Source: Gammaproteobacteria bacterium
Lineage (GTDB): Bacteria; Pseudomonadota; Gammaproteobacteria; Steroidobacterales; Woeseiaceae
Length of the DNA stretch: 64,000 bases
Assembly: GCA_024639825.1 (NCBI GenBank)
Contig: JAHEGH010000004.1
Location: 6,229 to 70,228, forward strand
Direction: 5' to 3'
Under the pieces are notes generated by a model. That model made no database searches. It saw only the letters and a list, made by a program, of their open reading frames with translations, and was not told the DNA's origin. A program made the translations under genes and the position numbers. How positions within the stretch are numbered: the first letter of the stretch is position 1; every line of letters begins with the position of its first letter. This document shows, one piece after another, positions 1 to 64,000 of the stretch.

Positions 1-345
1 CGTGATGGTGCTTGTGTTGTCGATGGAACGCCGCTTGAAGTGGTAGCCGCGATGTTCGCGGATCACCCGAGCGTCGCTGCGGTTGGTATTAACTGCACGC
101 CGCCGCAGTATGCGTCGGAGCTCGTGACACGACTTCGCGGTACGGTGCCTGACAAGGCGATCATCGCCTACCCGAACTCGGGCGAGACCTATCACGTAGA
201 CGACAATTCCTGGTCAGGCACGGTGACGCCGGGCGATTGTGCGGAGGCGGCGCTGGCATGGGTTGATGCAGGTGCCAAGGTTGTCGGTGGTTGTTGTCGC
301 ATGGGACCCGAACATATTCGGGCCATCCGCGATGTGCTCAGGTGA
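1..345 (+). CDS. Homocysteine S-methyltransferase family protein, C-terminal part (5' end outside window)
   Basis: The reading frame is open from base 1, so the start lies upstream of the window. About 114 residues are visible. The C-terminal GGCC motif followed by GPEHI is the zinc-binding double-cysteine motif of the homocysteine S-methyltransferase domain (MmuM/MetH type). These enzymes move a methyl group from S-methylmethionine, betaine or methylfolate to homocysteine to make methionine in the cytoplasm. Only the last third of the domain is present, so the methyl donor cannot be told. The 3' end overlaps the convergent HAD phosphatase gene by 8 bases. An MTHFR-like gene lies about 11 kb away at 11314-12237; a link in one-carbon metabolism is possible but not shown. 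Confidence 0.85.
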   Translation, partial: RDGACVVDGTPLEVVAAMFADHPSVAAVGINCTPPQYASELVTRLRGTVPDKAIIAYPNSGETYHVDDNSWSGTVTPGDCAEAALAWVDAGAKVVGGCCRMGPEHIRAIRDVLR

Positions 346-970
346 GAATGCCAGGCAGGTCAGCGGGTGAGGCGGCAATAGCTGTTGCACCCGCATCGGT
401 AAGTTCTTCGACCGATCCATAACCATAAGCCACACCAATCGGCGTCATCGCATTGGCTACTGCGCCGATAAGGTCGTGTTTACGATCACCCACCATGATG
501 TGGCGCGTACCACCCGGGTTACGACCGATCGCAAATTCGAGCAGCTCGGTCTTGGTGCCGCGCGTCCCGTCGAGTTCACTGCCGTATACCGTGGCGAAGA
601 ACTCGCCCATGCCGAAGTGGTCGACGATGCGTGCGGCATTCATGTGTGGTTTTGCCGTCGCAACGAACAGCAGGTGGCCGGCGCTGGCAACGGCCTCCAG
701 GGCATCGACAATGCCTTCGTAGGGCAGGTTCTCCTTCCAACCTACGTCCATGAATCGCTCGCGGTACAGGTCGATGGCCTTGCGAGTCAGCTCCTGCCCG
801 ACCAGTTCCGGGAAGGTGTCCCATAACGGCGGGCCAATACAGCTGTAAAGGTAGTCGTCGTCCGGTCGAGGGAATCCAAGTTCATCGAGTGCGTACAGGA
901 TGCAGTTGGTGATGCCTTCGTAAGGATCAGTCAGCGTTCCGTCGAGGTCGAAGTAGACGTGCGTGGTCAT
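338..970 (-). CDS. HAD-superfamily hydrolase, phosphoglycolate phosphatase-like
   Basis: A protein of about 210 residues with the HAD motif I DLDGT at residues 8-12, whose first Asp is the expected nucleophile. An alpha-helical cap and a late GD.(K)HD motif IV (VGDRKHDL) follow. This order fits the Gph/PpaX-like branch that dephosphorylates small phosphometabolites such as phosphoglycolate or nucleotides; the substrate is not readable. I start at the ATG at 970 because it sits just before the nucleophile motif; a TTG five codons upstream (985) is also open. It converges on the homocysteine methyltransferase with 8 bases of overlap. Confidence 0.8.
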   Translation of the reverse strand: MTTHVYFDLDGTLTDPYEGITNCILYALDELGFPRPDDDYLYSCIGPPLWDTFPELVGQELTRKAIDLYRERFMDVGWKENLPYEGIVDALEAVASAGHLLFVATAKPHMNAARIVDHFGMGEFFATVYGSELDGTRGTKTELLEFAIGRNPGGTRHIMVGDRKHDLIGAVANAMTPIGVAYGYGSVEELTDAGATAIAASPADLPGILT

Positions 971-1024
971 CGGCGTAGCATACAAGTACGGCTGTACCGA
1001 TGAAACGTCTCACTGTTAGCGACC

Positions 1025-1381
1025 CTAGAAGCTGAAACGCAGCGCCAGCGTCGTCGCGCCGATTTCGAAGTCGTAAATCGGGCCAACCAGGTTGCGGTCC
1101 TGTGTGAACGGGTCCGTTTCGAAATCGATCGTCAGGTGGATCGACGAATGAAAGCGCAGCCCGAAGCCGGTACGCTCGGAAATCAGATCGTAGGTCAGGT
1201 AGGTCAGGTCAAACAGCGTTTGTTCGCGACGTTCGGGTCGGAATAATTCCCAGCCGCTGTCACCAAAGAGCACCACGCGCTCATGCGCATCGATGTAGCC
1301 GCTATGGCCAAGTGTCTCCGCATGCGCACTGGTTGTGAACAGCGCGAATAGCAATGCAATCCCTGCAAAACGTTTCGACAT
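1025..1381 (-). CDS. Small secreted protein of unknown function
   Basis: A protein of 118 residues with a clear signal peptide (hydrophobic residues about 5-19, likely cleavage after AHA). The mature part is about 97 residues and rich in alternating hydrophobic/polar strands. It ends in LALRFSF, a terminal aromatic pattern seen in outer-membrane beta-barrel strands. It is too short for a full barrel, so it may be a small periplasmic or membrane-associated beta protein. I do not recognise a family. It stands alone between the HAD phosphatase and the flavoenzyme gene, on the same strand as both. Confidence 0.6.
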   Translation of the reverse strand: MSKRFAGIALLFALFTTSAHAETLGHSGYIDAHERVVLFGDSGWELFRPERREQTLFDLTYLTYDLISERTGFGLRFHSSIHLTIDFETDPFTQDRNLVGPIYDFEIGATTLALRFSF

Positions 1382-1452
1382 AATCCATCCTGGAGTTGCC
1401 GGTGACAGAGTTACAGGCTAGTGCAGAAGTCATTCGGGAGCGCGTACTCTCG

Positions 1453-3045
1453 TCACAGTTCCCGCAGGATAGCTTGCGCTGCGTTATGTCCGGGCGCGCC
1501 GGTCACGCCACCTCCCGGGTGGGTGCCGGCACCGCAAAGCCAGAGATTTGCGACGGGTGTCCGGTAGTGTGCCCAGCGCGGCAGCGGTCGCATGAAAAAC
1601 ATCTGTTCCAGCGAGATGTCGCCGTGGAAGATATTACCCTCGGTGATGCCAAAGGTTTCTTCGAGATCAAGCGGCGTATAGACGCGTCTGGCAATGACCG
1701 ATGCGGGAACATTGGGTGCGAACTGGCCGATGAGTTCGGTTACGCGATCCCCCAGTCTCTCGCGGTGATCGTCCCAACTGCCGTCTTTCAGTGCGTAGGG
1801 CAGGTACTGCACGAAACAGGTGAGCATGTGCCTGCCCGCAGGTGCGAGCGTGTCGTCGACGTTTGATGCCACCACGCAATCTACCCAAAGTCGCTCGGGC
1901 AATGCGCCTCGCTGCGATGCATTGTAGTTGTCCTCGGCTTCCTGGAGTGTCGGGATCAGGGTGAACAGCGAGCGCTGTGATTTGGAACGATCGTCAGGCA
2001 TGCCGACCACCTGCGGTTCTTCGGCCAGGACGAAGTTTACTTTGCCGGCCGGGCCGTTCATCCGCAGGTTCTCGATATCGCGACGAAAGTCATCGTCCAG
2101 CGCCTGCCTGTCCACCAGGCCGAGGAAGGTGCGCTTTGGATCCGCATTGGAAACGACCAGACGGCCGTCGCAGACCTCGCCCGACTGCAGCGTCACCCCG
2201 GTCGCGGCGCCATTGGCAATGTTGACCTGCTGGACGGGCGAGTTGGTGCGGATGTCGACGCCAAGGTCGTCACAGGCGCCTCGGAGCGCCTCGGTAATTG
2301 CGCCCATGCCGCCGATAACATGTCCCTGCCATGCCTGCTGCTCGGCATCGCCGCCGCTAAGCAGGTGAAACAGCAGCCCCATTGCTGTTCCCGGTTGGTA
2401 GGGTCCGCCATGCTTGCCATACAGGCTGTTTGACAGTATCAGGCGCTTGAGTTTGTCCGCTTCGAAGCGCCGATCGAGGAACTCGCCAAGTGAACCGGTC
2501 AGAAAGCGGACCAGGCTGCTGATATCGTCGCCGGACACGCCTCGAAAGCGCCGCCAGGTCTTCCAGAGCTCTGACAGCTTACTGAATCCCCTGGCATGCG
2601 GGTCCGGTGGTGATTCGAGAAAGTAGGGTTGCAGGTAGGCGGCGAGGCGTTTGAGCTCTTCCTCGGTCGCAAAGAAGCGCTCAACGTCCTGCGGTGCGAT
2701 GCGTTCCAGTTCTGCTTGCATCCTGTTCTTGTCGCCCCACCAGCCGACCACATCGCCGTCATCGAAGGCGGCCTGGACACCCGGGTCGCATGCAACCATG
2801 CGCAGTCCGTAAGCGCCAAGCTTGAGGTCCCGGATAATGGTCGGACGCAGCATGCTCGCGATATAGGATGCGGTCGAAACACGACAGCCCGGCGCCAGTT
2901 TTGCGTCGACCTCTTCGGTCACCGCACAGCCACCGACGACATTCCGTCGCTCGAGCACGAGTACTTTCTTGCCGGCTTTGGCGAGATAGGCGGCTGCAGT
3001 CAGACCGTTATGGCCAGCGCCGATGACGATGGCGTCGTGTTGCAT
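1453..3045 (-). CDS. FAD-dependent phytoene dehydrogenase-like oxidoreductase (PYROXD2 type)
   Basis: About 530 residues. The N-terminus carries an FAD-binding Rossmann fold (GAGHNGL, then the LERR and GG.A continuation typical of the CrtI/amine-oxidase superfamily). The C-terminus has the matching PGGGVTGAPG flavin-binding motif. The family is commonly annotated NAD(P)/FAD-dependent oxidoreductase, phytoene desaturase-like; bacterial members outside carotenoid clusters have no agreed substrate. No carotenoid genes are nearby, so pigment synthesis is not implied. The ATG at 3045 begins MQHDAIVIGAG and fits the usual family start; a TTG at 3075 would add ten residues. It is divergent from the sodium symporter at 3078. 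Confidence 0.85.
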   Translation of the reverse strand: MQHDAIVIGAGHNGLTAAAYLAKAGKKVLVLERRNVVGGCAVTEEVDAKLAPGCRVSTASYIASMLRPTIIRDLKLGAYGLRMVACDPGVQAAFDDGDVVGWWGDKNRMQAELERIAPQDVERFFATEEELKRLAAYLQPYFLESPPDPHARGFSKLSELWKTWRRFRGVSGDDISSLVRFLTGSLGEFLDRRFEADKLKRLILSNSLYGKHGGPYQPGTAMGLLFHLLSGGDAEQQAWQGHVIGGMGAITEALRGACDDLGVDIRTNSPVQQVNIANGAATGVTLQSGEVCDGRLVVSNADPKRTFLGLVDRQALDDDFRRDIENLRMNGPAGKVNFVLAEEPQVVGMPDDRSKSQRSLFTLIPTLQEAEDNYNASQRGALPERLWVDCVVASNVDDTLAPAGRHMLTCFVQYLPYALKDGSWDDHRERLGDRVTELIGQFAPNVPASVIARRVYTPLDLEETFGITEGNIFHGDISLEQMFFMRPLPRWAHYRTPVANLWLCGAGTHPGGGVTGAPGHNAAQAILREL

Positions 3046-3077
3046 GTTCGGAGTCGTCGCGGTTAGATGGAACAAGC

Positions 3078-4457
3078 ATGTTAGACATTATTATCTTCCT
3101 CGCCTACATCGGTCTCGTGTTGGGTATCGGTCGTTACTGGTCGAAGCGGGTCCACAGCACCGAGGATTTTCACCTGTGCAGTCGGCAGCTCGGCAGATTG
3201 CCAGCATCGCTGAGTCTCGCCGCAACCGAATTCTCGGGGTCCGGGCTGATTGGCGGTGCCGGACTGGTTTACGCGATCGGCCTGTCCGGAATATTCTGGA
3301 ACTACGCGGCGATACCGGCCTACATTCTGTTGGGCTTCATCGTGGCACCGCGGCTACGCAGGATGCAGCTGACCACGATCCCCGAGTACATCGGGATAAA
3401 GTTCGGCGTGAGTACACAGCGTCTGACGGCCGCACTCCAAATCGTCGAGGCAGTGGCCTTTGTCGCTGTGCAGATTCTCGTATCGGCGCTGTTGCTGGCG
3501 GCACTTTTTGGCCTGTCCGTGCCCGTGGCGTCGCTGATCATCACGGCTGCATTTGCAGCCTACACGATGATGGGCGGGCTCTGGGCAGTCGTCTGGACCG
3601 ACGCGCTGCAGTACGTCGTTCTCATGGCCGGCATTGTTCTCGCGGTGATCCTGGCCATGAATGCCGTCGGTGGCATCGATGGCCTGCAGACCAGCCTTCC
3701 CCGCGAGCACTTCAGTTTTACGCAGCTCGGACTCTGGACTCCACTCGCCTGGGGGGCGCTCGCGCTGTACAGCTACGGCGTCGATCAGGCTTACATGCAG
3801 CGAGCGCTGGCCGCCAAGGACGCAGAGACAGCGCGCTTCGCCTACATTTTTACAGGCTGTAACTACGTCGTCTTCGGTGGCTGCGTTGCGATCCTCGGCC
3901 TGGCATCGGCCGCGCTGCTGCCTGGGCTCGCGGACGAAAATCAGGCCCTTCCGGAGCTCGTCGCGCAGGTACTACCAGAAGGTGTGCGCGCACTGATCAT
4001 GACGGCAATCATCGCGGCGACGATGTCGACCTCGTCGTCGTTCCTGGCCGCCGCATCGTCACTGGCGGTACAGGATCTTTACGAGCCAGTCCTTGGTAAA
4101 GGCGCGAGCCAGGAAAGGCAGATTTTCCATTCGCGGGCTATTACCGCCGTGTTGGCCGCGGTTTCCCTCGGTATATCGCTGGTCTTCCCGGGTGTCGTCA
4201 GCCTGGTGGTATTTGCAACGCTCGTGGCACCCGCTGCAATATTCATCCCGTTCATCCTGTCGATTTTCTGGGAAAAGACGCCGGCTCATGCCGGATTCTG
4301 GGCGATCCTGGCGTCGGCAGTGGCAGGCTGCTCGTCGCAAATATTCTGGTACGACCAGGTGGCTGGCTGGCCTGGTGCAATACACCCATTGTTTGTCGCG
4401 CCGATCGCCGCGCTCGCTGTTATGATTCCGGCCGCGCTTTTCAACAGAAGTCACTAA
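3078..4457 (+). CDS. Sodium:solute symporter family transporter
   Basis: A 459-residue, strongly hydrophobic protein with about 12-13 predicted membrane segments. It has the SSS-family (PutP/SglT fold) opening: a first TM ending near YWSKR, then the TED/FxL..R.L re-entrant region and SLAATEFSGSGLIGG. It should couple inward Na+ flow to uptake of an organic solute across the inner membrane; the solute is unknown. It starts 32 bases from the divergent flavoenzyme start. The TPR-sulfotransferase begins one base after its stop, which suggests a shared transcript. Confidence 0.85.
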   Translation: MLDIIIFLAYIGLVLGIGRYWSKRVHSTEDFHLCSRQLGRLPASLSLAATEFSGSGLIGGAGLVYAIGLSGIFWNYAAIPAYILLGFIVAPRLRRMQLTTIPEYIGIKFGVSTQRLTAALQIVEAVAFVAVQILVSALLLAALFGLSVPVASLIITAAFAAYTMMGGLWAVVWTDALQYVVLMAGIVLAVILAMNAVGGIDGLQTSLPREHFSFTQLGLWTPLAWGALALYSYGVDQAYMQRALAAKDAETARFAYIFTGCNYVVFGGCVAILGLASAALLPGLADENQALPELVAQVLPEGVRALIMTAIIAATMSTSSSFLAAASSLAVQDLYEPVLGKGASQERQIFHSRAITAVLAAVSLGISLVFPGVVSLVVFATLVAPAAIFIPFILSIFWEKTPAHAGFWAILASAVAGCSSQIFWYDQVAGWPGAIHPLFVAPIAALAVMIPAALFNRSH

Positions 4458-4458
4458 C

Positions 4459-6480
4459 GTGCAACAACACGAACTCGATACATCAAAGGCCTCGTTCGAC
4501 CGTGCTATGACCTTTCTGCGTGCCGGCGACGCGCAAATGGCGGAGCGTATCTGCCGCCAGGCGCTCGGCGCCTTCCCGCGTGACGCAAACCTCCTCAGCC
4601 TGCTCGGCGCCGCGATGCTCAAGCAGAACCGAGCCGAGGAAGCCGAACACACGCTGTCTCGCGCCGTCCGCATGTATCCGAACTTCACGCGCGCGATCGA
4701 GACGTTGGCGGATGCGCTGATCATGCAGGGCCGTTTGCCTGATGCGCTCGAAGCGCTGGAGCGGGCGTCCGAACTCGACCCCGGCAATGCGTCGGTACGT
4801 TTCAAGAAGGCCAAGGTCCTGGATGGCCTGGGCCGCGACGACGAGGCGTCGCAGCAGTTCGAAGCATCGTTCAAGCTGACGCCGCATCGGGAAGATCTCG
4901 TGCGTGGGCTGCAGTTGCAGCGCATGGGTAACATTCGCGAAGCAGAGAAGCGATATCGCGACGTGTTAACCAAGGATCCCAGGAACGTTGACGCACTGCG
5001 CCTGCTTGCCGGCGTCGCTATGCGAGCCAAGCAATGGAGCGATGCGCAAGTCCTGCTGGAGCGTGCCCTGGAGATCGCGCCTGACTTCTTCCAGTGCTGG
5101 ATGGATCTCGGGCTGGCACATCAGGAGCAGGATCGCACCGACGATGCGCTGGCGGCGTTCGAGCATGCAATACGCCTGGAGCCGAACCGACCAAATCCTT
5201 ACGCGGCTGTAGGTACGACAAACGGCATGGCCGGACGGCATGACGCCGCTATCGAAGCGTTTGACAAGGCTCTGGATCTCGACGAAGGCCACGCAACGGC
5301 GTTGGCCGGGCTTGGTCATGTTCTGAAGACCATCGGCCGCGTCGAGGACGGTATCGCTGCCTATAGAAAGTGTGTGCAGCACAACTCGTGGAATGGCGAA
5401 GCCTGGTGGAGTCTTGCGAATCTGAAGACCTTTCGCTTCCAGCCCGAGGATGTGACGGCCATGGAAGCCGAGATCGCCGATGAACGCCTCGCGGATGAGC
5501 AACGCGCCAATTTCCAGTTTGCGCTTGCCAAAGCCTATGAAGACGCGGGTGATTACGAGCGGGCCTTCGAATGTTACGAGTCGGGTAATGAGAATCGCCG
5601 CCAGCGGGAGACCTATGATCCGGTACAAACCGCCGACTCACACGACCAGTTCATCAGTACTTTCGACAGCGAGCTGTTCGCACGCCATGCCGGTAGCGGT
5701 AATCCCAGCAATGCCCCAATTTTCATAATCGGCCTGCCGCGTTCGGGCTCGACGCTGATCGAACAGATCCTTGCCAGTCATCCGCTGGTCGAAGGCACGC
5801 ATGAGCTGCCCGATCTGGGTCGGGTCGCGCGAGCGAGCGCCGCAAATCGCGCCGACCAAAAAAAATACCCTGCGGTGGTCGCTGAGCTTGACGCTGCGGC
5901 GCTCAGCGCATTCGGCGACGATTACCTGCAGCGCACGGAGCGCCATCGTGAACTGGGCAGACCCCGCTTCACCGACAAGATGCCCAACAACTTCGCGCAT
6001 GTGGGCTTTCTGCAGCTGATCCTGCCGAACGCGAAGATCATCGATGCGCGCCGCCACCCCCTGGACAGTTGTCTGGGCAGTTTCAGGCAGCTGTTCGCCC
6101 GGGGCCAGCCGTTTACCTACGACCTGTTTGAACTGGGCGAGTTTTACCTGGAATACGACCGGCTCATGCGCCATTGGCACGATGTCCTGCCGGGCAAGGT
6201 TCTGCACGTGCAGTACGAGCACGTGGTGGACGATCTTGAAAGCCAGGTACGCCGCTTGCTCGAACATTGCGAACTGCCCTGGGATGATGCCTGCCTGAAG
6301 TTCTATGAATCGAACCGTGCTGTTAAGACGGCAAGCTCCGAGCAGGTGCGCACGCCGATCTATTCGAGCTCTGTACAACGCTGGCGGAACTACGAGCGCC
6401 AGCTACAACCGATAATCGAGATTCTGGACCCGCTGCTGCGCGAATTGCCGGAGGATTGGCAGCCAAATTCGCTGCGCTAA
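4459..6480 (+). CDS. TPR-repeat-containing sulfotransferase
   Basis: A 673-residue protein in two halves. Residues about 10-385 are tandem tetratricopeptide repeats (regular A..L...G/P patterns). Residues about 420-660 are a sulfotransferase domain. The PAPS 5'-phosphosulfate loop is visible as GLPRSGSTLIEQIL near residue 424, and the later segment with DARR and the 3'-phosphate-loop-like DSCLGSFRQLF also fits. It would move a sulfo group from PAPS to an acceptor, with the TPR part probably choosing a protein or peptide acceptor (inference). Start is GTG, one base after the symporter stop. Its end overlaps the convergent beta-hydroxylase by four bases. Together with the hydroxylase and the TonB receptor it forms a possible modification locus. 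Confidence 0.88.
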   Translation: MQQHELDTSKASFDRAMTFLRAGDAQMAERICRQALGAFPRDANLLSLLGAAMLKQNRAEEAEHTLSRAVRMYPNFTRAIETLADALIMQGRLPDALEALERASELDPGNASVRFKKAKVLDGLGRDDEASQQFEASFKLTPHREDLVRGLQLQRMGNIREAEKRYRDVLTKDPRNVDALRLLAGVAMRAKQWSDAQVLLERALEIAPDFFQCWMDLGLAHQEQDRTDDALAAFEHAIRLEPNRPNPYAAVGTTNGMAGRHDAAIEAFDKALDLDEGHATALAGLGHVLKTIGRVEDGIAAYRKCVQHNSWNGEAWWSLANLKTFRFQPEDVTAMEAEIADERLADEQRANFQFALAKAYEDAGDYERAFECYESGNENRRQRETYDPVQTADSHDQFISTFDSELFARHAGSGNPSNAPIFIIGLPRSGSTLIEQILASHPLVEGTHELPDLGRVARASAANRADQKKYPAVVAELDAAALSAFGDDYLQRTERHRELGRPRFTDKMPNNFAHVGFLQLILPNAKIIDARRHPLDSCLGSFRQLFARGQPFTYDLFELGEFYLEYDRLMRHWHDVLPGKVLHVQYEHVVDDLESQVRRLLEHCELPWDDACLKFYESNRAVKTASSEQVRTPIYSSSVQRWRNYERQLQPIIEILDPLLRELPEDWQPNSLR

Positions 6481-7037
6481 GTCAGCGCGCTGATTCGATC
6501 GGGCGGAAGATAATCGAAGATAAAGGTGATCCGGTCTTCTGCGGCGCTGTTGATGACGCTGTGAGTCTTCTGGTTATTGATCTCATAGGCCTCGCCTACT
6601 TTCATGCGATAAGGCCGGCCATCGATCATAAAGCGAACGCGATTGTTGGTCGTAATCGGTACGTGAATTCGGTGGCTGTGCCGAAACGTCGGATGACTGT
6701 CGAAATGTGGGTTAATTCGACCACCCCCCAGCAGTTTCGCGGCCATCGCCCGAATGATTGTCCCACCAGCCGGGTAGCCACGCCCGATCAGGTCGTGCAT
6801 TACGGGCACTGCGGTTTCAGACAGCAAATCCCATCCCTCCTGTTTGCTGACAACAAGATCTTTTGCGGGTCCGTCGCAGAACACCAGAACGATGGATTGT
6901 GTCTGGCGATGCACGTCGTAATCGATCTGCCGTTGCTGGTTGGCAATCCAGGCGGCCTCTTCAAGATCGAGAATGGCCTGTCTCAGCGGCTCGACCTGCA
7001 CTTCGCCGAGTGGTTTGAGGGGCGTGTCTATATCCAT
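6477..7037 (-). CDS. Aspartyl/asparaginyl beta-hydroxylase family protein
   Basis: A 186-residue protein matching the Asp_Arg_Hydrox (2-oxoglutarate/Fe-dependent) fold. The HFDSH segment and flanking HSHRIHVPI, then KTHSVIN, supply the expected metal His residues in the second half. An Arg follows that could bind 2-oxoglutarate (EDRITF). Members hydroxylate Asp, Asn or free amino-acid-like substrates with O2 and 2-oxoglutarate. The protein is a bare catalytic domain with no signal peptide, so it is cytoplasmic. It converges on the TPR-sulfotransferase (4-base overlap) and is divergent from the TonB receptor. The true substrate is unknown. Confidence 0.82.
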   Translation of the reverse strand: MDIDTPLKPLGEVQVEPLRQAILDLEEAAWIANQQRQIDYDVHRQTQSIVLVFCDGPAKDLVVSKQEGWDLLSETAVPVMHDLIGRGYPAGGTIIRAMAAKLLGGGRINPHFDSHPTFRHSHRIHVPITTNNRVRFMIDGRPYRMKVGEAYEINNQKTHSVINSAAEDRITFIFDYLPPDRISALT

Positions 7038-7205
7038 GGATGATCCGGGTCAGCTGCTGTTCGTCGAGCGAAAATAGCAGAAAATCAGTCAACAACAACT
7101 GTTGTGCAGAAACAAACAAAGATAGTAGACTGAAAATGCTATTAATTATTGCGTCACGCCTCTGCGAGCAGCACAAAGATCAAGAGACGTCGTAAAAAAA
7201 ACACG

Positions 7206-7246
7206 AAGCGGTTGGTTCGGATACTGTCCGAGAAGAAAAGCCGCTT
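7206..7246 (+). other. Hairpin in the leader of the TonB receptor gene
   Basis: An outer arm AAGCGG (7206-7211) pairs with CCGCTT (7241-7246), and an inner arm TCGGA (7217-7221) pairs with TCCGA (7227-7231). It lies 29 bases before the receptor start codon and could affect its translation. The rest of the 7038-7274 gap is A-rich and holds a possible 19-codon ORF (7136-7195) without a good ribosome site. No known riboswitch is recognised. Confidence 0.3.
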
Positions 7247-7274
7247 TGCAGCAACTGAAACCCGGGGGTACCGA

Positions 7275-9686
7275 ATGGCTGCTTACGAAAGCGTGAATCT
7301 CGACGGAATTCCAACCAAGAGTGCTCTGGCGGTCGCTGTGTCTATGGCGCTGACTGGACACGCCGGCGAAGCCCAAGCGCAGGAGCAGGGCGCTGACAGG
7401 GCCGGCGGTATTGAGGAAATCACCGTTACCGCGCGCAAGCGCGAAGAAAGCCTGCAGGACATCTCGGCAAGTATCCAGGCCCTGACTGGCGCCGACATGA
7501 AGCGCCAGGGTCTTAACAACCTGGAAGATGTCGTGCGCTTCCTGCCAAACGTCTCTGCTCTCGGCACGACCGCCGGCGAAAACAAGATCATCTTCCGCGG
7601 CGTATCGGACAACCCCGGGGCGTTTATCGCGGCGTCGTCGGCAGCCGTCTACCTCGACGAGCAGCCACTCACACAGTTTGCGGTCAACCCGGAACCCCGC
7701 ATGGTCGACATGCAGCGCGTCGAAGCACTCGCCGGCCCGCAGGGCACCCTGTATGGCGACAGCTCGCAATCTGGCACGCTGCGCTTTATTACGAACAAGC
7801 CGAATCCGACCGAGTTCGAAGCTAATGTCGATGTGATGACGCGTTTCGGTGAAGATTCCGCCCCAAGTTACGACGTTAGCGGCATGGTGAATTTGCCGCT
7901 GATGGATGAGAGGTTTGCGCTACGCCTCGTTGGTTTCTCGGCCCGGGATGGCGGCTTTATCGACAATGTCCTCGGCGTTTCGCCACAGCTCGGCACAATT
8001 GACAATTCCAGCGTTGTTAAAGACGACTTCAACGATGTCGAGATTCAGGGTGGGCGCATCGCTGCCAAGTGGTTCGTCAATGACGAGTGGTCCGTTAACA
8101 CCGCCTACCTGTACCAGAAGACTGAATCGAAAGGTCGCAACACCTATGACCCGACGGTCGGCGATCTGAAGACCGTCAAGTTCTATGAGGACAAGCGTGA
8201 CGACAAGTGGCAGCAGCTGTCACTGACGGTTGAGGGCAGAATCGGCTCCTTCGACCTGGTGTCGAATACGGGTTACTTCGAGCGCGAAACATTTTACGTC
8301 GATGAGCGCACGACGTACGCGGCCTACTTCAACTACAACTTCTGCGTCTACGCACAGTTTGCCGGCTATTGCTGGTCGGGCCAGACGTTTTACGATCAGG
8401 ATACGATCGGCTTCAGCACCAATGACCAGGAAAACACACGTTTTACACAGGAGTTTCGTCTGACGAAATCCGGTGATAACTACCGTTTCATCGCGGGTGC
8501 TTTCTACGAGGAGAAGACCGAAGACTGGAACTTCCTGTCACTGACTCCGGACTTCGAGAACACCCTGGGTTTCTACTATTTCACCGGCATCCTCGGTTAT
8601 GCGGCATCCGGCGGCGAGCCCGCGTGGTGGCGTTCTGCAGACAGCACGGAGTGGAGCCAGTGGGCGGTATTTGCCAACCTCAACTATGATTTTTCTGAGG
8701 ACTTCTCCGCAGAGCTTGGCCTGCGCTACTTCGATCAGGAAATGGATCGTACCTACCTTGTCGACAAGGCCTTTATTTCCGCGCCTGGAGTATGGCCGGA
8801 CACGGTAACGCCGAAAGGCGGTAATCAGGACGTCGTTCCGAAGCTGACGTTCACCTACAAGTTCGACGACGAGAAGCTTTTGTACGCGCTGTATTCTGAG
8901 GGCTGGCGAGCTGGCGGCGCAAACCGCAACCGCACGCCGTTCACGGTATTCCCCGTGTCCTACGAGCCCGATCTCCTCAAGAACTTCGAGATTGGCACGA
9001 AGACCCGCTGGCTCGACAACCGTCTGCAGCTCAATGCGACGGTATTTTTCGGCAAGTGGGAGAACTACCAGATCGAGGCCGTCGATCCCAGCTTCAGCCC
9101 GTGTGGCCCCGGCGAGGATCCTGTTCTTGATTTGTGTGATCAACCTTTCCAGGTGATGGTGGCCAATGTTGGCGATGCCGAGCAAACCGGGGTTGAGCTG
9201 GAAATGCGTGCCGCGCCGTCCGAGGGACTGGATATTGGTATGTCGCTTGCCTGGGTTGATGCCAAGACATCGGAAGTCTTCGAGGTGACCACCTCCGTGC
9301 CGAAAGGCACGCGGCTGCCGAACGTGCCCGAATGGAAGGCTAACGGCTACGCGCAATTCACATGGCCGGTCGACACGGCGGATATCTACGTTCGTGGCCA
9401 GATTTCCTGGCAGGATGAATCGCGCAACCAGATCGAGGACTTCGAGGCTGAGCCGTTGGTTTCCGCCCGGGGAACGTATATTCAGCCTTCCTATTCCATT
9501 ACCGATTTCAAGGTCGGCGTGGCTAACGAATTCTGGACTCTGGAAGCTTTCGCCAATAACGTCTTCGACGAGCGAGCGGTGCTCTACGACGACGATCTGT
9601 TCTTCGATGCATTCTGGGGCGGCCGTCGTGTGACGGTCAACCGACCGCGTGAGTTTGGGGTCAGGTTCTCCTATAGCTGGAACTGA
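7275..9686 (+). CDS. TonB-dependent outer-membrane receptor
   Basis: About 803 residues from the ATG at 7275, which has a G-rich ribosome site (CGGGGG) before it. The frame is open further upstream to 7149, but that part is Lys/Arg-rich and unlike a signal peptide. A signal-like region ends near AQAQ; a TonB box/plug start (EEITVTARKREES) follows, then a plug domain and a long beta-barrel with the usual aromatic-rich strands. Plug sequences with LYGDSSQSGTLRFIT and NKPN resemble the receptors that are abundant in Sphingomonads and marine Gammaproteobacteria. Ligand unknown. It is divergent from the hydroxylase gene and ends at a strong intrinsic terminator. Confidence 0.92.
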   Translation: MAAYESVNLDGIPTKSALAVAVSMALTGHAGEAQAQEQGADRAGGIEEITVTARKREESLQDISASIQALTGADMKRQGLNNLEDVVRFLPNVSALGTTAGENKIIFRGVSDNPGAFIAASSAAVYLDEQPLTQFAVNPEPRMVDMQRVEALAGPQGTLYGDSSQSGTLRFITNKPNPTEFEANVDVMTRFGEDSAPSYDVSGMVNLPLMDERFALRLVGFSARDGGFIDNVLGVSPQLGTIDNSSVVKDDFNDVEIQGGRIAAKWFVNDEWSVNTAYLYQKTESKGRNTYDPTVGDLKTVKFYEDKRDDKWQQLSLTVEGRIGSFDLVSNTGYFERETFYVDERTTYAAYFNYNFCVYAQFAGYCWSGQTFYDQDTIGFSTNDQENTRFTQEFRLTKSGDNYRFIAGAFYEEKTEDWNFLSLTPDFENTLGFYYFTGILGYAASGGEPAWWRSADSTEWSQWAVFANLNYDFSEDFSAELGLRYFDQEMDRTYLVDKAFISAPGVWPDTVTPKGGNQDVVPKLTFTYKFDDEKLLYALYSEGWRAGGANRNRTPFTVFPVSYEPDLLKNFEIGTKTRWLDNRLQLNATVFFGKWENYQIEAVDPSFSPCGPGEDPVLDLCDQPFQVMVANVGDAEQTGVELEMRAAPSEGLDIGMSLAWVDAKTSEVFEVTTSVPKGTRLPNVPEWKANGYAQFTWPVDTADIYVRGQISWQDESRNQIEDFEAEPLVSARGTYIQPSYSITDFKVGVANEFWTLEAFANNVFDERAVLYDDDLFFDAFWGGRRVTVNRPREFGVRFSYSWN

Positions 9687-9707
9687 TACCCGCCCGCCTG
9701 ACAAGAA

Positions 9708-9735
9708 AAGAGCAGCCACTGGCTGCTCTTTTTTT
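9708..9735 (+). terminator. Rho-independent terminator of the TonB receptor gene
   Basis: A perfect 10-bp stem (AAGAGCAGCC at 9708-9717 with GGCTGCTCTT at 9721-9730), a 3-base loop ACT and a run of T to 9735. It lies 22 bases after the receptor stop. As the stem is flanked by A's upstream and T's downstream it may serve the convergent methyltransferase gene too. Confidence 0.9.
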
Positions 9736-11209
9736 ATGTGTCGGCGTCGACCGGTTCGAGGAAGCCGTTTTGAGCTAACAGCCGCACAACCGGGAGCAGC
9801 TCAGGCGTGAGGCCGGCGGGATCGGCTCCGGTCGCTTTGCAGAACGCAGCAATGCACTCCTCGACGCTGCGCTTGCCGTCAATTCGATTAACAAACGCCA
9901 GCACGGGCAGGTCGATTTCCAGCTGTATTCCCAATGCACCTTTGAGTCGCAAGATTGCCATGTCGGAATCCCAGCCGTCTGCGTGGCGATCGAAGCGTTG
10001 TTCAAGCTGCAACGATGCGGGGATACCGAGGTGCGCCTGTAGCATCGTTTCGTCGTCGCTGCAGAGATCGGCGAAATCTGCAGCCGCCAGGCTGGCCCGG
10101 ACCTCATCACCTGCATCCGATTGCGGCTCATGTGCTATTCCATGCGCGTGAAACCAGTTGTCCCCCTCCCGCCGACGTAGCACGATCATGCCGGCGTTGA
10201 CCGCTGCAACGCTGTTTCTCTCAAAGTAACCCAGCCACTCACCGAAGTCTGTTGCCTGGCTTAGCGCGCCTCCCGAGATATCCGCCAGCCGCATCGTGGC
10301 GTACTCCGTCGGACGTTTCGGTGGGCTGCGCAATACCCATGCATCGCAGTCAATGTCGTCGAACCACGCATCGAGTCGCGTGTGCCACTGCTCGCCGGTG
10401 ATGGTCAGCCATTCGCACAGCATTTGCATATGTCCGCCGTCTTTGAGCCGTGCAGGCGCAGCTCGCACAATCTGTCGGCTGAATTCGTCGAGCTGCAGCG
10501 GGTTGTCTCGATAAATGAATTCACTCTTAGGACCGATAACGAACGGCGGGTTGCTGAGGATTAGGTCGAAGCGCTCGTCGGCCACCGGCTCAAACAAATC
10601 GCCAAGCCGGCATTCCACGTTCTCGATGTTGTTGAGCTGCGCGTTGAACTCGGTGTAACGCAGCGCCGCCGGATTGATATCCGTGGCTATGACGCGCTGG
10701 CTATGGCGCGCCGCGAACAGCGCCTGTACTCCGCAGCCGCAGCCGAGATCCAGGGTTAGTTCAACCGGCGTGCGCATGGTCATGTGACGCAGGAAGCTGG
10801 CAGCGCGAGTGTGTGCGGGCAGGACAAATTCGTTCGCGTTCTCAGCGCCCAGCAGTTGGTAGGCATCCGAGGCGAACAGCAGGTCCTCGACCGGCACGAT
10901 CGTAATTGCTGCAGCAATGCGATCGTCCTGTTTGTTGAGCAGACCGGTGTGCAAACACATATCAAGGAACGGCCCGGGAAGCGCTTCGCGCAACAATGCC
11001 TCTTCCAGGCTCGCGCCAGCGAGAAACAGCCTTACCAGTGCGTTTAGAGGAGTTGTTGCCCGAGTGGCATGGAACAACGAGGCGGTGCCGTCAGACCGTG
11101 GCGGCTCCGCAATGCCCAGTCGTTCGGCAAGTCCGGCGGTGCTGTAGTCGTTCGCGACCAGGAACTGTCGCAGATCGGCAATATCACGACGAGAGATCTC
11201 TTCGAGCAT
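9734..11209 (-). CDS. Class I SAM-dependent methyltransferase (small-domain/HemK-like)
   Basis: A 491-residue protein. The centre (about residues 150-260) holds the Rossmann methyltransferase core: motif I LDLGCGCGVQALFAA, motif II acidic IATDIN, and the catalytic NPPF loop (LILSNPPFV). NPPF/NPPY is used by enzymes that methylate N atoms of Gln, adenine or guanine (PrmC, RsmC, RlmG). The N-terminal about 140 residues look like a separate helical domain and the C-terminal about 200 residues are unassigned, as in other long methyltransferases of this kind. Target unknown; an rRNA or protein Gln is plausible. The start is ATG at 11209. It is divergent from the MTHFR-like gene. Confidence 0.8.
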   Translation of the reverse strand: MLEEISRRDIADLRQFLVANDYSTAGLAERLGIAEPPRSDGTASLFHATRATTPLNALVRLFLAGASLEEALLREALPGPFLDMCLHTGLLNKQDDRIAAAITIVPVEDLLFASDAYQLLGAENANEFVLPAHTRAASFLRHMTMRTPVELTLDLGCGCGVQALFAARHSQRVIATDINPAALRYTEFNAQLNNIENVECRLGDLFEPVADERFDLILSNPPFVIGPKSEFIYRDNPLQLDEFSRQIVRAAPARLKDGGHMQMLCEWLTITGEQWHTRLDAWFDDIDCDAWVLRSPPKRPTEYATMRLADISGGALSQATDFGEWLGYFERNSVAAVNAGMIVLRRREGDNWFHAHGIAHEPQSDAGDEVRASLAAADFADLCSDDETMLQAHLGIPASLQLEQRFDRHADGWDSDMAILRLKGALGIQLEIDLPVLAFVNRIDGKRSVEECIAAFCKATGADPAGLTPELLPVVRLLAQNGFLEPVDADT

Positions 11210-11239
11210 TGGAATAAGCCACTCCTCAAGGCTGTCTCT

Positions 11240-11260
11240 GATTCATTTGCTTGCTGAATC
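11240..11260. promoter_or_regulatory. Inverted repeat between methyltransferase and MTHFR-like genes
   Basis: GATTCA (11240-11245) and TGAATC (11255-11260) form a perfect 6-bp inverted repeat with a 9-base spacer. It lies in the divergent intergenic region if the MTHFR-like gene starts at the ATG 11314. It is short, so it may be chance or a regulator site. Confidence 0.25.
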
Positions 11261-11313
11261 AGAACGCTAGTTTACCGGAGAGCGCCGCTACTGCGCGCCG
11301 GAATCGTCTACGC

Positions 11314-12237
11314 ATGGGATTGACAGGCCTGCTGCCTGAACCTGACACTGTCGGCGAATTCGATGTAGAGACCAGTGTGACAGACTTCAGGGACGCAATA
11401 CGCAGCAAGGACTTCGTCATTACGGTTGAGCCGCCGTTGCACACGAGGCTGACCAGGGAAAGTCTCTGCCAGACCTTTGAGCAGTTGGCCGGGCGGGTGG
11501 ATGCTGTGCAGATCGGCGACAACGAGGAGGCTGAGGGCCATAGTTCGCCGCTGGCAATTGCGAGCATTGCGCTGGCACAGGGCGTTGATCCCGTCGTGCA
11601 CATCAGCGCCCGTGATCGGAATCGCATCGCACTGCATGCGGACATTCTCGGCGCCGCGATACTCGGTGCAACCAGCCTGGTGCTCAAGCGCGGCAGTAAA
11701 CTGCCAGCCGCCCTCAAGGGTCGGGTAAAGGGTGTGTTCGACAGCCGCACGGCACAAATGCTTGAGCTGGGCACACGCCTCAATGAAACCTCGCCCGCTA
11801 TTGCACCACCCGGCTTGTTACTCGGTTCGATGATTACGGTCATTGACCCGGAGCCGAACTGGACGGCCGAGCGGATCAGGGAAAAGCTGGATGCCGGCGC
11901 CAGTTTCCTGCAGTCACGGCCCTGTCTTGATATCGAATGGCTGACCCGCTACGCGGCCGCGCTGGTCGCGCTCAAACTCACGCATCGCGCGACGTTTATG
12001 GCAGCCGTACCTTTATTGACAACCGCGCACGACCTGCGCTGGATGAACGAGAACTTTCCGGATACTGTGATTTCGAGTTCGCTGCCTGAACGCCTTCTTG
12101 GCGCCAGAGACCCGCGGTTGGAGGGCATCAAGGCCTGCAGAGAAACCCTGGAAGCGCTGCGCGAAGTACCCGGCATTTCCGGGGTGAACCTGATCTACCG
12201 TGGTGACGTCGCCGATATCGTCGATGTCCTGCGATAA
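11314..12237 (+). CDS. Methylenetetrahydrofolate reductase-like protein
   Basis: About 307 residues from the ATG 11314 (a TTG at 11251 adds 21). It follows the MTHFR barrel pattern: an initial VEPP segment in place of the usual EFFPP/EVSPP, VDAVQIGDN, the HISARDRN strand that matches HxxxRDRN, SLVLKRG in place of the common ALRGD, and a late FLQSRPCLD matching the FxTQ.xF region. The reaction of the family is NAD(P)H/FAD reduction of 5,10-methylene-THF to 5-methyl-THF. Several conserved positions are altered (ALRGD becomes VLKRG, TQ becomes QS), so it may be a divergent paralogue with another pterin substrate or partner. It is divergent from the methyltransferase gene. Confidence 0.75.
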   Translation: MGLTGLLPEPDTVGEFDVETSVTDFRDAIRSKDFVITVEPPLHTRLTRESLCQTFEQLAGRVDAVQIGDNEEAEGHSSPLAIASIALAQGVDPVVHISARDRNRIALHADILGAAILGATSLVLKRGSKLPAALKGRVKGVFDSRTAQMLELGTRLNETSPAIAPPGLLLGSMITVIDPEPNWTAERIREKLDAGASFLQSRPCLDIEWLTRYAAALVALKLTHRATFMAAVPLLTTAHDLRWMNENFPDTVISSSLPERLLGARDPRLEGIKACRETLEALREVPGISGVNLIYRGDVADIVDVLR

Positions 12238-12272
12238 GCGATCTGGTATTCAGCTAGTCGCACTCGAAATCA

Positions 12273-13253
12273 TCATCGCCGCGCGGCGGCCGGGCGCGGC
12301 ATGGCAAAAGGCCATATTTCCAGGCCGTGAATCGCGTTGCGGATATCCATCGAGAAATTGACGGAAAATACCGTTTCACCAGAGACCAGGTCGAATACGC
12401 TGACGGTCGAGGGTGACGATCCTGCAGCGACCAAACGATCATTGATCCGGCACAGGCCGCGACCAAAGCCTTGCCGGGCAATCTTCGAGTCGTCGATACC
12501 CGCATATTCCAGTTTGTCAGGGTCATAGGCCGGAAATGCAAAGTGGCGCTCTTCGCCTTTACGCGTGACGTGGCGGAGATAGTTGGCGGCGGTATCGTTG
12601 AATATCACGCCGTCGCTGACCAGTTGCGCATTGTGAACGCCTTCCGGAAGTTCGACCTGTAGCAGGAGCTTCGCATCTACGCCTAACCCAACGATGCCGC
12701 CCGTGCGCAGTCCAGCGAATGACAGCCCCTTGGCGCTGCAATCCACGCAATTGATGTGCAGCTGATTTCTTGGAGGAGGACCCAGGTCCGTTTCCGGGTC
12801 AAATCGATGTGCATGCCAGGCGCCGGCAATCTTCGCCGCGTGCAGCCCCCATATGAATTTCTCGGTCATGAGATCGAACGAGAGAATGCTGTCATACCCT
12901 GTGCTGGTCAGGTAGAGCTTTCCCTCGTATTCGCAGATTTCATGGCAGTGCTTTAGATACGGGTTGCGGAAAGAGCGCAGCTTCCTGAAATTCTGGTCGT
13001 AAACGAAGAGCTCATCGCTCGCAGCGATGTAGATCTCGCCGCCGTAGAAGGCAACACCTCGAAGACCCCTGTCCCAGCCACGCCCGGTCCAGTCAATAGC
13101 CGCGGTATCCCAATCCAGCACCTGGTGAACGGCTTGTGCGGCAGGGTCCACTATAAACACACCGCCGTGGCTCTCGCCCTGTTCGCTGCCACGCACAACC
13201 GATGTCGCGATGAGCGGCGGTATATCGGATACTGTGCGAATTGATTCAGACAT
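12273..13253 (-). CDS. Beta-propeller-like protein of unknown function
   Basis: About 326 residues from the ATG 13253 (MSESIRTV). The frame stays open to 13460, but that extension overlaps the divergent oxidoreductase gene and is Arg-rich. The sequence has repeating blade-like units (GGEIYIAASDELFVYD, EGKLYLTSTGYDSILSFD, NDRLVAAGSSPSTVSVFD), as in NHL/YncE-like six- or seven-bladed propellers. No signal peptide is seen, so cytoplasmic. Conserved features include GRGWDRGLRG, NPYLKHCHEI and GVHNAQ. No function is recognised. It is transcribed away from two FAD amine-oxidase-like genes and may belong to the same pathway. Confidence 0.6.
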   Translation of the reverse strand: MSESIRTVSDIPPLIATSVVRGSEQGESHGGVFIVDPAAQAVHQVLDWDTAAIDWTGRGWDRGLRGVAFYGGEIYIAASDELFVYDQNFRKLRSFRNPYLKHCHEICEYEGKLYLTSTGYDSILSFDLMTEKFIWGLHAAKIAGAWHAHRFDPETDLGPPPRNQLHINCVDCSAKGLSFAGLRTGGIVGLGVDAKLLLQVELPEGVHNAQLVSDGVIFNDTAANYLRHVTRKGEERHFAFPAYDPDKLEYAGIDDSKIARQGFGRGLCRINDRLVAAGSSPSTVSVFDLVSGETVFSVNFSMDIRNAIHGLEIWPFAMPRPAAARR

Positions 13254-13268
13254 GGGCATGGACCGTAC

Positions 13269-14624
13269 ATGACGGAAGTGGATTCGACAATCGTTGCATC
13301 GACCTGGACCCGGCCGCTGCAGCCACCGGCGAAAATTCCGGACAAGGCAGACATCGTCATCATCGGTGGCGGCATTGTCGGCGTTTCCACGGCGTGGTTT
13401 CTCGCGAAGCAGGGCATAAAAGTCGTGGTGTGCGAGAAGGGTCATATTGCGGGCGAACAATCCGGGCGCAACTGGGGCTGGGTACGTGTGCAGGGGCGTG
13501 ACACCCGCGAGATACCGATGATGCTGGAGTCTCAGCGCATCTGGGATACGCTCGAGCAGGAAACTGGCGAAGATGTCGGTTTTGTTCGTCGTGGTTGCTA
13601 TTTCACTGCGAGAAGCCGCAAGGAACTGGAGTCGATCGACACATGGCTCGGGATTGCCGATGAGTACGGCATTGAGTCACGTGTTTTGTCGGCCGGCGAG
13701 ATCAGGAAACACCTGGGTGACTCACCGGTCAACTGGCATGGAGCGCTTTATACCGAGGCGGATGGTCGCGCTGAGCCGCACAAGGCCGTGCCTGCTATCG
13801 CGCGTGCCGCAGAACGTGCCGGTGCAACGCTGCTCACATCATGTGCGGTGCGCGGACTGGAGACCAGCGGCGGCAGCGTGTCCGCCGTCGTAACCGAGCA
13901 CGGCACCATTCGCACCGCCACGACATTGTGTGCTGCCGGTGCCTGGTCGGCCCTCTTTTGCCGGTCTTTGGGCATCGCGTTGCCGCAGCTCAAGGTTCGC
14001 GGGACCGTGGCACGCACCGCCGCCTGTGAAAACGTGCTCGACGGTAATGTGTTTGATGAGCTCCTCGGTATTCGTCGTCGTCAGGACGGCGGTTATACTA
14101 TTGCGCACGGCACAATCATCAAGCACCCGATAACACCGTCGACGCTACGCTGGAGCATCAAGTTTATTCCTGCCTTGTTGCAGGAACTCAAGGTACTGCG
14201 ATTGTCGATCGGCAGGGAGTTCCTGGAAGAGTGGCGAATGCCCAAGCGCTGGGAGCTCGACGAAGTGACACCGTTTGAGCAAACGCGTGTTCTTGATCCC
14301 GATCCGGATCCTGGTGTTCTCAGGGGAATCCGCAAGAACCTCGACAAGATGTTTCCGCAGCTGGCGGCGACGCCCATTGTTGAGAGCTGGGCGGGGATGA
14401 TCGAAATGACGCCGGACGTCGTGCCGGTATTCAGTGATGTGCCGAAGCTGCCGGGTTTCTACATCGCGACAGGTCTTAGCGGCCATGGCTTCGGGCTGGG
14501 GCCCGGCGCCGGCAAAGCGCTTGCAGGCATGTTGACCGGCACTGACACGGGTATTGACCTCAAGCCGCTAAGGTACGGTCGTTTTTTTGATGGTAGCCCG
14601 ATTCGGCCACAGTCCAGCATTTAA
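13269..14624 (+). CDS. FAD-dependent oxidoreductase of the DAO (glycine/D-amino-acid oxidase) family
   Basis: A 451-residue protein. An FAD dinucleotide-binding motif GGGIVGVSTAWFLA starts near residue 33 and is followed by VCEKG. The SGRNWGWVR segment matches the flavin contact region of sarcosine/dimethylglycine oxidase-like enzymes. The C-terminus has the G.SGHGFGLGPGAGK motif of this family. It would oxidise a C-N bond of a small amine or amino acid. It sits 15 bases before the PuuB-like gene and a dehydrogenase follows, which suggests a three-gene catabolic operon. Substrate unknown; sarcosine, D-amino acids or polyamine derivatives are all possible. Confidence 0.85.
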   Translation: MTEVDSTIVASTWTRPLQPPAKIPDKADIVIIGGGIVGVSTAWFLAKQGIKVVVCEKGHIAGEQSGRNWGWVRVQGRDTREIPMMLESQRIWDTLEQETGEDVGFVRRGCYFTARSRKELESIDTWLGIADEYGIESRVLSAGEIRKHLGDSPVNWHGALYTEADGRAEPHKAVPAIARAAERAGATLLTSCAVRGLETSGGSVSAVVTEHGTIRTATTLCAAGAWSALFCRSLGIALPQLKVRGTVARTAACENVLDGNVFDELLGIRRRQDGGYTIAHGTIIKHPITPSTLRWSIKFIPALLQELKVLRLSIGREFLEEWRMPKRWELDEVTPFEQTRVLDPDPDPGVLRGIRKNLDKMFPQLAATPIVESWAGMIEMTPDVVPVFSDVPKLPGFYIATGLSGHGFGLGPGAGKALAGMLTGTDTGIDLKPLRYGRFFDGSPIRPQSSI

Positions 14625-14639
14625 TAGAAGGTTCTTTAC

Positions 14640-15929
14640 ATGGCACATGCAAACGACCCAGGTCACCCCGATAGCTATTACGTTGCGACGGCGAAGGGAC
14701 TCGAAGACAGGCCCTCACTGCAAGAGGAGCTGACCGCCGATGTGTGCGTAATCGGCGCAGGCTTTACGGGTTTGTCGGCGGCGCTGAATCTCGCCGAACT
14801 CGGCATGAGCGTTGTGGTGCTTGAGGCCGAACGTGTTGGCTATGGTGCGTCCGGCCGCAATGGAGGGCTGGTTGGCAGCGGACAACGACAGGATGTGCTG
14901 GAGGCTGAAGAACAATTTGATGTTGCCCGTTCGCGGCAGCTGTGGAACTTTGCCGAACTCGCGAAGGAGGAGATACGAAGCAGGGTAGAGAAGCACAATA
15001 TTCCCTGTGACCTGCAAAAAGGCCAGCTGGTGGGCGTCCACAAGAAAAGCTATCTCGGCTGGGCACAGGAATTGGCCGATGCACTTACAGAACGCTACGA
15101 CTACCCGTTTTGTCGCGCGCTCAATGCGGAAGAGACACATGAGTATGTAGCAACGGATGATTTCGTCGAGGGTCTCTATGATACGGAGGCTCTGAATCTG
15201 CATCCTCTTAACTACACGCTTGGACTGGCCCGGGCGGCAAGCGAGGCTGGCGTTCGTATTTACGAGAACTCGCGAGTGACTTCGTACACGAGAACGGATC
15301 CGGCTGTCGTCACGACGGCGACAGGCAGTGTGAACGCGTCATTTATCGTGCTCGCCTGCAACGGCTATCTCGGCAATCTCGAACCGCGCTCAGCCAGCAA
15401 GATCATGCCGATCAACAACTTCATGATCGCCACGGAACCGCTGGGTGAGGACCGCGCTCGCGAGGTGATCAATGGACGCTTCGGCGTGCACGACACACGA
15501 TTCGTCGTGAATTACTTCCGAATGTCCGATGATCACCGTCTGCTGTTCGGCGGTGGTGAGAACTATCGACCAGACTTTCCGAAAGATATTGCGAAGTTTG
15601 TACGTCCGTACATGCTCAAGCTTTTTCCTCAGCTGAAAGATGTAGGTGTCGACTACGCCTGGGGTGGCACGCTGTCCGTCACGGTCAATCGTTTGCCACA
15701 TCTTGGACGCCTGGAGCCCAATGTATTCTTTGGGCAGGGGTATTCAGGGCACGGGATTATCACAGCGAATTTTGCGGGCAAGGTTATTGCCGAGGCAATT
15801 GCCGGTGTCGCGGGTCGCTTCGATGTGTTCGCCAATCTGCCGATTCACACGTTTCCAGGCGGCACATTCCTGCGCTATCCCGGCATGGTTCTTGGCATGT
15901 TGTACTACACTTTGCGAGACAGGATTTAG
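14640..15929 (+). CDS. FAD-dependent amine oxidoreductase, PuuB-like (gamma-glutamylputrescine oxidase type)
   Basis: A 429-residue protein close in layout to E. coli PuuB: SYYVATA near the N-terminus, VCVIGAGFTGLSAALNLAE as FAD motif, VGYGASGRNGG, HPLNYTLGLA, and a C-terminal GQGYSGHGI plus FANLPIHTFPGG. PuuB oxidises gamma-glutamylputrescine to the aldehyde and H2O2. No puuA, puuC or puuD lies in the window, so the substrate may differ. It starts with ATG after an AGAAGG ribosome site and is followed within 7 bases by the SDR gene. Confidence 0.85.
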   Translation: MAHANDPGHPDSYYVATAKGLEDRPSLQEELTADVCVIGAGFTGLSAALNLAELGMSVVVLEAERVGYGASGRNGGLVGSGQRQDVLEAEEQFDVARSRQLWNFAELAKEEIRSRVEKHNIPCDLQKGQLVGVHKKSYLGWAQELADALTERYDYPFCRALNAEETHEYVATDDFVEGLYDTEALNLHPLNYTLGLARAASEAGVRIYENSRVTSYTRTDPAVVTTATGSVNASFIVLACNGYLGNLEPRSASKIMPINNFMIATEPLGEDRAREVINGRFGVHDTRFVVNYFRMSDDHRLLFGGGENYRPDFPKDIAKFVRPYMLKLFPQLKDVGVDYAWGGTLSVTVNRLPHLGRLEPNVFFGQGYSGHGIITANFAGKVIAEAIAGVAGRFDVFANLPIHTFPGGTFLRYPGMVLGMLYYTLRDRI

Positions 15930-15935
15930 CGCGCC

Positions 15936-16745
15936 TTGAGCATTGGCACGGCAGTCGTTACTGGCGGTGGTCACGGCATAGGCCGTGCACTCTGTCGGCG
16001 CCTGCATCGCGATGGCGCGACGGTGGTTGTCGTTGATGTAGATGCTGCAGCAGCAGCGACGGTGGCGGCCGAAGTCGGCGGCGTTGCGCGCGTCGTCGAT
16101 GTTGCAGATGAAGCGGCTCTAGCTGCACTTGTCGACGAAGTCGAGCGGGATATTGGAGTCATCGATTTCTTTGTTTCCAACGCGGGCGTCGGGTTCGGCG
16201 ACGGCGAAAGCGGTGCCATATCGGCCGAAGGCGGGCTCAACCCGATAGATGACCGTTGGGAGGCCTGCTGGCGCATCAACGTCATGGCACATGTCTACGC
16301 TGCTCGGGCCCTGGTGCCGCGGATGCTCGAGCGAGGCGGTGGTCACCTGGTTAGTGTTGCTTCAGCGGCCGGGCTTCTTAGCCAGATCGGCGATGCGGCA
16401 TACTCCGCTACCAAGCATGCGGCCGTGGCATTTGCCGAGTCGCTCGCGATCGACTATGGCCATCGTGGCATTAACGTGTCGGTCGTTTGCCCGCAGGCCG
16501 TCGCGACTCGCATGATCGGTATCGCGGACGACTCTGACACGCTCGACGGCGGTTTCGGCGGCAATGATGTCGACGGCATCATGCGAGCGGAAGATGTCGC
16601 CGACATCATTGTCGATAAGTCGCTTGATGGGCGCTTTCTTATTCTGACTCATCCGCAGGTGGCAACGTATTTTCAGCGCAAGGCGAATGATCACGACCGC
16701 TGGATAGGCGGCATGCAGAGATTTAGAGAGAAACTGCAGGGCTAG
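15936..16745 (+). CDS. Short-chain dehydrogenase/reductase (SDR)
   Basis: A 269-residue classical SDR. The NAD(P) motif TGGGHGIGRAL begins near residue 9; VVVDVD suggests NAD preference; NAG (SNAGVG) and the active-site SVASAAG...YSATKHA (Ser, Tyr, Lys) are all present. TTG is the only start that keeps the complete first strand. It begins 7 bases after the PuuB-like stop, so it is probably in the same operon and may oxidise or reduce an alcohol or aldehyde formed there. Its stop overlaps the stop of the convergent Blh-type gene. Confidence 0.85.
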   Translation: MSIGTAVVTGGGHGIGRALCRRLHRDGATVVVVDVDAAAAATVAAEVGGVARVVDVADEAALAALVDEVERDIGVIDFFVSNAGVGFGDGESGAISAEGGLNPIDDRWEACWRINVMAHVYAARALVPRMLERGGGHLVSVASAAGLLSQIGDAAYSATKHAAVAFAESLAIDYGHRGINVSVVCPQAVATRMIGIADDSDTLDGGFGGNDVDGIMRAEDVADIIVDKSLDGRFLILTHPQVATYFQRKANDHDRWIGGMQRFREKLQG

Positions 16746-17074
16746 GGCGAGCCGCTGGCCTGCCAGATCACCGACGACCGCTGGCCCGAACGGCAGTAGG
16801 CCAGTACATGTCCCGTGCTGGCTGCGACCGCGTTGCGAAAACTCTCCACGATGTCCATGGTAAGGCCGCTACGGTCGATGGGAATGAAGTGGAACGCTAT
16901 GCCATGCGCCTCACACGCGGCAGCGATTGCGTCAGCTGTTGGTTGGCCGAAATCCTCCCCATCCGGCCGGTTACAAATGACCGTTGTGAATCCATCGGCA
17001 GCGAGCGCGGCGATATCGGTTGCCTGAATCTGCGATGCGACCGCACAGGTTTCACTAAGACGATAGATGGCCAT
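16742..17074 (-). CDS. Blh-type beta-lactamase-hydrolase-like phosphatase/sulfurtransferase domain protein
   Basis: A 110-residue single-domain protein of the TIGR01244/DUF442 kind. The active-site loop is C94-R-S-G-Q-R99, like the CRSG.RS loop of this family, which resembles both cysteine phosphatases and rhodanese. In BigR-regulated operons this domain is fused or adjacent to a metallo-beta-lactamase-fold persulfide dioxygenase, and helps sulfide detoxification. Here it is a separate gene four bases after the MBL-fold gene, on the same strand. It begins at ATG 17074. Confidence 0.82.
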   Translation of the reverse strand: MAIYRLSETCAVASQIQATDIAALAADGFTTVICNRPDGEDFGQPTADAIAAACEAHGIAFHFIPIDRSGLTMDIVESFRNAVAASTGHVLAYCRSGQRSSVIWQASGSP

Positions 17075-17078
17075 TCAG

Positions 17079-17942
17079 TCAGACCGCGTCCAGAGGCAGC
17101 TTGAGGTAACGGATATTGTTGTCCTCGGGTTCCGGAAGCTGCCCGGCGCGCAGATTCACCTGCAAAGACGGGAGAATGAGCTTCGGCATGCCAAGTTGGC
17201 TGTCGCGCCCTTCTCGCATGGCAACAAACTCATCTCGGGATACCGTATCGTTGATATGGATGTTGTTCGCCCGCTGTTCGGCCACACTGGTCTCCCAGGC
17301 AAACACGTCGCGCCCCGGAGCCTTGTAGTCGTGGCACATAAATAATCTCGTGTTATCCGGAAGGGCCAGGATCTTCCGGATTGATTCATAAAGCTGGGGT
17401 GCACTGCCTCCCGGAAAATCGGTGCGGGCGCTGCCGAAGTCCGGCATGAACAGGGTGTCACCGACGAATGCCGCATCCCCGATAACGTAGGTGACGCAGG
17501 CAGGCGTGTGTCCGGGCGTGGCAATAACATACGCTTCGATGCTGCCGACCGAAAATGCGTCGGCGTCTGCGAACAGGTGCTCGAACTGGCTGCCATCGGT
17601 GGCAAGGTCCTTAAGATTGAAGACACCTTTGAAGGTTTTCTGTACGGCTGTGACGTCCTTACCGATGGCCGCCTTCCCGCCCAGCGTCTCGTGTATATAC
17701 GGTGCGGCGCTCAGGTGATCGGCATGGACATGTGTCTCGAGAATCCAGTCAACACCCAGCTTATTGTCCTCGACAAACGCAACGACTTCGTCCGCGGATG
17801 TCGTTGATGTCCGGCCCGACGCGGGATCAAAGTCGAGAACGGGGTCGACAACAGCGGCACGCCCGGTGGTCGGGTCGCTGACCACATAAGTCACCGTAAA
17901 GGTGGCTTCGTCGAAGAAAGCAGATACGTCAGGCTTGGTCAC
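17079..17942 (-). CDS. MBL-fold metallo-hydrolase, persulfide-dioxygenase/Blh-like
   Basis: A 287-residue metallo-beta-lactamase-fold protein. Metal motif HVHADH at residues 71-76, then a later ATPGHTP and a CHDYKAPGR segment, as in ETHE1/Blh-type persulfide dioxygenases and the glyoxalase II superfamily. The likely role is oxidation of glutathione persulfide to sulfite plus glutathione. Start is GTG at 17942; no ATG lies near, and the protein then begins MTKPDVSAFFDEATF. A consensus promoter and AT-rich palindromes lie just upstream, fitting a repressor-controlled sulfide-response unit. The next gene downstream is the Blh-type phosphatase. No BigR/ArsR repressor is in the window. Confidence 0.85.
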   Translation of the reverse strand: MTKPDVSAFFDEATFTVTYVVSDPTTGRAAVVDPVLDFDPASGRTSTTSADEVVAFVEDNKLGVDWILETHVHADHLSAAPYIHETLGGKAAIGKDVTAVQKTFKGVFNLKDLATDGSQFEHLFADADAFSVGSIEAYVIATPGHTPACVTYVIGDAAFVGDTLFMPDFGSARTDFPGGSAPQLYESIRKILALPDNTRLFMCHDYKAPGRDVFAWETSVAEQRANNIHINDTVSRDEFVAMREGRDSQLGMPKLILPSLQVNLRAGQLPEPEDNNIRYLKLPLDAV

Positions 17943-17960
17943 GATTCAAAACCAGATCAA

Positions 17961-17974
17961 TAAAAATATTTTTA
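17961..17974. promoter_or_regulatory. Perfect 14-bp AT palindrome, possible repressor site
   Basis: TAAAAATATTTTTA reads the same on both strands. It lies just downstream of the -10 box of the MBL-fold/Blh operon, where repressor binding would block transcription. BigR-type repressors of comparable operons bind AT-rich palindromes (established knowledge in outline). That this is such a site is inference. Confidence 0.45.
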
Positions 17975-17993
17975 TATTATAAAAGTCTAATAT
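17974..17993. promoter_or_regulatory. AT-rich inverted repeat over the -10 box of the persulfide operon
   Basis: ATATTA (17974-17979) and TAATAT (17988-17993) are a perfect inverted repeat with an 8-base spacer that covers the -10 hexamer. It is a second candidate operator next to the 14-bp palindrome. Confidence 0.4.
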
Positions 17994-18004
17994 ATGGCTG
18001 TCAA
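17976..18004 (-). promoter_or_regulatory. Consensus sigma-70 promoter of the MBL-fold/Blh operon
   Basis: On the minus strand TTGACA (18004-17999) is followed by exactly 17 bases and TATAAT (17981-17976), a full match to the sigma-70 consensus. A start of transcription near 17968 would give a leader of about 25 bases before the GTG start at 17942. Such a strong core promoter is usually held down by a repressor, in keeping with the palindromes around it. Confidence 0.75.
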
Positions 18005-18011
18005 TTTACGT

Positions 18012-19565
18012 TCAGGCCTTAACGAGTGCTTCGCGAATCTGGTCGATCTGCGGTCGAAGTTTGGGCGGTGCCTTGCCAAGGCAATGCTTGTCACGCGGAC
18101 AGTTTGAACTGCGCTGACAGATGATCGTCGCATCTTTCGATGATCCTTCTCCAATCCAGCCGATGTTGAGGATTTTGGCAATACTCTCCAGCTGCTTGCG
18201 TGCCTCTGTCGGAACCGGTGCCGTTCCGCCACCGCGGTTACAGCTGTCCTCAATCATGTCGATCGTATCGTTCGGATCGATGTTCTGGGCTTTTAGAGCC
18301 GGCGCCAGGTCCACGCCAGCGCACAGGACATGTGGGTTACCGGCGGCGTCCTTGCTGCGGATCGACTCACAGCAATAAAGTCGTTTGTCGTCGCCCGAGC
18401 GCAGCACTGATATCTGTGCCGACGGTTTGTTCGAGCGCGAGTTAAGCATGCGAAATACAGCCCAGTGCTGGCACGGATCCGAAACGAGACGCATGTTGCC
18501 CCAGGGTAGTGGGATGCCATTGCCCCGATACACGGCGCGCAGGTTGCCCGGCGGGTAAGCGTCAAAGTAATGCCAGAACGGGTAGGGTGACACGCTCGAC
18601 ATGCGGCGCATCACCAGCGTGTTGGTCAGCTCGGCCTTGTCGCCTGAGTTAATCGCGTAGGAATTTCGCGCAAGAAACTGTCGAAACGGTGTCTTTGGTG
18701 CGAGCAGGGCTGCGGCGAAATAACTGCACTCGAAGTCGCGCCACGCGTACAGAATATCCTTGGCATCGACATTCAATGAATCGGAGTCGTGCCGGCGTCC
18801 GGCAACCTGGCCACCAGATACCTGCGGCGCGCGTGCGCCGTCGCCATCATGGAGCACCTTGTGCGCTATCTGGTTGGCGAGGTCGAATTTAAGCCGCGAC
18901 GGATTGTTTTCGAGGATACGGTTCAGATAAACCTTGTTGGGTGCGTCGTAGAACGAGCGAACCAGCGTGCTCAATGGTCGATCGTCGTCGCCCTTGTCCT
19001 TGAATGCCGAGTTGTCGAACCACTGAATTTCAAGGCCCAGCTCCTTGGCGATTGCAAAAACGTCGTCAACCCGCATCGGGAAATGCTTGCGGCCGACGCG
19101 CTCGGCCGCACGTTCGATATCCGGGAAGCGGTTCTGGTTTTGTTCCTGGTGCGCGCGAATAAGCAGATGCGCGAACTGCCGCCCGGTTGTTCCCGTCTGT
19201 GCGAGAAGCTCAGGAATCGCAAGCTGCAGCAACGACTCTGAAAACAGGAAGCCGGGCTCCAGGGGCATGCCGCTGACGGCCGCGGAGGGGGCCAGGTCAA
19301 TGGCCTCTTCGTCGAGCGACTCATCGAAGAACCAATGGGTGTCCTTCTGAAAGATTTCCGCGATTATCTCGAGCAGTCGCTCTGACGGAACGCGTTTGCC
19401 GTTCTCGATCATCGACAGGTAGGACACCGAAGGACCGGCCTCCGCATCTATCTGTACGCAGCGTACCGAGAGGTCTTCAAGTGTTAAGCGATTCCGTTTC
19501 CTCAGGCTCTTTATCTTGGTGCCGAGGAAGTGGGCCTTGCGGCGGATGCCTTGATGAACAGTCAT
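18012..19565 (-). CDS. XRE-family transcriptional regulator with large effector domain (RamB/ScfR-like, DUF3612-like)
   Basis: A 517-residue protein. Residues about 15-75 form a helix-turn-helix (IKSLRKRNRLTLEDLS ... SYLSMIENGKRVPS). The long remainder fits regulators of acyl-CoA, propionate and glyoxylate metabolism (RamB, ScfR, DUF3612 proteins). The C-terminus is Cys-rich, with a C-x5-C-x5-C cluster (CQRSSNCPRDKHC), which suggests metal or redox sensing. It is divergent from malate synthase G. Three copies of TGTNAAATTN at 14-bp spacing begin 14 bases before its ATG, so it probably controls itself; the same triplet precedes isocitrate lyase. A role in glyoxylate-shunt control is a strong inference. 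Confidence 0.82.
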   Translation of the reverse strand: MTVHQGIRRKAHFLGTKIKSLRKRNRLTLEDLSVRCVQIDAEAGPSVSYLSMIENGKRVPSERLLEIIAEIFQKDTHWFFDESLDEEAIDLAPSAAVSGMPLEPGFLFSESLLQLAIPELLAQTGTTGRQFAHLLIRAHQEQNQNRFPDIERAAERVGRKHFPMRVDDVFAIAKELGLEIQWFDNSAFKDKGDDDRPLSTLVRSFYDAPNKVYLNRILENNPSRLKFDLANQIAHKVLHDGDGARAPQVSGGQVAGRRHDSDSLNVDAKDILYAWRDFECSYFAAALLAPKTPFRQFLARNSYAINSGDKAELTNTLVMRRMSSVSPYPFWHYFDAYPPGNLRAVYRGNGIPLPWGNMRLVSDPCQHWAVFRMLNSRSNKPSAQISVLRSGDDKRLYCCESIRSKDAAGNPHVLCAGVDLAPALKAQNIDPNDTIDMIEDSCNRGGGTAPVPTEARKQLESIAKILNIGWIGEGSSKDATIICQRSSNCPRDKHCLGKAPPKLRPQIDQIREALVKA

Positions 19566-19578
19566 GATTTACACCGTT

Positions 19579-19616
19579 TGTTAAATTAACTGTGTCAAAT
19601 TTCAATTGTGAAATTT
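19579..19616. promoter_or_regulatory. Three phased operator repeats before the XRE regulator / malate synthase
   Basis: TGTTAAATTA (19579), TGTCAAATTT (19593) and TGTGAAATTT (19607) are direct repeats with exact 14-bp spacing. They end about 98 bases before the malate synthase start and begin 14 bases before the regulator start. The same arrangement occurs at 24338-24375 before isocitrate lyase. Likely binding site of the adjacent XRE regulator. Confidence 0.65.
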
Positions 19617-19655
19617 AGCATGCATGGCGGTAGTATAGCCAATTGGCCCACGCGG

Positions 19656-19685
19656 TTGACAGAGGTTCACCTTAAAGGCGGTAAT
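19656..19685 (+). promoter_or_regulatory. Possible promoter of malate synthase G
   Basis: TTGACA (19656-19661) is followed after 18 bases by GGTAAT (19680-19685), four of six matches to a -10 box. It lies 29 bases before the malate synthase ATG and 40 bases after the operator repeats. Confidence 0.35.
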
Positions 19686-19714
19686 GCGCATGCAGTCCTC
19701 CACGGTTCAAGATC

Positions 19715-21907
19715 ATGAGTAGTGAAGAAAGCAGAAACACCTGCACGCTGACGATTTCCCCGATATTCGGGCAGTTCATTGATGATGAACTCCTGCCGGC
19801 CATCGGCATCGGGCCGGACACGTTCTGGCCTCGGCTCGAAGCAATCATTGATGACCTGAGTCCGCTGAATCGAACGCTGCTCGACAAGCGCCAGGAGATT
19901 CAAAAGAGCATTGATGCCTGGCACATAGCCAGGCGTGGAGATGCCTGGAGTCATTCCGAGTATCTGGATTTCCTGAAGGAAATCGGCTATCTCGTCCCCG
20001 AGGGCGAGCCATTCTCTGTCGAAACCGAGAATGTCGACAAGGAAATCGCCGAGGTGGCAGGTCCGCAACTTGTCGTCCCGGTGTCGAACCCACGGTTTGC
20101 GATTAATGCAGCCAACGCACGCTGGGGAAGTTTGTACGACGCGCTGTACGGTACAGACGCAATTAGCGACGATAACGGGCAGGAACGCTCGGACTCGTAT
20201 AATCCCGCGCGCGGCGCAGCGGTTATTCGTGTCGCAACGGAGTTTCTTGATGCCACGCTACCCCTCGACGGCATCAGTCATGCGGATGTCAGTGCATACG
20301 GCCTGGATCGCACCGATGACGGTGATGTGTTTGTTGCGTCGCTGGCGCACGGTGAGGCAATCGGTCTAATCGATCCGTCCCAATACGCGGGCCACCAGGG
20401 TGACGGCGGGCGATGCCGTTACCTGTTTCGGAATAATGGTCTGCATATCGAGATGCTCATCGACCCGGCGCACCCGATTGGCAAAGACGCCACGGCGAAC
20501 CTCGCGGATGTCATCCTCGAGTCGGCGGTAACTACGATTCAGGACTGTGAGGACTCGGTCGCGGCCGTCGATGCTGAAGACAAGGTGGGTGTCTATCGCA
20601 ACTGGCTGGGGTTGATGCAGGCAGACCTCGAGGCGACCTTCGACAAGGGCGGCAAGAAAATGACGCGTTCGCTCAAACAGGATCGTGTCTATGTTGACCC
20701 ACATGGCGAGACCTTAGCCCTAAGCGGCCGCAGCCTGATGCTCGTCCGCAACGTCGGTCACCTGATGACGACCGATGCAGTGCTGGATAGCGAAGGCAAC
20801 CAGGTCTTTGAAGGTATTCTGGACGCGGTGGTCACCACAGCATGTGCGATGACGGATCGTCGTCGCGATGGTATGCAGCCTAACAGCCGTACTGGCAGTA
20901 TTTACATTGTTAAACCGAAAATGCATGGCCCGCATGAAGTCGCCTTCACCGACATACTGTTCGGTCGCGTCGAAGAACTCTTTCGGCTGGAACCCAATAC
21001 GCTTAAGGTCGGCGTAATGGATGAAGAGCGACGCACAACCGTCAATCTCGCGGAATGCATTCGCGCTGTGCGTAAACGAATCGTATTCATCAACACGGGT
21101 TTCCTCGACCGGACGGGCGACGAGATCTTTACAAGTACGCAGGCTGGCACGGTGTTTCGAAAAGATACCATTAAGAACCAGCCGTGGATTCTTGCGTATG
21201 AGAATCGCAATGTTGATGTCGGCATCGCCTGTGGCCTGCCTGGCCGGGGACAGATCGGCAAAGGAATGTGGGCGATGCCGGACGAGATGCGGGGAATGCT
21301 GGATACCAAGCAGGCGCATCCGGAGGCGGGTGCGAACTGTGCCTGGGTGCCGTCACCCACGGCCGCGACGCTACATGCGACGCACTATCATGCGGTTGAT
21401 GTACGTGCTCGCCAGAAAGAGCTCGCGAAGCGCGCGATGGCCAGTCTCGATGACATCCTGACGCCGCCACTGGCCGATCTCAGTGACCTGACGGCGGAGG
21501 AAATTCAGGCCGAGCTCGACAATAACGCACAGGGAATCCTGGGCTACGTGGTGCGCTGGATCGATCAGGGCGTCGGTTGTTCGAAAGTACCCGATATCAA
21601 CGATGTGGGTCTCATGGAAGATCGTGCCACGCTGCGTATCTCCAGCCAGCATATGGCGAACTGGTTACTGCATGGCGTGGTCACAAAAGAGCATGTTCTG
21701 GAGACTTTTATGCGCATGGCGAAAGTCGTCGACAGGCAGAATGAGGGTGATGCATCATACGGGCGTATGAGTGACGACTATGCCACAAGCATCGCTTTCC
21801 AGGCCGCGTGCGCATTGGTGTTCGAGGGGTGCGACCAGCCCAGCGGTTATACCGAACCCTTGCTGCACCAGTATCGGCGGCAAAAGAAAGCTGAGCTTGC
21901 GGATTGA
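19715..21907 (+). CDS. glcB: Malate synthase G
   Basis: A 730-residue protein, the usual length of malate synthase G (E. coli GlcB 723). Recognisable blocks are the [20 protein letters not shown] stretch, the [13 protein letters not shown] stretch and the [12 protein letters not shown] segment. The enzyme condenses glyoxylate with acetyl-CoA to malate, the second step of the glyoxylate shunt, in the cytoplasm. Start ATG at 19715; the ribosome site is weak. It is divergent from the XRE regulator with a shared control region, and isocitrate lyase, the first shunt enzyme, is 2.5 kb downstream beyond modABC. Confidence 0.97.
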
Positions 21908-21919
21908 CCCAGGCCGCCC

Positions 21920-22663
21920 TTGCGCGCTCGCGCATTCATAATGAGCCTTGCACTGGTCTCCGGACCGGTGCTGGCTGCGGACACCATCACGGTCGCTGTC
22001 GCCAGTAACTTCTCAAGGCCTGCGGCCGAGCTTGCGGCGGGATTCACGACCGAAACCGGCGTTATTGTTCGCATTAGCAATGGATCGACGGGAAAACTGT
22101 ACGCACAGATCGTGAATGGCGCGCCGTTCGACGTTTTTCTCGCTGCCGATGCCGAACGCCCAAAACGGCTTCAGGAGTCCGGGTATGCTGTTGGCGAAAC
22201 CCGGTTCACGTACGCGCAAGGCGCCCTGGTGCTTTGGTCACGTGATGCAAAAGACTGTCTTGCTGCGCTGGCGGACGAAGACAGTGGGCGCGTCGCTTTG
22301 GCGAATCCGCAAACGGCTCCGTACGGCAAGGCCGCGGTCGAGTTTCTTGAGGCCGAGGGCGACTGGGAATCGATGTCCGCGCGGGCAGTGTACGGTGAAA
22401 ATGTTAACCAGACGTTGCAGTTCGTCGCGACTGGAAATGCGGTTGTCGGTTTCATAGCGAAGTCGCAACTCGGGGCGCCGCAGCTGCCTGAGCCAGGGTG
22501 TGTGTGGGAGGTGCCGGTCTCTTCATACACCAAGATTGAGCAGCAGGCAGTGCTGCTGGAGCACGCGGCGAGCAACGACAACGCGCGACGCTTTCTTATG
22601 TATCTGCGTTCCGACGATGCACGTGACATCATGAGTCGTCACGGCTACGGGGTTTTGCAGTGA
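21920..22663 (+). CDS. modA: Molybdate ABC transporter, periplasmic binding protein
   Basis: A 247-residue protein with a signal peptide (cleavage near VLAAD). The mature N-terminus VAVASNFSRPAAELA and the SNGSTGKLYAQI segment supply the oxyanion-binding loops of ModA. PFDVFLAAD and GYAVGETRFTYAQGALVLWS are typical of the family. It delivers molybdate (or tungstate) to ModBC. The start is TTG at 21920, 12 bases after the malate synthase stop; no better start precedes the signal peptide. It is the first gene of a modABC operon whose members overlap by four bases. Confidence 0.92.
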   Translation: MRARAFIMSLALVSGPVLAADTITVAVASNFSRPAAELAAGFTTETGVIVRISNGSTGKLYAQIVNGAPFDVFLAADAERPKRLQESGYAVGETRFTYAQGALVLWSRDAKDCLAALADEDSGRVALANPQTAPYGKAAVEFLEAEGDWESMSARAVYGENVNQTLQFVATGNAVVGFIAKSQLGAPQLPEPGCVWEVPVSSYTKIEQQAVLLEHAASNDNARRFLMYLRSDDARDIMSRHGYGVLQ

Positions 22664-23325
22664 GCGCTTTCCAGCCAATGTGGTTGTCGCTTCAGCTTGC
22701 GACGTTTACGACGGCGATCCTGATCCTGATCGGAACCCCCATTGCGTGGTGGTTGTCCCAGACAAGAGTGCGATGGAAACCGGCGGTACAGGCTGTTGTC
22801 GCGATGCCGATCGTGTTACCGCCAACCGTGCTCGGCTTCTATTTGCTCATACTTCTCGGTCCGGACGGCGCAATTGGCAGCTGGTGGGTGCAGCTGACCG
22901 GAAATGCATTGACGTTCTCATTCACCGGGCTCGTTATTGCGTCTTGTGTCTATAGCCTGCCATTCGCTGTGCAGCCAATACAGAACGCATTCGAATCACT
23001 TCCGCGACAGTACATGGAGCGCGCTCGGACACTCGGCGCGTCGCGCCTCGACGCGTTCTTCTCCGTCGTGGTGCCATTGTCGGTGCGTGGTTTTGTCAGC
23101 GGGATCGTGCTGAGCTTTGCGCATACGCTCGGAGAGTTTGGTGTCGTGCTCATGGTCGGCGGCAATATCCCGGGCGAGACTCGGGTTGTTTCGATCGCGA
23201 TCTACGATCATGTCGAGTCACTCAACTACGCGGCGGCACATCGCATGTCCGTGGTTCTGATCGGTTTCGCGTTCGTCGTCCTGGCAACAATGTTCGTGTT
23301 GAACCGTCGCTGGGGTGATCGATGA
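22660..23325 (+). CDS. modB: Molybdate ABC transporter permease
   Basis: A 221-residue membrane protein with about five transmembrane segments and the EAA loop (YMERARTLGASRLDAFFSVVVPLS) that docks on the ATPase. ModB forms the molybdate channel in the inner membrane. Its GTG start overlaps the modA stop (GTGA), a sign of translational coupling. The modC start overlaps its own stop in the same way. Confidence 0.93.
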   Translation: MSAFQPMWLSLQLATFTTAILILIGTPIAWWLSQTRVRWKPAVQAVVAMPIVLPPTVLGFYLLILLGPDGAIGSWWVQLTGNALTFSFTGLVIASCVYSLPFAVQPIQNAFESLPRQYMERARTLGASRLDAFFSVVVPLSVRGFVSGIVLSFAHTLGEFGVVLMVGGNIPGETRVVSIAIYDHVESLNYAAAHRMSVVLIGFAFVVLATMFVLNRRWGDR

Positions 23326-24326
23326 TCCATCTCCGGCACAAGCTAATGAGGGAAAGCTTCGAGCTCGATGTCGACGTTGAGGTGCCCAATACCGGAATAA
23401 CCGGCGTCTTCGGTGAGTCAGGATCCGGGAAGACAACGCTCTTGAGGTGCATCGCCGGATTGGAGCAGGAAGATGGTCTTCCCGTTCACAAGCGAAACGT
23501 GGGCTATGTTTTCCAGGACCCCACGCTGTTTCCCCACCTGACCGTGCGCGGCAACATCGAGTATGGCGCGCGACGTGCTACCACCCACAGGGTGGATAGT
23601 GCGCCTGTCGTGGACATGCTAGGCATTGGCAGCCTGCTGGATCGCAGGCCGGATTCTCTGTCCGGGGGCGAAGCACAGCGAGTCGCGATTGCCGCGGCTC
23701 TGCTGCGCTCTCCGGATATTGTGCTGATGGATGAGCCGCTGGCCTCGCTCGATCGCCGCCGTAAAGACGAGTTACTGCCGTACTTCGATCGCCTGCATGA
23801 CGAGCTGGCCGTGCCCGTTATCTACGTTAGTCACGATATCGATGAGATCAGCCGACTCTGTGATCACCTGATTCTTCTCGAAGACGGCAAGGTTTCGGCC
23901 TGCGGTGATCTGTTTGATGTGGTCTCGCGCGTCGACGTGCCGATGTTGTCCGGACAGAATGCGGGTGTGGTGCTTTGGGCGACGCCTGTTAGTCACGAGG
24001 ACGGGCTGACGAGGTTCGACTTCGGAGATGGTGAGATTTGGGCGCCTGGTGAGTTTGCGGTGGGGCGGAAGCCAATGCGTCTTCGCGTAGCGGCAAGCGA
24101 CGTGAGTATCGCTCGCGAGCGACCGGCGCAGACAACGATACAGAACGTAATTCGAGCAACGATTGAGGCGGTGCATGGTGTTAATGCTGCGACGGCGCTC
24201 GTTCGCCTTGGCATTGGCAATCAGGACCTGCTTGCACAGGTGACCAACCGATCGGTCCGACGCCTCGGTCTGGTGCCCGGGGACCGCGTGTTCGCCCAGG
24301 TCAAGTCGGTGACCGTCCGCCATTAG
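23322..24326 (+). CDS. modC: Molybdate ABC transporter ATP-binding protein
   Basis: A 334-residue protein. Walker A GESGSGKTT at residues 31-39, ABC signature LSGGEAQR near 113, Walker B LMDEP near 131, and a C-terminal TOBE/Mop domain (about 265-330) that binds oxyanion. It powers molybdate import by ModAB. ATG start overlaps the modB stop. The 3' end is followed after 11 bases by the operator repeats of isocitrate lyase. No modE gene is nearby. Confidence 0.94.
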   Translation: MIHLRHKLMRESFELDVDVEVPNTGITGVFGESGSGKTTLLRCIAGLEQEDGLPVHKRNVGYVFQDPTLFPHLTVRGNIEYGARRATTHRVDSAPVVDMLGIGSLLDRRPDSLSGGEAQRVAIAAALLRSPDIVLMDEPLASLDRRRKDELLPYFDRLHDELAVPVIYVSHDIDEISRLCDHLILLEDGKVSACGDLFDVVSRVDVPMLSGQNAGVVLWATPVSHEDGLTRFDFGDGEIWAPGEFAVGRKPMRLRVAASDVSIARERPAQTTIQNVIRATIEAVHGVNAATALVRLGIGNQDLLAQVTNRSVRRLGLVPGDRVFAQVKSVTVRH

Positions 24327-24337
24327 AGCCGCCGCCG

Positions 24338-24375
24338 TGTGAAATTCACATTGTCAAATTTTTTTTGTGAAATTT
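24338..24375. promoter_or_regulatory. Three phased operator repeats before isocitrate lyase
   Basis: TGTGAAATTC (24338), TGTCAAATTT (24352) and TGTGAAATTT (24366) recur at exact 14-bp intervals. The last copy continues as CGCAT, much as the copy at 19607 continues as AGCAT. They match the triplet upstream of the XRE regulator and malate synthase. They lie 79 bases before the aceA start, near where a promoter would be expected. Confidence 0.65.
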
Positions 24376-24403
24376 CGCATTTATCAGGCGTAAACTAAGC
24401 GTA

Positions 24404-24424
24404 GCAGGCATGATTTTGGCCTGC
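24404..24424 (+). other. Hairpin in the isocitrate lyase leader
   Basis: GCAGGC (24404-24409) pairs with GCCTGC (24419-24424) around a 9-base loop, 29 bases before the start codon. It may be part of the 5' untranslated region; no T-run follows, so it is not a terminator. Confidence 0.3.
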
Positions 24425-24453
24425 AAAACAGCTTTTAGACACGAGGAATTGTC

Positions 24454-26049
24454 ATGTCACAGTATGCCGACGACATCCAGGCGGCCGCAGGGCTGATCGC
24501 CAGCCAAGGCAATGCCTGGGATGCTATTGACCCAGAGTCCGTTGCGCGCATGAAGGCGCAGAATCGTTTCCAGAGTGGCCTGGATATCGCCAGGTATACG
24601 GCCGGGATCATGCGTAAAGACATGGCCCGCTACGATGCCGATCCATCGCAGTACACCCAGTCACTCGGTTGCTGGCATGGCTTCATCGGTCAGCAGAAGA
24701 TGATTTCGATCAAGAAGCACTTCAACAGCACCGACCGGCGGTACCTGTACCTGTCGGGCTGGATGGTCGCAGCCTTGCGCTCCGAGTTCGGCCCGCTGCC
24801 CGATCAGTCGATGCACGAGAAGACCTCGGTGCCGGCCCTGATCGAAGAGCTCTATACGTTCCTGCGCCAGGCGGATGCCCGCGAACTCGGTGGCCTGTTC
24901 CGTGAGCTCGACAAGGCCGCTGAAGAGGGAAATGCTGTCAAGGAACGCGACATCAAGAACAAGATCGACAATTTCCAGACGCACGTCGTGCCGATTATCG
25001 CGGACATCGATGCGGGCTTCGGCAACGCGGAGGCGACTTATCTGCTGGCCAAGAAGATGATTGAAGCGGGTGCCTGCGCTCTGCAGATCGAAAACCAGGT
25101 GTCCGACGAGAAACAATGTGGCCACCAGGACGGTAAGGTCACGGTGCCGCACGAAGACTTTCTCGGAAAGATCCGCGCTATCCGCTATGCGTTCCTGGAA
25201 CTCGGCGTAGACGACGGCATTATCGTGGCACGCACCGATTCGCTCGGCGCCGGCCTGACCAAGCAGATCGCGGTGACGCATGAGAAGGGTGATCTCGGGG
25301 ACCAGTACAACTCGTTCCTCGACTGCGATGAGGTTACGCCCGACGACTTAAAGAACGGCGACGTACTGATGAAGCGGGACGGCAAGTTCGTTCATCCGAA
25401 ACGCCTGCCGAGCAACTTGTTCCAGTTCCGCCCGGGTACCGGTGAAGATCGCTGCGTGCTGGACAGCATCACCTCACTGCAGAACGGTGCAGATCTTCTC
25501 TGGATCGAGACCGAGAAGCCGCATATCGGCCAGATTGGTGGCATGGTCGATCGTATCCGTGAAGTCATCCCGAACGCGAAGCTGGTCTACAACAACAGTC
25601 CGTCGTTCAACTGGACGCTGAACTTCCGCCAGCAGGTGTTCGATGCGTGGGTGGAAGAAGGCAAGGACGTCTCAGCGTACGATCGCGACCACCTGATGAG
25701 CATCGACTATGATGCCACTGAGCTATCCACCGTCGCAGACGAGAAAATTCGGACCTTCCAGGCGGACTCTGCTCGCGAAGCCGGGATTTTCCATCATCTG
25801 ATCACCCTGCCGACGTACCACACGGCCGCGTTGTCAACCGACACCCTGGCGAAAGAGTACTTCGGTGATCTCGGCATGCTGGGCTACGTTCTCCATGTGC
25901 AGCGTGAGGAGATTCGCAATGGCATCGCGTGCGTCAAGCACCAGAATATGTCGGGTTCGGATATCGGCGACGATCACAAGGAGTACTTCTCCGGAGATGC
26001 TGCCCTGAAGGCTGCTGGTGAAGACAATACGATGAATCAGTTTTCCTGA
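24454..26049 (+). CDS. aceA: Isocitrate lyase (large, Pseudomonas-type)
   Basis: A 531-residue protein, about 100 residues longer than E. coli AceA and matching the long class found in Pseudomonas. The active-site segment reads KQCGHQDGKV near residue 219, with the catalytic Cys kept; it replaces the KKCGH form of the short class. It splits isocitrate to glyoxylate and succinate, the entry to the glyoxylate shunt for growth on acetate or fatty acids. Start ATG 24454 follows a GAGGAA ribosome site. It has its own operator triplet and ends at a strong terminator, so it is a single-gene unit regulated with malate synthase. Confidence 0.96.
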   Translation: MSQYADDIQAAAGLIASQGNAWDAIDPESVARMKAQNRFQSGLDIARYTAGIMRKDMARYDADPSQYTQSLGCWHGFIGQQKMISIKKHFNSTDRRYLYLSGWMVAALRSEFGPLPDQSMHEKTSVPALIEELYTFLRQADARELGGLFRELDKAAEEGNAVKERDIKNKIDNFQTHVVPIIADIDAGFGNAEATYLLAKKMIEAGACALQIENQVSDEKQCGHQDGKVTVPHEDFLGKIRAIRYAFLELGVDDGIIVARTDSLGAGLTKQIAVTHEKGDLGDQYNSFLDCDEVTPDDLKNGDVLMKRDGKFVHPKRLPSNLFQFRPGTGEDRCVLDSITSLQNGADLLWIETEKPHIGQIGGMVDRIREVIPNAKLVYNNSPSFNWTLNFRQQVFDAWVEEGKDVSAYDRDHLMSIDYDATELSTVADEKIRTFQADSAREAGIFHHLITLPTYHTAALSTDTLAKEYFGDLGMLGYVLHVQREEIRNGIACVKHQNMSGSDIGDDHKEYFSGDAALKAAGEDNTMNQFS

Positions 26050-26073
26050 TTCTTTAGCTTTCAAGTAAATTAG

Positions 26074-26103
26074 AGGGCGCAACGATTGTTGCGCCCTTTT
26101 TTT
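26074..26103 (+). terminator. Rho-independent terminator of isocitrate lyase
   Basis: GGGCGCAAC (26075-26083) pairs with GTTGCGCCC (26088-26096), loop GATT, followed by seven T's. It starts 25 bases after the aceA stop. Confidence 0.93.
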
Positions 26104-26123
26104 ATTGGCTATTTGGAGCGGCT

Positions 26124-26627
26124 ATGTCTGATCAAACAGAAACTCACGAAGGCGGTTGCGCCTGCGGGCACGTGCGCTACAGGATGACATCGCAGCCGCT
26201 GATCGTGCACTGCTGCCATTGCAGCTGGTGCCAGCGCCAGAACGGATCCGCCTTTGCAGTGAACGCCCTGATCGAGTCGGACCGCGTGCAGATTCTCGAG
26301 GGCGATGTCGTGGAAATTACCGTGCCGTCGCCAAGTGGCAAGAACCAGAGGATTGCCCGATGTCCGAAGTGCCAGGTCGCTGTCTGGAGCTATTACCTGA
26401 TCATACGAGGTGGCGTCAGTGAACTGATTCGATTCATTCGAGTGGGCACGCTCGACAATCCCGGCCGGGTTCCCCCGGATGTCCACATCTATACGTCGAC
26501 GAAAGCGCCCTGGTTTACGTTGCCTCCCGAGGCGCTGGTCTTTGAAGAGTCCTACAAGATCGATGAAGTCTGGTCTGAAGACAGCATCAGGCGTCGACAG
26601 GCTCTTTCGAGCGCGGCCCAACGCTGA
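26124..26627 (+). CDS. GFA family protein (glutathione-dependent formaldehyde-activating/CENP-V type)
   Basis: A 167-residue zinc protein. Cys clusters CACGH (near residue 11), CCHCSWC (near 30) and CPKC (near 80) give the two zinc sites of the GFA fold. One founding member was described as helping glutathione add to formaldehyde, but most relatives have no proven role. It stands alone, between the aceA terminator and a 184-base gap before the diguanylate cyclase (26628-26811) in which I see nothing. Confidence 0.85.
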   Translation: MSDQTETHEGGCACGHVRYRMTSQPLIVHCCHCSWCQRQNGSAFAVNALIESDRVQILEGDVVEITVPSPSGKNQRIARCPKCQVAVWSYYLIIRGGVSELIRFIRVGTLDNPGRVPPDVHIYTSTKAPWFTLPPEALVFEESYKIDEVWSEDSIRRRQALSSAAQR

Positions 26628-26811
26628 ACGACGGTTTAGTCCGCTCCAGGTAAGGGTTTCAGAGTTCATTCCAGTCGCAGCGCTGGTCTTTCAAGCCCAA
26701 ATATGGAGGCACTCGACCACATGATCTGCGATCTGTGCGCCACGTCAACTCGAGTCCGCAAGCCTGCAGGCAGAATGTGGCGTAAGAGTACACATGTGAT
26801 TAACAGGGATT

Positions 26812-28014
26812 ATGGGCTCCGAGTATTTCTATATCGTTTTCTCGCTCATGGTGATCAGCGCTGCGATGTCGCTGACGTTCTTCATGGCGTGGAGAAACTT
26901 CGGACAGAAATCGCATGCCCTGACATGGTCAGTCGCATTCCTGGCGGGTTCGTTACAGTGGCTCTGTTCGCTTAACGCCGACGTATTTCCAAACACCGAG
27001 GTTTACCTCCTTATCGAGAGCGCGTTCTCCATCGCATTGGTTACCCTCGGACTTCGCGGACATTGCCAGCGTACCAAGTGCACGTTCCTGCCAAAAAATC
27101 TGTGGCCCTACGTGCTGCCGGTATACGCAATCATTGCCTGGCATATCGCCGTAAGTCCGCATGTAGGAATTCGCATGACGGTGGTACCGACGTTTGCCGC
27201 ACTAACGATGTTGCTTTCCGCCTACATGATCCTGACTCATCGTGAACGGACAAGGCCGGCCGAATGGGTCGTCGCGATCGGGCTGGGCGTGTTCGCCATC
27301 ACGCAGGTTGGCGCAGCATCACTCGCGTTCATGCAGGGTGCAACGGGCGATGAATCAATAGCCGCCGCGTACCGACATTTCAATTTCCTGACATTGCCAG
27401 CTGGTTACGTAGCGACGTCTATGCTCATTATCCTGATGATGGCATCGGACATATCGGCCAAGCTCAAGAAGATGGCCGTCCAGGACGAATTGACCGGGCT
27501 CCTCAATCGCCGCGGTTTTGAGGAATATGGCACTCGCGCCTTTGCCGCTGCACGCCGCACCGGACAACCCATGTCCGTCATCATGACTGACATTGATCGT
27601 TTCAAATACATCAACGACAAATTCGGGCACGCGGCTGGCGACATGGCACTGGCACATTTCGCAATACTGTTTGCCGAATCGCGTCGCAAGGAGGATGTTG
27701 TTGCGCGTGTCGGCGGCGAAGAGTTTGCCGCGCTCCTGCCGGGCACTGACCTTCGAGATGCTATGGCAATTGCCGACCAGCTTTGTAGCAAAATTGGGTC
27801 GACGCCGCTGGAAACGACTGTGGTTGGTCTGCCCATGACATCGAGTTTCGGCGTCGCCGCCATTTCGGAAAAAGACAAGTCACTGGATGACATGCTATTG
27901 CGCGCCGACAGGGCGCTATATCGGTCGAAGCGTGCCGGACGCAACCAGGTAGACCTGGAGTCGTCACAGCTCTTGCGGGCAGCGGACGGCCGGCTCGTAC
28001 AGGTTTCGTCTTAG
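26812..28014 (+). CDS. Membrane diguanylate cyclase (GGDEF domain)
   Basis: A 400-residue protein. The first about 210 residues carry six or seven hydrophobic segments (a MASE-like sensor). The rest is a GGDEF domain with active-site GGEEF at residues 301-305 and an inhibitory-site RxxD (RKED) at 292-295, five residues before it. It should make cyclic di-GMP and be subject to product inhibition. The sensed signal is unknown. No partner gene is near. A weak hairpin follows the stop. Confidence 0.9.
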   Translation: MGSEYFYIVFSLMVISAAMSLTFFMAWRNFGQKSHALTWSVAFLAGSLQWLCSLNADVFPNTEVYLLIESAFSIALVTLGLRGHCQRTKCTFLPKNLWPYVLPVYAIIAWHIAVSPHVGIRMTVVPTFAALTMLLSAYMILTHRERTRPAEWVVAIGLGVFAITQVGAASLAFMQGATGDESIAAAYRHFNFLTLPAGYVATSMLIILMMASDISAKLKKMAVQDELTGLLNRRGFEEYGTRAFAAARRTGQPMSVIMTDIDRFKYINDKFGHAAGDMALAHFAILFAESRRKEDVVARVGGEEFAALLPGTDLRDAMAIADQLCSKIGSTPLETTVVGLPMTSSFGVAAISEKDKSLDDMLLRADRALYRSKRAGRNQVDLESSQLLRAADGRLVQVSS

Positions 28015-28033
28015 CCAGACGCAGGGTGTCTGG
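28015..28033 (+). terminator. Weak hairpin after the diguanylate cyclase gene
   Basis: CCAGAC (28015-28020) pairs with GTCTGG (28028-28033) directly after the stop codon. No strong T-run follows, so termination here is uncertain. Confidence 0.25.
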
Positions 28034-28093
28034 TGCTTGCCGTGTTGCGGTAGGATAGGGGCCAGATCAGCCCAAATAACCAGGACAAAAAAC

Positions 28094-29095
28094 ATGTTGC
28101 TGAGTGGTTTCCCGCGCGTTCAACTGGCCCATCTTCCCACCCCGCTTGAGATCCTCCCGCGACTTAGCGAAAAACTCGGCGGGCCGGAAATCTGGGTTAA
28201 ACGAGACGATTGCACCGGGCTCGCGACCGGCGGCAACAAGACTCGGAAGCTTGAGTTTTCAATGGGCGAGGCGCGGGAGCGAGGCGCCGATACGATCATT
28301 ACGGTAGGCGCCGTGCAGTCCAATCACGTTCGACAGACAGCCGCGGCGGCCTGCAAACTCGGCATGAAATGTGAGGTGCTGCTTGAGCACCGCGTGAGCG
28401 ATCCGAGCGAGCTCTACCGAAATTCGGGCAACGTCCTGCTGGACCGGATTTTCGGCGCGAGCCTTCGGGAATATGCAGCGGGGACCGACTTCGAACTGGC
28501 CATGGAAGAGGTCGCGGGTGAAGTACGTGCAGCCGGCGGCGTGCCGTATATCATACCCGGCGGTGCATCGAATCCCGTTGGCGCTCTTGGTTACGTCGGA
28601 TGCGGCGAAGAGTTGCTGCAACAGTGCGAAGAGCAGGATGTTCGTTTTGACCATATCGTAACGGCCACAGGCAGCGCGGGGACGCATGCCGGTCTGGCGG
28701 TTGGCCTGAGGGGCAGTGGCAGCGACCTGCCGATTCTCGGTATCGGCGTGAACGCACCCAAGGATGCGCAGGAAGATAAAGTCTACAAGCTCGCTGTTGA
28801 AACGGCGGAGCTGGTCGAGAAGCCCGGCTGTGTTGCGCGCGAAGATATCATCGCGGACTGCAATTACATTGGACCTGGCTATGGGCAACCCACCGATGCG
28901 ATGAACGAAGCCGTGCTCTTGCTGGCACGCACGGAAGGCCTGTTATTCGATCCGGTATACAGTGGCAAGGCGCTGGCGGGGATGATTGACTATGTGCGTC
29001 GAGGTCGTTTCGATAAAAGTCAGCGCATTGTCTTTCTGCATACGGGCGGAGCAGCTGGCCTGTTTGCGTACGCGGATATCCTGAACCTTGCCTAA
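28094..29095 (+). CDS. PLP-dependent D-cysteine desulfhydrase / ACC deaminase family protein
   Basis: About 333 residues from ATG 28094, which begins MLLSGFPRVQLAHLPTPLE as in the family; the frame is open 19 codons upstream without a credible start. The PLP lysine lies in GGNKTRKLE (Lys near residue 49). VGAVQSNHVRQTAAAA and the late SGKALAGMIDYVRRG are typical. Members release sulfide, ammonia and pyruvate from D-cysteine, or deaminate ACC. DcyD-type activity seems the best guess. DUF1697 follows 40 bases downstream. Confidence 0.86.
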   Translation: MLLSGFPRVQLAHLPTPLEILPRLSEKLGGPEIWVKRDDCTGLATGGNKTRKLEFSMGEARERGADTIITVGAVQSNHVRQTAAAACKLGMKCEVLLEHRVSDPSELYRNSGNVLLDRIFGASLREYAAGTDFELAMEEVAGEVRAAGGVPYIIPGGASNPVGALGYVGCGEELLQQCEEQDVRFDHIVTATGSAGTHAGLAVGLRGSGSDLPILGIGVNAPKDAQEDKVYKLAVETAELVEKPGCVAREDIIADCNYIGPGYGQPTDAMNEAVLLLARTEGLLFDPVYSGKALAGMIDYVRRGRFDKSQRIVFLHTGGAAGLFAYADILNLA

Positions 29096-29135
29096 GAAAA
29101 GGCCGCCTTGCGGTAGCCTTCCTCTGCAACCGGCG

Positions 29136-29657
29136 ATGATGAAATTCGTTATTCTTCTGCGTGGCATCAACGTCGGTGGCCGCAACAGTCTGCCGATGAA
29201 GGCGCTACGAACCATCCTCGAATCACTCGGCTGTGAGTCCGTGAAGACTTATATCCAGAGTGGCAATGTGGTGCTCTCCGCTCCCGCAGCGCCGGACGCC
29301 ATGGCGATAACGGACGCGATAGAGAGGGAGTTCGGGTTTGCGCCGCACGTACTCGTCATTCCAGGTGAGCGCTTCAAATCAGTATCGAGGGCGAACCCTT
29401 ACAGAAACAAAAAAGCGGAAGGCAAGCAGGTCCATATCTCTTACCTGGCGGGTCCCGCTTCCGCCGATGTTGAGGGTCTCGAAGCGCGCAAGGGTCCAAG
29501 CGAAGAGTTCACCGTCACAAACGATGCGCTCTATCTGTTTGCACCGGACGGAATTGCGCGCTCGAAACTCGCGAACGATGCGGAGAAGCTGCTGGGCGTC
29601 GAGGCGACGTCCCGCAACTGGAATACCGTGCGCAAGCTACTCGAGATGCTTGATTAG
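29136..29657 (+). CDS. DUF1697 family protein
   Basis: About 173 residues. It opens MMKFVILLRGINVGGRNSLPMK and continues KTYIQSGNVVLSA, both signatures of DUF1697. The family is widespread and has no proven function; it is predicted to be cytoplasmic. The frame is open to 29088, but the ATG pair at 29136/29139 fits the family start and avoids overlap with the preceding gene. The 136 bases after it (29658-29793) hold no gene I can support. Confidence 0.85.
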   Translation: MMKFVILLRGINVGGRNSLPMKALRTILESLGCESVKTYIQSGNVVLSAPAAPDAMAITDAIEREFGFAPHVLVIPGERFKSVSRANPYRNKKAEGKQVHISYLAGPASADVEGLEARKGPSEEFTVTNDALYLFAPDGIARSKLANDAEKLLGVEATSRNWNTVRKLLEMLD

Positions 29658-29793
29658 TTAATCGATGCCGCTCGTTTTACGGCCGATCAGCTATCATCAG
29701 GAGATGGTCAGCTTTTCCTCAGGCCTGTCGACCCAGGTCTGGTTAACCTGACACTCGTGCCAAAGCGCGCACAGAACGTGAGAGGTAAGGACC

Positions 29794-30513
29794 ATGACCC
29801 CCAGGATTCGTAGTTTCAGCGGTGCGGCCCTGATGCTGGTAATTATTCCGATAATTGCGGGATTGCTGGCGTGCATGCCTGTACCTGTTGGTGACCCGGA
29901 GCGGAGTCACGTCGATCCGGGGCTCAATGGCGCCTGGGTGTTTGGGTCAGACAATGATCTGGGGGTCTACCAGTTCCTGCCATGGGACAAGCGGTCCTGG
30001 CTGATGATGGGTACCGAGATCGAAGCCGGTGATGAGTTTGAAGGTGAGCTGCCCGACTTTGAGACACCCGAAGATTATGCCGCTGCGCTTGAAAACTTCT
30101 CGATCGGAAAAGACGGGATTACGGCCAGTTCCGTGGTGCTCTACAAGGTCTGGCTGGCGAAGATCGGCGGCAAAACATTCATGACCTGGGAGGCGCTCGG
30201 TCCCGCCGACAAGAATGGTCGCACGCCCCCTGAGATGTGGTTCGTTTTCAAGGTGACGAAGAATGATGCGAACCAGTATGAACTACTCATGCTCAGTAGC
30301 GAATCTGACCTGTTTGACGATATCCCAACGCCAGAGGACTATGACGGCGATGACTATGCGTCCGACATGCGTCGAAAGTTTGAGCGCGTCATCAAGCGAA
30401 ACGTTGACAACAAAGAGCTCTACGTGGAAGAGCCCTTTGTACTGTACCCGCTATCAAAAGACGCGCAGGGAAGTGCTTTTGACCTGTTCGGCGAAGTCAT
30501 TGAGATGGAGTAG
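29794..30513 (+). CDS. Predicted lipoprotein of unknown function
   Basis: A 239-residue protein with a lipoprotein signal: hydrophobic residues about 11-26, then the lipobox LLAC, Cys near residue 27. The mature domain opens with LNGAWVFGSDNDLGVYQFLPW, a WD-like beta-rich start seen in small lipocalin-like lipoproteins, but no family is recognised. ATG follows a good GAGGTAAGG ribosome site. The next gene, 9 bases downstream, is an Lgt-type transferase paralogue, so this could be a dedicated substrate (inference). Confidence 0.7.
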   Translation: MTPRIRSFSGAALMLVIIPIIAGLLACMPVPVGDPERSHVDPGLNGAWVFGSDNDLGVYQFLPWDKRSWLMMGTEIEAGDEFEGELPDFETPEDYAAALENFSIGKDGITASSVVLYKVWLAKIGGKTFMTWEALGPADKNGRTPPEMWFVFKVTKNDANQYELLMLSSESDLFDDIPTPEDYDGDDYASDMRRKFERVIKRNVDNKELYVEEPFVLYPLSKDAQGSAFDLFGEVIEME

Positions 30514-30521
30514 AGGCGGCC

Positions 30522-31358
30522 ATGTATTCGCACTTTGACTCGACCTCCTGGGTGACGCCGTTTGGTCTGATATTCATCGCCGCTATTTTCACCGCGTGGC
30601 TTTTTGCTCGGCGTAACGCGACATTAATCTGTATAGATCCGTCGCACGTCGACCTGCTGATGCCGATCACCATAATCGTCGGCATCATAGGTGGCACAAT
30701 TTTTGCGATTTTCATGCCTATGGACCACATGGTGGCGGGCGAGGCAATGAACCACGGTATTCGCGTCAGGCTGTTCGGCATGCTCGGTACCGGAGCAATC
30801 GGCGTATTTATCTACAGCCGCATCGTGAAGCTGTCGTTTCGGCGCCTGCTGGACGTATTCGCATTACCGACGCTAGCGGGGCTCATGGTTCACCGTATTG
30901 GGTGTTTTATGGCGGGCTGTTGCTGGGGTGACGTCATTTCTCACGAGCACACCAGTGAATTCGCGTCGCAAGTACAGTCGACCTCGTTCCTGCAGGGCAT
31001 TGCCCAGGGCGTCCAGTATCCGCCTGGCAGCCTGCCGTACGAACAGCATCTCGCCATGGGCATGATCGATTCCGGTGCCCTTGCGTCCCTGCCCGTGTAC
31101 CCGGTACAGCTTTACGAGGCGGGTTTGTTGCTGGTGCTTATCCTGGTCTTGTCGCGAGTCCCGTGGAAGCGCAGTCCGCGTGGCACACTCGCAATCATTA
31201 CTGTCTGCAGTTACGCGGTCATGCGCTTCTTTATCGAGTACCTGCGCGCGGACGGCCATATCGTCCTGGGTAACCTGACGGTTACGCAACTACAGTGCAT
31301 CATCCTGTTGCCCAGCATTGTATTGCTACCGCGTTGGAGGAAGTACGTCGTATCATAG
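30522..31358 (+). CDS. Prolipoprotein diacylglyceryl transferase (Lgt) family paralogue
   Basis: A 278-residue inner-membrane protein with about seven hydrophobic segments. The conserved Lgt core is present in altered form: HRIGCFMAGCCWGD stands where canonical Lgt has GRLGNFINGELWGR, and a late VYPVQLYEAG and FFIEYLRAD match the Lgt end. Lgt transfers diacylglycerol from phosphatidylglycerol to the lipobox Cys. The usual HGG motif is not found (RLFGMLGTG occupies its place), so activity may differ. A lipoprotein gene precedes it by 9 bases. It may be a paralogue rather than the housekeeping enzyme. Confidence 0.75.
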   Translation: MYSHFDSTSWVTPFGLIFIAAIFTAWLFARRNATLICIDPSHVDLLMPITIIVGIIGGTIFAIFMPMDHMVAGEAMNHGIRVRLFGMLGTGAIGVFIYSRIVKLSFRRLLDVFALPTLAGLMVHRIGCFMAGCCWGDVISHEHTSEFASQVQSTSFLQGIAQGVQYPPGSLPYEQHLAMGMIDSGALASLPVYPVQLYEAGLLLVLILVLSRVPWKRSPRGTLAIITVCSYAVMRFFIEYLRADGHIVLGNLTVTQLQCIILLPSIVLLPRWRKYVVS

Positions 31359-31363
31359 GGCGC

Positions 31364-31399
31364 ATGCGCTCAGTCATTTCGATCAAAGGTCTGACCAAT
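31364..31399 (+). pseudogene. Remnant: start of an ABC transporter ATPase gene
   Basis: An ATG at 31364 opens MRSVISIKGLT, which matches the usual first strand of ABC ATPases of the two-gene ABC-2 exporters (…ISIKGLTK.Y). The match stops after about 12 codons and no Walker A follows. The next bases encode the tail of an ABC-2 permease in another frame. I read this as the left edge of an internal deletion in an ATPase/permease operon. Confidence 0.45.
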
Positions 31400-31559
31400 C
31401 AATCCGGTCGTCTACCTGATCAGCGGCTTTCGCTGGAGCTTCTACGAGAATGCGGATGTTGCGGTTGGCCTGAGCCTCACCATGACAGTCAGCTTCCTGG
31501 TCGCCTGCTTGCTGGTAGTGCGCTACATCGTTAAGACGGGCTACCGATTGAGGACCTGA
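31395..31559 (+). pseudogene. Remnant: C-terminal end of an ABC-2 type permease
   Basis: About 54 codons read PINPVVYLISGFRWSFY, then a hydrophobic segment, then VKTGYRLRT and a stop at 31557-31559. This is the typical end of ABC-2 exporter permeases (last TM and basic tail). A stop codon at 31392-31394 precedes it in frame and no start codon exists, so it is not a complete gene. The frame differs from that of the ATPase start at 31364. It ends exactly next to the stop of the convergent M64 peptidase gene. Confidence 0.6.
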
Positions 31560-32966
31560 TTACTCCTGCACGGTGTACTCGTCAATCACCTTTTCGATGG
31601 CTTCAGCACACACGGCGCAAAACGCCTCGGTCCGTGTGAACATCAGGCAGTTTTGAGCAGAGCGGTAGTAGCCCTTGGCCTGGTAATTGCCACCTTCGAA
31701 AGCACCCACCACACCTTTGCGGCCTGATTCGGCAAATAGGGTTTCCGCGAATTCCTGGTTGTCCCGAAACAGCTTGTTCATTTCTTCTTCCGGGACGTTG
31801 TCTGCCCGCATCTGCCGTCGGACTTTCTGAACGGCGATCGAGTGAGTCTCATATTTTTCCTTCGGCCACGATGTAGGCAAAGGCGTGTTTGGCGCGACCA
31901 GGTGCTTCCACTTCAGGTTCTCCGGGTCGAGGAGTGCCGTGACGTTGGGTTCGTACGGCTCGGTGATCTCGGTCGGGGCCTCGTACATGACTGAACTTGT
32001 GTAGTACTCATCGGCAAGTCCCGCAAAATGGTGGCCGAATTCATGAACGAACAGGTACGGTGCCCATTCGCTGTTTGCAGCAGCGGTACTGAAAAGACCG
32101 TAGATGCCGCCGCCGCCGTACACTTCGGTATTGGTGAGGATCTCAATGAAGTCATACGGTGTCGACGAGGCGATACGCCGCATCGCTTTGTTGTCGAACG
32201 TCAGGACATAGCGCTCCGAACGAAATGCGTCGTAGGTGGCGCCGACTGGCGAGTCTCTGAATATTCCTGTTGACGGACGAGATACGCCCGACTCGGCCGC
32301 CGGCGGCGCCACGGCCCAGACGTTGAAATCATCCATGCGTTCCTTAAATGGCGATGTCGAGAACAGGACGTCTGTCAGCTCCTGGGCCTTGGCGATGAAC
32401 GCGTCCTGCTCATCAGCTGTGTAACCATCACCGATCAGTAACAGGTCGACTTTGTTCGCCGGATCGCCGCTCTTGTGGATAGCAACAACGTGCTCAGCGA
32501 ACATGGCCGATTCGCGGTGTACGAGCACGTCCGTCGGGTCCAGTTCGATACGCCAGACCTCGGCGAACTCGTTGCCGGGCCCGCGTTTCTTGATAACGAG
32601 TTCGAAAGTAGATTCCTGAGCAGGGAATCGAACCGACTCGTGGAACGCGCGATTGATGCGACGCGACTCACCGGTTGTTTCCCATTCCCCGTAGATGCTG
32701 CTGAAGCTGCGCGACCAAGCCACGTTTCCGTTGTCCGGATTGATAATTTCAAACAGGTACTTGCCACGTGACGTCTTGTCGATAGGCTGTGACATGTTGC
32801 CCGTCCATGGCAGCGGTTCGACGACGACCTGGTCGAGAGAAAACATCTCGGCAGTGTTGTTACCACTATGAAAATAGTCGACGCGCATCGTGTCCGGCGC
32901 GTCTGCATTCGCGGTTGTTCCCAACGTTAGAGCGGCCAGCAGTACAACCAGTGAAATCCGTTCCAT
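31560..32966 (-). CDS. Peptidase M64 family secreted metalloprotease
   Basis: A 468-residue protein with a signal peptide (residues 1 to about 22, cleavage near NADA). An N-terminal M64 domain is followed by the catalytic region with HEFGHHFAGLADEYY near residue 308, the HExxHxxGxxD zinc motif of M64 (IgA-peptidase-like). The C-terminal QNCLMFTRTEAFCAVCAEAIEK holds clustered Cys. It acts in the periplasm or outside the cell; the substrate is unknown. It is on the strand opposite its neighbours and divergent from the MFS gene at 33003. Confidence 0.9.
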   Translation of the reverse strand: MERISLVVLLAALTLGTTANADAPDTMRVDYFHSGNNTAEMFSLDQVVVEPLPWTGNMSQPIDKTSRGKYLFEIINPDNGNVAWSRSFSSIYGEWETTGESRRINRAFHESVRFPAQESTFELVIKKRGPGNEFAEVWRIELDPTDVLVHRESAMFAEHVVAIHKSGDPANKVDLLLIGDGYTADEQDAFIAKAQELTDVLFSTSPFKERMDDFNVWAVAPPAAESGVSRPSTGIFRDSPVGATYDAFRSERYVLTFDNKAMRRIASSTPYDFIEILTNTEVYGGGGIYGLFSTAAANSEWAPYLFVHEFGHHFAGLADEYYTSSVMYEAPTEITEPYEPNVTALLDPENLKWKHLVAPNTPLPTSWPKEKYETHSIAVQKVRRQMRADNVPEEEMNKLFRDNQEFAETLFAESGRKGVVGAFEGGNYQAKGYYRSAQNCLMFTRTEAFCAVCAEAIEKVIDEYTVQE

Positions 32967-33002
32967 CTGCTCTCTCCTCGAGCGATCCTGTATGGTGTGT
33001 AG

Positions 33003-34301
33003 ATGTTAGCGCGTTTCATGCTCATGTTGACGCTCGTTTGCGCGGGCGAAGTTGTATTTCTGCTCCCATTCCATACAACGCGGTTCTTTCGTCCGACGAT
33101 GCTCGAAGCATTCGGGCTGACGAACACACAACTCGGTGACTTCTTCGCAGCTTATGGCGTCATCGCGATGATCGCGTACTTCCCTGGCGGCGCCCTGGCC
33201 GACCGGTTTTCCGCGAGGTCATTGCTAACCGCATCGCTGGTCGCAACCAGTGCCGGCGGTCTGTACATGGCCACCTATCCAGGTTCCCTCGGACTCGCGC
33301 TCCTGTTTGCCTACTGGGGCGCTACCACTATCCTGTTGTTTTGGGCGGCGATGATTCGCGCCACTCGTGAGTGGGGCCGGCCCGACGAACAGGGCAGGGC
33401 GTTCGGCTTACTCGAAGGCGGCCGTGGCCTTGTCGCGGCATTGCTGGCGTCAAGTGGTGTCGTGTTACTCGCGATGTTCATGCCGGATAATCTCGATCAG
33501 CTCAACAACGAAGAGCGGCGGGCCGCGTTCCGTTCGGTCATATTCTTCTATACATTTGTCACGCTGGCCGCCGCAGCTATGACCTGGATTGTTATTCCGC
33601 CGGTCAAGCATATTGGTGACTCAACTCGTGCGCTGTTTCATAACTCCGTTGCGGTTCTGGGACGACCGCTGGTCTGGGCACAGGCCGGCGTCATTATCTG
33701 CGCCTATTGCGGTTACAAGGGATTTGATAACTATTCGTTGTATGCCGTGCAGGTGCTGGGCATGAACGAAGTGGATGCTGCGAAGATCACGGCGTATGCG
33801 ACCTACGTCAGGCCTGTTGCAGCCATTGCAGCAGGGTTCGTCGCCGACCGCTGGGCTGCTGGCAAAACGGTGGGGATCTGCTTCGGCCTGTTGGCGATTT
33901 CCTACGGCGTACTGGCCACGACGGCGCCAACAGGTCCCGGGCTGACAATTATCTATGGCAACCTCCTCGTCAGCGTGTTTGCCGTCTTCATGCTGCGTGG
34001 CGTGTATTTCGCCCTGCTGGAAGAGAACCAGGTGCCCCCGTATCTGACGGGCGCGGTTGCCGGAACCGTGTCCTTTATCGGCTACACGCCGGAAATATTT
34101 TTCGGACCGATCACGGGCCGTATACTTGACGCAAGTCCCGGGCCGGTCGGGCATCAGAATTACTTCCTGTTCCTGACGGTTGTTGCGACAATCGGCATAG
34201 CTGTAGTTGTCTGCCTGCTATGGCTGCAGCGCAATCAATCGGCATCTCATTGGCCGGGCGTTGCTGCGGAAATGGGTGAAAAGTCGCCCGCTCACGACTA
34301 G
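33003..34301 (+). CDS. Major facilitator superfamily transporter
   Basis: A 432-residue protein with about 12 membrane segments and an MFS loop 2-3 motif (GGALADRFSARS). It is predicted to import or export a small molecule; the substrate is not readable. Start ATG 33003 is 36 bases from the divergent M64 gene. DbpA follows after 10 bases. A similar-sized MFS gene lies just beyond DbpA (35702), but the two differ clearly in sequence. Confidence 0.85.
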   Translation: MLARFMLMLTLVCAGEVVFLLPFHTTRFFRPTMLEAFGLTNTQLGDFFAAYGVIAMIAYFPGGALADRFSARSLLTASLVATSAGGLYMATYPGSLGLALLFAYWGATTILLFWAAMIRATREWGRPDEQGRAFGLLEGGRGLVAALLASSGVVLLAMFMPDNLDQLNNEERRAAFRSVIFFYTFVTLAAAAMTWIVIPPVKHIGDSTRALFHNSVAVLGRPLVWAQAGVIICAYCGYKGFDNYSLYAVQVLGMNEVDAAKITAYATYVRPVAAIAAGFVADRWAAGKTVGICFGLLAISYGVLATTAPTGPGLTIIYGNLLVSVFAVFMLRGVYFALLEENQVPPYLTGAVAGTVSFIGYTPEIFFGPITGRILDASPGPVGHQNYFLFLTVVATIGIAVVVCLLWLQRNQSASHWPGVAAEMGEKSPAHD

Positions 34302-34311
34302 GTAACGAATC

Positions 34312-35697
34312 TTGTCTTCCCCCACGAAATTTGACGGTCTCGATCTGAAGCCAGAGTTACTCGGCAACCTGGCCGATCTGGGTTATACCGAGATGACTAT
34401 GGTGCAGGCTGAGGCCCTGCCCTTGTTGCTCGCCGGCGTGGACGTACTGGCCCGCGCGAAAACGGGTAGCGGAAAAACCGCAGCCTTTGGTCTGGGCGTT
34501 CTGAATAAGCTCGACGTGTCGTCGTTCGCCGTTCAGGCACTGGTGCTCTGCCCCACTCGCGAGCTGGCCGATCAGGTCGCCAGAGAAATTCGCCGACTGG
34601 CCCGGGCAATACCGAACATCAAAGTCCTTAGTGTTTGCGGAGGTTCACCGCTGCGCGATCAAACGGCGTCGCTGCAACGTAGCCCTCATATCATTGTCGG
34701 CACACCGGGACGCGTACACAAACACCTGCGCAGCGGCAATATTGATCTCGGTTCGCTCAATGCGCTCGTGCTGGATGAAGCAGATCGAATGCTGGATATG
34801 GGGTTCATGGATGAGCTTGATGCGATCCTTGCCTATGTTCCGGCGAAACGGCAAACGCTTCTATTTAGTGCAACGTATCCAGAGGCGATAGCCGATATCA
34901 GCACAAGAGTGCAGCATGAGCCACGAACGGTTGATGTCACTGATGATGAACAACCCGCGCAGATCACGCAGACATGGTGTTCCGTGACTCGTGAGAATCG
35001 AAACGCGGAGCTTGTGCGAACATTGCGAGCTTGGGGCGGAGAGCTCAACCTCGTATTTTGTAACACCAAGGTGGATTGCGCCGAGGTTGCCAGGCATCTG
35101 CAATCAGAGAAAATTGTTGCGATCGCACTGCACGGCGATCTCGATCAGGCACAAAGAAACCAGGTCCTGGTGCGTTTTTCTAACCGGAGTGCAAGTGTGC
35201 TTGTTGCCACCGATGTTGCTGCCCGTGGACTGGACGTGAAAGATATCGATGCAGTCTTCAATTACGAATTGCCGCCGCAAGCGGAGGTGTATGTGCATCG
35301 CATCGGGAGAACCGGGCGTGCCGGGAAAATGGGCGCTGCGGTAAGTCTCGTTGAAGAACGCGAGATGTGGCGACTGGAAGAAATCGAGAAGTCGCTCCCG
35401 GATGCGGTCATTCAAAAGCGTGGTATTCCCGATGCCAGGCGTGGTGGCGACACGCTCGTACCGTCAATGACCACAATCCAGATCAGCGGCGGGCGAAAAA
35501 ATAAACTCCGCCCCGGGGATTTGGTGGGCGCTTTGACAGCGCAAGGTGGCGTCCCGGGAGACGCAGTTGGCAAGATCGATCTGTTTGATAGTTACGGGTA
35601 TGTTGCTGTGCAGAATGAGCATGTGCCCAAGGCACTTCGGCAGCTAAGTGAGCGGCCAATCAAGGGCAGGAAATACCGCGCGCGGGTAAGAAAATAG
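34312..35697 (+). CDS. dbpA: ATP-dependent RNA helicase DbpA
   Basis: A 461-residue DEAD-box helicase. Motif Q and motif I (AKTGSGKTAAFGLG) lie near residues 45-60, DEAD near 154, SAT near 184, and the GRTGRAG motif VI near 330. The last about 75 residues form the RNA-binding domain that directs DbpA to hairpin 92 of 23S rRNA (TTIQISGGRKNKLRPGDLVG). It works in late 50S assembly. The start is TTG at 34312, which gives a normal DbpA N-terminus; no ATG is near. It lies between two MFS genes with short spacers. Confidence 0.95.
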   Translation: MSSPTKFDGLDLKPELLGNLADLGYTEMTMVQAEALPLLLAGVDVLARAKTGSGKTAAFGLGVLNKLDVSSFAVQALVLCPTRELADQVAREIRRLARAIPNIKVLSVCGGSPLRDQTASLQRSPHIIVGTPGRVHKHLRSGNIDLGSLNALVLDEADRMLDMGFMDELDAILAYVPAKRQTLLFSATYPEAIADISTRVQHEPRTVDVTDDEQPAQITQTWCSVTRENRNAELVRTLRAWGGELNLVFCNTKVDCAEVARHLQSEKIVAIALHGDLDQAQRNQVLVRFSNRSASVLVATDVAARGLDVKDIDAVFNYELPPQAEVYVHRIGRTGRAGKMGAAVSLVEEREMWRLEEIEKSLPDAVIQKRGIPDARRGGDTLVPSMTTIQISGGRKNKLRPGDLVGALTAQGGVPGDAVGKIDLFDSYGYVAVQNEHVPKALRQLSERPIKGRKYRARVRK

Positions 35698-35701
35698 CGG
35701 C

Positions 35702-36913
35702 ATGCTGAAATTCATTGGCAACAATTTCCGGTGGCTGGCCGGCGGTTTCACGCTGACGTATTTTTCAAGTTTTGGGCAGACCTACTTCATTTCCGCATCC
35801 ATTGCCGAATGGCGGTCTGCTTTCGATCTGAGTCACGGCGAGATCGGCCGGCTCTATATGTTCGCGACTTTGGCCAGCGCGCTTTGTCTGCCATTTCTTG
35901 GCCGCCTCGTTGACCTGGTTCCGGCCCACAGGATGATTGCGTTTGTAATGCCGATACTCGCGGGCGCCACATTGATGGCTGGCTATGCACCTTCTGTCAT
36001 AGTCCTTGTAATAGCGATTTTCCTGCTGCGCCTGTTCGGTCAGGGAATGATGACGCATATTGCGCTGACAGCAACGGGGCGTTGGTTTGTCGTTGAACGC
36101 GGTCGAGCTATTTCCCTGGTCGTACTCGGTCACCAGGGCGGCGAGGCAACAATACCGCTCGTCTTCGCGACGATCGCTATCGCTTATGGATATCAAACCG
36201 GGTGGCTGGTGGGCGCAGCTGCCTTGCTGTTGATCGGGTTGCCATTTGCCTTTTGGGCCTACCAACAAGCTCGCGAACCGCACGCACGCGACTCGAAACT
36301 GGTCAAATCTCCGCGTCACGTCCGTAGCTGGACGCGACGGGAAGTAATGCGTGATCCCACTTTCTGGGTGCTGCTGACCGGCGTGCTTGCGCCGCCTTTT
36401 ATTGGCACGACAATTTTCTATCACCAGAATTACATGACTGCACTGCATAACTGGCCGCCACAATTGTTCGCGCTATCGTTGCTTGTGATGTCGTTGACAA
36501 CCATCGGCTGTGCGTTGATTACTGGTGCGCTGGTCGACCGCTTCGGTACGCCGTCCATACTGCCGTACGCCCTCCTGCCACTGTCACTTTCCTGTTTTGC
36601 ACTTGCCTTCAGTGGGCCACCTGTCACCTTATTTGTTGTGATGGTCCTTCTCGGAATCAGCTACGGAATATCCGCGACCTTGTTTGGCTCTTTATGGCCC
36701 GAAATTTACGGGACAGCCTATCTTGGGTCGGTTCGTGCGGTCACCGTTTCGGCCGGAGTATTCGCGACTGCTGCCGGGCCGGGGTTGACAGGAACGCTGA
36801 TTGATTGGGGTATCGAGCTGCCGACGCAGATGATCTACCTTGGCAGCTATTGCCTGTTGGCCGCTGCGGCGCTGTCGATGGCGTCAATGACGCTGCGCAG
36901 GCGCTTCCCTTAA
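35702..36913 (+). CDS. Major facilitator superfamily transporter
   Basis: A 403-residue, 12-segment MFS protein. It has the GRLVD loop motif near residue 66 and a basic central loop (SPRHVRSWTRREVMRDPTFW), as in oxalate/formate-type or monocarboxylate-like MFS carriers. The substrate is unknown. It starts four bases after the dbpA stop and probably shares its transcript. Confidence 0.85.
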   Translation: MLKFIGNNFRWLAGGFTLTYFSSFGQTYFISASIAEWRSAFDLSHGEIGRLYMFATLASALCLPFLGRLVDLVPAHRMIAFVMPILAGATLMAGYAPSVIVLVIAIFLLRLFGQGMMTHIALTATGRWFVVERGRAISLVVLGHQGGEATIPLVFATIAIAYGYQTGWLVGAAALLLIGLPFAFWAYQQAREPHARDSKLVKSPRHVRSWTRREVMRDPTFWVLLTGVLAPPFIGTTIFYHQNYMTALHNWPPQLFALSLLVMSLTTIGCALITGALVDRFGTPSILPYALLPLSLSCFALAFSGPPVTLFVVMVLLGISYGISATLFGSLWPEIYGTAYLGSVRAVTVSAGVFATAAGPGLTGTLIDWGIELPTQMIYLGSYCLLAAAALSMASMTLRRRFP

Positions 36914-37030
36914 CGGTTTTCCACAAGTCCGATGTGATTCTGAGCATCTTCTGCTGACGATTGTCAGCACACGGTCGCCCAGGTGCTAAGATATTCATTC
37001 ACCCACCAGGACCTCAGCTTCAATATAAGA

Positions 37031-38560
37031 ATGAACGACTCACAGTCTCGTACCCCGCGGTGGTTGTATTGTCTGATTTTTCCGCTTCTGCTTGCGGCGG
37101 GTTGCGCTTCGCTCGAGGGTATCGAGCAGGTGCCGGAGTACACTGCTCCGCCAGCACACTCCGAAATCTGGGATGCTATCGACGCCACGGCAGCCGAGGA
37201 CTGGCATGTGCTGCTCAACGATGGCCCCACGGCGCTTGACTGGCGGCTGCGGGCGATCGATAGCGCATCTGACAGCATCGATTTCCAGACGTTTCTCTGG
37301 TTCTTCGACACGGCAGGCGCGATGGTGCTGGACCATATCGTTCGGGCAGCCGATCGAGGCGTAACGGTACGGATTCTCGTCGACGATACGTTTCTGGTCC
37401 ACGAAGGCGAACTGCTTCTGGCACTCGCTGAGCACCCGAACATCGAGTATCGCGTCTTCAACCCCTTTAAGCGGCGCTCCGGCGGGTTTGGAACGCGACA
37501 GTTGTTAAACCTGGCGGAATTCCGTCGGCTCGACCATCGCATGCACAACAAAGCGATGGTGGTCGACAACCAGGTCGCGATCGTTGGTGGTCGAAATATC
37601 GCGGATGAGTACTTTGGTCTGGACGATACGGCTAATTTCCGTGATCTTGAGCTGCTGCTTGGCGGCAAGGTCGTTCAGGAAGTCAGCGTTGCCTTCGACA
37701 ACTACTGGAACGATCGCTGGTCGTTCCCCATTGAAATGCTCTCCCATAAGAAGGCATCCGCGGAGCAGCTCGCTGATGCGCGACGCACGAGCGATTTGTC
37801 GCAGCATCTGCACACTGAAGAGTCGTCTGAAGACCTCATTGCAAAGTGGCTCGACGCAGTTGAGGGTGCAGACACAGGCGAGGCAATCCTCTATGTGGAC
37901 GAACCTCCCAAAGACAATCCAAAGAACCGGGAAGAAGCGCCCATTCAGGTAGCGAATGAGCTTGTCAGTATCTTCGACGGCGCAAAGTCGGAGATTGTAA
38001 TCGTCTCGGCCTACCTGATACCGACTCCCCGTCTTGAGGGGGCAGTCGAGCGTGCTCTCGATCGAGGGGTCCGCGTGCGGATACTCACGAATTCAATAGG
38101 TTCGAACAACCATCTCTCCGCGCACAGCGCGTACCGGAATCACATCGACACGCTGCTCGAGAGCGGGGCGGAACTCCACGAGGTTCGCACGGATGCTCGT
38201 GATCGGGACAGGTATATGTTGACGCCGATCGGTCGCAAGATGCTGGCCCTGCATGCCAAAGCGCTAATTATCGACCATGACAAGGTGTTCGTCGGCAGCG
38301 CCAATCTCGATCCAAGATCATTGCGCATCAACACAGAAATGGGGTTTCTTGTCGTCAGTGATCAGTTCAACCAGAAACTGCGCAAGGCACTGGAAGATGA
38401 CTTCTCAGCCGCGAACGCGTGGCGCCTGACATTGCAGGAAGACGGTAGCGTCTTCTGGGTAGCCGACGACCACACGCTTGAGTCCCAGCCCGCGACATCT
38501 TTTATGCAGCGCATCGAAGACTGGTTTTTCTCGCACATGCCGATTGAAGGCGAGCTTTAG
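37031..38560 (+). CDS. Phospholipase D family lipoprotein, cardiolipin-synthase-C-like
   Basis: About 509 residues from ATG 37031, which begins MNDSQSRTPRWLYCLIFPLL and reaches the lipobox LAAGC; the frame is open to 36983 but that would spoil the signal. Two HKD motifs are complete: HRMHNKAMVVDNQ (first half) and LHAKALIIDHDK (second half), each followed by a GG/GS.N motif. This layout matches ClsC, which joins two phospholipids to cardiolipin, but other PLD enzymes share it. As a lipoprotein it would act at the periplasmic side of a membrane. It converges on the nuclease gene 11 bases away. Confidence 0.85.
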   Translation: MNDSQSRTPRWLYCLIFPLLLAAGCASLEGIEQVPEYTAPPAHSEIWDAIDATAAEDWHVLLNDGPTALDWRLRAIDSASDSIDFQTFLWFFDTAGAMVLDHIVRAADRGVTVRILVDDTFLVHEGELLLALAEHPNIEYRVFNPFKRRSGGFGTRQLLNLAEFRRLDHRMHNKAMVVDNQVAIVGGRNIADEYFGLDDTANFRDLELLLGGKVVQEVSVAFDNYWNDRWSFPIEMLSHKKASAEQLADARRTSDLSQHLHTEESSEDLIAKWLDAVEGADTGEAILYVDEPPKDNPKNREEAPIQVANELVSIFDGAKSEIVIVSAYLIPTPRLEGAVERALDRGVRVRILTNSIGSNNHLSAHSAYRNHIDTLLESGAELHEVRTDARDRDRYMLTPIGRKMLALHAKALIIDHDKVFVGSANLDPRSLRINTEMGFLVVSDQFNQKLRKALEDDFSAANAWRLTLQEDGSVFWVADDHTLESQPATSFMQRIEDWFFSHMPIEGEL

Positions 38561-38571
38561 CGCAGTAATCC

Positions 38572-40434
38572 CTAGTTCGTCAGGTCGATGCCAACTACAA
38601 CCGGGTCGTGGTCTGATGCCCTGTAAGGCGTAGCGCCGTCAAACAGGTTCGGGTCGCGACCGTTCTCAAGGTTGTAGTCGAGCAGTCGTGGCTCGTCGGC
38701 GTTGATGTGCCATTCCAGTGTCTCGACAACCTGCGGCGCAAGGCTCGTAGACACGAGGGCATGATCCAACGCGCCGGACTGGGCGTCGAATGTAAACGAG
38801 TAGGGGTCCGTTCGGGACTCCAGCAGGTTGGTAAACCCGGCGCTGGCAAACGTGGTCAGAGGGTCTTCCTCAACATAGGCATTCAAGTCGCCAATAATCA
38901 GAACGTCACTATCTCCACTTCCGGTCGGGTCGGTAGCCAGCCAGTCGGCCAGGGCGGCGGCTGCATTGGTCCGTGTGATATTGCAGTTGCCCTGACCGTC
39001 CCCAAGATTCGGGTCGCCATCGGCATCGCACGATGAACCCTTCGACTTGAGATGGTTCACGGCTACCGTCAGTACTGCCCCGGATGCATCAAGCGCGAAA
39101 GACTGGGCAAGCGCAGGACGGTTACGTGCGTCATTGAAGCGTGAGTCGACACTGCGGTCGAGCAGGGCGAAATCACCCACCGTCGATACGCGCGAGCTGC
39201 GGTAAATGAAACCGGTTTTTATGACGTCGTTATGGATCGTGCCCGTATCAACCCAGGTGTACTCTGAGGTGCCGGTGCGTGCGTTCATGGCATCGACCAG
39301 TGTTCTCAGCGAATCGCTTGCGTTATTTTCAAGCTCCATCACGCCGATGATGTCCGCATCCAGCATGGTTAGCGCGGTGACGGTCTTTTCAAGTTGTCGC
39401 GCAAACTCGGCGTTACTGTCTGCACCCCTGCACGACTGGTTACTTAGCGGCCCGCAACTGGATTGTCCGCCATCGATTGTCGTAAAGAAGTTGAGCACGT
39501 TAAAACTTGCCACTCGAACCGCGCCGCCGATCGCCGGCGCGCCCGGTCGTGGATTAACTGCCGTGAATCGCGGGTCGACGGTCGGCATCAGGCGCCAGGT
39601 TTCGTCGCCGCTGCCGCCGCTGCCGCGAGAGTAGCGTAGTACGCCAATGACTCCATCCAGCGTGTCGCCGGAGCGGATTGAGTAATTCGGGGCGGCGCCT
39701 GCGTCCAGGTAGTGAATCGCAGCGGGGTTCTGCATACGCAGGCCGTCGTCCAGAATGATAGAGCGGCGCGCGTTCATCACTTCATGTGCCGTATATCCAG
39801 CGACATCGGGCGTACTGCTATTCGTGAACTGCATGAGCCGGCCGCCCTGCGACAGTATGACTGTGCCAAAGCGTCCAAGATTGTGGTGCCCGCTCACGGT
39901 CAGCGTCCCGATAAGCTCAACGAGCATGCCCTCATAGCGTTCGAGATCGGCGATGGGGTCGCCGTCACTATTGGTCGTGGTTGCATTGAAGGGCAGGCTG
40001 AGGGGGCGCGGAACAACCGCCCCGGCTCCGACGACCCGAACAGAGGTCGCATTGATCTGCGTCTCGCCAAAGTGCTCCGCGACCGTACCTGTTACTTCAA
40101 CGACGTCGCCGGCATCAATATCGGTGGCCGGGTTAGTGCCGTCGAATACAAAGACACCGTCGGAAGTCTGGAGGTCTGTGTCGGGTGGACCATCCTGAAT
40201 ATAGAAGCCGCCGAGGTTCCTGCGCTCGTCCGTGTCGTTTTCCTGGAAGTCACCAGTGACGATTCCGGTTACGGTAACCGTCTGGCCTTCCATAGGGCTG
40301 GTGACACCGGCACCCTGAATCTCACTGATCATCGTCGAGGCAGGTGGCGGATTGGGTGATGCGGCTGAAGTGCTGCCATCGCCGCCGCAGGCGGCGGCGA
40401 GGCACAGCCCTGCTATAAGGGTCAGAATTCGCAT
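38572..40434 (-). CDS. ExeM/NucH family extracellular endonuclease
   Basis: A 620-residue protein with a lipobox (LAAAC, residues about 12-16), then a Gly/Ser/Pro linker. An OB-fold nucleic-acid binding domain (about residues 38-135, ISEIQGAG...GQTVTVTGIVTGDF) follows, and the endonuclease/exonuclease/phosphatase domain occupies the second half (VASFNVLNFF, DIIGVMELEN, HLKSKG, IGDLNAY, ASDHDPV). It degrades DNA, likely extracellular DNA for nutrients or biofilm turnover. It is the only nuclease in the window and is encoded convergent to the PLD gene. Confidence 0.92.
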   Translation of the reverse strand: MRILTLIAGLCLAAACGGDGSTSAASPNPPPASTMISEIQGAGVTSPMEGQTVTVTGIVTGDFQENDTDERRNLGGFYIQDGPPDTDLQTSDGVFVFDGTNPATDIDAGDVVEVTGTVAEHFGETQINATSVRVVGAGAVVPRPLSLPFNATTTNSDGDPIADLERYEGMLVELIGTLTVSGHHNLGRFGTVILSQGGRLMQFTNSSTPDVAGYTAHEVMNARRSIILDDGLRMQNPAAIHYLDAGAAPNYSIRSGDTLDGVIGVLRYSRGSGGSGDETWRLMPTVDPRFTAVNPRPGAPAIGGAVRVASFNVLNFFTTIDGGQSSCGPLSNQSCRGADSNAEFARQLEKTVTALTMLDADIIGVMELENNASDSLRTLVDAMNARTGTSEYTWVDTGTIHNDVIKTGFIYRSSRVSTVGDFALLDRSVDSRFNDARNRPALAQSFALDASGAVLTVAVNHLKSKGSSCDADGDPNLGDGQGNCNITRTNAAAALADWLATDPTGSGDSDVLIIGDLNAYVEEDPLTTFASAGFTNLLESRTDPYSFTFDAQSGALDHALVSTSLAPQVVETLEWHINADEPRLLDYNLENGRDPNLFDGATPYRASDHDPVVVGIDLTN

Positions 40435-40457
40435 GGCGTTATTCTAACCCATTGCGT

Positions 40458-41156
40458 TCAACTCATATTGAACAACAGCAGCTCGGCATCGTCGTTTGCC
40501 GTGACGTTAATCGCCGATTCACCGCGAATTTGCATACCGTCTCCGGCAGCAAGCGTCTCGCCATTCACGTCGACGCTTCCCGATACGATCTGCACGAAGA
40601 CGCGTCGGTCTGCAACGCCGTCGAGCATGACCTTCCTGTCCTTTTCGACAATGCTGGCGTAGAGATCGACATCCTGGTGGATGGTGACCGAACCCTCTCT
40701 GCCGTCGCGCGAACCAACCAGGCGCAGGCGATTGAGCTTTTCTTCGCGGGTGAACAGCGTCTGCTCATAGCCTGGCGTAAGGTTCTTTTCTTCCGGGAAA
40801 ATCCAGATCTGCAGCAGGTGGAGTTCGTCTTCCTTGGAATGGTTGAACTCGCTGTGCAGCACGCCCGTGCCCGCCGTCATGCGCTGCACTTCTCCGGCCC
40901 TGATAACAGTGCCGTTGCCCATGCTGTCTTTGTGTTCGATGGCTCCGCTGATGATGTAGGTCACGATCTCCATGTCGTTGTGCGGATGCGTCGCGAATCC
41001 CTGTCCGGGAGCAATACGGTCCTCGTTGATTACACGAACTTTGCCAAAGTGCACGCGCTCGGGGTTGTAATATTCGGCGAACGAAAACGTGTGTTTCGCC
41101 CGCAGCCAGCCATGATCAGCACTACCACGATCGTCTGAACGAATAATGTCCAGCAT
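40458..41156 (-). CDS. Pirin family protein (YhhW-like bicupin)
   Basis: A 232-residue bicupin. The N-terminal cupin has HPHNDMEIVTYI and the metal His/Glu set (HSEFNHS), as in YhhW/pirin proteins, some of which oxidise quercetin. In bacteria pirins often act with redox enzymes. It has a strong ribosome site (GGAAGGAG) and lies 17 bases downstream of azoR on the same strand, so azoR-pirin is probably one operon controlled by the divergent LysR gene. Confidence 0.9.
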   Translation of the reverse strand: MLDIIRSDDRGSADHGWLRAKHTFSFAEYYNPERVHFGKVRVINEDRIAPGQGFATHPHNDMEIVTYIISGAIEHKDSMGNGTVIRAGEVQRMTAGTGVLHSEFNHSKEDELHLLQIWIFPEEKNLTPGYEQTLFTREEKLNRLRLVGSRDGREGSVTIHQDVDLYASIVEKDRKVMLDGVADRRVFVQIVSGSVDVNGETLAAGDGMQIRGESAINVTANDDAELLLFNMS

Positions 41157-41173
41157 GATTGTCTCCTTCCAGC

Positions 41174-41797
41174 TCAGGCCGCTCTTGACGCCAGGTGTAT
41201 CAATTCCGCAATGCGGGCACGTGCGCTATCGAGTGCCTCATCGTTACCACGATCGGCGCCCTGAGCCCCGATGATCTCGACATCGGTGATGCCCACAAAG
41301 CCAAGAGCATGACGCAGGTAGGGCGTCGCGAAGTCAACCGGGCTGCCGACAGGTACACCACCGGAGGGCACGACAGCGTAGACTTTCTTGTCTCTGAGCA
41401 GCCCGACAGGACCATTTTCAGTGTATTCAAATGTCAGCCGAGCGCGAGCGATCATATCGATCCACGCTTTCAGAACAGCAGGAACCGAGAAATTGTAGAT
41501 CGGTGCGCCAATGACAATGATGTCGGCCGCCTGTAGTTCGGCAACAAGGTCATCTGACCGGGACAGGATCTGCCGGTGCGTGTTCGTTCGATCCTCATCT
41601 GGCGTGAAGTTCGCGCCAACCCAGTCTTCGTCAATGAAGGGCAGGCCATTTGCCAGGTCGCGTTGCGTCACTTCGACATTGCCATGGCGGTCCTCAAGGG
41701 CAGCGATCAGGTCGGCGGTGAGAGCGCGACTGATAGAGCCGGTACTGCGTGCACTTGCCTGCACTTCGAGGATCTTGAGTGGCGTTGCTTTGGTCAT
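41174..41797 (-). CDS. azoR: FMN-dependent NADH-azoreductase
   Basis: 207 residues from ATG 41797, which begins MTKATPLKILEVQASARSTGS. The frame is open to 42091, but that stretch runs over the LysR gene. The flavodoxin-like fold shows the FMN phosphate loop (SARSTGSIS), the IIVIGAPIYNFSVPAVLKAWIDM segment and the DVEIIGAQG end. AzoR reduces azo dyes and quinones with NADH and protects against thiol stress. It is divergent from a LysR regulator; the two share a 112-base region with an inverted repeat. Confidence 0.93.
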   Translation of the reverse strand: MTKATPLKILEVQASARSTGSISRALTADLIAALEDRHGNVEVTQRDLANGLPFIDEDWVGANFTPDEDRTNTHRQILSRSDDLVAELQAADIIVIGAPIYNFSVPAVLKAWIDMIARARLTFEYTENGPVGLLRDKKVYAVVPSGGVPVGSPVDFATPYLRHALGFVGITDVEIIGAQGADRGNDEALDSARARIAELIHLASRAA

Positions 41798-41879
41798 GGG
41801 GATTGTCTCCAGAATTGTCGGTTTTGGTACGTTGGGGACAGTCTCGCTGTTGACTAATATAAGATAAATACAGTTTTTT

Positions 41880-41893
41880 GAACAAGATTGTTC
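41880..41893. promoter_or_regulatory. Inverted repeat in the azoR-lysR intergenic region
   Basis: GAACAA (41880-41885) and TTGTTC (41888-41893) form a perfect 6-bp inverted repeat with a 2-base centre, 16 bases before the lysR ATG. LysR proteins bind such sites in the shared region of a divergent pair; the assignment is inference. Confidence 0.4.
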
Positions 41894-41909
41894 TAGAATA
41901 AGCAACAAT

Positions 41910-42845
41910 ATGGATAAATTCGAGGATTTACAGGCGTTTGTGGCCGTTGTCGAGACTGGCAGCTTTACGGCGGCCGCTGATCGCCTCGATACGGCCAAGT
42001 CAGCCGTGAGCCGGCGCGTGTCGGCACTGGAAGAGCGCCTGGGCGTGCAATTGCTGAGGCGCACGACCCGTGTGCTTAACCTGACGGACACCGGGCAAAG
42101 TTTCTATGAGCACAGCTCACGCATTCTTGCAGACCTCGACGAAGCCGAGGCCGCTGTCCAGCAGGAGCACGGCGAGCTGCGAGGGACGCTGCGAGTGGCG
42201 TTACCCCTCTCGTTCGGCGTGCGTCATATGTGCAAGCCGATCGCGGCGTTCTGCAAACGGCATCCGAGGCTGAAGTTCGATCTCGACCTGAACGATCGGC
42301 GCATCGACCTCGTGGAAGAGGGTATCGATGTTGCTGTTCGCATCGGGCATCTAAAAGACTCCTCACTTATCGCGCGTAAGCTATTCGACTCAAGAACCGT
42401 GGTTGCCGCGTCGCCGCACTACCTCAATACGCACGGCACGCCACGGTCACCCGAGGAGCTCGGCGACCACGACTGCCTGGTGTACTCCAATCTCGCCGAA
42501 CCGGACCGGTGGTCCTGGATGGACGAGCGGGGCAATAAAAAGGTCGTCGAGGTCAGGACAGCCATGCGCGCGTCCAGCGGCGATTTCCTGTCGAATGCAG
42601 CCGCACATGGCCTGGGCATCATCATCCAACCTGCTTTTCTTGCCGCCGAAGCCATTCGCCATGGCAACCTGGTTCCGATTCTTGCGGACATCGAGTGGCC
42701 GACATCGCCGGCCTATGCTGTGTACCCGCCGACGCGCCACCTCTCCTATCGAGTGCGGGCATTTATCGATTTCCTGGTCGAGCGCTTTGCCGGAACGCCT
42801 CAGTGGGATCGCGATTGCGACGAGCTCAACGCCAGGCAGACCTGA
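41910..42845 (+). CDS. LysR-family transcriptional regulator
   Basis: A 311-residue protein with a textbook LysR helix-turn-helix at residues 1-60 (FVAVVETGSFTAAADRLDTAKSAVSRRVSALEE) and a periplasmic-binding-like effector domain. The sequence resembles CrgA/DmlR-like regulators of redox and aromatic responses. It is divergent from azoR and pirin, which it probably controls with a quinone-like ligand (inference). Its 3' end overlaps the convergent lysoplasmalogenase gene by 46 bases, an unusually long convergent overlap. Confidence 0.92.
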   Translation: MDKFEDLQAFVAVVETGSFTAAADRLDTAKSAVSRRVSALEERLGVQLLRRTTRVLNLTDTGQSFYEHSSRILADLDEAEAAVQQEHGELRGTLRVALPLSFGVRHMCKPIAAFCKRHPRLKFDLDLNDRRIDLVEEGIDVAVRIGHLKDSSLIARKLFDSRTVVAASPHYLNTHGTPRSPEELGDHDCLVYSNLAEPDRWSWMDERGNKKVVEVRTAMRASSGDFLSNAAAHGLGIIIQPAFLAAEAIRHGNLVPILADIEWPTSPAYAVYPPTRHLSYRVRAFIDFLVERFAGTPQWDRDCDELNARQT

Positions 42846-43450
42846 CCGGCATAGTAAAGCGGCAGTCCGATGATGTAGGTCGGGTACTCCGTCTGCACGA
42901 GTCGCAGCGCCGCCACAGACAGGTCGGACAGGAAGAACAGCGTGGCGCCGGTGACGATTAGCTTCGAACCGCCGCGTCCCTGCGTGCCAACAGCAAAGAT
43001 CACCATGAGGCTGATCACTGCGACGTAGGCGCGCACCGGGTTTACCAGGTCTGCCGGTGTGTACGGCTCCAGCCAGACAAAGACGCCGATGGCGATAGCG
43101 GTGACCGGGACCATGGCCAACCAGCACCAGAGGCGTTCGTAGCCGTGTCGGACAAATGCCGTTACGTAGGCCACGTGTGCCAGCAGGAAGGCGCCCAGAC
43201 CTGCCAGGAATGCCGTCTTTGATGACCCGATCAGAAACATGTCCCCGCACCAGGAGAGTACCAGGCCGGTGAGGATGAACCGGCCGTAAACCGAGGCTAC
43301 AGCGCCTCCGTTTATAGCGAGAGCGATAAACGCTGACGACGCAATGAATTTCGTGGCAGCCGCGGGCGCAGGCATGTCGGCGAACAGCAGGGCCACTAAA
43401 GCGACGCAAGCAACGCCAACAAGAGTGACAAGCGGGCGAGTGGACATCAT
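42800..43450 (-). CDS. Lysoplasmalogenase (YhhN family) membrane protein
   Basis: A 216-residue protein with about seven or eight hydrophobic segments and the YhhN motifs (LVLSWCGDMFLI, FLLAHVAYVTAF, the late FFLSDLSVA). The family includes TMEM86 lysoplasmalogenases, which cut the vinyl-ether bond of lysoplasmalogens; the role in aerobic bacteria is open. It overlaps the end of the LysR gene by 46 bases, and I see no sign of frameshift in either. Confidence 0.87.
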   Translation of the reverse strand: MMSTRPLVTLVGVACVALVALLFADMPAPAAATKFIASSAFIALAINGGAVASVYGRFILTGLVLSWCGDMFLIGSSKTAFLAGLGAFLLAHVAYVTAFVRHGYERLWCWLAMVPVTAIAIGVFVWLEPYTPADLVNPVRAYVAVISLMVIFAVGTQGRGGSKLIVTGATLFFLSDLSVAALRLVQTEYPTYIIGLPLYYAGQVCLALSSSQSRSH

Positions 43451-43507
43451 TATGGCAGTCTACAGGGATTTTCCTGTAACAAAGTCTGTCTTAAGCCTAA
43501 GGCTTAA

Positions 43508-44425
43508 ATGGAAAGGAGCACTCTGACTGTGCGAGTTGGAATAATTGGTGGCACCGGTTTTGTAGGCGGCTACCTGGTCGACGCATTGCTTGCGAATGGA
43601 CACGAGGTCAATGTGCTTGTGAGGCCTGGTAGTGAGCACAAAGTTCGGCAACCTGCGAGGGTAAATGTGGTGACCGGTGACCTGGATTCGACAGCCGCCC
43701 TGTCCGCAGTGCTGAAGGGGTGCGACGCTGCGATTTACAATGTTGGCTTGCTGCGCGAGTTTCCAAGCCGCGGCATCACATTTGAGCAGACCCAGTACCA
43801 GGGCGTGGTCGATACGGTTGCCGCCGCGCGTCAAGCTGGCGTCCAGCGCCTGTTGCTAATGAGCGCAATCGGGGTCAAAGACCCGGGTACCCGATACCAG
43901 GCGACTAAACGCCGCGCGGAGATACATGCGCTGAACAGCATGCTCGACGTAACCGTATTGCGGCCGTCAGTCATTTTCGGCGACCCTCGAGGCACGATGG
44001 AGTTCGCGACGCAATTGTTTCAGGACATGATCAAGCCGCCACTACCGGCGGTTGCGTTCCCCGGTGTCCGGATGTCGCCCGTAAATATCAAAGATGTCGC
44101 CGACGCCTTTTGTGCATCCCTTGGGGACGACAACACGATTGGCCAGACGATCGAACTCGCTGGGCCCGAGACGCTGGAATGGCGAGAAATAGTGCAACGT
44201 GTCGCCGCAGCGGCAGGCAGGTCAAAAATCATCCTGCCAATGCCTGTGTGGGTCATGCGTGTCGGCGCAACGCTCTTTGACTGGCTGCCGTTCTACCCGG
44301 TAACCCGGGATCAGCTCACGATGCTCGAAGAGGGCAACACGGGAACTGCAGACGCAGTTGAAAGTCTGATCGGACGAGAGGCGCAGTCATTTACGCCCGA
44401 CTCTCTGCGCTATTTGAAGTGCTAG
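43508..44425 (+). CDS. NAD(P)-binding protein, NDUFA9/complex-I-subunit-like extended SDR
   Basis: A 305-residue protein of the atypical extended SDR group. The N-terminus has GGTGFVGGYLV, followed by NVLVRPGS, LLLMSAIGV and the RYQATKRRAE active-site-like segment with Tyr replaced by the common atypical pattern. The family includes NDUFA9 and electron-transfer or sugar epimerase relatives; no specific reaction is clear. ATG at 43508 is possible, but a GTG at 43529 has a better ribosome site (AAGGAG at 43513-43518, 10 bases before). Confidence 0.82.
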   Translation: MERSTLTVRVGIIGGTGFVGGYLVDALLANGHEVNVLVRPGSEHKVRQPARVNVVTGDLDSTAALSAVLKGCDAAIYNVGLLREFPSRGITFEQTQYQGVVDTVAAARQAGVQRLLLMSAIGVKDPGTRYQATKRRAEIHALNSMLDVTVLRPSVIFGDPRGTMEFATQLFQDMIKPPLPAVAFPGVRMSPVNIKDVADAFCASLGDDNTIGQTIELAGPETLEWREIVQRVAAAAGRSKIILPMPVWVMRVGATLFDWLPFYPVTRDQLTMLEEGNTGTADAVESLIGREAQSFTPDSLRYLKC

Positions 44426-44444
44426 AATCGGCACAGAGGTGACT

Positions 44445-44840
44445 ATGCATAAACTAACCATCCTTCTCGTCGTGACATTGCTCACCCTGTGGAGCATGCC
44501 CGCGGATGCCAAGACCCGGGTTGCCGAGTTCAAGGGCTCGGGCAATACGACGACGGCCATTTTTCGTGTTGAGTCACCATGGCTTCTTGACTGGCGCCTC
44601 GATGGCGATTTCGAGGCGATGATGGGTCTGGAAATCACATTGGTTGAGGCCAAAACCAGCCGCCATGTCGGGCGCGTCCTGTATACCAAGCATCGCGGCA
44701 ACGGCGTCAAGCTGTTCCATTCGGCCGGCCTGTACCAGCTGCGTATCAGTTCGACGCTGGCCCGCTGGAGCGTGAAGATCGACCAGCTCACGCGTGAAGA
44801 GGCCGAGTTGTACACGGCGAAAGAAAAGAAATTGAAATAA
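44445..44840 (+). CDS. Small secreted protein of unknown function
   Basis: 131 residues from ATG 44445 (a GTG two codons upstream is less likely because AGAGG lies before the ATG). A signal peptide runs to about residue 20 (ADA). The mature domain FKGSGNTTTAIFRVESPWLLDW and the later FHSAGLYQLRISST look like a small beta-sandwich. I recognise no named family. It lies between the NAD-binding gene and the AI-2E permease, both on the same strand. Confidence 0.6.
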   Translation: MHKLTILLVVTLLTLWSMPADAKTRVAEFKGSGNTTTAIFRVESPWLLDWRLDGDFEAMMGLEITLVEAKTSRHVGRVLYTKHRGNGVKLFHSAGLYQLRISSTLARWSVKIDQLTREEAELYTAKEKKLK

Positions 44841-44862
44841 CTGTGTGTGAGATGATTTAACC

Positions 44863-45957
44863 GTGGAACAGATACCGCAACCCAAGACCAGCGCCATCAT
44901 CATGGCCGCCGCCGTGGTCGTTGTGATCTACGGCATGCAAATGATGTCTGTGCTGCTGGTCCCCTTCCTGGTTGCAGCATTTCTCGCCCTGATTACCGTG
45001 CGCCCGATGCTCTGGCTGCAGGCACATCGTGTGCCTTCCGTGCTTGCCGCGTTGCTTATCGTCACGATGCTGATGCTCATACTTGTGGTCCTCGGTGCGA
45101 TCCTCGGTACGTCCATTGCTGACTTTACAGCGGCGCTACCGACCTACCAGGCAAGGCTCGATGCTCTTAATGCGCAGGCTTTCGAGTTTGTGGTCAAGCA
45201 CCTGAAGGTTGATGAGTCGACCGAGAGCATGAGCGACATGATTGACCCTGGTTTTGCCATGGGTCTCGTCGCCGGCATCCTGAATGGCCTCCGCGACGTA
45301 CTAACGAATACCTTCCTCATCATCTTCACTATGATCTTCATTCTGCTTGAGGCCGGTACGGCAAAAACGAAGTTCCAGGCCGCGTTTGGCAGAAGTGCCG
45401 ATTCATTCGAGGGCGCGCGCGATTTCATGCAGAACCTGGGTCGCTACCTGGGTATCAAGACACTTGTCAGCATGGCGACGGGTTTGTGTGCTGGATTGTT
45501 GACGTGGGCACTCGATGTCGACTTCCCATTGCTATGGGCAATGTTTGCATTCCTGCTTAACTACGTGCCCACCATTGGCTCCATTATCGCGGCGGTGCCG
45601 GCCGTATTGCTGGCACTCATTCAGCTCGGTCCGGGCGCCGCCGGTGCGACCGCGATAGGATTCATCGGCATCAATCTCGTCTTTGGTAATTTTCTGGAAC
45701 CGCGCCTCATGGGTTACGGCGTGGGCATCTCGCCACTCGTCGTATTTGTCGGCTTGATCGCGTGGGGCTGGATCTTCGGACCCGTCGGTATGCTGTTGTC
45801 AGTGCCACTGACAATGACGCTAAAGATGGCGCTGGAAAACGACGATAGAACGCGGTGGGTTGCTATTTTGCTTGGCTCGGGGCGCGATGCGGATTACGCG
45901 CTCCGCAAGAGGGCAAGCCGGAAAGCCGCCAATCAGGCGACGTCAGAGTCCTCGTAG
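44863..45957 (+). CDS. AI-2E family transporter (PerM/UPF0118)
   Basis: A 364-residue membrane protein with about eight hydrophobic segments and the family signature: a long helical central region (DFTAALPTYQARLDAL), the PTIGSIIAAVPAVLLAL segment and the FGPVGMLLSVPLTMTLKM end. Named after TqsA, which exports autoinducer-2; some relatives move Na+/H+ or other solutes. Start is GTG at 44863. Its end overlaps the convergent CBS gene by 25 bases. Confidence 0.9.
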   Translation: MEQIPQPKTSAIIMAAAVVVVIYGMQMMSVLLVPFLVAAFLALITVRPMLWLQAHRVPSVLAALLIVTMLMLILVVLGAILGTSIADFTAALPTYQARLDALNAQAFEFVVKHLKVDESTESMSDMIDPGFAMGLVAGILNGLRDVLTNTFLIIFTMIFILLEAGTAKTKFQAAFGRSADSFEGARDFMQNLGRYLGIKTLVSMATGLCAGLLTWALDVDFPLLWAMFAFLLNYVPTIGSIIAAVPAVLLALIQLGPGAAGATAIGFIGINLVFGNFLEPRLMGYGVGISPLVVFVGLIAWGWIFGPVGMLLSVPLTMTLKMALENDDRTRWVAILLGSGRDADYALRKRASRKAANQATSESS

Positions 45958-46394
45958 TCGTAGTCGTCTGTATCAGGCTCGGTTTCTTCGAGTTGTTCGA
46001 GAAGGTTGATAGCAACCGCAACGAAATCCGTGTCAGTGATGATGCCGACAATCTTGCCATTGTCGAGAACGGGCAGGCAGCCGATCTTGTGTTTCTCAAG
46101 AAATAGCGCGGCGTGACGCAAACTGGCGTTGACGTCGACTGTCGCAACGTCCGTCACCATGACATCCGCAATGCCAATCTCATTGGCGTGAATGCGGGTT
46201 CCGTCGTCTCGCAGAAAGCTGTCTGTGGCGGCGAGCACGTTCGTCAACGAAATCAAACCGGTCAGGCTCTCACCATCCATAACCGGAAGATGATGAATGC
46301 GGTGATCGTGCATGAGTGTCCGAGCCTCGGCCAGAGTCGCGGACGGAGGCACCGTGATCAGGTTGGTACTCATGATTGCTTCGATGCTGAACAT
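45933..46394 (-). CDS. CBS-domain protein (tandem pair)
   Basis: A 153-residue protein made of two CBS domains in tandem (about residues 7-60 and 75-130), with repeated motifs MSTNLITV and the later GCLPVLDNGKIVGIITDTD. Such stand-alone pairs bind adenosine nucleotides and serve as energy-state sensors. The tail is acidic (TEPDTDDYDYEDSD). It overlaps the end of the AI-2E gene by 25 bases on the other strand. Confidence 0.9.
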   Translation of the reverse strand: MFSIEAIMSTNLITVPPSATLAEARTLMHDHRIHHLPVMDGESLTGLISLTNVLAATDSFLRDDGTRIHANEIGIADVMVTDVATVDVNASLRHAALFLEKHKIGCLPVLDNGKIVGIITDTDFVAVAINLLEQLEETEPDTDDYDYEDSDVA

Positions 46395-46469
46395 AGTTCC
46401 GTCCTTTCTTTTTGTCTTTCGTTCCTCCCGACTTTGAGTCTATCCGCGAGCGGGGCGCGCGCCATTGCG

Positions 46470-46490
46470 AGAAACACCTACTGTGTTTCT
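46470..46490. repeat. Inverted repeat between the CBS and TolB/TPR genes
   Basis: AGAAACAC (46470-46477) and GTGTTTCT (46483-46490) form an 8-bp perfect inverted repeat with a 5-base loop. It lies between two minus-strand genes; no T-run follows on either strand, so it may be an operator for the CBS gene or a weak terminator. Confidence 0.4.
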
Positions 46491-46523
46491 GCAAGTAGTT
46501 GATTAACGGTGTTTGTTCGGGGG

Positions 46524-48287
46524 CTAGAGCCCGAATTTTGCCGTGTAGTCCTGCCAGCGAGGGTCCTTCCAGGCGTCGTTAAAGAACGGCATGACCAGCG
46601 CCCAGGGACCGCCAGGGTCCTTGACGCGAGCGGTCTGCTCTAGCCACTCGAAGGTCTTGTCCAGATCGCCTTTGTCAGCGTAGATTTCGGCCATCTGGTA
46701 GGAGTTGCCGAAGCCATATTCTTCCTCGTAGCTCGCAACGGCAGTTTCCCAGTCGTCAGCGTCACCTTCGCGTCCGAGGATGATCAACTCGTTGGTCTCG
46801 CGTACCCAGGTCACAGGCTCCCTGGCATTGAGCGCCGCAGCGGCCTCGAGATCACCCTGGAAAAGTTTGCAGCGCGCAATGCGCCCATAAAAACGACCGG
46901 TGTCGGGCGCGAGGTTTAGTGCCCGTTGGTAGGTTTCGATCGCAAGGTCGCAGCGATCGCTAACCATGTACACATCGCCGAGCGTGCGCAGTGAAGCGAG
47001 TGACAGCGGATCGATCTCTAACGCTTTTGTTAGCACCGCTTCTGCCTCATCAAACTTCCGGAGAAAAGTCAGGTTAGAGGCGTGCCAGCTGAGCGCCGCG
47101 AGATCGTTTGGTGAAGTCTCAAGGGCCTTTTTGGTTTGCGCGTGCGCAGTGGGCAGGTCCCAGTTTATGAGGAGCGCAACGATGGTCTGCGCAATGAGCG
47201 ATTCAGGGTTGTTCGGCTCGAGCTGTATCGCCTTGTCGGCGACTTCCCTGATGTGCTGAAAGTTCTCAATGAAAGAGCCGCCACTGCTCGATGCCCAGCC
47301 GCTGTAGGTCTGCTGCAAGGCGGCCGCCAGGCCGGCATACGCGCGTGCGAAGTTCGGGTCGAGCTCGATGGCCTTCTCGTAGGCGACACGAGCCTTTTGG
47401 AGATTCTCTGCGCTGGTGTTATCGATGAAATAGTTGCCGCGCAGGAACTGATTGTAGGCCTCGACGTTGGTCGTGCCCTGAGTCGCTGCTGCAACCTCTG
47501 CCCCAAGAAGGTGAGCCTTAAGTTCCTCGACGACATGACCAGCGATCTCGTCCTGGATAGCGAAAATATCCGTCAGCTCACGATCGTAGTTTTCCGACCA
47601 GAGGTGATACCCATTCTGCGTGTCGATGAGCTGCGCTGTGATGCGCAGGCGCACACCGGACTTCCTGACGCTGCCCTCGAGCACGTGTGCGACATTCAGG
47701 GCCTCGCCGATTATGCGAAGGTCTTCGTTGGTCCCCTTGAACTTGAACGATGAGGTGCGCCCGGCAACATGCAGCTGCGGGATCTTGGCGAGGAGATTGA
47801 GCAGCTCTTCAGACAGGCCATCCGAGAAATACTCGTTCTCGACATCGCCACTCATGTTCACAAAGGGTAAAACGGCGATCGACGGCTTCTCTTCGGGAGT
47901 AGTGGCTAGAACCTCTGTGTCCCAACCTTCGTTATTCGCCTGAATTGCGAACTTGTCGACGAGCAGGAACACCACGGCGATGGCGAGGACAATCATCGCG
48001 ACCTGGTTCAGCTTTTGACCGGTCCTGGGCGTGATGGACTCGCTGCGATCGACATCCTTCTCGCGCTTGAGGCCTTCGGGTGTCATTTCGAACGCCCAGG
48101 CAAAAATGACCGCGAACGGAAACCCGATGAGGACGAAGGCTGCGACCGCCGAGATCAGCCATTCGGGCAAATGGAGTGCAGGGAACATAACGTCGACGAC
48201 CTGCATCGTCAGCCAGCCGGCGATGATGTAGACCAGAGCGACCTTCGCGACGTTGCGACGCTTTAACTCTTCTATGAAATGGCGCAT
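46524..48287 (-). CDS. Membrane-anchored TolB-like/TPR protein
   Basis: A 587-residue protein. Residues 1 to about 115 hold three membrane segments after the opening MRHFIEELKRRNVAKVALVY. Then comes a TolB-like N-terminal domain (about 130-245, IAVLPFVNMSGDVENEYFSDG and a GRTSSFKFKG segment), and tetratricopeptide repeats to the end. Proteins with this plan occur in many copies in some marine Gammaproteobacteria; relatives carry a cyclase or winged-helix domain before the TolB part, here absent. Probably a scaffold or regulator; no enzymatic site is seen. Confidence 0.85.
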   Translation of the reverse strand: MRHFIEELKRRNVAKVALVYIIAGWLTMQVVDVMFPALHLPEWLISAVAAFVLIGFPFAVIFAWAFEMTPEGLKREKDVDRSESITPRTGQKLNQVAMIVLAIAVVFLLVDKFAIQANNEGWDTEVLATTPEEKPSIAVLPFVNMSGDVENEYFSDGLSEELLNLLAKIPQLHVAGRTSSFKFKGTNEDLRIIGEALNVAHVLEGSVRKSGVRLRITAQLIDTQNGYHLWSENYDRELTDIFAIQDEIAGHVVEELKAHLLGAEVAAATQGTTNVEAYNQFLRGNYFIDNTSAENLQKARVAYEKAIELDPNFARAYAGLAAALQQTYSGWASSSGGSFIENFQHIREVADKAIQLEPNNPESLIAQTIVALLINWDLPTAHAQTKKALETSPNDLAALSWHASNLTFLRKFDEAEAVLTKALEIDPLSLASLRTLGDVYMVSDRCDLAIETYQRALNLAPDTGRFYGRIARCKLFQGDLEAAAALNAREPVTWVRETNELIILGREGDADDWETAVASYEEEYGFGNSYQMAEIYADKGDLDKTFEWLEQTARVKDPGGPWALVMPFFNDAWKDPRWQDYTAKFGL

Positions 48288-48396
48288 TCAGAGGTTCCCA
48301 AAAAACCGTCGCGCAAGCTTAGCAGACAGTCAGGATGCTCGGTAACTACGGATGTGAAATACTGAGCATTGGCCTAACTTAGTGGTCTGTATCCCT

Positions 48397-49149
48397 ATGA
48401 ACCACCGTTTCCTGTTTCCCCTGCTGCTTCTCGCGATGCCGGTCGTGTCTGCCGGCGAGGAACGCGATGCGACGCAGATCGTCCGCGACGCTGTAAATCA
48501 CTGGCGCGGCCTGACCTCGTATACTGAGATGACCATGGTTATCCACCGCCCGGATTGGGAGCGGTCGATGACCATGCAGGCGTGGACCAAGGGTGACGAC
48601 CGTTCGCTGGTGCGGGTTATGGAGCCGAAGAAAGACCGCGGTAACGGCACGCTCACCGACGACAACAGCATGTGGACGTTCTCACCCAAGATCAATCGAG
48701 TGATCAAGGTGCCATCGTCGATGATGGGGCAGAGCTGGATGGGGTCGGACTTCTCGAACAAGGACATTTCGCGAGCCGATGACATCATCGACCAGTATGC
48801 CCATACGATCCTTGCGACCAGCGAGGAAGACGGCATCACGGTGTACCGGATCGAATCCATTCCGAATGAGGATGCGGCGGTCGTCTGGGGTAGCGAGGTG
48901 TTGACCATTCGCGACGACCACGTTGTGCTGGAGCATGCTTTTTTCGACCAGGACGGTGAGCTCGTGAAGACGCTTAAATCATTGGAAATTGCGGAAATGG
49001 GCGGGCGTACGATTGCGAAACGGCAGCGCATGGTGAAGACCGATGTGCCTGACGAGTGGACCGAAATCGCAGTCAACGATGTTCAGTACGAGCTTGACCT
49101 CAAAGACAGTGTTTTTACGCTGTCAAACCTGCGGAACCCCAGAGACTGA
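48397..49149 (+). CDS. LolA-like outer-membrane lipoprotein-sorting protein
   Basis: About 250 residues from ATG 48397 (a GTG at 48382 is open). A signal peptide ends near SAG. The mature protein fits the LolA_like/outer-membrane lipoprotein-sorting group: DAVNHWRGLTSYTEMTMVI, the MWTFSPKINRVIKVPS segment and GQSWMGSDFSN. LolA-fold proteins carry acylated or lipid cargo across the periplasm. It is the first gene of a five-gene unit with two FtsX-type permeases, an ATPase and a barrel protein. The permease starts four bases after its stop. Confidence 0.87.
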   Translation: MNHRFLFPLLLLAMPVVSAGEERDATQIVRDAVNHWRGLTSYTEMTMVIHRPDWERSMTMQAWTKGDDRSLVRVMEPKKDRGNGTLTDDNSMWTFSPKINRVIKVPSSMMGQSWMGSDFSNKDISRADDIIDQYAHTILATSEEDGITVYRIESIPNEDAAVVWGSEVLTIRDDHVVLEHAFFDQDGELVKTLKSLEIAEMGGRTIAKRQRMVKTDVPDEWTEIAVNDVQYELDLKDSVFTLSNLRNPRD

Positions 49150-49153
49150 TTGC

Positions 49154-50383
49154 ATGAATATCGTCCTGCGCCTCGCATGGCGAAATCTGTGGCGGCATGC
49201 ACGCCGGACCTGGCTCACGATCGGGGCCATGGTGTTTTCGAATACACTGCTGGTATTCATGATTTCGCTGCAGTTCGGCATGTATGGCCTGATGATCGAC
49301 AACACGCTACAGGTTTTCAGCGGACACATGCAGATCCAGGCGCCCGGGTACAAGGACGACCAGAAGATGCGCCAGGTTGTGCCCAAGGTACGGCCGCTGG
49401 CCGCTCATCTGCGGCAGGAACTGGGTACCGATCTTGTCAGCGCGCGGGGCTGGGCGTTCGGTCTCGCGTCGAGCGAAGAACGCAGCTACGGCATCGGCAT
49501 CTACGGCGTGGAGCCGGAATTCGAGGCCAGGGTATCCAATATTCCCGGGTTAATCGCTCAAGGACGCTACCTGGAGAAGGAAGATGCTTCAGAAATCGTG
49601 ATCGGCGAGACGCTTGCTCGCAACCTGCGCATTGGTGTTGGCGATGAGCTGACCCTGCTGGGTAGCGGTGTAGACGGTTCGTTTGCGGCAGCGGTTGTCA
49701 ATGTCGTGGGTATCTTCAACAGTGGGGTGCGCGAGATTGACCGCAACATTGCGGAGATGCCCCTCGGCACATTCCAGGAGGTCTTCTATATGAATGGCGC
49801 CGGCCACCAGGTCGTTATCCTGGCGCCGGACCTGGACCAGGCGCAGGCACTGCAGCAGCGCGTAGAAGCGATGCTGCCTGCAGACGATGGATTGGTTGTG
49901 CATGGCTGGGACGCGCTGCAGCCAGGCCTCAGGCAGGCGATTCAGGCCGACATGAGCAGCGCCTTTTTCATGTACGGGATTCTCGTGATCCTCGTGGCGT
50001 TCAGTGTCCTGAACACGCAGCTCATGTCGGTGCTGGAGAGAACCCATGAGTTCGGTATCGTCATGGCACTGGGGCTTAGGCCCGGAAGGCTGGGGCGTCT
50101 TGTCATGCTTGAAACGGCCATGATGGGGTTTATCGGATTGCTGCTGGGCGCGCTATGCGGCGCGCTATTCACCACATGGTTTACCGTTAACGGTTTTTCC
50201 TACCCAGGCATGGAGGAGATGGTGGCCAACTTCAACCTGCCAGGTCGTGTCTACCCCCGGGCCACACTGCTTACCATGTTCGCGGGCCCACTGGTGGTTT
50301 TCGTGTTCACCCTGGCAGCAGCGACGTATCCGGCGCTGCGCCTGCACCGCCTGCACCCGGTAGAAGCGATGAGGACGAATTAA
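49154..50383 (+). CDS. ABC transporter permease, FtsX/LolC type (first of two)
   Basis: About 409 residues from ATG 49154 (MNIVLRLAWRNLWRHARRTW). One N-terminal membrane helix, a periplasmic domain of about 220 residues, then three C-terminal helices: the LolCE/MacB plan. ERTHEFGIVMALGLRPGRL is the cytoplasmic loop that touches the ATPase. The second permease starts at the last base of its stop (TAATG), so translation is likely coupled. The frame is open upstream to 49043, inside the LolA-like gene, which I do not use. Confidence 0.88.
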   Translation: MNIVLRLAWRNLWRHARRTWLTIGAMVFSNTLLVFMISLQFGMYGLMIDNTLQVFSGHMQIQAPGYKDDQKMRQVVPKVRPLAAHLRQELGTDLVSARGWAFGLASSEERSYGIGIYGVEPEFEARVSNIPGLIAQGRYLEKEDASEIVIGETLARNLRIGVGDELTLLGSGVDGSFAAAVVNVVGIFNSGVREIDRNIAEMPLGTFQEVFYMNGAGHQVVILAPDLDQAQALQQRVEAMLPADDGLVVHGWDALQPGLRQAIQADMSSAFFMYGILVILVAFSVLNTQLMSVLERTHEFGIVMALGLRPGRLGRLVMLETAMMGFIGLLLGALCGALFTTWFTVNGFSYPGMEEMVANFNLPGRVYPRATLLTMFAGPLVVFVFTLAAATYPALRLHRLHPVEAMRTN

Positions 50384-51612
50384 TGCGAATGTTCTTCGTC
50401 CTCAGTCGGCTCGCCTGGCGCTACCTGTGGCGCAATCATCGGCGCACGATCGTCATGCTGAGTGCCATCGCAGTTGGTACCTGGGCGATGATTTTCATGA
50501 CCGCGCTGACGCGTGGCATGGTTGACCAGATGATCGTAGACGGAATCAGTGTCATTCCCGGCCACGTGCAGATTCATGATCCGGAGTACCTGGACGACCC
50601 AAGCGTCAACAATCGCGTCGCCTTCAGCGACACGGAGATTGCAGCCCGCTTCAGTGACGCAGGCTTCACGGCCTGGGCGTCGCGGGTGCGGGTTCCTGCG
50701 GTCGTCACGAGCGAACGCGAGTCGCGTGGCGTCACGCTGCTCGGAATCGATCCGGCTGCAGAAAAGTCGTTTTCTTTCGTGGACTACGACAATGTCGACG
50801 GTCGTTTCCTTGAGGGGCCGGACGACAAAGGCATCGTCCTTGGCGCGAAGCTTGCTGAGACCCTGGAAACCCGCGTGGGCAAGCGTGTCGTGCTGATGAG
50901 CCAGGATCCGGATAACGAGATTGCCGATCGTGGCTTTCGCGTGGTGGGCCTGTTTCACGCAGAGATGGAGGCCACGGAAGAATCTTATACGTTCGTCGGC
51001 AAACACACGGCACAGAACATGTTACGGATCGGGGACACGGTTACCGAAGTCGTGTTCCTCGGCGATGACTATCGCGATGTCGAGCCTGTCTATAACAAGG
51101 TAGTGGGGCTGGTTGACGATTCGGTGCGGGTCAGCCGCTGGACGGAAGTCGATACGTACCTGGGCACGATGATGGGCATGATGGACGGGTTCATGCTGAT
51201 CTGGGTCATAGTGATATTCCTGGCGCTCTCGTTCGGGCTGGTGAATACACTGGTAATGGCCGTATTTGAGCGCATCCGCGAAATCGGATTGATGCTCGCG
51301 CTGGGCATGAAACCCTCGAGCATACTTGGGCAGATTCTTATTGAGTCCATGATGCTGCTGGCCGTGGGTCTCGTGATTGGCGATTTCCTGGCCTGGGCCA
51401 CGATCAAGCCGCTCGAAAGCGGCATCGACATTTCGGTGGTGGCCAAGGGTATGGAAATGTTCGGCGCGGCGAGCGTGCTGTACCCGAACCTCGACATCAA
51501 TGATGTCATTCTGTCGAACGTCGTCGTCATGATTCTCGGCTTTTTTGCGAGCCTGTCACCGGCATGGCGAGCGTCGCGTTATGAGCCCGTTGAAGCAATT
51601 ACAAAGGTGTAA
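50383..51612 (+). CDS. ABC transporter permease, FtsX/LolE type (second of two)
   Basis: A 409-residue permease with the same four-helix plan as its upstream neighbour and the same length, but clearly different sequence. The coupling loop reads FERIREIGLMLALGMKPSSIL. A heterodimer like LolC/LolE is likely. ATG begins on the last base of the preceding stop, and the ATPase start overlaps its stop in turn. Confidence 0.9.
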   Translation: MRMFFVLSRLAWRYLWRNHRRTIVMLSAIAVGTWAMIFMTALTRGMVDQMIVDGISVIPGHVQIHDPEYLDDPSVNNRVAFSDTEIAARFSDAGFTAWASRVRVPAVVTSERESRGVTLLGIDPAAEKSFSFVDYDNVDGRFLEGPDDKGIVLGAKLAETLETRVGKRVVLMSQDPDNEIADRGFRVVGLFHAEMEATEESYTFVGKHTAQNMLRIGDTVTEVVFLGDDYRDVEPVYNKVVGLVDDSVRVSRWTEVDTYLGTMMGMMDGFMLIWVIVIFLALSFGLVNTLVMAVFERIREIGLMLALGMKPSSILGQILIESMMLLAVGLVIGDFLAWATIKPLESGIDISVVAKGMEMFGAASVLYPNLDINDVILSNVVVMILGFFASLSPAWRASRYEPVEAITKV

Positions 51613-52307
51613 TGATGAGTGCAGTACGTTGTATCGACTTGTGCAAGACCTACCGCCAGGGCGACGTGGACATCAAAGCGCTCGATCATCTGACCGTCGA
51701 GATTGAGAAAGGCGAGTTCGTTTGCCTGATGTCACCCTCGGGTGGCGGCAAGACAACGTTGCTGAATGCCATTGGTGGACTCGACATTCCCGACAGCGGC
51801 GAAGTCTGGATTGCGGGCGAACGTATTGACCAGATGAGCAAGGGCGAACTTGCCGACCTGCGTCTTGCCAACATTGGCTTCGTTTTCCAGGCGTACAACC
51901 TGATTCCTGTGCTGACAGCGCAGGAAAACGTCGAGTTCGTCATGCAGGTTCAGGGTGTGTCCTCGGCAGAACGCCGGAACAAGTCGTTTGCTATTCTCGA
52001 GGAGGTTGGGCTCAAGGGCCTCGAGGGCCGGCGGCCGGCCGAGATGTCCGGTGGACAACAGCAACGTGTGGCCGTGGCACGCGCGATTGTGTCGCGACCT
52101 GAGCTGGTGCTGGCCGACGAGCCGACAGCTAATCTCGATTCGAAGACCTCCACCGAACTCATGGAGTTATTTACCGAACTCAATGAGCATCACAACACGA
52201 CATTCGTGATCGCGACACACGACCAGCGGGTTCAGGCCTATGCCAAACGCCTGGTGCGCATGCTGGACGGTCGCATAGTCGATGACGTCGAGCAGCATGC
52301 CGCGTAG
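51612..52307 (+). CDS. ABC transporter ATP-binding protein, LolD/MacB type
   Basis: A 231-residue ATPase. The Walker A region reads SPSGGGKT at residues 41-48; the usual first Gly is Ser. The signature MSGGQQQRVAVARA and Walker B LVLADEPTANLDS are normal. It should power the two FtsX-type permeases by mechanotransmission. ATG overlaps the stop of the second permease. The beta-barrel gene starts inside its last codons. Confidence 0.92.
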   Translation: MMSAVRCIDLCKTYRQGDVDIKALDHLTVEIEKGEFVCLMSPSGGGKTTLLNAIGGLDIPDSGEVWIAGERIDQMSKGELADLRLANIGFVFQAYNLIPVLTAQENVEFVMQVQGVSSAERRNKSFAILEEVGLKGLEGRRPAEMSGGQQQRVAVARAIVSRPELVLADEPTANLDSKTSTELMELFTELNEHHNTTFVIATHDQRVQAYAKRLVRMLDGRIVDDVEQHAA

Positions 52308-53520
52308 CGCCCTACTCATATTTCTGCTGCTGGCCCCGGTCGTGGCGGCCGATGAAATCAAAACCGAGTTCGGTGGCCATACCAAGCTGCGACTGGTCGG
52401 CCAAAGCTTTCCTGATGACAGTTTCTTTAAAGACCTGGTCGGGGCGAATGCGCTGGACGTTACGGCGGACTTGCGGCTGAACCTGTCATTCAAGTCCGGT
52501 GACTGGACTTTTGATTCGGCCTATCAGCTGGTCGGTCTTCAGGGTGACACGATCAGTTCAGGCGGCGGCTTGCCGAATGATGATCGTCGGCTGTTCAATC
52601 TCACCGATGTGCTGACGGAGGGCGGTGATAGTGCCTTGCTGCATCGGCTGGATCGATTGTGGGTTGGCTACGCGAGCGAGAAGACCGTCGTGCGCCTCGG
52701 GCGCCAGGCGCTCTCCTGGGGCAATGGGCTGGTTTATGCGCCCATGGACCTTGTTAATCCATTCAATCCGACGGCTATCGACACCGAGTACAAGACCGGC
52801 GACGACATGCTGTATCTGCAATACCTGCAGGATAACGGCAATGACATACAGGCGGCGTACGTTGCTCGCCGTAATCCTGTGACTGGCGACCCGGAAAGAA
52901 ACCAGGCGACGGCGGCCCTCAAGTACCACGGTTTTGCCGGCCTGGCTGAATTCGATCTTCTCGTGGCGGACAGCTATGGCGACACAAGCGTCGGGATCGG
53001 TGCAGGACACCCGGTAGGCGGAGCCGTGTGGAGCGCCGACCTGGTCGCCACCGACGCGAGCTCCGGTACCCGTGTGCAGTTCGTCACTAACCTGATGTAC
53101 TCGTGGATCTGGGGTGGCAAAAACATGAGTGGCGCCGTGGAGTACTACTACAACGGCTTCGGGCAAGGCAGCGGCCGTTACGACCCGGCTGCCATAGCCG
53201 GCAACCCGGATCTGGCGTTACGCCTCGCGCGAGGAGAACTGTTCACGGCAGGGCGCCATTACGTGGCGGCCAATGTCCTGGTCGAGATGACACCGTTGTG
53301 GTCGGTGACGCCGACCCTGCTCGTGAACGTCGGCGATCCCAGCGCGCTGTTCCAGTTTGTGACGAGTTACAGCCTGTCCGACAATATGACGCTACTGGGC
53401 AGCCTCAACCTGCCGATCGGCGCTAACGGCAGCGAGTTTGGGGGTATTGAAACCGCAGTCGCGAATCGTTACCTGTCAGTGGATGCAGGCGTGTTCGCGC
53501 AGGTAGCCTGGTACTTCTAG
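52297..53520 (+). CDS. Outer-membrane beta-barrel protein of the export cluster
   Basis: About 407 residues from ATG 52297 (MPRSALLIFLLLAPVVAADEIK), which overlaps the ATPase end by 11 bases. A signal peptide ends at VAA. The mature sequence is rich in amphipathic strands (RLDRLWVGYASEKTVVRLGRQALSW, LYLQYLQD) and ends in AWYF, a terminal aromatic typical of BamA substrates. It resembles DUF1302/alginate-export-like porins only in general. As the last gene of the unit it may be the outer-membrane receiver or pore for the cargo of the LolA-like protein. Confidence 0.78.
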   Translation: MPRSALLIFLLLAPVVAADEIKTEFGGHTKLRLVGQSFPDDSFFKDLVGANALDVTADLRLNLSFKSGDWTFDSAYQLVGLQGDTISSGGGLPNDDRRLFNLTDVLTEGGDSALLHRLDRLWVGYASEKTVVRLGRQALSWGNGLVYAPMDLVNPFNPTAIDTEYKTGDDMLYLQYLQDNGNDIQAAYVARRNPVTGDPERNQATAALKYHGFAGLAEFDLLVADSYGDTSVGIGAGHPVGGAVWSADLVATDASSGTRVQFVTNLMYSWIWGGKNMSGAVEYYYNGFGQGSGRYDPAAIAGNPDLALRLARGELFTAGRHYVAANVLVEMTPLWSVTPTLLVNVGDPSALFQFVTSYSLSDNMTLLGSLNLPIGANGSEFGGIETAVANRYLSVDAGVFAQVAWYF

Positions 53521-53527
53521 AGGTTCG

Positions 53528-54076
53528 CTAGCGGAGGCTGGCGAGCAGCCTGCGAAAGCCGGCTTCAATCTCGAGTTCGAATACCGGGTCCTTGATGTGC
53601 TCATAAGCGGATACATCGATCTGCATAGCGTCTGCCTCAAGCATCTTGTCGATGCGTCTGAAGAGGTCTTTTTCTTCCCATTGAATATGATTGCGCAGAC
53701 GGTTCACGTAGGCGGCGGCGTCCTCAATCATTCTTTCGCGACGCACCGCGGCGCCGGCAATCACGGCTTCTACCTCGTCGCGCAACAGCGACCCAAGGTG
53801 CGCAATGTCGCTATGGTCGTCGGGCACATGGTCCAGATCATCGGTGAGATCGGGTCGCGCCTCGCGCAACTGCCCATAGACGATATCTTCCTTGGGGTGA
53901 TGTACGGCGTCCGGGTAGACCGTCATGTAACGCATGATTTCATCGAACAGCTCGAAATCCGGGTCTTTGTCAGCGTCTATCTCCTCGATGAGTCCATCGA
54001 GAAGGTCCAGTACAACGGTCATGTTGCGGTGGTCCTCTCGCAACTCCGTCATGAGTGTTCTTGCGTCCATATTCAT
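53528..54076 (-). CDS. Hemerythrin-domain protein
   Basis: About 182 residues from ATG 54076 (a GTG two codons earlier is open). A four-helix hemerythrin-like cation-binding domain: EDHRNM near residue 16, HHPKED near 57, a helix with DHSDIAHLG, and a late HIQWEEKDL. These His/Glu positions can hold a di-iron site for O2 or redox sensing. It converges on the export-cluster barrel gene and is followed upstream by DUF937 and the Kbp-like gene on the same strand. Confidence 0.85.
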   Translation of the reverse strand: MNMDARTLMTELREDHRNMTVVLDLLDGLIEEIDADKDPDFELFDEIMRYMTVYPDAVHHPKEDIVYGQLREARPDLTDDLDHVPDDHSDIAHLGSLLRDEVEAVIAGAAVRRERMIEDAAAYVNRLRNHIQWEEKDLFRRIDKMLEADAMQIDVSAYEHIKDPVFELEIEAGFRRLLASLR

Positions 54077-54139
54077 GGCCACAGTTTGGCCTTGCTGGTG
54101 CCTGCGGGGTATCGGGAAAACCCCTTACGCAGAGAAGAT

Positions 54140-54163
54140 ACGGCCCCGTGGGTGTGGGGCCGT
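54140..54163 (-). terminator. Inverted repeat after the DUF937 gene, possible terminator
   Basis: ACGGCCCC (54140-54147) pairs with GGGGCCGT (54156-54163) with an 8-base loop, 7 bases after the DUF937 stop. The strongest T-run is on the plus side (GTTTGTT), so its use as a minus-strand terminator is uncertain. Confidence 0.4.
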
Positions 54164-54169
54164 TTGTTG

Positions 54170-54709
54170 CTAGAAGAACTTGCGCGCCATCCCAAGGATG
54201 TCGTCGAGCCCCCCAGAGCCGCTGACTTTGCCCAGCAGGTCGCCCAGCGAGCCCAGTCCGCCGCTCTCCACCGATGGGGCGACGTCACGTCCGGCCGAGG
54301 TCTTCTTGCTCATGGCGCCCATGGCGAGCGATGCAAGCAATGGCAGCGCCTTCTTGATCAGGCTGGCGTCGATGCCGGTGTCCTCCGCAGCCTTGGCCGC
54401 GACGTTCCGGCTGACATCCTTTGAGCCAAAGATATGGCCAAGGATATTGTTGCCATCTGCGCGGGTTTCGGCAGCGCCCATAAGCGACGGGTTGTCGATA
54501 TACCGATCATGACCACCCGTTTCGAGGGCCCGGCGGAAGCCGGCCAGCCCATCGTCGTTCGCCGTGTTCTGTTGCAGCCCGCGCATCAGCGCGGGCGCCA
54601 GTGACTCAACGAGTTTCGATGTGTCCGATGACCCAAGGCCTACGGCCTTGGCCAGCTGGCCAACGCTGTCGCCGCCGCCCGACGTTTTCAACAGATCCAT
54701 AAGGTCCAT
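54170..54709 (-). CDS. DUF937 family protein
   Basis: A 179-residue protein. The pattern LAPALMRGLQQN, GLAGFRRALE, ADGNNILGHIFGSKDVSRNVA and LLPLLASLAMGAMSKK (here LKKALPLLASLAMG) is DUF937 (YidB-like). The protein is Gly-rich at the end. Function unknown; it is common in Proteobacteria. It starts ATG 54709, 17 bases after the Kbp-like gene on the same strand, and may be one transcript with it. Confidence 0.85.
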   Translation of the reverse strand: MDLMDLLKTSGGGDSVGQLAKAVGLGSSDTSKLVESLAPALMRGLQQNTANDDGLAGFRRALETGGHDRYIDNPSLMGAAETRADGNNILGHIFGSKDVSRNVAAKAAEDTGIDASLIKKALPLLASLAMGAMSKKTSAGRDVAPSVESGGLGSLGDLLGKVSGSGGLDDILGMARKFF

Positions 54710-54726
54710 GTTTGTCCCCTTGTGAA

Positions 54727-55176
54727 CTAGTTGTCGAGCGGAATGCGGATTTTCTGGCCGGGATAGATCTTATTCGGGTCAGAAATGATGTCCTTGTTGG
54801 CTTCGAATATCTTCATGTACTTCGAGGCATTGCCGTAGTAACGCTTGGCGATGGCGCCCAGCGTGTCGCCACTGACGATCTCATAGATTTCGGCTTTTTC
54901 TTCCGGCTCTTCCGGCTTGGGTTTGGGTGCACGGAGATCGTCGGCGACGACTTTTTCCACGCCCTGGATGTTGCCGGCAATCAGGATGGCCTGGTCGCGA
55001 ACGGCCTGGTTGGTGCAGTCGCCACAAATGGTCACGGTGCCATCGTCGAACTGGACGTCCAGGTTACTGAGACCGTGGGTTTTTACCTCCAGGTGATTCT
55101 TGATGTTGTCGGCAGCTTCGGCATCGGTGTCGAATATCTGGCGGCCAACGTCTTTTACAAAGTCAAACAATCCCAT
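54727..55176 (-). CDS. BON-LysM protein, Kbp (YgaU)-like
   Basis: A 149-residue protein, exactly the length of E. coli Kbp/YgaU. A BON domain at about residues 22-82 is followed by a linker rich in Glu and Pro, then a LysM domain at about 98-148 (VSGDTLGAIAKRYYGNASKY, KIYPGQKIRIP). E. coli Kbp binds K+ in the cytoplasm and helps in salt stress. The opening MGLFDFVKDVG also matches. A CAGGAGATAG ribosome site lies upstream. It shares the strand with DUF937 and hemerythrin genes. Confidence 0.9.
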   Translation of the reverse strand: MGLFDFVKDVGRQIFDTDAEAADNIKNHLEVKTHGLSNLDVQFDDGTVTICGDCTNQAVRDQAILIAGNIQGVEKVVADDLRAPKPKPEEPEEKAEIYEIVSGDTLGAIAKRYYGNASKYMKIFEANKDIISDPNKIYPGQKIRIPLDN

Positions 55177-55244
55177 TTTCTATCTCCTGATATCGGTGGT
55201 TTCTATGGCGGTATACTTGGACCCATGATGATGAGGGTGACGTA

Positions 55245-56780
55245 ATGCGAAAGGCAACTATTTTCCTGCTGCTCAGTTTACTGATAGCGACGGGATGTTC
55301 GATTAACCCGGTTACCGGCCAGCGCGAATTCGTGATGATGAGTACTGCGCAGGAAATCGAGATGGGTAAACAAAACTACTCGCCGATGCAGCAATCACAG
55401 GGCGGCGTTTACGATATCGACCCGGAACTGACGGCCTATGTGCAGCGGGTTGGGCAAAATGTTGCGTCTCAGAGTGGCGTCAATTTGCCTTACGAGTTCG
55501 TCGTGCTGAACAACACGGTACCCAATGCCTGGGCTTTACCCGGCGGCAAGATTGCGATCAACCGCGGCTTGCTGACGGAAATCGAATCTGAAGCCGAACT
55601 TGCTGCTGTACTCGGTCATGAGGCTGTACATGCCGCTGCGCGGCACACGGCCCAGCAGCAGTCACGAGCGATGATTATCCAGGTCGGTGTTATGGGTACC
55701 GCTATCGCGGCCAATGACAGCGACTACGGCGCTTTGATCGTCGGCGGAGCCAATGTGCTCGCGCAGGCGGGCCTGGCCAAGTACGGCCGCAGTGCCGAGC
55801 TTGAATCCGACCTTTACGGCATGCAGTACATGTCGAAAGCCGGCTATGACCCGCAGGGAGCCGTGGCCCTCCAGGAGACATTTGTGCGGCTCAGTGAGGA
55901 CCGCCGCTCCGACTGGTTAAGCGGGCTCTTTGCAAGCCACCCGCCGTCACGTGAACGCGTCCGTGCGAACGTTGCGACGGCCAGCACCCTGCCGCCTGGC
56001 GGGATGCGCGGTGAGCGCGAATACCAGGCCGTAATGCGCAAGACCAACCAGCTAAAGCCGGCGTATGAGGCCTATGATGAAGGCCGCAAGGCGCTCGCCG
56101 AAAAGAACGTCGAGCAAGCGCTTGCGAAGGCAAACCAGGCGCTGAAGCTGTTTCCCGATGAAGCGCACTTTCATTCGCTGCGGGGCGATATTCGTCTTGT
56201 CGAAGACAAATTTGACATGGCCGTGACCAATTACGGCCGGGCGATCGATCGCCGTGACAATTTCTTCTACTACCACCTGCAGCGTGGACTCGCGAGGAAG
56301 GAGCTTGGCCAGATAGATGCGGCGGTTGTGGACCTCGAAAACAGTATCGCGCTGTTGCCGACCGCGCCTGCGCATTACGCGCTCGGTGACATCGCCAAGG
56401 CGCGTGGAAACTTCCCCGAGGCGATCCAGCACTTCAAGGTTGTCGCCCAGGCTGGCGGCGAGTACGGTGCGGCGGCAACCGGTGAGCTTGTCCGCCTGGA
56501 TCTGCCATCGAATCCGGGTGCTTACATTAATCACGCATGCTCAGCCGATAACAGCGACAATCTTGTCGTTTCGGTTAGAAATGAGACTTCCGTGAAGGTC
56601 ATGGGCGTACAGGTGGCCATTCAGTACAACGATGGTTCGGGCGGCGCGCAGCAGAAACGATTCAGCATCAGTGGGCAGATAGCCCCTGGAGGGGTCGCCA
56701 GCGTGAATACCGGGATGGGGCCGTACGCGGCCGGATCGGGCTGCCCGGCAGAGGTCGTCGCTGCGCAGATCGCGGAGTAA
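55245..56780 (+). CDS. M48-family metalloprotease lipoprotein with TPR region (BepA-like)
   Basis: A 511-residue protein with a lipobox (IATGC near residue 18). The M48 catalytic motif HEAVH is at residues 125-129, with third ligand Glu in ELESDLYGMQYM. The second half has TPR-like repeats (ALAEKNVEQALAKANQAL, NYGRAIDRRDNFFYYHLQRG). The plan is that of BepA/YcaL-type proteases which police outer-membrane protein assembly. The PDZ protein gene follows 13 bases later, in keeping with an envelope quality-control pair. Confidence 0.88.
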   Translation: MRKATIFLLLSLLIATGCSINPVTGQREFVMMSTAQEIEMGKQNYSPMQQSQGGVYDIDPELTAYVQRVGQNVASQSGVNLPYEFVVLNNTVPNAWALPGGKIAINRGLLTEIESEAELAAVLGHEAVHAAARHTAQQQSRAMIIQVGVMGTAIAANDSDYGALIVGGANVLAQAGLAKYGRSAELESDLYGMQYMSKAGYDPQGAVALQETFVRLSEDRRSDWLSGLFASHPPSRERVRANVATASTLPPGGMRGEREYQAVMRKTNQLKPAYEAYDEGRKALAEKNVEQALAKANQALKLFPDEAHFHSLRGDIRLVEDKFDMAVTNYGRAIDRRDNFFYYHLQRGLARKELGQIDAAVVDLENSIALLPTAPAHYALGDIAKARGNFPEAIQHFKVVAQAGGEYGAAATGELVRLDLPSNPGAYINHACSADNSDNLVVSVRNETSVKVMGVQVAIQYNDGSGGAQQKRFSISGQIAPGGVASVNTGMGPYAAGSGCPAEVVAAQIAE

Positions 56781-56793
56781 ATCGGGGTTCCGC

Positions 56794-57651
56794 ATGAACA
56801 GGATTGCCCTTGCTGTGGTCATCAGCCTGCTTGCCGGATTGACTGTCGGCGCCTGGATTGGTGGCGAGGATGCGACTACGGGTCGCGCGCTGCCGTTGAC
56901 TGAGACTGGCGCGCTGCCTGAGAGCACGAGTGCCGAAGACAGGCTTGCGCGCCTTGAGCAAATTATTGCCGAGGAGCGTGAAGCCCGAATCGCGCTCGAA
57001 GATACGCTGGCCATGCTGTTCGAGGAGATCGAACGACTGGAGGGTTCTGGCAATCGCGCGGTAGCTGATCGGCGGGAGTCGGCAGAACGCGTGCGGGAGG
57101 CAGCCCGCGGCCCATCCGCTGGGACGCGGGAGTGGGTAATTCGCTACCAGGAACGCCGGGTCAGCAGGATGGTGGAGGGCGGCTTTTCTGAGAATGAGGC
57201 CCGGCGGATCCTGCAGCAGGAATCCGAGGCACAGTACAAGGCCATGCAGGCTGCGTGGGAAGCGGAACGCAATGGGGAGACGTTCGACAGGTTCGCGCCC
57301 ATGAGCTCCACCCAGTCCATTCTTCGGTCCGAAATCGGCGATGATGCGTATGCTCGTTATCTCGAGGTACAGGGGCAGCCGACGGCGGTCAACGTTACGC
57401 AGGTCCTGGGCGGGTCGCCAGGAACCCGTGCCGGGATGCAGGCGGGAGACCAGGTCGTGAGTTACAACGGGGAGCGGGTATTCAGCATGTCGGATCTCCG
57501 CAACCAGACGATGCAGGGTGAGCCTGGCGAAGAGGTGGTGATCGAAATCGACCGCGACGGGATGCGAATGCAGTTGATCGTGCCGCGTGGTCCTATTGGC
57601 ATTACTGGCACTGGGGCCAATGTTAGGGGTACCAGCTGGTGGGGTGGCTGA
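56794..57651 (+). CDS. Membrane-anchored PDZ-domain protein
   Basis: A 285-residue protein. An N-terminal signal anchor (residues about 5-24) is followed by a charged, coiled-coil-like stretch (DRLARLEQIIAEEREARIALEDT), a helical middle and a C-terminal PDZ domain (GSPGTRAGMQAGDQVVSYNGERV). No protease triad is seen, so it is not a DegP/HtrA enzyme. It may recruit substrates for the adjacent M48 protease (inference). The middle domain is unassigned. Confidence 0.8.
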   Translation: MNRIALAVVISLLAGLTVGAWIGGEDATTGRALPLTETGALPESTSAEDRLARLEQIIAEEREARIALEDTLAMLFEEIERLEGSGNRAVADRRESAERVREAARGPSAGTREWVIRYQERRVSRMVEGGFSENEARRILQQESEAQYKAMQAAWEAERNGETFDRFAPMSSTQSILRSEIGDDAYARYLEVQGQPTAVNVTQVLGGSPGTRAGMQAGDQVVSYNGERVFSMSDLRNQTMQGEPGEEVVIEIDRDGMRMQLIVPRGPIGITGTGANVRGTSWWGG

Positions 57652-57730
57652 CCTAAAGCCAGTAGATTGGTGGATAATCAAAGCCACCGGATGCAAAATG
57701 GGCCCACCAATAACAAGAGGTTGAAAGCCC

Positions 57731-58462
57731 TTGAGCAGCCGCCTTCGCTACACCATACCCAACGCATTCACTGCGCTGAGCCTGTTGCTCGGAATTGGGT
57801 CAATTATGACGACTCAGCTGGGCGAACTGGAACTCGCTGCATGGCTTGTCGTCTGGTGCGCATTGCTCGATGTGATGGACGGCTTGTCCGCGCGCCTCCT
57901 CAATGCAACTTCCGACTTTGGTGCTGAGTTCGATTCCATGGCGGATCTGGTCTCGTTCGGCGTCGCGCCTGCCGTGCTGATTCTGAATGCCGGCATGGAG
58001 ATCGGTGGTGTCGAGTACGAATCGGGACAATTCTGGGTGTTGATGCTTGCCGTTGCCGTCTTCGCGCTGGCTGGCGCGATGCGTCTGGCGCGATTCAACC
58101 TGACTTCCGATCAACCTGGCACTGGCTGGTTTGCTGGCGTGCCAATAACGGCTGCGGGTGGTGGGCTCGTACCGGCGGTGATTCTCGTCTTGATTTATCA
58201 CCCGGATGTTGCGGCTGTGTTGCCGTTACATCTCTATCTGCCTGTCATGATGTTTGTGCTCGCACTGCTGATGATCTCGAGAATTCGTTTCCCCAAAGCC
58301 AAGAAGCGTGACAGCCTGTTCGTCAACGCATTCCAGGTGATTGTGATAGCAGGTGTCTACTACTGCGGCATCACGCGATCCTATCCGGAGTATCTGCTTG
58401 GAATGGGGCTCTTCGTGCTGGTCTCAGGGATTATAGCCGGCCGCATTACGCGCCAGTCCTGA
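57731..58462 (+). CDS. pssA: CDP-diacylglycerol--serine O-phosphatidyltransferase
   Basis: A 243-residue membrane protein with the complete CDP-alcohol phosphotransferase motif: D50-G51, A54-R55, G64, D68 and D72 (DG-x2-AR-x8-G-x3-D-x3-D). The type II PssA layout (YTIPNAFTALSLLLG opening, six to eight helices) fits. It makes phosphatidylserine, the precursor of phosphatidylethanolamine. The start is TTG at 57731, preceded by TTGAAAGCC and not by a clear ribosome site. A psd gene is not in the window. Confidence 0.93.
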   Translation: MSSRLRYTIPNAFTALSLLLGIGSIMTTQLGELELAAWLVVWCALLDVMDGLSARLLNATSDFGAEFDSMADLVSFGVAPAVLILNAGMEIGGVEYESGQFWVLMLAVAVFALAGAMRLARFNLTSDQPGTGWFAGVPITAAGGGLVPAVILVLIYHPDVAAVLPLHLYLPVMMFVLALLMISRIRFPKAKKRDSLFVNAFQVIVIAGVYYCGITRSYPEYLLGMGLFVLVSGIIAGRITRQS

Positions 58463-58507
58463 TTGATTGTTTGCGTCGGACCGCCCTTAGGACCGCAAGG
58501 AGAAGTC

Positions 58508-60919
58508 ATGCCAAACCGTTTCCTGTGCTGGACACTCGTCCTGTATCTGCTGCTCCCCGCCGGGCAGATCTCCGCCCAGCAGCCGTCGATCGATGTGACC
58601 GCATACGAGTCCTTCGAAGGATTCATCGACACATGGTGGGATGAGGAAACGGGTCGCATGCTGGTGCGCGTCGAGGAATTCGACGTGCCATTCATATACC
58701 AGACTTCATTGCCACGAGGTGTAGGCTCAAATGACCTCGGGCTTGATCGTGGACAGCTTGGTGCGACGAAAATCGTGCGCTTCATGCGCAGCGGACCGAA
58801 GATCTTGCTCGTGGAAGACAATCTCCAGTATCGCGCGCGCAGCGACAACGCCGACGAGCGCCAGGCGATCACGGAATCGTTCGCCCGATCCGTGATCTGG
58901 GGCTTTACCGATATTGACAGTGACACGGCGTCGACGATTATTGATGCCACCGCTTTTTTTGTTCGTGATTCGCATGCTTTGGGTGCGCGTCTGGCAGCTG
59001 CGGGCGAAGGCACATTCAGCGTGGACGATTCACGGTCCGCCATCTTCCTGCCACGCACGAAAGCATTTCCGGATAACACCGAGGTTGAGGCAATCATCAC
59101 GCTTGTCGGCAGTGCGACCGGGCCGCATCTCCCGACCGTTGTTCCTGACAGCACCGCACTGACAGTCCATGTCCACCACTCGTTCATTCGTTTACCCGAC
59201 GACAACTACGAACCGCTTCCTTACGATCCGCGCGCCGGGGTGATCGGATTGCACTATGACACCGGCGGGTTTGCTGACTATGCGACGCCGATCGGTGGCC
59301 AGCTGATAAAGGATTTCGGCCGTCGCCATCGGCTGGAGAAGAAGGATCCCTCCGCCGAGGTCAGCGAGGCAGTTGAGCCCATAATCTACTACCTGGATCG
59401 AGGCGCGCCCGAGCCCGTAAGGTCTGCGTTACTCGATGGTGCGCGATGGTGGGCCCAGGCGTTCGAAGCGGCAGGCTACAAAGATGCCTACCGGGTGGAG
59501 ATGTTGCCCGAAGGCGCGGACCCGATGGACGTGCGCTACAACGTTATCCAGTGGGTGCATCGCTCGACACGTGGCTGGTCTTACGGATCGTCCGTTCTCG
59601 ACCCGCGCACAGGCGAGATTCTAAAAGGGCACGTGTCGCTTGGTTCGCTGCGTGTCCGGCAGGATTACCTGATCGCCGAAGGCCTGTTGGCCCCCTACGA
59701 TGACGGGTCGGTGCCGCCCGAAATGCTGGAGATGTCGCTCGCACGGATTCGCCAGTTGTCCGCACATGAGGTCGGCCACACGCTTGGTTTCGAGCACAAC
59801 TTCGCTGCCAGCACCCAGGATCGCTCCTCGGTGATGGATTACCCTGCGCCGCTGGTTCGCATCACTGCATACGGCGATCTCGACCTGTCGGAAGCCTATG
59901 ACATTGGCATAGGGGAATGGGATAAGCGGACGGTGCTCTATGCGTACCAGGATTTTCCAGATGGCGTTGATCGTACAAAAGGGCGTTTGGAAATATTGCA
60001 CGAAACGTTCCGCGAGGGTTTCAAATACGTCTCCGACATGGATTCTCGTGCGGTTTCCACGTCACATCCGGATGGCAATCTCTGGGACAATGGTGCCGAT
60101 GCTATTGCCGAGCTCGAGCATCTGATGCGGGTTCGCGAAATTGCCCTGCAGCGATTTTCGGAGCGCAATATTCGGATCGGACGACCACTGGCGACTATTG
60201 AAGAAACCCTGGTGCCGATCTATCTGCTGCACCGGTTCCAGATTCAGGCAGTTGGCAAACTCATAGGTGGGCAGTATTTCAGCTACCGCTTGCGCGCCGA
60301 TCCACAGGCTGATGCCCGCCCGGTGGCTGTGGCACGCCAGCAGCAAGCTATTGATGCGTTGCTGGCAACGCTGGACCCAAAGGTTCTGGGTTTGCCGCAG
60401 AGCCTGGTTGATGCGATCACGCCGCGCGTGCCGAACGACCCTAAATCCCGTGAGACCTTCGCGGGTAACACCGGCATGAATTTCGATGCGATCGCACCCG
60501 CGCGTAGCTCGGTTGTCCTGACGCTGCAGGTTTTGCTCGACCCGAGCAGGGCAGCACGTCTCGAGCGCGCAGGATCGATCGGTTTCGATGCCATTGCCCA
60601 GGGCCTGCTCAGCGCCAGCTGGTACGCAGAACCCGGGAGTGGCATCGAAGCGGCGATCCAGCGTCAGACCAATATGCAGGTCCTGTATGGATTGATGGCG
60701 CTGGCATTTGATGAAGGTGCTGACGGCGACGTGCGAGCTCGCGCATACGCGGCAGTAACTGAGCTGCAGGACTGGTTGTCGGGACGCAGTTCGCGCGATC
60801 GTGCAGCACGCGCCCAATACCGTTTCGCAGAACAGGAGATCCGGCGTCTCATGGATAACCCGGATGCCATAAAGACGCTCATTCCGGCAACGGTGCCTCC
60901 CGGGTCTCCCATCGGCTGA
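58508..60919 (+). CDS. Secreted zinc metalloprotease (DUF5117/DUF4953 type)
   Basis: About 803 residues from ATG 58508, which has an AAGGAG ribosome site and begins a signal peptide (MPNRFLCWTLVLYLLLPAG). The frame is open to 58463. An N-terminal DUF5117-like domain is followed by a metzincin-type motif HEVGHTLGFEHN starting at residue 420, and a DUF4953-like C-terminal part. Members are found with TonB receptors in Bacteroidetes and marine Gammaproteobacteria and are thought to act on peptides outside the inner membrane. The sodium symporter gene follows 20 bases later. Confidence 0.9.
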   Translation: MPNRFLCWTLVLYLLLPAGQISAQQPSIDVTAYESFEGFIDTWWDEETGRMLVRVEEFDVPFIYQTSLPRGVGSNDLGLDRGQLGATKIVRFMRSGPKILLVEDNLQYRARSDNADERQAITESFARSVIWGFTDIDSDTASTIIDATAFFVRDSHALGARLAAAGEGTFSVDDSRSAIFLPRTKAFPDNTEVEAIITLVGSATGPHLPTVVPDSTALTVHVHHSFIRLPDDNYEPLPYDPRAGVIGLHYDTGGFADYATPIGGQLIKDFGRRHRLEKKDPSAEVSEAVEPIIYYLDRGAPEPVRSALLDGARWWAQAFEAAGYKDAYRVEMLPEGADPMDVRYNVIQWVHRSTRGWSYGSSVLDPRTGEILKGHVSLGSLRVRQDYLIAEGLLAPYDDGSVPPEMLEMSLARIRQLSAHEVGHTLGFEHNFAASTQDRSSVMDYPAPLVRITAYGDLDLSEAYDIGIGEWDKRTVLYAYQDFPDGVDRTKGRLEILHETFREGFKYVSDMDSRAVSTSHPDGNLWDNGADAIAELEHLMRVREIALQRFSERNIRIGRPLATIEETLVPIYLLHRFQIQAVGKLIGGQYFSYRLRADPQADARPVAVARQQQAIDALLATLDPKVLGLPQSLVDAITPRVPNDPKSRETFAGNTGMNFDAIAPARSSVVLTLQVLLDPSRAARLERAGSIGFDAIAQGLLSASWYAEPGSGIEAAIQRQTNMQVLYGLMALAFDEGADGDVRARAYAAVTELQDWLSGRSSRDRAARAQYRFAEQEIRRLMDNPDAIKTLIPATVPPGSPIG

Positions 60920-60939
60920 TTTCAGAGCACGCTGCGCCT

Positions 60940-62361
60940 ATGTCCACAACTGTCACTGTACTCATTGTTTATCTCGGCATCCTGGCTGCGCTGGCGATCT
61001 GGAGTCGCCGCGAAACGCACACGCTGTCGGGCTTCTATCTCGCAGGCAAAAAACTGCCGTACTGGGTAGTGGCGTTCAGCACCAATGCGACGGGCGAAAG
61101 TGGTTGGCTGCTGCTTGGCCTGTCGGGTATGGGTTATGCGGTAGGCGCGCAGGCTTACTGGGTCGTCGTTGGTGAGATCCTCGGCATCGGCCTGTCGTGG
61201 GGGTTGGTGTCGCGCAAGCTCAAGAAACTGGGCGATGAGACCGATGCGATCACGGTCCCGGATGTGCTTGCGGCAAAGTTTCAGGATCAATGGCACCTGG
61301 TTCGCGGTGTTGCCGTACTGATCATATTGGTCATGGTGACGACGTATGTGACGGCGCAGATGGTGGCGTCGGGCAAGGCGTTCTCAAGTTTCCTGGGTAT
61401 GGATTACACGACGGGCGTCATCGTCGGCGCGGTGTTCATCATTGGGTACACGTTTGTCGGTGGCTACAAGGCGGTGTCCTATACTGACGTCGTGCAGGGT
61501 GTACTCATGTTGCTGGGCCTCATAGCGGTGCCGACAGCAGCTATTATCGCGTCCGGTGGATGGGATGAGGTAAAGCTCTCTCTTTCTCAGCAGGACCCTG
61601 CGTTGCTCGACCTGTTCGCATTCACCGGCAAGCCTGTCTGGATTGGCATAGCGAGCTTTGTAGCGATCGGCCTGCCGTTTATCGGCGTGCCGCAATTGTT
61701 GATTCGCTACATGTCGGCGCGCGATGACATGGAGATCCGGAAGGCGCGCATTGTGTCGCTGGTCGTCCTGTTTATTTTCACGGCCGGAGCCGTGACGGCC
61801 GGAGTCGCGGGTCGCGCTCTGTATCCGGGACTCGACGATCCGGAGATAATTTTCCCGGTCATCTCGAACAATCTGTTCCCCCCGATAATTGCCGGGATGC
61901 TGCTTGTGGTGGTTTTGTCCGCAATCATGTCCACCGTCGATTCGTTACTGCTTCTGGCATCCTCGTCGGTGGTTCGTGATACCTACCAGAAGATCATGGG
62001 CAGCAATGACAGCGACGCACGCCTGGCAAGCTACGGCAAGATCGTGACGATCGTGATTGGCATCATCGCCGTCGTGCTGGGCATCCAGGAGCCACGCGTG
62101 ATTTTCCATTTCGTACTGGCATCGTGGTCGGGACTCGGGTCGGCGTTCGGCCCGGTTATACTGGGTATCCTCTATTACAAACGCATCACCTGGGAGGGCG
62201 TGCTTGCCGGCATGTCCGGAGGATTCCTGGCGAGCGTCGCCTGGCTGACCTGGTTCAAGGCTGACTACCACGGCCTGTACGAGGCAATCCCGGGTTTCAC
62301 CACCGGACTGGTGCTGACCTATGGTGTGAGTTACATGACCAGCAGAAAAAAATCAGCTTGA
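60940..62361 (+). CDS. Sodium:solute symporter, PutP-like
   Basis: A 473-residue, 12-13-segment SSS protein. GFYLAGKKLPYWVVAFSTNATGES carries the conserved SSS start, the NATGESGW segment matches PutP, and TVDSLLLLASS fits the sodium-site TM8 region. PutP imports proline with Na+; a proline or other amino-acid substrate would fit a neighbour that degrades peptides, but this is inference. It lies 20 bases after the metalloprotease gene and is probably co-transcribed. Confidence 0.9.
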   Translation: MSTTVTVLIVYLGILAALAIWSRRETHTLSGFYLAGKKLPYWVVAFSTNATGESGWLLLGLSGMGYAVGAQAYWVVVGEILGIGLSWGLVSRKLKKLGDETDAITVPDVLAAKFQDQWHLVRGVAVLIILVMVTTYVTAQMVASGKAFSSFLGMDYTTGVIVGAVFIIGYTFVGGYKAVSYTDVVQGVLMLLGLIAVPTAAIIASGGWDEVKLSLSQQDPALLDLFAFTGKPVWIGIASFVAIGLPFIGVPQLLIRYMSARDDMEIRKARIVSLVVLFIFTAGAVTAGVAGRALYPGLDDPEIIFPVISNNLFPPIIAGMLLVVVLSAIMSTVDSLLLLASSSVVRDTYQKIMGSNDSDARLASYGKIVTIVIGIIAVVLGIQEPRVIFHFVLASWSGLGSAFGPVILGILYYKRITWEGVLAGMSGGFLASVAWLTWFKADYHGLYEAIPGFTTGLVLTYGVSYMTSRKKSA

Positions 62362-62418
62362 GGTGTAACCGAGTCCGGCGACCGCCCCTATAACGATATA
62401 AGAACTTTATTTGAGGGT

Positions 62419-63363
62419 ATGTCGATGCGTTATCTGAAGATCCTGGTTGTTGGACTGCTTTTGACCGTGCCGGTCCTGGCTACTGCGGAGGTTGAGGACC
62501 TCCCGGGGTCGGCCGTTTGGTATTTTCACATTGATCTCGAGCAAATGCGTAAGGACGGGCCGGGCCAGAGTGTCTATGCGTGGCTTCAGGACGAGGCATT
62601 TTCCGATATCGAGGAAGACGTCGGTGTGGATCTGGACAAAGAGCTCGACAGCATGACGGCGTTTTCGCTCGAAGGCTCGGGGCCTGTAATCCTGTTTGAA
62701 GGCAACTTCAGCCAGGAGACCCGGGATAAGATAATGGCCTTCGTTGCCGCCGATGGTGATCTCACTCCGATCAAAGCCTCAGGCAAAACCTATTACCATT
62801 TTTCTGGCACAGACGACCACGAGAGCCTGAACCTGTCTGATGGTGACATCGAAATAGACATCGAGTCGCTCGAAGATGAGGCTTGGGTCAGCCTGGCGCT
62901 CAAGAACAAGATCCTGATTACCGGCGCTGAGGAGCAGATGCAGGGATTGCTTGCCAACAACGGTAAGATTGCGGGCAGGAAGAGCCACGATGGTGCCCTG
63001 CTGGTGCTATCCGCCGAGAAAACACTGTTGCAGGCGGGCATGAACTCTGCGGCGATGAGCGATGGCGGCGACTCGGACTGGGATTCCAATATTCTGCGCA
63101 ACACCAAGCAGGTCGCGTTCATGATGGCCGCGGCCGCCGACAAACTCGCGCTGGAGGCCAGGTTGGTGACAACCGAGCCTGAAATGGCCGAATCGCTGGC
63201 CAGCGTGGTTCGTGGCCTGGTAAGCCTGATGTCCTTCAGTGATGACGTGGACGAGGAAACGGTTGCTGTATTACAGGGCACCAAGGTTGAAGCCAGTGGG
63301 AACAACCTCAGCATTTCACTGGCAATCGCCCCGGATCTCGTTGTTCGGACGCTAAGTGAGTGA
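62419..63363 (+). CDS. Secreted protein upstream of the ECF sigma gene, unknown function
   Basis: A 314-residue protein with a signal peptide (cleavage near ATAE). The mature protein is acidic, with a repeated pattern of alternating strands (GSAVWYFHIDLEQMRKDGPG, GKTYYHFSG, WVSLALKNKILITGAEEQMQ). No named domain is recognised. Its last 8 bases overlap the GTG start of the sigma factor, so the two are translationally linked. It may sense an envelope signal or be the module's effector (inference). Confidence 0.7.
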   Translation: MSMRYLKILVVGLLLTVPVLATAEVEDLPGSAVWYFHIDLEQMRKDGPGQSVYAWLQDEAFSDIEEDVGVDLDKELDSMTAFSLEGSGPVILFEGNFSQETRDKIMAFVAADGDLTPIKASGKTYYHFSGTDDHESLNLSDGDIEIDIESLEDEAWVSLALKNKILITGAEEQMQGLLANNGKIAGRKSHDGALLVLSAEKTLLQAGMNSAAMSDGGDSDWDSNILRNTKQVAFMMAAAADKLALEARLVTTEPEMAESLASVVRGLVSLMSFSDDVDEETVAVLQGTKVEASGNNLSISLAIAPDLVVRTLSE

Positions 63364-63898
63364 CGAACTCAAACTGATTGCCGCCGCTAAAGCGGGGTCC
63401 GCGGACGCATTCGCGGACCTCGTGCGTGCTTACAGAGTGCGCCTGCTGCGCTTTTTACTGACGCGTAGCCCGAGCTATGCGGATGCGGAGGACGTGTTAC
63501 AGGACACATTGATAGCCGCCTTTCGCTACCTGCACTCCTATGATCCGCGCTGGCGTTTCAGCACCTGGCTGTATCGTATTGCGATTCGCAATGCCGCCAA
63601 GTCGCGCGGTCCGGATCTCGTAGAGATCGGCGATCTGCGTGACGAAGAAAACGACCCTCTGCAGCAGTGCATCGCCGACTCCGAGACAGACAATCTGTGG
63701 CTCAATGCGCGCCAGTTGCTCAACGACGACGTGTTCGCGGCCATGTGGCTGCGCTATGCCGAAGACATGTCGATCAGTGATATTTCCAAATCCCTGGACC
63801 GCTCTGCGTCCTGGACCAAAGTCAACCTGATGAGAGGGCGGCGTGTGCTTGAAACGCACCTGAACGGTGCCGCCCAACAAAGTGAAGCCTATGGATAA
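63356..63898 (+). CDS. ECF-type RNA polymerase sigma factor
   Basis: A 180-residue sigma-70 family protein. Region 2 is DAFADLVRAYRVRLLRFLLTRSPSYADAEDVLQDTLIAAF with RFSTWLYRIAIRNAA. Region 4 is the helix-turn-helix DDVFAAMWLRYAEDMSISDISKSLDRSASWTKVNLMRGR. It starts GTG inside the end of the upstream secreted-protein gene, and the next gene starts inside its own end; both overlaps are 8 bases. Target promoters are unknown. Confidence 0.93.
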   Translation: MSDELKLIAAAKAGSADAFADLVRAYRVRLLRFLLTRSPSYADAEDVLQDTLIAAFRYLHSYDPRWRFSTWLYRIAIRNAAKSRGPDLVEIGDLRDEENDPLQQCIADSETDNLWLNARQLLNDDVFAAMWLRYAEDMSISDISKSLDRSASWTKVNLMRGRRVLETHLNGAAQQSEAYG

Positions 63899-64000
63899 GT
63901 TAGCCAGACAACTGCACGACGACGCACAGCGAATTGATGTGTCGGTATCCGATGAGCTCGATCGTCGTATCGAAGCATCATTGCGTGCCGTAACGCCCGA
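63891..64000 (+). CDS. Probable anti-sigma factor, N-terminal part (cut by window end)
   Basis: An ATG at 63891 overlaps the sigma-factor stop by 8 bases and opens MDKLARQLHDDAQRIDVSVSD, with no stop up to base 64000. The helical, charged start and position straight after an ECF sigma gene are typical of an anti-sigma factor, but the membrane segment and C-terminus lie outside the window. The identity is inference from position. Confidence 0.6.
   Translation, partial: MDKLARQLHDDAQRIDVSVSDELDRRIEASLRAVTP

Follow-up and report, generated by a model that had tools for sequence, protein, structure and literature searches.

A three-unit repeat array very likely forms the operator–promoter module of a small glyoxylate-shunt regulon under a DUF3612-type XRE regulator

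The window, a stretch of 64,000 nucleotides from a gammaproteobacterium of the family Woeseiaceae, carries a gene for an XRE-type regulator of 517 amino acids (18012..19565, reverse strand) and, divergent from it, a malate synthase G gene (19715..21907, forward strand; NCBIfam TIGR01345, 1049.7 bits, above the cut-off). The latter is directly followed on its 3' side by modA-modB-modC, which are of the molybdate ABC transporter type (21920..24326, forward strand). Downstream, an isocitrate lyase of the PRK06498 type is encoded (531 amino acids; 24454..26049, forward strand; NCBIfam NF005074, 1062.8 bits, above the cut-off). In a hand count of 27 loci, 25 had a modA homologue next to malate synthase G, and the three transporter genes possibly share a transcript with malate synthase G. 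Two arrays of the unit TGTnAAATT were found on the forward strand, placed as the first-pass annotation had described: the first (19579..19615) occupies the intergenic region of the regulator and malate synthase G, 13 bases from the start codon of the former and at a place where it is conserved in relatives, while the second (24338..24374) precedes isocitrate lyase. Both enzymes are putative targets.

Each array is composed of three units at 14-bp steps, as had been claimed, namely TGTTAAATTA, TGTCAAATTT and TGTGAAATTT, beginning at 19579, 19593 and 19607, and TGTGAAATTC, TGTCAAATTT and TGTGAAATTT, beginning at 24338, 24352 and 24366. The two sets had been called identical, which applies to the shared pattern (0 mismatches in both) but not to every base, since 2 of the first 10 bases of unit 1 are not the same in both arrays, nor are the bases of the linkers. 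A search pattern of three copies of TGTNAAATT at 14 bp (24 fixed bases) matched the window at these two places only, with no other place within 3 mismatches, and was absent from all 100 shuffled versions of the window. As only about 1e-9 exact matches are expected by chance in 3.42 Mb (both strands, base composition of the window), and the shuffles were empty, a chance repeat was rejected as the origin of the arrays. Instead of many unrelated copies, the genome to which the window belongs, G000 (163 contigs, 90.48% complete), contained three triplets within 3 mismatches, one each before malate synthase G, isocitrate lyase and SMP, a 153-amino-acid stand-alone malate-synthase-G insertion-domain protein (third array at G000:C91:31725-31761). 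A relaxed search of this genome with the first two units (3 mismatches) gave no targets beyond the same three places.

Alignment of 90 non-redundant sites (104 loci, reduced to 101 distinct site windows and then to 90 below 80% identity) yielded the consensus TGTGAAATTnACAnTGTGAAATTTYTAnTGTGAAATT. G2, T3, A11, C12, G16 and T17 were invariant (100% of the sites); positions 2, 3, 16 and 17 are pattern bases. The sites were picked with the pattern, which by itself accounts for part of the conservation at its 24 fixed bases; positions 11–13 and 54–59 lie outside them. The consensus revealed more than direct repetition. All three TGTnAAATT units are indeed direct copies, as first annotated, but unit 1 is also a conserved 13-bp palindrome, TGTnAA-A-TTnACA, and its right arm, TTnACA, forms an inverted repeat with the beginning of unit 2 (TTnACA-n-TGTnAA). 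This arm was present in unit 1 at 83 of the 90 sites, in unit 2 at none and in unit 3 at seven. With array positions 7 and 14 taken as dyad axes, complementarity reached 0.84; it was 0.47 and 0.45 around positions 21 and 35, the midpoints of units 2 and 3. Judged from its sequence, the array is best described as half-sites F1-R1-F2 followed by a third direct half-site, F3, over 37 bp. Proteins may bind it cooperatively in a spiral, as the first-pass annotation suggested; a 14-bp step would turn each unit by about 120 degrees.

A −10-like TAnnnT element begins at array position 53–55 in 88 of the 90 sites, and this fixed distance 3' of the array places unit 3 in the −35 region. The putative malate synthase G promoter would combine the −10 element TAGTAT (19631..19636, array position 53) with a weak −35-like hexamer, GTGAAA, in unit 3 (19608..19613; 4/6 to TTGACA), and that of isocitrate lyase would combine TAAACT (24391..24396, array position 54) with a weak GTGAAA at 24367..24372. 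At the same offset in unit 3, at least 4/6 agreement with TTGACA was found in 49 of the 90 sites. As a generic sigma-70 promoter scan returned no site at either array, the promoter assignment draws on the aligned −10-like element. The array and the −10-like element together constitute an operator–promoter module, most likely one used by the DUF3612 regulator.

Of 66 distinct arrays, 63 had isocitrate lyase, malate synthase G or SMP as the first gene downstream, within 500 bp. The 66 comprised 56 of the 58 arrays from the scan of relatives (G025 and G026 left out) and 10 from the order scan, most of the latter chosen from genomes that carry several arrays, with L118 and L250 counted once as the same place. 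Two unlike types of isocitrate lyase are both preceded by the same operator. An array-like match with 2 mismatches on contig C284 of G153 has no target gene beside it.

The proposed tie between the operator and the neighbouring XRE regulator was supported by comparison of genomes. Among 196 genomes of the order, 94 contained the regulator and 86 the triplet; all 86 contained both and none the triplet only, so that, of the 94 genomes with a regulator homologue, fragments and weak matches included, 86 had the array, as did 0 of the 102 without one (raw counts, kinship ignored). Outside the genus, 61 genomes of the order had both, seven the regulator only, none the triplet only and 99 neither; the corresponding numbers among 60 relatives were 38, three, one and 18 (kinship ignored in both). 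Of the eight regulator-only genomes of the order, five (G045, G170, G180, G193 and G196) carry an array with 4–5 mismatches beside the regulator, G004 retains a regulator remnant, the regulator of G048 is cut by a contig end, and G113 shows a weak match to the HTH region alone (E 2.7e-4). Malate synthase G is kept in G004 and G011, which have a regulator remnant or no match and an array down to 6 mismatches, and in G001, where the stretch examined showed neither a regulator match nor an array with up to 7 mismatches. In G029 (84% complete), SMP is preceded by an array, with no regulator match and no full malate synthase G match. With the pattern reversed as a control, neither the scan of the 60 relatives nor that of the order returned a match. 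In a class-wide sample of 274 genomes, 3-mismatch matches occurred in four genomes without a DUF3612 match, and G045 had a DUF3612 match with no array within 3 mismatches; the reversed control gave 4 matches in three genomes, which puts 3-mismatch matches in this sample near background.

Orthologous loci, whose comparison the first-pass annotation had recommended, pointed the same way. The best 80 of 553 named relatives gave 78 testable loci, and in all 78 an array within 2 mismatches was found at the start of the regulator (L170 and L193 were dropped because the N-terminus of the regulator is cut off), and 0 of 2000 random stretches from the same loci reached 4 mismatches (one strand, opposite to the sites); these loci overlap with the genomes of the 60-relative and 196-genome sets. 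Two alignments were made: A1 comprised the window and 12 relatives, from 14 candidates without L086 (contig end) and L142 (unclear start), and A2 was drawn from 28 frames without L239 (a near copy of L112) and the fragments L252 and L110.

Pfam analysis of the regulator revealed DUF3612 (PF12268; 4.9e-75, 251.9 bits against a gathering cut-off of 25), an N-terminal XRE helix-turn-helix (HTH_3, 4.9e-9, above the cut-off) and an M78/IrrE-like middle domain (Peptidase_M78, PF06114; 2e-5, above the cut-off), for which Foldseek also returned IrrE (3dti; 2.0e-5). The ScfRs domain PF09856 had no match at E ≤ 0.001 in G000, the region matching DUF3612 instead; in the control genome of Corynebacterium glutamicum a PF09856 match was found, which we take to be RamB. 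When the predicted structure of the regulator (pLDDT 77; residues 485–503 and some other stretches below 50) was compared using Foldseek, the top four matches were all MtPrpR of Mycobacterium tuberculosis (best E 2.3e-10; TM 0.61–0.62 on the target and 0.40–0.41 on the query; identity 17–19%), suggesting that the overall fold resembles that of MtPrpR. When a profile built from 13 regulators was run against the PDB, the 17 matches at E ≤ 1 all fell in the HTH part of the query (best stretches within positions 5–97), and MtPrpR was not among them; the link to MtPrpR comes from structure. Both proteins share the HTH, M78-like and GAF-like build and a C-terminal cysteine triad, which is C-X2-C-X4-C in MtPrpR and C-X5-C-X5/6-C in the DUF3612 regulators. 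In the best 80 of 553 relatives, the former iron-sulfur motif was found in the last 110 residues of none of the 80 regulator frames, and the latter was present in 78, L194 and L223 being cut short. The same 80 come from Woeseiaceae, Marinomonas, Alteromonadaceae, Granulosicoccaceae and records labelled Burkholderiales. We found no mention of DUF3612 in the open-access library searched.

MtPrpR (PDB 6CZ6/6CYY/6CYJ) belongs to the IsaR/ScfR family, which includes RamB, PccR, MccR and PrpR, and is reported to be a CoA-binding tetramer, with a proposed operator, TTTGCAAA-n-TTTGCgAA, of two palindromes 1 bp apart (PMC6765138), and RamB of Paracoccus denitrificans is a class 2 RamB of the ScfR family, reported to be an activator on acetate and a repressor on succinate and to pass from tetramer to dimers with CoA esters (PMC10370305). 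The regulator gene in Paracoccus is likewise divergent from malate synthase/isocitrate lyase, with a conserved multi-box intergenic site; this site consists of a pair of almost identical boxes separated by an 18-bp spacer, an arrangement described as common among ScfR sites, and lies 82 bp upstream of ms (PMC10370305), whereas here three contiguous 14-bp units overlap the −35 region. According to the first-pass annotation, most reported operators of related regulators are single or inverted, with which these two examples do not agree. Units of the TTTGCAAA type, the binding boxes of MtPrpR/MtRamB, were absent from the array consensus (90 sites), in which TGTnAAATT takes their place. RamB of C. 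glutamicum (class 1 RamB), named as a regulator of acetate metabolism, has a binding motif that differs from the array. We regard the present regulator, with its predicted MtPrpR-like fold but no PF09856 domain, C-X2-C-X4-C motif or TTTGCAAA-type sites, as a variant class among acyl-CoA-type regulators of the glyoxylate shunt.

The array could be bound by another factor, for example of the CRP/FNR type, with the regulator merely a member of the same regulon. TGTGA is a CRP-like half-site and G029 has an array with no detected regulator; yet the CRP operator is TGTGA-N6-TCACA, and the half-sites of the consensus are spaced TGTnA-N3-TnACA, on which ground a CRP-type site was rejected. The lack of triplet-only genomes among the 196, together with the degraded arrays of two genomes that keep malate synthase G and have no intact regulator, makes any other factor improbable too. 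Even less likely, the array could stimulate the promoter with no specific regulator, as an UP element or as AT-rich DNA with an intrinsic bend: being AT-rich, repeated, just upstream of −35 and at a fixed distance from a −10-like element, it has the appearance of such an element, but its invariant positions and its co-occurrence with one regulator gene led us to reject an UP element alone, and the 14-bp step would be out of phase with the helix. The short inverted repeats could also pair in RNA as a leader hairpin, an explanation to which we give almost no weight and which was rejected on the folding z-scores (−1.10 for both arrays); the array, moreover, lies upstream of the putative start site of its targets.

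Given binding by the DUF3612 regulator itself, we see about even chances that two dimers (a tetramer) occupy F1-R1 and F2-F3, as opposed to the equal units on three direct repeats proposed in the first-pass annotation. The strong dyads at positions 7 and 14 relative to those of units 2 and 3 favor the two dimers, as does the tetrameric state of the structural relative MtPrpR (PMC6765138). Against them stands the full right arm in unit 3 at the seven sites mentioned above (e.g., L195 and L196), so that units 2 and 3 could be full sites of low strength.

Taken from sequence comparison, it is highly likely that the arrays are the operator–promoter module of a small glyoxylate-shunt regulon under the adjacent DUF3612-type XRE regulator, and the three evenly spaced copies are probably a switch of genes for growth on acetate-like food. 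The regulator, built like the MtPrpR tetramer, would set its HTH domains on the half-sites of the array and, with the other edge of the array close to its start codon, may repress its own gene. Acetate or fatty-acid breakdown would raise an acyl-CoA, upon which the regulator would switch the target promoters. The −35-like hexamer within unit 3 is weak, which suggests that the regulator may activate by touching RNA polymerase; alternatively, repression by occlusion without ligand may operate, and both modes are reported for RamB of Paracoccus (PMC10370305).

More tentatively, and with clearly less than even likelihood, DUF3612 proteins might represent a distinct acyl-CoA-sensing, possibly iron-sulfur, class of glyoxylate-cycle regulators that bind the asymmetric F1-R1-F2-F3 site as a tetramer wound around −35, and their regulon in bacteria of the Woeseiaceae type would include SMP, which would adjust the flux through the shunt. 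The findings propose a regulon and a DNA code for the uncharacterised DUF3612 regulator family. The most unexpected part is SMP as a target, which points to this unstudied small protein as a member of the glyoxylate shunt.

Both sets of phased repeats reported in the first-pass annotation, at window positions 19579-19615 and 24338-24374, were found in the sequence, each made up of three copies of TGTNAAATT at 14-bp steps with 0 mismatches; described there as identical, the two sets proved alike but not identical. No array match arose when the window was dinucleotide-shuffled 100 times. A genome-wide search for the triplet, which the annotation had proposed, revealed three arrays with no more than 3 mismatches in the source genome (G000; 3.42 Mb, 163 contigs, 90.48% complete), two of them being those of the window and the third lying on contig C91 (31725-31761). 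Array 1 is located between the minus-strand gene of an XRE-type regulator (18012-19565) and that of malate synthase G (19715-21907), array 2 upstream of a 531-aa isocitrate lyase (24454-26049), and array 3 78 bp upstream of a 153-aa reading frame encoding a small stand-alone protein that resembles the malate synthase G insertion domain (SMP).

The array was then compared with the regulator across genomes, all co-occurrence figures being raw genome counts that ignore shared descent. Among 60 relatives, the regulator was matched in 41 and the array (≤3 mismatches) in 39; both were present in 38, the regulator only in 3 (G004, G045, G048), the array only in G029, and neither in 18. Since G029 is 84% complete and has no full malate synthase G match, its regulator may be missing through an assembly gap. 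In 196 genomes of the order, the regulator was matched in 94 and the array in 86, every array genome having the regulator; outside the genus, 61 had both, 7 the regulator only, 0 the array only and 99 neither. Five of the 8 regulator-only order genomes carry an array with 4-5 mismatches adjoining the regulator, and the others comprise a gene remnant, a gene cut by a contig end and a weak match to the HTH region. A reversed control pattern gave 0 matches in both the 60 relatives and the 196 order genomes. Of 274 genomes sampled across the class, 5 have DUF3612; 4 of these carry the array with ≤2 mismatches and one (G045) has none within 3. Matches with 3 mismatches also occurred in four genomes lacking DUF3612; these look like background, because the reversed control yielded 4 matches in 3 genomes of this sample. 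Comparison of orthologous loci, likewise suggested by the annotation, bore out the association: among the 80 best of 553 named loci in GTDB, which overlap with the genomes of the other counts, all 78 testable ones carry the array (≤2 mismatches) no more than about 60 bp from where the regulator starts; none of 2000 random stretches matched with as few as 4 mismatches. These best 80 include Woeseiaceae, Granulosicoccaceae, Marinomonas and Alteromonadaceae, as well as records labelled Burkholderiales, Chromatiales, Lysobacterales, Pseudomonadales and Thiotrichales. Degraded loci were seen in G004 and G011, where malate synthase G is retained (70% identity), the array has 6 mismatches, and of the regulator a remnant or nothing was detected; both are 1.5-Mb genomes of the same genus. 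In the stretch of G001 examined, no array was present within 7 mismatches.

Target genes were surveyed, looking for isocitrate lyase, malate synthase G, SMP and the regulator only, at 66 distinct flanked arrays (56 of 58 from the 60 relatives plus 10 chosen from the order). The first recognized gene within 500 bp was isocitrate lyase, malate synthase G or SMP in 63 of them; two of the three exceptions adjoin the regulator and are followed at a greater distance by isocitrate lyase. Near the array on contig C284 of G153 (2 mismatches), none of these target genes was recognized. Isocitrate lyase stood beside the regulator in 18 of 20 further order-level stretches, sometimes about 1.5-2 kb off, and was not found in the other two (L127, L134). 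In genomes with dispersed genes (G000, G010, G018, G030, G036, G211), an array accompanies each of malate synthase G, isocitrate lyase and SMP. The same operator precedes two types of isocitrate lyase in different relatives, one of 531 aa (window 24454-26049) and one of about 426 aa (426 aa at L091:5228-6508), sharing about 29% identity. Directly 3' of malate synthase G in the window lies modABC (21920-24326). By hand count, a modA homolog adjoins malate synthase G in 25 of 27 loci having the latter, none being seen in L106 or in L114, which covers only 1.2 kb past malate synthase G; a molybdate-type transporter appears tied to the glyoxylate operon.

Ninety non-redundant sites gave the consensus TGTGAAATTnACAnTGTGAAATTTYTAnTGTGAAATT, in which conservation at the 24 pattern bases is biased because those bases served to find the sites; this bias does not affect positions 11 and 12 (AC, 100%), position 13 (A, 93%) or the downstream element. 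Unit 1 is a palindrome, and an inverted repeat is common to units 1 and 2: dyad axes at positions 7 and 14 scored 0.84 each, and the centers of units 2 and 3 0.47 and 0.45. The right arm TTnACA occurs in unit 1 at 83, in unit 2 at 0 and in unit 3 at 7 of the 90 sites. Downstream, TAnnnT starts at array position 53-55 in 88/90 sites (≤2/90 for control three-wide windows starting at 60-77), which, with the usual promoter spacing, places unit 3 on the -35 region. The commonest form there is GTGAAA (48/90 sites), agreeing with TTGACA in 4 of 6 bases.

The regulator comprises HTH_3, Peptidase_M78-like and DUF3612 domains, and its predicted structure (pLDDT 77) is closest to Mycobacterium tuberculosis MtPrpR, described as a CoA-binding tetramer carrying a [4Fe4S] cluster (PMC6765138). 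Though alike in build, it differs from MtPrpR-type regulators in that PF09856 did not match it and the C-X2-C-X4-C motif is absent, a conserved C-X5-C-X5/6-C standing in its place. As these two features define the family, we do not assign the regulator to it. Cys36 and Cys 365, 399, 442, 483, 489 and 495, the last three spaced C-X5-C-X5-C, are invariant in 13 aligned regulators and are candidates for a metal or iron-sulfur site.

The match of SMP (G000:C91:31840-32301, equivalent to L008:9841-10302) to malate synthase G is confined to the alpha-beta insertion domain (PF20658, 3.6e-10, above the cut-off; NCBIfam PRK08951, 2.8e-11, under that model's cut-off). The best Foldseek matches of its predicted structure (pLDDT 75.7) were solved malate synthases G (E from 7.7e-7). 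Since the malate synthase barrel is missing, we infer that SMP alone cannot be a malate synthase; possibly, it modulates glyoxylate-shunt enzymes. Among the 60 relatives, it is free-standing only within the same genus, matches in other families being parts of full malate synthase G frames. It also sits between operator, isocitrate lyase and malate synthase G in relatives (L094, L114, L237, L252, L253).

Genome comparison lends strong support to the regulator as the putative binding partner of the array. On the favored reading, the regulator would engage the array through several HTH domains, repress its own gene (the start codon is 13 bases from the array) and, responding to an acyl-CoA, control all three target promoters from their -35 regions. 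The spiral binding proposed in the annotation is geometrically possible, 14 bp being about 1.33 turns. Ligand, oligomer and sign of regulation we infer by analogy with MtPrpR and with Paracoccus denitrificans RamB, reported as an activator on acetate and a repressor on succinate (PMC10370305). That acyl-CoA regulators of such build control the glyoxylate shunt is already described (PMC10370305, PMC6765138); as far as open-access literature searches show, the DUF3612 class, its putative operator and the SMP target are new.
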